Below are positions 1 to 12,966 of a stretch of DNA of 12,966 nt, one piece after another. The translations under genes were made by a program, and so were the position numbers. Each line of letters starts with the position of its first letter. Positions within the stretch are counted from its first letter, which is position 1. Under the pieces are notes generated by a model. The model ran no database searches, was not told the origin of the DNA, and saw only the letters and a program-made list of their open reading frames with translations. The DNA comes from Nautiliaceae bacterium (GTDB taxonomy: Bacteria > Campylobacterota > Campylobacteria > Campylobacterales > Nautiliaceae): contig JAMOSM010000071.1 in NCBI GenBank assembly GCA_027063075.1, forward strand, positions 1 to 12,966. The letters are read 5' to 3'.

Positions 1-396
1 TTAATAGATTTGAGAATATTTTTCTTTATCGTGTTCTGATATAGGTTTTCTTACAGAGACATAACCTATTTTTTTACCGTTTTCATCAAACATAGGCTCT
101 ATAAAAGTCTCTACCCAGTAATATCGGCCATCTTTTCTTAAATTTTTAACAATTCCTCTCCAGCTTTGATTTTTTTCTATAGTATCCCATAAGTTTTTAA
201 AAACAGATTTTGGCATATCCGGGTGTCTTACAATATTGTGAGGTTTTCCTATTAGTTCATCTTTTTCGTAGCCTGATAATTTACAAAAAGCGCTATTTAC
301 AAATGTAATAACCCCTTTTAAGTCTGTTTTACTGATTATAGGTTTGTTTTCTACTCCAGCGTCTTTGAAAGTTACTTCTTCGTTTTTTATTTCCAT
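1..396 (-). CDS. cetB: Stand-alone PAS-domain redox/energy sensor, Aer/CetB type
   Basis: This is probably a cytoplasmic FAD-binding PAS protein that senses redox state for energy taxis. In Campylobacter such a protein (CetB) signals through a separate membrane transducer, CetA. The 131-residue product is almost entirely one PAS domain (about residues 20-120) with the Aer signature HNIVRHPDMP at 53-62. Counted from the ATG at 396, N34, R57, H58, D60, F66, W79 and N85 fall at exactly the numbers of the FAD-related residues of E. coli Aer as I remember them, so cofactor binding looks intact. There is no membrane segment or methyl-accepting domain. A longer reading frame begins with TTG at 423. 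I prefer ATG 396 because AGGAAA lies just upstream of it and the Aer numbering then aligns. The stop codon is the first three bases of the window, so no cetA-like partner is visible. The family is sure; the CetB role is inferred. Confidence 0.85.
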   Translation of the reverse strand: MEIKNEEVTFKDAGVENKPIISKTDLKGVITFVNSAFCKLSGYEKDELIGKPHNIVRHPDMPKSVFKNLWDTIEKNQSWRGIVKNLRKDGRYYWVETFIEPMFDENGKKIGYVSVRKPISEHDKEKYSQIY

Positions 397-422
397 GGCA
401 TTTCCTATAACCTCTTTTTGCA

Positions 423-428
423 ATTTTA
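423..428 (-). promoter_or_regulatory. Possible -10 element for the PAS gene
   Basis: On the minus strand this reads TAAAAT. It would place transcription initiation about 15-20 bases upstream of the ATG at 396, inside the alternative TTG-initiated extension, which fits the shorter start. No convincing -35 element is visible, as is usual for AT-rich Campylobacterota promoters. The match could be chance in such AT-rich DNA. Confidence 0.25.
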
Positions 429-440
429 GCTAATTTTGAG

Positions 441-480
441 TAAAATACAATATCTTTTTTATAAAAATTTAATATAAAAT
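441..480 (+). promoter_or_regulatory. Promoter region of the rplI-to-rnr operon
   Basis: Two sigma-70-like -10 candidates lie in the divergent spacer. One is TAAAAT/TACAAT at 441-451, preceded by TTTTGAG, which resembles an extended -10. The other is TATAAAAT at 473-480, nearer the gene. The AAGGA ribosome site at 494-498 then precedes the ATG at 505. This is the only gap large enough for a promoter before base 11827, so it probably drives the whole downstream gene string. The start site itself is not determined by sequence alone. Confidence 0.4.
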
Positions 481-504
481 AAAAAATTAACAAAAGGAAA
501 CAAA

Positions 505-945
505 ATGAAAGTTTTATTAATTAAAGATGTAAAAGGTTTAGGAAAAGCCGGAGAAATTAAAGAAGCAAAAGATGGATATGCAAGAAACTTTTTAATTCCA
601 AAAGGTTTTGCAAAACTTGCCACACCTGAAGTGATAAGAGAGTGGGAAAAAGAGCAGGCTGAAAAAAAGGCAAAACTTGAAGCAGAACTTGATGCTATTA
701 ATGAATTAAAAGAAAAACTTGAAAATACTACATTAAAAATTAAGCATAAACTTGGTGCAAACGGTCAGCTAATAGGTGCGGTTACAAACAAAGAAATTGG
801 TGAGAAGTTAAAAGAGCTTGGATTTGATATAGAAAAAAAACAGATAGAGCATACTTCAATAAAAGCTCCGGGAACTTATCAAGTAGATATTAAACTTGGT
901 CATGGAATACATGCTAAACTTAACGTAGAAGTAGAAGGTGAATAA
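505..945 (+). CDS. rplI: 50S ribosomal protein L9
   Basis: L9 binds 23S rRNA near the base of the L1 stalk of the large ribosomal subunit and helps keep reading frame. The N-terminal domain is unmistakable: [20 protein letters not shown], then [14 protein letters not shown] (about residues 1-40). A charged connecting helix follows (about 45-75), and then the C-terminal domain with [13 protein letters not shown] and the ending HAKLNVEVE. At 146 residues it is full length for the family (about 148). The ATG at 505 has AAGGA at 494-498. It is the first gene of the operon, and its TAA overlaps the hslV start by one base (TAATG), implying coupled translation. I recall the order rplI-hslV-hslU-era from Campylobacter jejuni, which supports the phylum assignment. 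Nothing about the protein is unusual. Confidence 0.97.
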
Positions 946-1496
946 TGAGTATAAATTTAGAAGCTACCACGATACTTGGATATAAAAAAGACGGGGTTGC
1001 CGTTATCGGAGGAGATGGACAGGTTACATTTGGAAACGCAGTATTAAAAGGTAATGCAAAAAAAGTAAGAACTCTATATAACGGTAAAGTATTAGCCGGC
1101 TTTGCAGGAAGTACGGCCGATGCTTTTATTTTGTTTGATATGTTTGAAAATCACCTTCAAAACAGAAAAGGTGATTTATTAAAAGCAGTTGTTGATTTTG
1201 CAAAAGAGTGGAGGAAAGATAAATATTTAAGACGTCTTGAAGCGATGATGATTGTTCTTAATACAAAACATATTTTTATACTCTCAGGTAACGGAGACGT
1301 GGTTGAGCCAGAAGATGGAAAACTTGCGGCAATTGGTAGTGGAGGAAACTTTGCAATTTCTGCAGCCCGTGCTCTTGATAGACATGCAAATTTAGACCCT
1401 GAAAAGCTTGTAAAAGAATCACTTCAAATTGCCGGAGAACTTTGTATTTATACAAATACAAACATAACTATTTTAAAATTACAGGAGGATAAATAA
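945..1496 (+). CDS. hslV: ATP-dependent protease peptidase subunit HslV (ClpQ)
   Basis: HslV is the threonine peptidase of the cytoplasmic HslUV (ClpYQ) protease, a proteasome-like double ring that works with the HslU ATPase. The product has 183 residues. The catalytic Thr is residue 8 (ATTIL, 7-11), preceded by a seven-residue leader MSINLEA. With Thr8 counted as Thr1, D24 and K40 correspond to the family's Asp17 and Lys33, and the SGG turn at 132-134 (IGSGG) is present, so the active site is complete. Most HslV proteins begin Met-Thr-Thr. Here no ATG, GTG or TTG lies directly before Thr8, so the leader must be removed to expose the nucleophile; Helicobacter HslV has a similar short leader. 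The start at 945 overlaps the rplI stop. The last codons carry the ribosome-binding site of hslU. Confidence 0.96.
1483..1488 (+). promoter_or_regulatory. Consensus ribosome-binding site for hslU
   Basis: AGGAGG lies inside the last codons of hslV, nine bases before the hslU ATG at 1498. It is the strongest Shine-Dalgarno match at any gene start in the window, where most starts have only AAGGA or AGGAA. This suggests hslU is translated efficiently relative to its neighbours, in line with the stoichiometric need for HslU hexamers. Confidence 0.7.
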
Positions 1497-1497
1497 T

Positions 1498-2814
1498 ATG
1501 AGTGAAATGACTCCAAAAGAGATTGTAAAATATCTTGATGAATATGTTGTAGGTCAAAAAGACGCTAAAAAAACAATAGCAATTGCCCTTAGAAACAGAT
1601 ATAGAAGAATGCAACTTCCAAAAGAGTGGCAGGATGATATTTTGCCAAAAAATATCTTAATGATAGGGCCAACCGGAGTTGGTAAAACGGAAATTGCAAG
1701 AAGAATGGCTAAGATGATGAAAGTTCCATTTGTAAAAGTAGAAGCTAGTAAATATACGGAAGTTGGGTTTGTAGGGCGTGATGTTGAATCGATGATAAGG
1801 GATTTAGTAAATAACTCTATGAATTTAGTTAGAGCTGAAATGGAAGAAAAAAGTAAAGAACAGATTGAAGAAGAGATTATTAATGAAATAACAAAAAAAT
1901 TAATTCCTCCACTTCCAAAAAACGCTCCTGAAGAAAAACAAAAAGAGTATGAGCATACTTTTAATAAAATGAAAGAAAAAGTAAAAAAGGGTGAAGTTGA
2001 TAATTTAAAAGTTACAATAGAAATTGATGAAGATATGGCAATGGATGAGAATCTTCCGCCTGAGATGGTAAAAGCTCAAGAGAGTATTGTAAAAATAATA
2101 GGAATTTTTAATAAAAATAAAGAAAAAAAAGAAGTAACCGTTAAAGAAGCAAAAGAACTTTTAAGAAGAAAAGCGGCTGAAAAGTTTATTAATAAAGAAG
2201 AGCTTAAAAAAGAAGCAATTAAAAGAGCAGAAAACGGAATTATTTTTATAGATGAAATTGATAAAATTGCCGCTACCGGAAATACCCGTCAAGACCCGAG
2301 CAAAGAGGGAGTTCAAAGAGACTTATTGCCAATTGTTGAAGGTTCGACTGTAAATACAAAATACGGATATGTAAATACAGACCATATTTTATTTATTGCG
2401 GCAGGTGCGTTTCATGTAAGCAAACCAAGCGATTTAATTCCTGAGCTTCAAGGAAGGTTTCCTTTAAGGGTTGAGCTTCAAAGTCTTGATGAAGAGGCTT
2501 TATATCAGATTCTTACACGTCCAAAACACTCTTTAATAAAACAGTATCAAAAACTTCTTGAAGTTGAAGGGGTTAATTTAATTTTTGAAGAGGATGCTTT
2601 AAGGGAAATTGCAAGATATGCGTTTTTAGCAAATGAAAAAACAGAAGATATAGGAGCAAGACGTCTTCATACAGTGGTTGAAAAGGTGCTTGAAGATATT
2701 AACTTTAATGCGGATGAATATAAAGGTAAAGATTTTATAATTACAACCGATTATGTAAAAGAGAGACTTGAAAATATTGTAGAAAATGAAGATATGACAA
2801 AATATATTTTATAA
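1498..2814 (+). CDS. hslU: HslU (ClpY) AAA+ unfoldase of the HslUV protease
   Basis: HslU unfolds substrates with ATP and threads them into HslV. All landmarks are present in 438 residues: the N-terminal TPKEIVKYLDEYVVGQ, Walker A GPTGVGKT at 57-64, the pore loop at 90-93, the inserted I domain at about 105-240 rich in Lys and Glu, Walker B IIFIDEID at 248-255, LQGRFP with a probable arginine finger R320, and sensor-2 GARR at 386-389. The C-terminus MTKYIL is the tail that docks into HslV pockets (SRFIL-like in E. coli). The pore motif reads GFVG rather than the usual GYVG, a conservative aromatic swap. The length matches the family (about 440). The gene starts one base after the hslV stop, consistent with co-production of the two subunits. 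Confidence 0.97.
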   Translation: MSEMTPKEIVKYLDEYVVGQKDAKKTIAIALRNRYRRMQLPKEWQDDILPKNILMIGPTGVGKTEIARRMAKMMKVPFVKVEASKYTEVGFVGRDVESMIRDLVNNSMNLVRAEMEEKSKEQIEEEIINEITKKLIPPLPKNAPEEKQKEYEHTFNKMKEKVKKGEVDNLKVTIEIDEDMAMDENLPPEMVKAQESIVKIIGIFNKNKEKKEVTVKEAKELLRRKAAEKFINKEELKKEAIKRAENGIIFIDEIDKIAATGNTRQDPSKEGVQRDLLPIVEGSTVNTKYGYVNTDHILFIAAGAFHVSKPSDLIPELQGRFPLRVELQSLDEEALYQILTRPKHSLIKQYQKLLEVEGVNLIFEEDALREIARYAFLANEKTEDIGARRLHTVVEKVLEDINFNADEYKGKDFIITTDYVKERLENIVENEDMTKYIL

Positions 2815-2822
2815 GGAAAATA

Positions 2823-3701
2823 ATGCCAAAAAGCGGATTTGTAGGAATTTTAGGAAAGCCGAATGCCGGTAAATCAACTCTTCTTAACTGGCTTTTAGGA
2901 GAAAAAATAGCTCTTGTCTCCCCTAAAGCAAATGCTAGTAGAAAAAGAGTAAATGCAATAGTTATGCACGGCGATGACCAAATTATTCTTTTAGATACCC
3001 CCGGACTTCATGAAAAAGAGAAACTTCTTAATAAATTTATGTTAAAAGAGGCTTTAAAAGCGTTAGGGGATAGTGATTTAGTTTTATTTTTAGCTGATGT
3101 AAAAGATAATCTTGATGGATATAAATGGTTTTTAGAACTTAATAAAAAGAATATTCCTCATATTGTGGTACTTACAAAAACAGACCTTGCAGATAAAGAT
3201 GAAGTGGAAGAAAAGAAAAAAGAGTATGAATCATTAGGCAAAGCTTTAGCAGTGGTACCTATTAGTGCCGTTGAGGGAAAAGGAAAAGAGGAACTTTTAG
3301 ATGAAATTGTAAAACATCTGCCTGAACATCCTTACTATTATGACCCTGAGCTGATTTCGACAGAACATATAAGAGATATTTATAAAGAGCTTATAAGAGA
3401 AGCGCTTTTTGAAAAACTTGGAGATGAATTACCTTATGAAACAGATGTAATTATTGATAAAATAGAAGAATATGATAATTTAGATAAAGTTTATGCTACA
3501 ATTATAGTTGAGCGTCCTAGTCAAAAAGGGATGATTATAGGTAAAAAGGGGCGTAAGATTAAAGAAATAGGTACTTATGCAAGAAAGCTTTTAGAACAGT
3601 TTAGCGGAAAGAAAATATATCTTGAATTATATGTAAAGGTGGTACCGGGCTGGAGCAAAAATAAGCGTATGCTTGAAGAATTAGGATATGAGGTAGATTA
3701 A
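2823..3701 (+). CDS. era: GTPase Era, 30S ribosome assembly factor
   Basis: Era binds the 3' end of 16S rRNA and couples small-subunit maturation to GTP hydrolysis. The 292-residue product has G1 GKPNAGKST at 11-19, G3 DTPG at 58-61, G4 TKTD at 118-121, and G5 SAVEG at 148-152. A C-terminal KH RNA-binding domain carries the GKKG loop at 240-243. Two motifs differ from the textbook form. The G2 region reads SPKANASRKR (33-42) instead of the SRKPQTTR type, and G4 has Thr in place of Asn. The NA-S/T-R form of G2 is also what I recall from Campylobacter Era, so it looks like a lineage trait and not damage. The ATG at 2823 is preceded by AGGAA at 2814-2818. Its stop overlaps the next start by one base (TAATG at 3699-3703). 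Confidence 0.96.
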   Translation: MPKSGFVGILGKPNAGKSTLLNWLLGEKIALVSPKANASRKRVNAIVMHGDDQIILLDTPGLHEKEKLLNKFMLKEALKALGDSDLVLFLADVKDNLDGYKWFLELNKKNIPHIVVLTKTDLADKDEVEEKKKEYESLGKALAVVPISAVEGKGKEELLDEIVKHLPEHPYYYDPELISTEHIRDIYKELIREALFEKLGDELPYETDVIIDKIEEYDNLDKVYATIIVERPSQKGMIIGKKGRKIKEIGTYARKLLEQFSGKKIYLELYVKVVPGWSKNKRMLEELGYEVD

Positions 3702-5284
3702 TGGAACAGGTAAAAAATGAAAAAATTCAGGAGTTTTTAAATAACTTAAAAAATAAATTTAGATTTTTAAACAAATATGATTATAACATTAATGAAGTTA
3801 TAGGTGTTAAAGGTCAAGAGAGATATATTTTATATATAGATAAAAAATTAATCAGAATCTATAGGGGAAAACTTAAATCTTCTCCTTTACTTGCAACTTA
3901 CCTTCCTATTGAAAATGCTATTTTTTATAATTTTAAAGTGGAAAAATCGGTAATTGAAAAAGTTGATTTAAAAAGTTTTATCGAAACTAAAGTTTATGAT
4001 GAAGCGGGGGTTGATGATACGGAAGATTATATTATCAAGTATAAAGTTGTAGAGTATTTAAAAGATGAAAAATATGTAATGATTGAGACTGTTATTGTCC
4101 CTGTTACTTTTTTAAATAATCATTATAAATATATTTTAGAAGAAACAGGTTATATTGATTATATATCATTTCCCGCTTTTGCTTACAGGGCTTTATATGA
4201 AGAAAAAATTTTACAAAAGGCAAATGATTTATTTATCGTACTTTTATACGATAAGATTTTTTTAACTTTTTATTCAGAAGGTGAACTTGTTTATATTCAA
4301 ACCCTCTCAAACGGTTTAGATAAAGTTTTTGATGCATTAAAGCCTTTAAAGATTAAAGATTTTAATGCAGAACTTTTCAAAAAACTGCTTACAAAAAAAG
4401 GTCTTGTTATAAGTAAATATTCAACAGCCGAGTTTGTTGTTTTAGATAAAATAAAAAAAGAGATGAGAAATATATCAAGGGTTATAAAAGAGCAGATAGA
4501 TAGTTTTATAAATCAATATGAAATAGATGAAATAGACAGGATTTTTATTACTTCAGAATATGGTAGGATAGAAGGTTTAGAAGAGTTTATAAAAAAAGAA
4601 CTCAATATTGAAACGTACAATTTTGAATTTTATGAAAAATATAACCTTGACAGACTTCCTGTAGATCCGTTTCTGTTTTTAGGAATGCTTGAAGCCCATT
4701 ATGCATATAAAAACAATGACCAGAGATATAATTTTTCTTTATTTTTAAGAAGACCTACATTTTTTTACAGACCTTCTGGAAAACTTCTTTTGTTTTCTTT
4801 TATATCTATTGTTTTAATGATTGCATATCCTATTTATTTATGGATAAACGGTATGATTTATGAATCAAAGAATAAAAGCTTACAGCATAAAATTTCAATT
4901 TTGAAAAAAGAGCAGAGCGGATTAAATGCTCAGTTAAAAGTTTTAACTGAGAAAGAAAAGAAATTAAATAAAGAGATTTCATCTTATGAAAAAGAGATAA
5001 AAAGAGTACAGAAATTTATAGAAAGTGTATATCAGTTTAAATTTTCTTATATTCCTAAATCTCAAGAACTTGTTGATATAAGTTTTTTAATGAATAAAAA
5101 CGGAGTTTTTGCAGATAATATAAGTTATGAAAATGGAATTTATATTATTAAAGTTTTTTCTTATAAAGAGTCTGCCATTCCAAACTTGATAAAAGAGCTT
5201 TCTGACAATGGATTTTCTGTTAATTTTGATGAGATTGTTTATAAAGATAAAAAATATAATTCTGTTATTAGGATTAAAGAATGA
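3701..5284 (+). CDS. MshI-like pilus/secretion protein: PilM-like domain fused to PilN/GspL-like domain
   Basis: This is a predicted inner-membrane assembly protein of a type IV pilus or type II secretion-like machine. The 527 residues fall into four parts. An acidic/basic cytoplasmic N-terminal domain of about 350 residues resembles the actin-like PilM/MshI fold. One membrane helix follows at about 361-382. A coiled coil spans about 387-445. A small periplasmic alpha/beta domain at about 450-527 resembles PilN/GspL. The segment before the helix (NFSLFLRRP) resembles the short cytoplasmic PilN tail that contacts PilM. No clear actin-type phosphate-binding motif is visible, so nucleotide binding is doubtful. 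The assignment relies mainly on topology and on position, directly before PilO-, PilP- and secretin-like genes. It overlaps era by one base and the next gene by four (ATGA). The topology is well supported; the MshI label is inferred. Confidence 0.7.
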   Translation: MEQVKNEKIQEFLNNLKNKFRFLNKYDYNINEVIGVKGQERYILYIDKKLIRIYRGKLKSSPLLATYLPIENAIFYNFKVEKSVIEKVDLKSFIETKVYDEAGVDDTEDYIIKYKVVEYLKDEKYVMIETVIVPVTFLNNHYKYILEETGYIDYISFPAFAYRALYEEKILQKANDLFIVLLYDKIFLTFYSEGELVYIQTLSNGLDKVFDALKPLKIKDFNAELFKKLLTKKGLVISKYSTAEFVVLDKIKKEMRNISRVIKEQIDSFINQYEIDEIDRIFITSEYGRIEGLEEFIKKELNIETYNFEFYEKYNLDRLPVDPFLFLGMLEAHYAYKNNDQRYNFSLFLRRPTFFYRPSGKLLLFSFISIVLMIAYPIYLWINGMIYESKNKSLQHKISILKKEQSGLNAQLKVLTEKEKKLNKEISSYEKEIKRVQKFIESVYQFKFSYIPKSQELVDISFLMNKNGVFADNISYENGIYIIKVFSYKESAIPNLIKELSDNGFSVNFDEIVYKDKKYNSVIRIKE

Positions 5285-5910
5285 AGTTTTTAGATAGAAT
5301 TGATGACTATTTTTACAGCAGACCTGAAAAAGAATTTTTGTATGTTTTAGGACTTGTAATAGGGATAATTGGATTTTTAATTTATTATTATATCTATCCT
5401 GTTGCAGACCGTTATGAAAGCAGGCAAGAAAAAAATTATAAAAAATTATCAGCCCAGTATAAAAATTTAAAAAGCGATGTTAATCTCTTAAGAATTAGGG
5501 TTTCGGCTTTAAATAAACATATAAAACAAAGAGAAACTCTTTTAGCTAATTTGAAAAAGAAAAAAGTTTTTTATAGTGAGCTTGCAAACCTTCTTGATTT
5601 TGCGGAATTTGACCAGTATAAATGGGCAAATTTTGTAAAAGAAGCCGTTATGAATGCTAAAAATAAGGGTCTTGAAGTGAAAAAAATAGCAAATACTGTT
5701 TATGATATAGATGTTGCCGATAACTCTAAAATGCCTGAAATTGTTAAAAGAATGGATATTGGTATAGAGTTAGAGGGTAAATATAAAAACTTTATATACT
5801 ATCTTTATTCTTATGAGGACAGAAAAGAGTTAATAAGGATAAAAGAGATGAATATTACTTCCCCTGCGAGTTTTTATATCAAACTTTCTATATATGGGTA
5901 TAACAAATGA
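5281..5910 (+). CDS. MshJ/PilO-like inner-membrane alignment protein
   Basis: This is a predicted bitopic inner-membrane protein of the pilus alignment subcomplex, expected to pair with the PilN-like part of the upstream protein. In 209 residues it has a short cytoplasmic N-terminus and one membrane helix at about 19-40 (the LGLVIGIIGFLIYYYIY stretch). A long charged coiled coil follows at about 45-97, then a periplasmic alpha/beta domain to the end. This is the PilO/MshJ/GspM plan, and the length suits the family (about 200-220). Sequence motifs are weak in this family, so the call depends on architecture and order. The ATG at 5281 forms an ATGA overlap with the preceding stop, and the stop forms another ATGA overlap at 5907. 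Confidence 0.7.
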   Translation: MKFLDRIDDYFYSRPEKEFLYVLGLVIGIIGFLIYYYIYPVADRYESRQEKNYKKLSAQYKNLKSDVNLLRIRVSALNKHIKQRETLLANLKKKKVFYSELANLLDFAEFDQYKWANFVKEAVMNAKNKGLEVKKIANTVYDIDVADNSKMPEIVKRMDIGIELEGKYKNFIYYLYSYEDRKELIRIKEMNITSPASFYIKLSIYGYNK

Positions 5911-6332
5911 AAAAGATAGTTATTGTTTTAACAGCGGCTTTAATTTTGTTTGCGCAGGACGATAAATATTTAATGTATGTGAATAAGCTTGTAAATTACC
6001 ATTTTGAGCTTAGAAGTATTACTGATAAACAAATTCCTTTTGAAATAAAAGTAGAACACAATAAAACAAATGTAGCGGTTGAAAAGATTTTAGTAAGAAG
6101 AATAAAAGTAGAGCTTTTGTCTATATTTAATAATATGGCTCATGTAAAAATAAAAGAGTATTTAGGCGACCAGCTAATTAAACAAGAGAGTAAGTGGGTT
6201 AAGAAAGGTGATAAGATTTATGACTGTAAAATTGTTAAAATTACGTTAACAAAAGTTGTTTTAAAATGTAAGGACAGGGTATTAATAAAAACATTAAATA
6301 AAAAAATTCCAGGATTTAAGGAAATAAAATGA
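5907..6332 (+). CDS. MshK/PilP/GspC-like periplasmic protein (CtsR-like position)
   Basis: This is a predicted small exported protein linking the inner-membrane complex to the secretin. In 141 residues it has an N-terminal signal sequence or membrane anchor (KKIVIVLTAALILFAQ, about 2-17). The C-terminal region reads like the PilP/GspC homology domain: W97 VKKGDKIYD (97-106) followed by alternating hydrophobic strands ending KVVLKCKDRV. Two cysteines, C107 and C121, sit on neighbouring predicted strands and could form a disulphide. The gene directly precedes the secretin gene, as mshK does before mshL and as ctsR does before ctsD in Campylobacter jejuni. It overlaps both neighbours by four bases. 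The export signal is clear; the family call is moderate because these proteins diverge fast. Confidence 0.6.
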   Translation: MKKIVIVLTAALILFAQDDKYLMYVNKLVNYHFELRSITDKQIPFEIKVEHNKTNVAVEKILVRRIKVELLSIFNNMAHVKIKEYLGDQLIKQESKWVKKGDKIYDCKIVKITLTKVVLKCKDRVLIKTLNKKIPGFKEIK

Positions 6333-7681
6333 AAAAATTAATTGTGGCTTTTATTATTGCTGTATTTAGTTTTGCAGGTAGCTGTGATAATAAACTATTT
6401 TCTTATTCAAACAGTATGAATGCAAGTGAGAGAATGAGTATAAAAAGTTTTTTGTATCTGTTAGCTACTCAAAAATGTAATGTAAATATTATTGTTAAAG
6501 ATAAAAAAGCCCGGGCTATTTTAAATGAAAAAATGCCTTTTGTAAGAATTAAAAACTATACTTTGCCTCAGATACTTGATTTGATTTTGAAAAAAAGAGG
6601 TCTTTTTTATACGTTAAAAGGAAATGAGTTAATTGTTAGTTATTATAAAACAAAAACATATAAACTGGATTTTATTTCAAGTTCAAGAACAGGTGAAGCA
6701 ATACTTGATGCTACAGACAATAAAATTACAAACAATTATACATTTAATTTCTGGGATACATTTCAGACTCAGTTAAAAACACTTTTAGACAATAATAAAG
6801 GTGAAGATGAAACAGTTTATGAACCTATTGTAAATAAGGATACGGGGGTTATAGTTGTTACCGGTAATATGAGACAGCTTAATGCGGTTGATAAATATGT
6901 TAATAATTTAATGAAATCTTTAACAAAAGAGGTTTTAATAGATGTTAAAATTTATAGCGTAGAGCTTTCAAAATCTCATAAAACAGGAATTGACTGGTCT
7001 CAGCTTTCTGTTTCACTTCCAGATAGTTCAGTTCCTTTGAGAGCTCAGTATGTGTTTGGGTCTAATTCTATTTTTAACTCAACCACATTTAATGTTGGAG
7101 CTTTATTAAACTTTTTGGCTCAAAACGGAAATGTAAATTCAATTTCAAACCCGAAAATTATGACTCTTAACAATCAAAAAGCAATTATCAGTGTAGGGGA
7201 TACAATTTATTATAAATACGCTTCAAAAGTTGTAACAGACCAAAATGGTAATCCGAATACTGAATATACCATTGACTCAAAATTTGTGGGGGTAATTTTA
7301 GATATTACTCCTCAGATAAGTGATAATGGAGAGATTATTTTAAGTATTGCTCCACGAATAAGCGCATTTAGAGATTTAACGCAGTTAGGTACTCAGACTG
7401 TAAGGGATATGCCGCCTGATACAAAAGATAATACAATGCAAAGTATTGTAAAAGTAAAAGATGGGGATACTATTGTTCTTGGAGGTCTTATTAGTGATGA
7501 TAAAAGTTTAAAAGTAAATGGAGTGCCTATTTTAAAAGAGATTCCTATTATAAAATATCTGTTTTCGTCAAAAGAGAAAATTACTTCAAAAAAAGAGATA
7601 GTGTTTGTAATTACTCCTCATATAGTAAATCTTAAAAAGAAAAAAACATTAAGGGATTTAGGTTTTGGCCAATTTCGCTAA
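6329..7681 (+). CDS. mshL: Outer-membrane secretin, MshL/CtsD/PilQ type
   Basis: Secretins form the multimeric outer-membrane channel through which pili, secreted proteins or incoming DNA pass. The 450-residue product has a signal peptide (1-16, cleavage suggested after SFA; a cysteine at 19 makes a lipoprotein alternative possible but the lipobox is poor). An N0/STN-like domain follows at about 34-104, then an N1-type domain at about 165-200 (DTGVIVVTGNMRQLNAVDKYV). The secretin core runs from about 200 to 435 with SNPKIMTLNNQKA at 273-285, VKDGDTIVLGGL at 376-387, and the signature VPILKEIPIIKYLF at 399-412 followed by ITPHIV at 428-433. The gene is intact, and its order before an ExeA-like ATPase gene matches mshL-mshM and ctsD-ctsP. 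The secretin family is certain; which subtype is inferred. Confidence 0.93.
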   Translation: MKKLIVAFIIAVFSFAGSCDNKLFSYSNSMNASERMSIKSFLYLLATQKCNVNIIVKDKKARAILNEKMPFVRIKNYTLPQILDLILKKRGLFYTLKGNELIVSYYKTKTYKLDFISSSRTGEAILDATDNKITNNYTFNFWDTFQTQLKTLLDNNKGEDETVYEPIVNKDTGVIVVTGNMRQLNAVDKYVNNLMKSLTKEVLIDVKIYSVELSKSHKTGIDWSQLSVSLPDSSVPLRAQYVFGSNSIFNSTTFNVGALLNFLAQNGNVNSISNPKIMTLNNQKAIISVGDTIYYKYASKVVTDQNGNPNTEYTIDSKFVGVILDITPQISDNGEIILSIAPRISAFRDLTQLGTQTVRDMPPDTKDNTMQSIVKVKDGDTIVLGGLISDDKSLKVNGVPILKEIPIIKYLFSSKEKITSKKEIVFVITPHIVNLKKKKTLRDLGFGQFR

Positions 7682-8396
7682 AGCAAAAGAGCTTTTTAGG
7701 GATGTCGTTGATTTAAACAACTATATTCCTCTTAGCTCTTCTGAAAAAACAAAAAACGATTTGCTTTTTGCAATTAATCAAAAAGAGAAAATTATTCTTC
7801 TAACAGGAGAAGCCGGAAGTGGTAAGAGTCTTCTTTTAAGAAGTGTATATGAGAGTCTGAAAGAACAAAAAGAGGTTTTTTTTGTAGCTAATCCTTATCT
7901 TGAAATTAATTCGGTATTAGACCTTTTAAAATCACTTGATTTGAAATCCCATCACGTATTGCTTCTTGATGAAGCTCAGCTTTTAGAGGGTGAAACGTGG
8001 GAGAATTTAAGAATTTATGCTGACAGGGGAAACGTAACAATTGTGTTTGCAACTCATGATACGGATATTAAAAAACTTCTTGAAAAAAAACATTTTAGTA
8101 CAAGGATTAATTATATCATTCCTGTAAAACCGATAACCCAAAGCGAGATGGAAAACTTTATATATTCTAAGCTTTTAAAACATAACTTAAACGATATTGC
8201 TGATATGTTTAACAAAAAAAACTTTAAAAAAATTTATAAATACACAAAAGGCTCACTACGCGCTACAAATCAGCTTATGTTTAAACTTTTTGATGTAATG
8301 GATTATTTTTATAAAAAATATCCTTTTAAATTTAAAGAACCGAAAATTGAAGATAAATATATAGAAATTGCCATTATGGATTTAAAGGCTAAATAG
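7665..8396 (+). CDS. mshM: ExeA/MshM-like AAA ATPase (CtsP-like)
   Basis: This is an AAA-type ATPase of the ExeA/MshM class, thought to help assemble or position the secretin or pilus machine at the inner membrane. The 243-residue product has the family's N-terminal region (YIPLSSSEKTKNDLLFAI), Walker A GEAGSGKS at 48-55, Walker B VLLLDEAQ at 98-105, a sensor-1-like IVFATHD at 126-132, and a conserved arginine in STRINYIIPVKPIT (R147). The start is a TTG at 7665, 17 bases inside the secretin gene, with AGGG at 7652-7655. No ATG or GTG lies before the Walker A motif, and a later start would remove family-conserved residues, so TTG is the best choice. It lacks the peptidoglycan-binding C-terminal domain of long ExeA proteins, as in MshM. 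It sits in the same relative place as ctsP in C. jejuni. Confidence 0.85.
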   Translation: MANFAKAKELFRDVVDLNNYIPLSSSEKTKNDLLFAINQKEKIILLTGEAGSGKSLLLRSVYESLKEQKEVFFVANPYLEINSVLDLLKSLDLKSHHVLLLDEAQLLEGETWENLRIYADRGNVTIVFATHDTDIKKLLEKKHFSTRINYIIPVKPITQSEMENFIYSKLLKHNLNDIADMFNKKNFKKIYKYTKGSLRATNQLMFKLFDVMDYFYKKYPFKFKEPKIEDKYIEIAIMDLKAK

Positions 8397-9088
8397 TGCA
8401 TAGATATGAGGAGTTAGAAAGGCTTTATTATAAAAAGCTTTTTTTAAAAATCTTTTTAGGAATTTTTCTTTTTATTGTAATAGTTGTTAGTCTGTTTTTT
8501 TTATTAACTTTTTCGAAAGAGAATAAAAAAGAGACTGTAAAAAAACAAAAAGTTGTAAAATCAAAAGAATCTAAAAAAGAAAAAAACGATACAAAAAAAA
8601 TTGAAAAAAAAGTTTTTGTTAAAAAAACGCAAAACAAAATTGAGCCTCTTAATTTTATTGTGCCTGATATTGAAGAGAAAAAAGAGTCTAAACCTGTTAA
8701 AACAGAAAATCAAAATGAAAAAAAGCCTCTAAAAGTTAAAAAAGAAGTCAAAAAAAGATATCCTATTATTAAAGAAGTTCCTGTTATTCAAGAAAAAGAG
8801 GTTAAAATAGATGATTTAATAAAAAGTTATAAACTAAATCCAAATTATGATTTAGCATTAATGATAGCAAAAAAGTTTTATAAAAAAAATAATTTAAAAT
8901 CTGCACAGATTTGGGTTATTAAAGCCAATAATTTAGACCCTTCAAGAGTGGAGAGTTGGCTTTTATTTGCCGATATACTTCTTAAAGAACACAAAAAACA
9001 AAAAGCCTTAGAGGTACTTAAAATATATTTAGACCAATATGGAGACAATGAGGCTGTAAGTGCAAAAATAAGGAGTATTAATGAATGA
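8396..9088 (+). CDS. MshN-like membrane-anchored TPR protein (CtsX-like position)
   Basis: This is a predicted bitopic inner-membrane protein of the pilus/competence machine. In 230 residues it has a charged N-terminus, a membrane helix at about 16-38, a long Lys/Glu-rich linker at about 41-135 that must span part of the periplasm, and a C-terminal helical repeat at about 137-222. The repeat reads as two TPR units, with AQIWVIKANNLDPSRVESW and then LLKEHKKQKALEVLKIYL. This is the MshN plan, though shorter than usual. In C. jejuni the equivalent slot holds ctsX, whose product is reported to work with CtsP. The start is GTG at 8396, overlapping the preceding TAG by one base, with AAAGG at about 8384-8388. 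The linker is coded by long A tracts (8593-8600, 8604-8611, 8621-8627). Topology is clear; function is inferred. Confidence 0.65.
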   Translation: MHRYEELERLYYKKLFLKIFLGIFLFIVIVVSLFFLLTFSKENKKETVKKQKVVKSKESKKEKNDTKKIEKKVFVKKTQNKIEPLNFIVPDIEEKKESKPVKTENQNEKKPLKVKKEVKKRYPIIKEVPVIQEKEVKIDDLIKSYKLNPNYDLALMIAKKFYKKNNLKSAQIWVIKANNLDPSRVESWLLFADILLKEHKKQKALEVLKIYLDQYGDNEAVSAKIRSINE

Positions 9089-9869
9089 GAAAATAATAAA
9101 ACAGATAAAATCCCTTCCTCCTTTACCAAAAAGTGTAATGGAAGTGCAAAGAATTACTTCTGATCCAAACTCATCAATAGCCGATTTGGTAAAGGTTATA
9201 AAAGATGACCCGATGTTGACGGCTAACTTGTTAAAAGTTGCAAATTCTCCTCTATATGGTTTTGCAAGGCAAATTAAAAGTGTAGACCAGGCGGTTGCTC
9301 TTTTTGGAATGACTACAATAAAAGGTTTTGCAATCTCTTTTGCTATTAGAAATAGTATGAAATTTGATTTAAGTGCTTATGGAATTGATGAAAATCATTT
9401 TCACGATGTAAGCATAAAAAGAAATGCAGTGGCAATTCAGTGGTATGCAGGTAAAAAAGAAAAACTTGATATAATTGCAATTGACTCTTTTTTAATAGAT
9501 TTAGGGGCGGTGATAATTTCTCTGGTTTTACTTGGTGAAAATAGGGCGGATGAATTTAGAAAAAGATTAAATAAACAAAATAGGTTTTCTTTAGAAAAAG
9601 AGTTTGTAGGGGCTACTACTCCTGAAATTACTGCGGAAATATTTAAACACTGGCATTTTGGAGATGAGCTTATAATCCCAATAGAAAATATAGATAATCC
9701 TTTTAATGCCGATAAGTTTCAAGAAGAAGCGGCGGCCCTTGATACTTTGAGAGTTTTATATGATATGTTGGATTTAAGCCCGGATAAGCAGAATGCTTTT
9801 AAAAAAGCAAAAGAGTATAATTTAGACGTTAAAAAGTTAAATAAAGTTTTAGAAAAATTAGAAAGGTAA
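9081..9869 (+). CDS. HDOD-domain regulatory protein
   Basis: HDOD domains are HD-fold relatives without the metal-binding His-Asp pair; they occur in signalling proteins linked to motility and stress, but their biochemical role is mostly unknown. The 262-residue product opens with the hallmark LPPLPKSVMEVQRI (12-25), DPMLTANLLKVANSPLYG (43-60), and IKSVDQAVALFGM (65-77). In the region where catalytic HD proteins have His-Asp, this one has LIDLG (138-142), so phosphohydrolase activity is unlikely. There is no attached GGDEF, EAL or kinase domain. The ATG at 9081 has AGGAG at 9071-9075 and overlaps the previous gene by eight bases. Its location directly after the mshN-like gene hints at regulation of the pilus-type machine, but that is an inference from position only. 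Confidence 0.9.
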   Translation: MNEKIIKQIKSLPPLPKSVMEVQRITSDPNSSIADLVKVIKDDPMLTANLLKVANSPLYGFARQIKSVDQAVALFGMTTIKGFAISFAIRNSMKFDLSAYGIDENHFHDVSIKRNAVAIQWYAGKKEKLDIIAIDSFLIDLGAVIISLVLLGENRADEFRKRLNKQNRFSLEKEFVGATTPEITAEIFKHWHFGDELIIPIENIDNPFNADKFQEEAAALDTLRVLYDMLDLSPDKQNAFKKAKEYNLDVKKLNKVLEKLER

Positions 9870-9873
9870 AAAA

Positions 9874-11826
9874 GTGAAAGAATTTGCATTCAAATTAGTT
9901 AAAGGAATTGACAGAAAAGATATTCCAAGAGATAAAAGGGATATTATTAATGATTTAATTGCACTTGGTATTGTAACTGATGGGGAAATTATAAAATTAA
10001 AACCAAAATATAGAATTGGTAAAGTCGATGTAACAAAAAAAGGTTTTGGTTTTTTAATTCCTCTTGGAGTAAAAGAAAAAGATTATTTAATAGAAGCCCA
10101 TCATTTAAATGGGGCAAGCAAGGGTGATTTGGTTATTGCGGAGAGGTTGAATAACAAAAAAGGACGCCCTAAAGCAAAAGTTGTTTATATTTTGGAAAAA
10201 GCGTTTGCTTACAGTGTAGTTTATTTAACGTATGAATATAAAAAAGGGAAAAAAGTTCCTGTTCTTAAAAATATTAAAACAGACCAACCTGTTTTTGTAA
10301 ATGAAAAGAAAAAAACTCTAAAAAAACTTCCACAAGGGGCTGTTTTTAAAGTAAATAACTATACTGCTAAAATTGAAGAAGTGCTTGGAGTGTTACAAGA
10401 CCCTTGGGTTGATGATAAAATCTCTTTAGCGCTTTATAACAAAAAAGAGGAATTTTCTAAAAAAGCTATTAAAGAGGCAAAAGCGTTTGGTGATTATGTA
10501 GATAAGAGTATGTATCCAGACAGGATTGATTTAACAGACCTTCCGTTTTGCACAATTGACCCTCTAACTGCAAAAGACCATGACGATGCCATTTATTATG
10601 ATGTAGATAAAAATGAAATTTATGTGGCAATTGCGGATGTTAGTGAATATGTATATTTAAATGGAAATATTGATAAAGAAGCAAAGGAAAGAGGATTTAG
10701 TATCTATTTTCCTCATAAATCAGTTCCTATGCTTCCAAGAGAGCTTAGCGAAAATATCTGTTCGCTTAAAGAAAATGAAGACAGGCTTGCTTTTGTGTTT
10801 AAAATAACACTTGATGAAAACAATGAAGTGGTTAAAGAGGAGCTTTTTGAAGGGATTATTAACTCTCACAGAAAATATTCATATGACAGGGTTGATGAAT
10901 TTTTAGATGGAAAATTTGAAAACACTGATGAAATTGATGAGGTTATTTTAAAATGGCTTATGCCTCTTTGGGAGAGAGTAAAACATATTAGAACAAAAAG
11001 ATTAAAAAAAGGTCTTGAGTTTGAGAGTGATGAGATTAGAATGAGCCTTGATGAAAACGGGATGATAAAAGAAGTTAGAATAGAAAAAGAGACTCCATCT
11101 CACAAACTTATAGAAGACTGTATGCTTCTTGCTAATCAGGCTGCTGCTAAGATGATAGATTTTGGAATTTTTAGGGTTCATGAAAAACCAAGTGAAAGCT
11201 CGCTTGATGAACTTTATGCAGAGCTTGGAGCCCTTGGAATAGAAGTGGATATGGATGAAAAGGATTTTGTAAAGGTAGTTGAAAAAATTCAATCTCAAGC
11301 AAAAGAGATGGGTATTAAAAAGTTTGTGGATAAATTAATTATCCGTTCTCAACAACAAGCAAGATACGACGCAGCGTGTACGCCTCATTTTGCACTTGGA
11401 TTTGACAGATATACTCATTTTACCTCTCCTATTAGAAGATATTCAGACCTTACTCTTCATAGGCTTTTAAAAGCTACTATAAAAGGTGAAAAAAGAATTG
11501 TAGATTATATTTTAAGAAACGTTGAAGCTCTTGTAGTGAAACTAAGCGAACTTGAAAGAGAAGCTATGAAAGTTGAGTGGGATTTTTATGACAGAAAATA
11601 TGCAAGGTTTGCAGAACTTCACATAGGTGATAGATATAAAGGGATTATTGAAGATAAAGAAATTCCACCAATTGCAAAAATACTTGAAGATAAACTTTTA
11701 GGAGCAAGAGTTTTTTTGAAAAACACAGAGCAGTTTAATCTTTTTGAAAAAGTTGATGTGGAAGTTGTCAGCGCTAATATAGCAACAGCTAAAATTAAAG
11801 GTAGAGCATACAAAATAGAGGAATGA
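9874..11826 (+). CDS. rnr: Ribonuclease R (3'-5' exoribonuclease, RNB family)
   Basis: RNase R degrades structured RNA from the 3' end and contributes to rRNA maturation and quality control. The 650-residue product has a short N-terminal winged-helix-like region (1-42), cold-shock-type RNA-binding domains at about 46-107 and 112-172, and the RNB catalytic domain from about 217. Catalytic aspartates are D229, D235, D237 and D238 in TIDPLTAKDHDDA, and the family signature HFTSPIRRYSDLTLHR is at 515-530. A degenerate S1-like domain fills about 583-645. It lacks the long basic tail of E. coli RNase R (813 residues), but ~650 residues is normal for this phylum. The start is GTG at 9874 with GAAAGG at 9861-9866; no better upstream start exists. 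It ends the operon. The rnr stop codon lies in the loop of an inverted repeat. Confidence 0.95.
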   Translation: MKEFAFKLVKGIDRKDIPRDKRDIINDLIALGIVTDGEIIKLKPKYRIGKVDVTKKGFGFLIPLGVKEKDYLIEAHHLNGASKGDLVIAERLNNKKGRPKAKVVYILEKAFAYSVVYLTYEYKKGKKVPVLKNIKTDQPVFVNEKKKTLKKLPQGAVFKVNNYTAKIEEVLGVLQDPWVDDKISLALYNKKEEFSKKAIKEAKAFGDYVDKSMYPDRIDLTDLPFCTIDPLTAKDHDDAIYYDVDKNEIYVAIADVSEYVYLNGNIDKEAKERGFSIYFPHKSVPMLPRELSENICSLKENEDRLAFVFKITLDENNEVVKEELFEGIINSHRKYSYDRVDEFLDGKFENTDEIDEVILKWLMPLWERVKHIRTKRLKKGLEFESDEIRMSLDENGMIKEVRIEKETPSHKLIEDCMLLANQAAAKMIDFGIFRVHEKPSESSLDELYAELGALGIEVDMDEKDFVKVVEKIQSQAKEMGIKKFVDKLIIRSQQQARYDAACTPHFALGFDRYTHFTSPIRRYSDLTLHRLLKATIKGEKRIVDYILRNVEALVVKLSELEREAMKVEWDFYDRKYARFAELHIGDRYKGIIEDKEIPPIAKILEDKLLGARVFLKNTEQFNLFEKVDVEVVSANIATAKIKGRAYKIEE

Positions 11827-11834
11827 TTTCCTCT
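11817..11834. terminator. Inverted repeat around the rnr stop, possible bidirectional terminator
   Basis: AGAGGAA and TTCCTCT form a perfect seven-base stem with a TGAT loop. The rnr stop codon TGA (11824-11826) is in the loop. The stop of the convergent gene remnant on the minus strand (11834-11836) touches the other edge. Neither strand shows a strong T run after the stem (TAGTATG on plus, ATTTTG on minus), so termination efficiency is uncertain. The location between convergent genes is what supports the call. Confidence 0.4.
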
Positions 11835-11935
11835 TAGTATGTATAATTTATACCAAATGCGAATAAATAAGCTCCACCTTGGCTAAACTCACCTGAAATA
11901 TAATTTTGTGATATTTTATCGTAGATTTTAGCAAC
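11834..11935 (-). pseudogene. C-terminal remnant of an outer-membrane beta-barrel protein
   Basis: Read on the minus strand, this stretch encodes about 33 residues and a TAA stop. The end, GAYLFAFGINYTY, alternates hydrophobic and small or polar residues and finishes on an aromatic residue, with Gly at -6, Tyr at -3 and Tyr at -1. That is the C-terminal beta-signal recognised by the BAM complex. The preceding QNYISGEFSQGG fits another strand plus turn. Upstream, the frame runs into the GC-rich hairpin of the IS-like element and meets a stop at 11957-11959, so the rest of the gene is missing here. The simplest reading is that the element inserted into, or replaced, the 5' part of the gene. The exact left boundary is not certain, and the specific porin family cannot be told from so short a piece. 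Confidence 0.55.
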
Positions 11936-11936
11936 T

Positions 11937-11976
11937 CCCGCCGAAACCATCGCCTTTTAAGGCGAGCAAAGGCGGG
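11937..11976 (+). repeat. Two-tier hairpin, putative left end of the IS200/IS605-type element
   Basis: An outer stem CCCGCC (11937-11942) pairs with GGCGGG (11971-11976). Inside it CGCCT (11951-11955) pairs with AGGCG (11960-11964) around a TTTA loop, extendable by a further T-A pair. Unpaired bases separate the tiers. It is the most GC-rich patch in an AT-rich region, which suggests foreign DNA. Subterminal imperfect hairpins of this type are what IS200/IS605 transposases recognise in single-stranded DNA. An alternative pairing of TCCCG (11936-11940) with CGGGA (11989-11993) is also possible. Confidence 0.55.
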
Positions 11977-12033
11977 TAATAATTTAATCGGGAACTTTTT
12001 GATTCTCAATATATATATCAAACAAGGATAGCA

Positions 12034-12966
12034 ATGAATTACGTTTATCGTTTCAGACTTTATCCTACAAAAGAGCAAGAGCGATTTTTAAAACAAGAAG
12101 GGGGAAACATAAGGTTTGTATATAATTATTTCCTTTCACTTGCGAAAAAAGAGTATGAATCTACTCAAAAGAAGTGGGACTTTTATGAATATAAAAAATT
12201 ACTTCCAGAATTGAAAAAAGAATTTGAGTTTTTAAAACTTTCTAACTCACAGTCACTTCAAGAGAGCTTAAAAAACCTTGATAAAGCATTTAAAAATTTT
12301 TTCAAAGGACTTACTGATTTTCCAAAATTTAAGAAAAAGAAAAAAGTTAATTCAATTTTAATTCCTCAACATTTTAAAATTGAAAGTAACAAAGTAAAAA
12401 TTCCGAAATTAAAAATTTCAATCAAATTTAAAAAACATAGAATTATAGAAGGAGAGATTAAGTCTATATCTATTGTTATTACTCCAAGCGGGAAATATTA
12501 TCTCAATGTTTTAACCGATAGAGAAATAAAACCGCTTCCTAAAGCAAATAAGGCAGTAGGAATAGATATGGGCTTAACAGACTTTATAGTTACAAGCGAT
12601 AAGCAGGTTATTAAAAACCCTAAACATTTCAAAAAACTTGAAAGGAGGTTAAAATTATGGCAAAGAAGATTATCAAGAAAAGAAAAAGAGAGTAATAATT
12701 TTAAGAAATGGGCCAAAAGAGTAGCAAAATTACATGAAAAAACCACTAATGCTAAAAATGATTTTCTACACAAATTATCAAGAAAATTTATTGACGAAAA
12801 CCAAGTCATAATAGTAGAAAAATTAAACATTAAAGGCTTAATCAAAAACAAAAGGCTCTCAAAACATATTCATCAAGCAAGTTGGTATAAGTTTATCAAT
12901 ATGCTTGAATATAAGGCAAAATTTTATGGAAGAGAATTAATCAAAGTAGATACGTTTTATCCATCA
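12034..12966 (+). CDS. tnpB: TnpB-family RNA-guided nuclease (OrfB), truncated by the window edge
   Basis: TnpB proteins of IS200/IS605 elements are RuvC-type nucleases guided by an omega RNA, ancestral to Cas12; they help retain the element at its donor site. The 311 visible residues begin with the family's N-terminus MNYVYRFRLYPTKEQERFL, followed by FVYNYFLSL and the DFPKFKKKK segment (95-104). The RuvC core supplies GIDMGLTDF with catalytic D178 (176-184) and IIVEKLNIKGL with catalytic E262 (259-269). ASWYKFINMLEYKAKFYG (282-299) precedes the zinc-finger region. The sequence stops at DTFYPS, just where the Cys4 zinc finger and third catalytic Asp should follow, so perhaps 60-90 residues lie outside. 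The ATG at 12034 has AAGGA at 12024-12028. No frameshift or stop is seen, so the gene may be functional. Confidence 0.92.
   Translation, partial: MNYVYRFRLYPTKEQERFLKQEGGNIRFVYNYFLSLAKKEYESTQKKWDFYEYKKLLPELKKEFEFLKLSNSQSLQESLKNLDKAFKNFFKGLTDFPKFKKKKKVNSILIPQHFKIESNKVKIPKLKISIKFKKHRIIEGEIKSISIVITPSGKYYLNVLTDREIKPLPKANKAVGIDMGLTDFIVTSDKQVIKNPKHFKKLERRLKLWQRRLSRKEKESNNFKKWAKRVAKLHEKTTNAKNDFLHKLSRKFIDENQVIIVEKLNIKGLIKNKRLSKHIHQASWYKFINMLEYKAKFYGRELIKVDTFYPS

Follow-up and report, generated by a model that had tools for sequence, protein, structure and literature searches.

An era-linked, MSHA-type pilus gene set in a Nautiliaceae bacterium and the reduced gene pair that probably belongs to the Cts system of the Campylobacter jejuni genus

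What kind of machine is encoded by six pilus-type genes that stand directly behind era in a Nautiliaceae bacterium, and how do they relate to the two genes that follow era in C. jejuni, Cj0660c and Cj0659c? The window, that is, the whole stretch of DNA analysed here, comprises 12,966 nucleotides of contig JAMOSM010000071.1. Six consecutive open reading frames on its forward strand occupy positions 3701–9088, between an rplI-hslV-hslU-era block upstream and genes for an HDOD-domain protein and RNase R downstream:

2823..3701, + strand, era (Pfam MMR_HSR1 and KH_2), final gene of the rplI-hslV-hslU-era block
3701..5284, + strand, PilM-PilN fusion of GspL/MshI design, 527 aa
5281..5910, + strand, PilO-like protein, 209 aa (Pfam PilO matches of relatives)
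5907..6332, + strand, PilP/CtsR-like periplasmic protein, 141 aa (position, family profile, T2SSC/T2SSB matches of relatives)
6329..7681, + strand, MshL/CtsD-type secretin, 450 aa (PF00263, TIGR02519)
7665..8396, + strand, ExeA/MshM/CtsP-like P-loop ATPase, 243 aa, TTG start (AAA_22, Walker motifs)
8396..9088, + strand, membrane-anchored TPR protein, MshN/CtsX-like, 230 aa, GTG start (weak TPR matches, family profile)

The era and PilM-PilN genes overlap by 1 base, and the PilMN/PilO, PilO/PilP and PilP/secretin junctions by 4 bases each; the overlap is 17 bases between secretin and ATPase, 1 base between ATPase and TPR gene, and 8 bases between TPR and HDOD genes. The first-pass annotation had described a six-gene pilus-type set with overlapping starts and stops, coupled to era, and this is confirmed by the reading frames, the junctions, the secretin and ATPase profiles, the relatives and predicted structure. 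No pilB or pilC gene adjoins the set in the window, and a motif scan of the window's genes found no pilin; the pilins of this family are seen only in a second cluster. The HDOD gene (9081–9869, + strand) is followed by RNase R, as it is in L172 judged by length, and it may be significant that an HDOD regulator is coupled to a pilus operon. An IS605 OrfB/TnpB-like gene (12034–12966, + strand; PF01385, E = 3.1e-26) runs past the window end.

The topologies read into these proteins at first pass were borne out by profile searches for the secretin and the ATPase, and weakly for the TPR protein. The secretin matches PF00263 (E = 2.2e-48) and the NCBIfam MshL model TIGR02519 (E = 6.7e-71), its 238.7 bits lying just below a cut-off of 250.2 that is exceeded in none of eight genomes of the window's family. 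The ATPase matches AAA_22 (E = 8.4e-13) and carries the motifs GEAGSGKS and VLLLDE. Pfam matches to the TPR gene are weak and all below cut-off (ANAPC3 at 1.7e-4), and its family profile also picks out the gene in the ctsX position. Pfam found no PilM, PilN, PilO or PilP among the window's own proteins; Pfam and PDB sequence searches with the fusion gave no PilM or PilN match, and NCBIfam PilM reached only 0.0054, so that predicted structure was needed. The model has a PilM fold and a GspL periplasmic domain, FtsA scoring almost as high as PilM in the fold comparison. The PilM, PilN and PilO assignments in the window are thus based on relatives together with predicted structure. Pfam PilM_2 and PilN are each matched by one of 41 relatives, and Pfam PilO by 21 of 35 aligned PilO relatives at E ≤ 0.01, the window's own PilO-like protein lying below Pfam cut-offs (T2SSM, 0.065). 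PilP is assigned from position and family profile, its relatives giving weak matches to T2SSC (0.0029) and T2SSB (6e-5).

The PilM fold, the GspL periplasmic domain and the PilO matches of relatives recall both GspL/GspM and the type IVa PilM/N/O/P proteins. PilM and PilN form one chain, as in GspL and unlike the separate PilM and PilN of type IVa systems, and the secretin is of the MshL type, unlike those of either system. In other type IV pilus machines, PilM, PilN and PilO join the motor to the secretin. The order in the window, PilMN-PilO-PilP-secretin-ExeA-like-TPR, is that of the MSHA genes in both sequence and kind, if mshK holds the place between mshJ and mshL that we take it to have; the window set differs in being era-linked and in the two absences noted above. 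Table 1 of PMC4624765 gives V. cholerae mshI as GspL/PilN-like, mshJ as PilO, mshL as secretin, mshM as ExeA and mshN as TPR protein, together with mshE and mshG. According to the available text of that paper, deletion of mshI caused no drop in pilus amount, and mshI, mshM or mshN mutants were still piliated (PMC4624765). We hold with good confidence that the products of the six genes are related to most of the envelope-spanning portion of an MSHA-type type IV pilus machine, and that the pair behind era in the C. jejuni genus is a reduced PilM-PilN and PilO, likely completing Cts; the kind of machine is familiar, and what is new is the recognition of these members. In such a machine, PilMN and PilO would form an inner-membrane alignment complex. 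PilP would link this complex to the secretin, whose assembly would be aided by the ATPase and the TPR protein, and PilB and PilC, encoded elsewhere, would power a pilus or pseudopilus.

A single-sequence search with the window fusion matched 129 of the 249 genomes of the phylum. Fourteen era-linked loci of other genera were mapped, some chosen for a fusion match (L040–L042, L047–L051, L053 and L054) and the rest (L062, L063, L074 and L075) from a set of 20 loci retrieved through the position of era. In all 14, genes of the pilB and pilC kinds continue the set, which gives the Vibrio order mshI-J-K-L-M-N-E-G; the synteny survey proposed at first pass therefore finds the set recurring behind era in other genera, more than chance would allow. 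Individual loci depart from the full set: neither the ATPase nor the TPR gene is present in L047, two genes intervene between era and the fusion in L049, and the fusion gene is broken or split in L063 and L075. Elsewhere outside the C. jejuni genus, other genes follow era (L057–L060, L066–L071 and L076), the contig ends after it (L061), or a compressed set is present (L072 and L073). Some g12 genomes (L057–L060 and L035–L039) carry both a ribB/A-like gene after era (Pfam seen for L057) and, away from it, a pilMN-O-P-secretin locus that has no ATPase or TPR gene.

The operon is whole in other genera; the cut follows the TPR gene in the window's family and PilO in the C. jejuni genus. In G004 (L172), of the window's family, pilB and pilC likewise lie apart from the set. 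An unlinked locus of this family encodes a 180-aa protein, PilB, PilC and a PilT-like ATPase (L159, L160, L161 and L174), and pieces of it lie on contigs C25 and C117 of the window's own assembly, which is 70% complete. This orphan PilB falls outside the era-linked clade in the PilB tree, and the argument that it was displaced from the era operon thus draws on profile matches and on the shared 180-aa neighbour. That protein of about 180 aa, with a signal-like start, stands between the TPR gene and pilB in L049, L050, L053, L054, L159 and L164, and also adjoins the orphan pilB; its candidacy as a pseudopilin was dropped, as it lacks a prepilin motif and matches no Pfam family above cut-off. A second, pilin-bearing cluster occurs in the window's family (L043, L045 and L046). 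Its secretin is about 56–58% identical to that of the window and its PilMN only about 24–30%, which indicates that the genes of the two clusters differ in history. For the window organism, it is a serious if less favoured possibility that the six genes build an MSHA-type surface-attachment pilus unrelated to DNA uptake, as the MSHA gene order, the unlinked PilB/PilC/PilT-like locus and the second cluster of some family genomes (L045 and L046) would suit. The set nevertheless occupies the same position, and belongs to the same family, as the genes left behind by the cts system. All 29 genomes scanned, that of the window included, have a ComEC match, which is not decisive, since they include genomes whose era lacks this cluster.

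In the C. jejuni genus, the genes from pilP to pilC form ctsR-D-P-X-E-F at a site away from era, separated from the PilM-PilN and PilO genes left behind it. The era-linked pilP, mshL, AAA, TPR, pilB and pilC profiles label these six genes one for one, as single families, and CtsR, D, P and X have relatives standing in order in the era-linked set; the equation of ctsR-D-P-X with mshK-L-M-N, suggested at first pass, is therefore supported. The complete order pilP-secretin-ATPase-TPR-pilB-pilC is present in 12 of the 20 cts loci mapped, each preceded by a gene of 1186–1196 aa (pyruvate oxidoreductase in L176), and no PilMN or PilO match was found at any of the 20. The other eight are reduced, decayed, separated or cut: the ATPase is missing and the TPR gene short in L181, L182 and L188, the secretin of L181 being interrupted too; pilB and pilC are missing from L184 and L193; a contig end cuts L187, where the secretin is split; no pilP reading frame is seen in L190; and L186 is decayed. 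The MshL-type secretin profile matches all 49 genomes of the genus, weakly or in fragments in at least G066, G188, G100, G260 and G011. The available text of PMC8308473 gives ctsD, ctsP, ctsX and ctsE as 472, 202, 195 and 519 aa, with which the mapped lengths agree, and reports ctsP as absent from C. lari. The loci L181, L182 and L188 are C. lari-type cts loci, and their PilMN-like protein is the most divergent. In the secretin tree, CtsD groups with era-linked secretins from families f3 and f10 (support 98/99), while the PilB tree does not give the placement of CtsE. Cts would thus have a clear origin in a broken-up MSHA-type operon, one that is whole elsewhere and has been cut at a different point in each of the two groups.

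We take Cj0661c to be era, and Cj0653 to be an aminopeptidase. An M24 peptidase gene follows the second gene after era in L135, and in one strain a prophage lies between reading frames matching Cj0653 and Cj0659, according to the part of PMC3569610 available; both fit the second gene being Cj0659. In this genus, which includes C. coli and C. volucris, the era loci of 38 of the 49 genomes were mapped, and 36 of these retain an intact pair behind era (about 300–400 aa and 160–200 aa); the first gene is broken in L138 and the second cut to 85 aa in L139. Species names come from an identical match of G011 to a C. volucris record, an L117 protein 99.7% identical to one named C. coli, and P0006 (named C. 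jejuni, 'Periplasmic protein'), 94% identical to the second protein of L136. Against the era-linked family, profile–profile comparison identifies the first gene as a shortened PilM-PilN (E = 4e-19) and the second as PilO (E = 1.5e-18); the second also reaches 2.9e-7 against the PilMN profile, raised by the likeness of PilN and PilO. The PilMN profile of other genera misses 11 of 37 PilMN-like genes, and a scan of genome contigs returned one locus, that of C. volucris. The L135 model shows a first protein without the start of the PilM domain, the PilN half of this model being barely tested by the fold search, and the protein varies widely (A6).

At the level of sequence comparison, the PilM-PilN and PilO homology of the pair and its gene order are supported. 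The first-pass proposal that Cj0660c and Cj0659c are the missing MshI and MshJ partners is upheld in both respects, with the amendment that the first is a shortened and not a full PilM-PilN. It seems probable, if a little less firmly so than the general reading above, that Cj0660c is a PilM-PilN resembling GspL, its PilM amputated and probably nucleotide-free, that Cj0659c is PilO, and that Cts is an MSHA-type machine whose operon was split differently from that of the window's family. The inner-membrane alignment complex of C. jejuni DNA uptake would then be encoded within the operon for ribosome assembly and protease functions. We infer that the parts form one complex that would take up DNA, and the pair may accordingly have a role in uptake.

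Cj0659c is listed among essential periplasmic proteins in one screen, according to the available text of PMC5557513, which is unlike a competence gene. Together with the truncated, widely variable first protein, this might place the pair off the pilus machine, either in an essential envelope role or as a decaying relic. We consider that unlikely: an intact pair in 36 of 38 genomes argues against a relic, and the 85-aa remnant of L139 and P0021 argue against strict essentiality. In P0021, a single sequence, about the first 70 residues of a Cj0659c-like PilO are joined to a PF00854 transporter, perhaps by natural deletion or as an assembly artefact. Residual distances of the first gene correlate with those of cts genes at r = 0.36–0.69, compared with 0.35 for era and -0.16 for rplI; for the second gene the values are 0.33–0.54, 0.22 and 0.05. 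These correlations, from 19 of 20 paired genomes (G066 left out), are weak and ignore shared ancestry, so that the link between pair and cts genes is only suggestive. In G066, cts decay accompanies the broken first gene of the pair, whereas G069 has a cut PilO-like gene alongside an intact-looking secretin. Across the phylum, the PilMN profile (E ≤ 1e-4) matches 189 of 249 genomes and the secretin profile (E ≤ 1e-30) 222. At least 36 of the latter have no PilMN match, although a closer profile does match two of them (G059 and G193). Among the 20 listed of 27 secretin-negative genomes, 17 are absent from the PilMN list, the exceptions being G066 (decayed), G051 (E = 6e-5) and G080 (E = 9e-5). 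Co-occurrence of PilMN and secretin is therefore not strict.

The open-licence literature searched yielded no paper joining Cts with PilM/N/O and no test of Cj0660c or Cj0659c in transformation, and the text found there under the two locus tags says nothing about pili; PilM, PilN and PilO are not named in the searched portions of PMC10046745, PMC10893306, PMC8308473 and PMC9856085. Cts is thus described there, as far as these portions go, without PilM/N/O, a place that two unassigned genes of a major pathogen would now take, and two gene removals make the gap testable. The splitting of the operon may be why the PilM/N/O of Cts were overlooked.

The available text of PMC11870540 reports fused pilMN clusters in half of species, places the PilM/N/O homologues FcpM, FcpN and FcpO in the flagellar motor, and describes C. 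jejuni 81-176 as having no other type IV pilus components. The pair might then be read as motor-cage parts of FcpM/N/O type and not as part of Cts, and FcpN and FcpO are indeed distant PilN and PilO homologues of the era-linked family (hhalign probabilities 92 and 91; E = 5.2e-7 and 8.7e-7). Cage membership of the pair was rejected and is very improbable, since profile–profile comparison places it much closer to the era-linked family than to the FcpM, FcpN and FcpO profiles (E = 0.69, 1.7e-4 and 8e-5), which have only seven rows each and are less sensitive. The Fcp proteins are also encoded by separate genes behind miaB, distinct from the pair, in all seven genomes mapped of nine searched. That unfused, miaB-linked arrangement is absent at the era-linked set, where PilM and PilN are fused. 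The pair is thereby set apart from the flagellar relatives of PilM/N/O.
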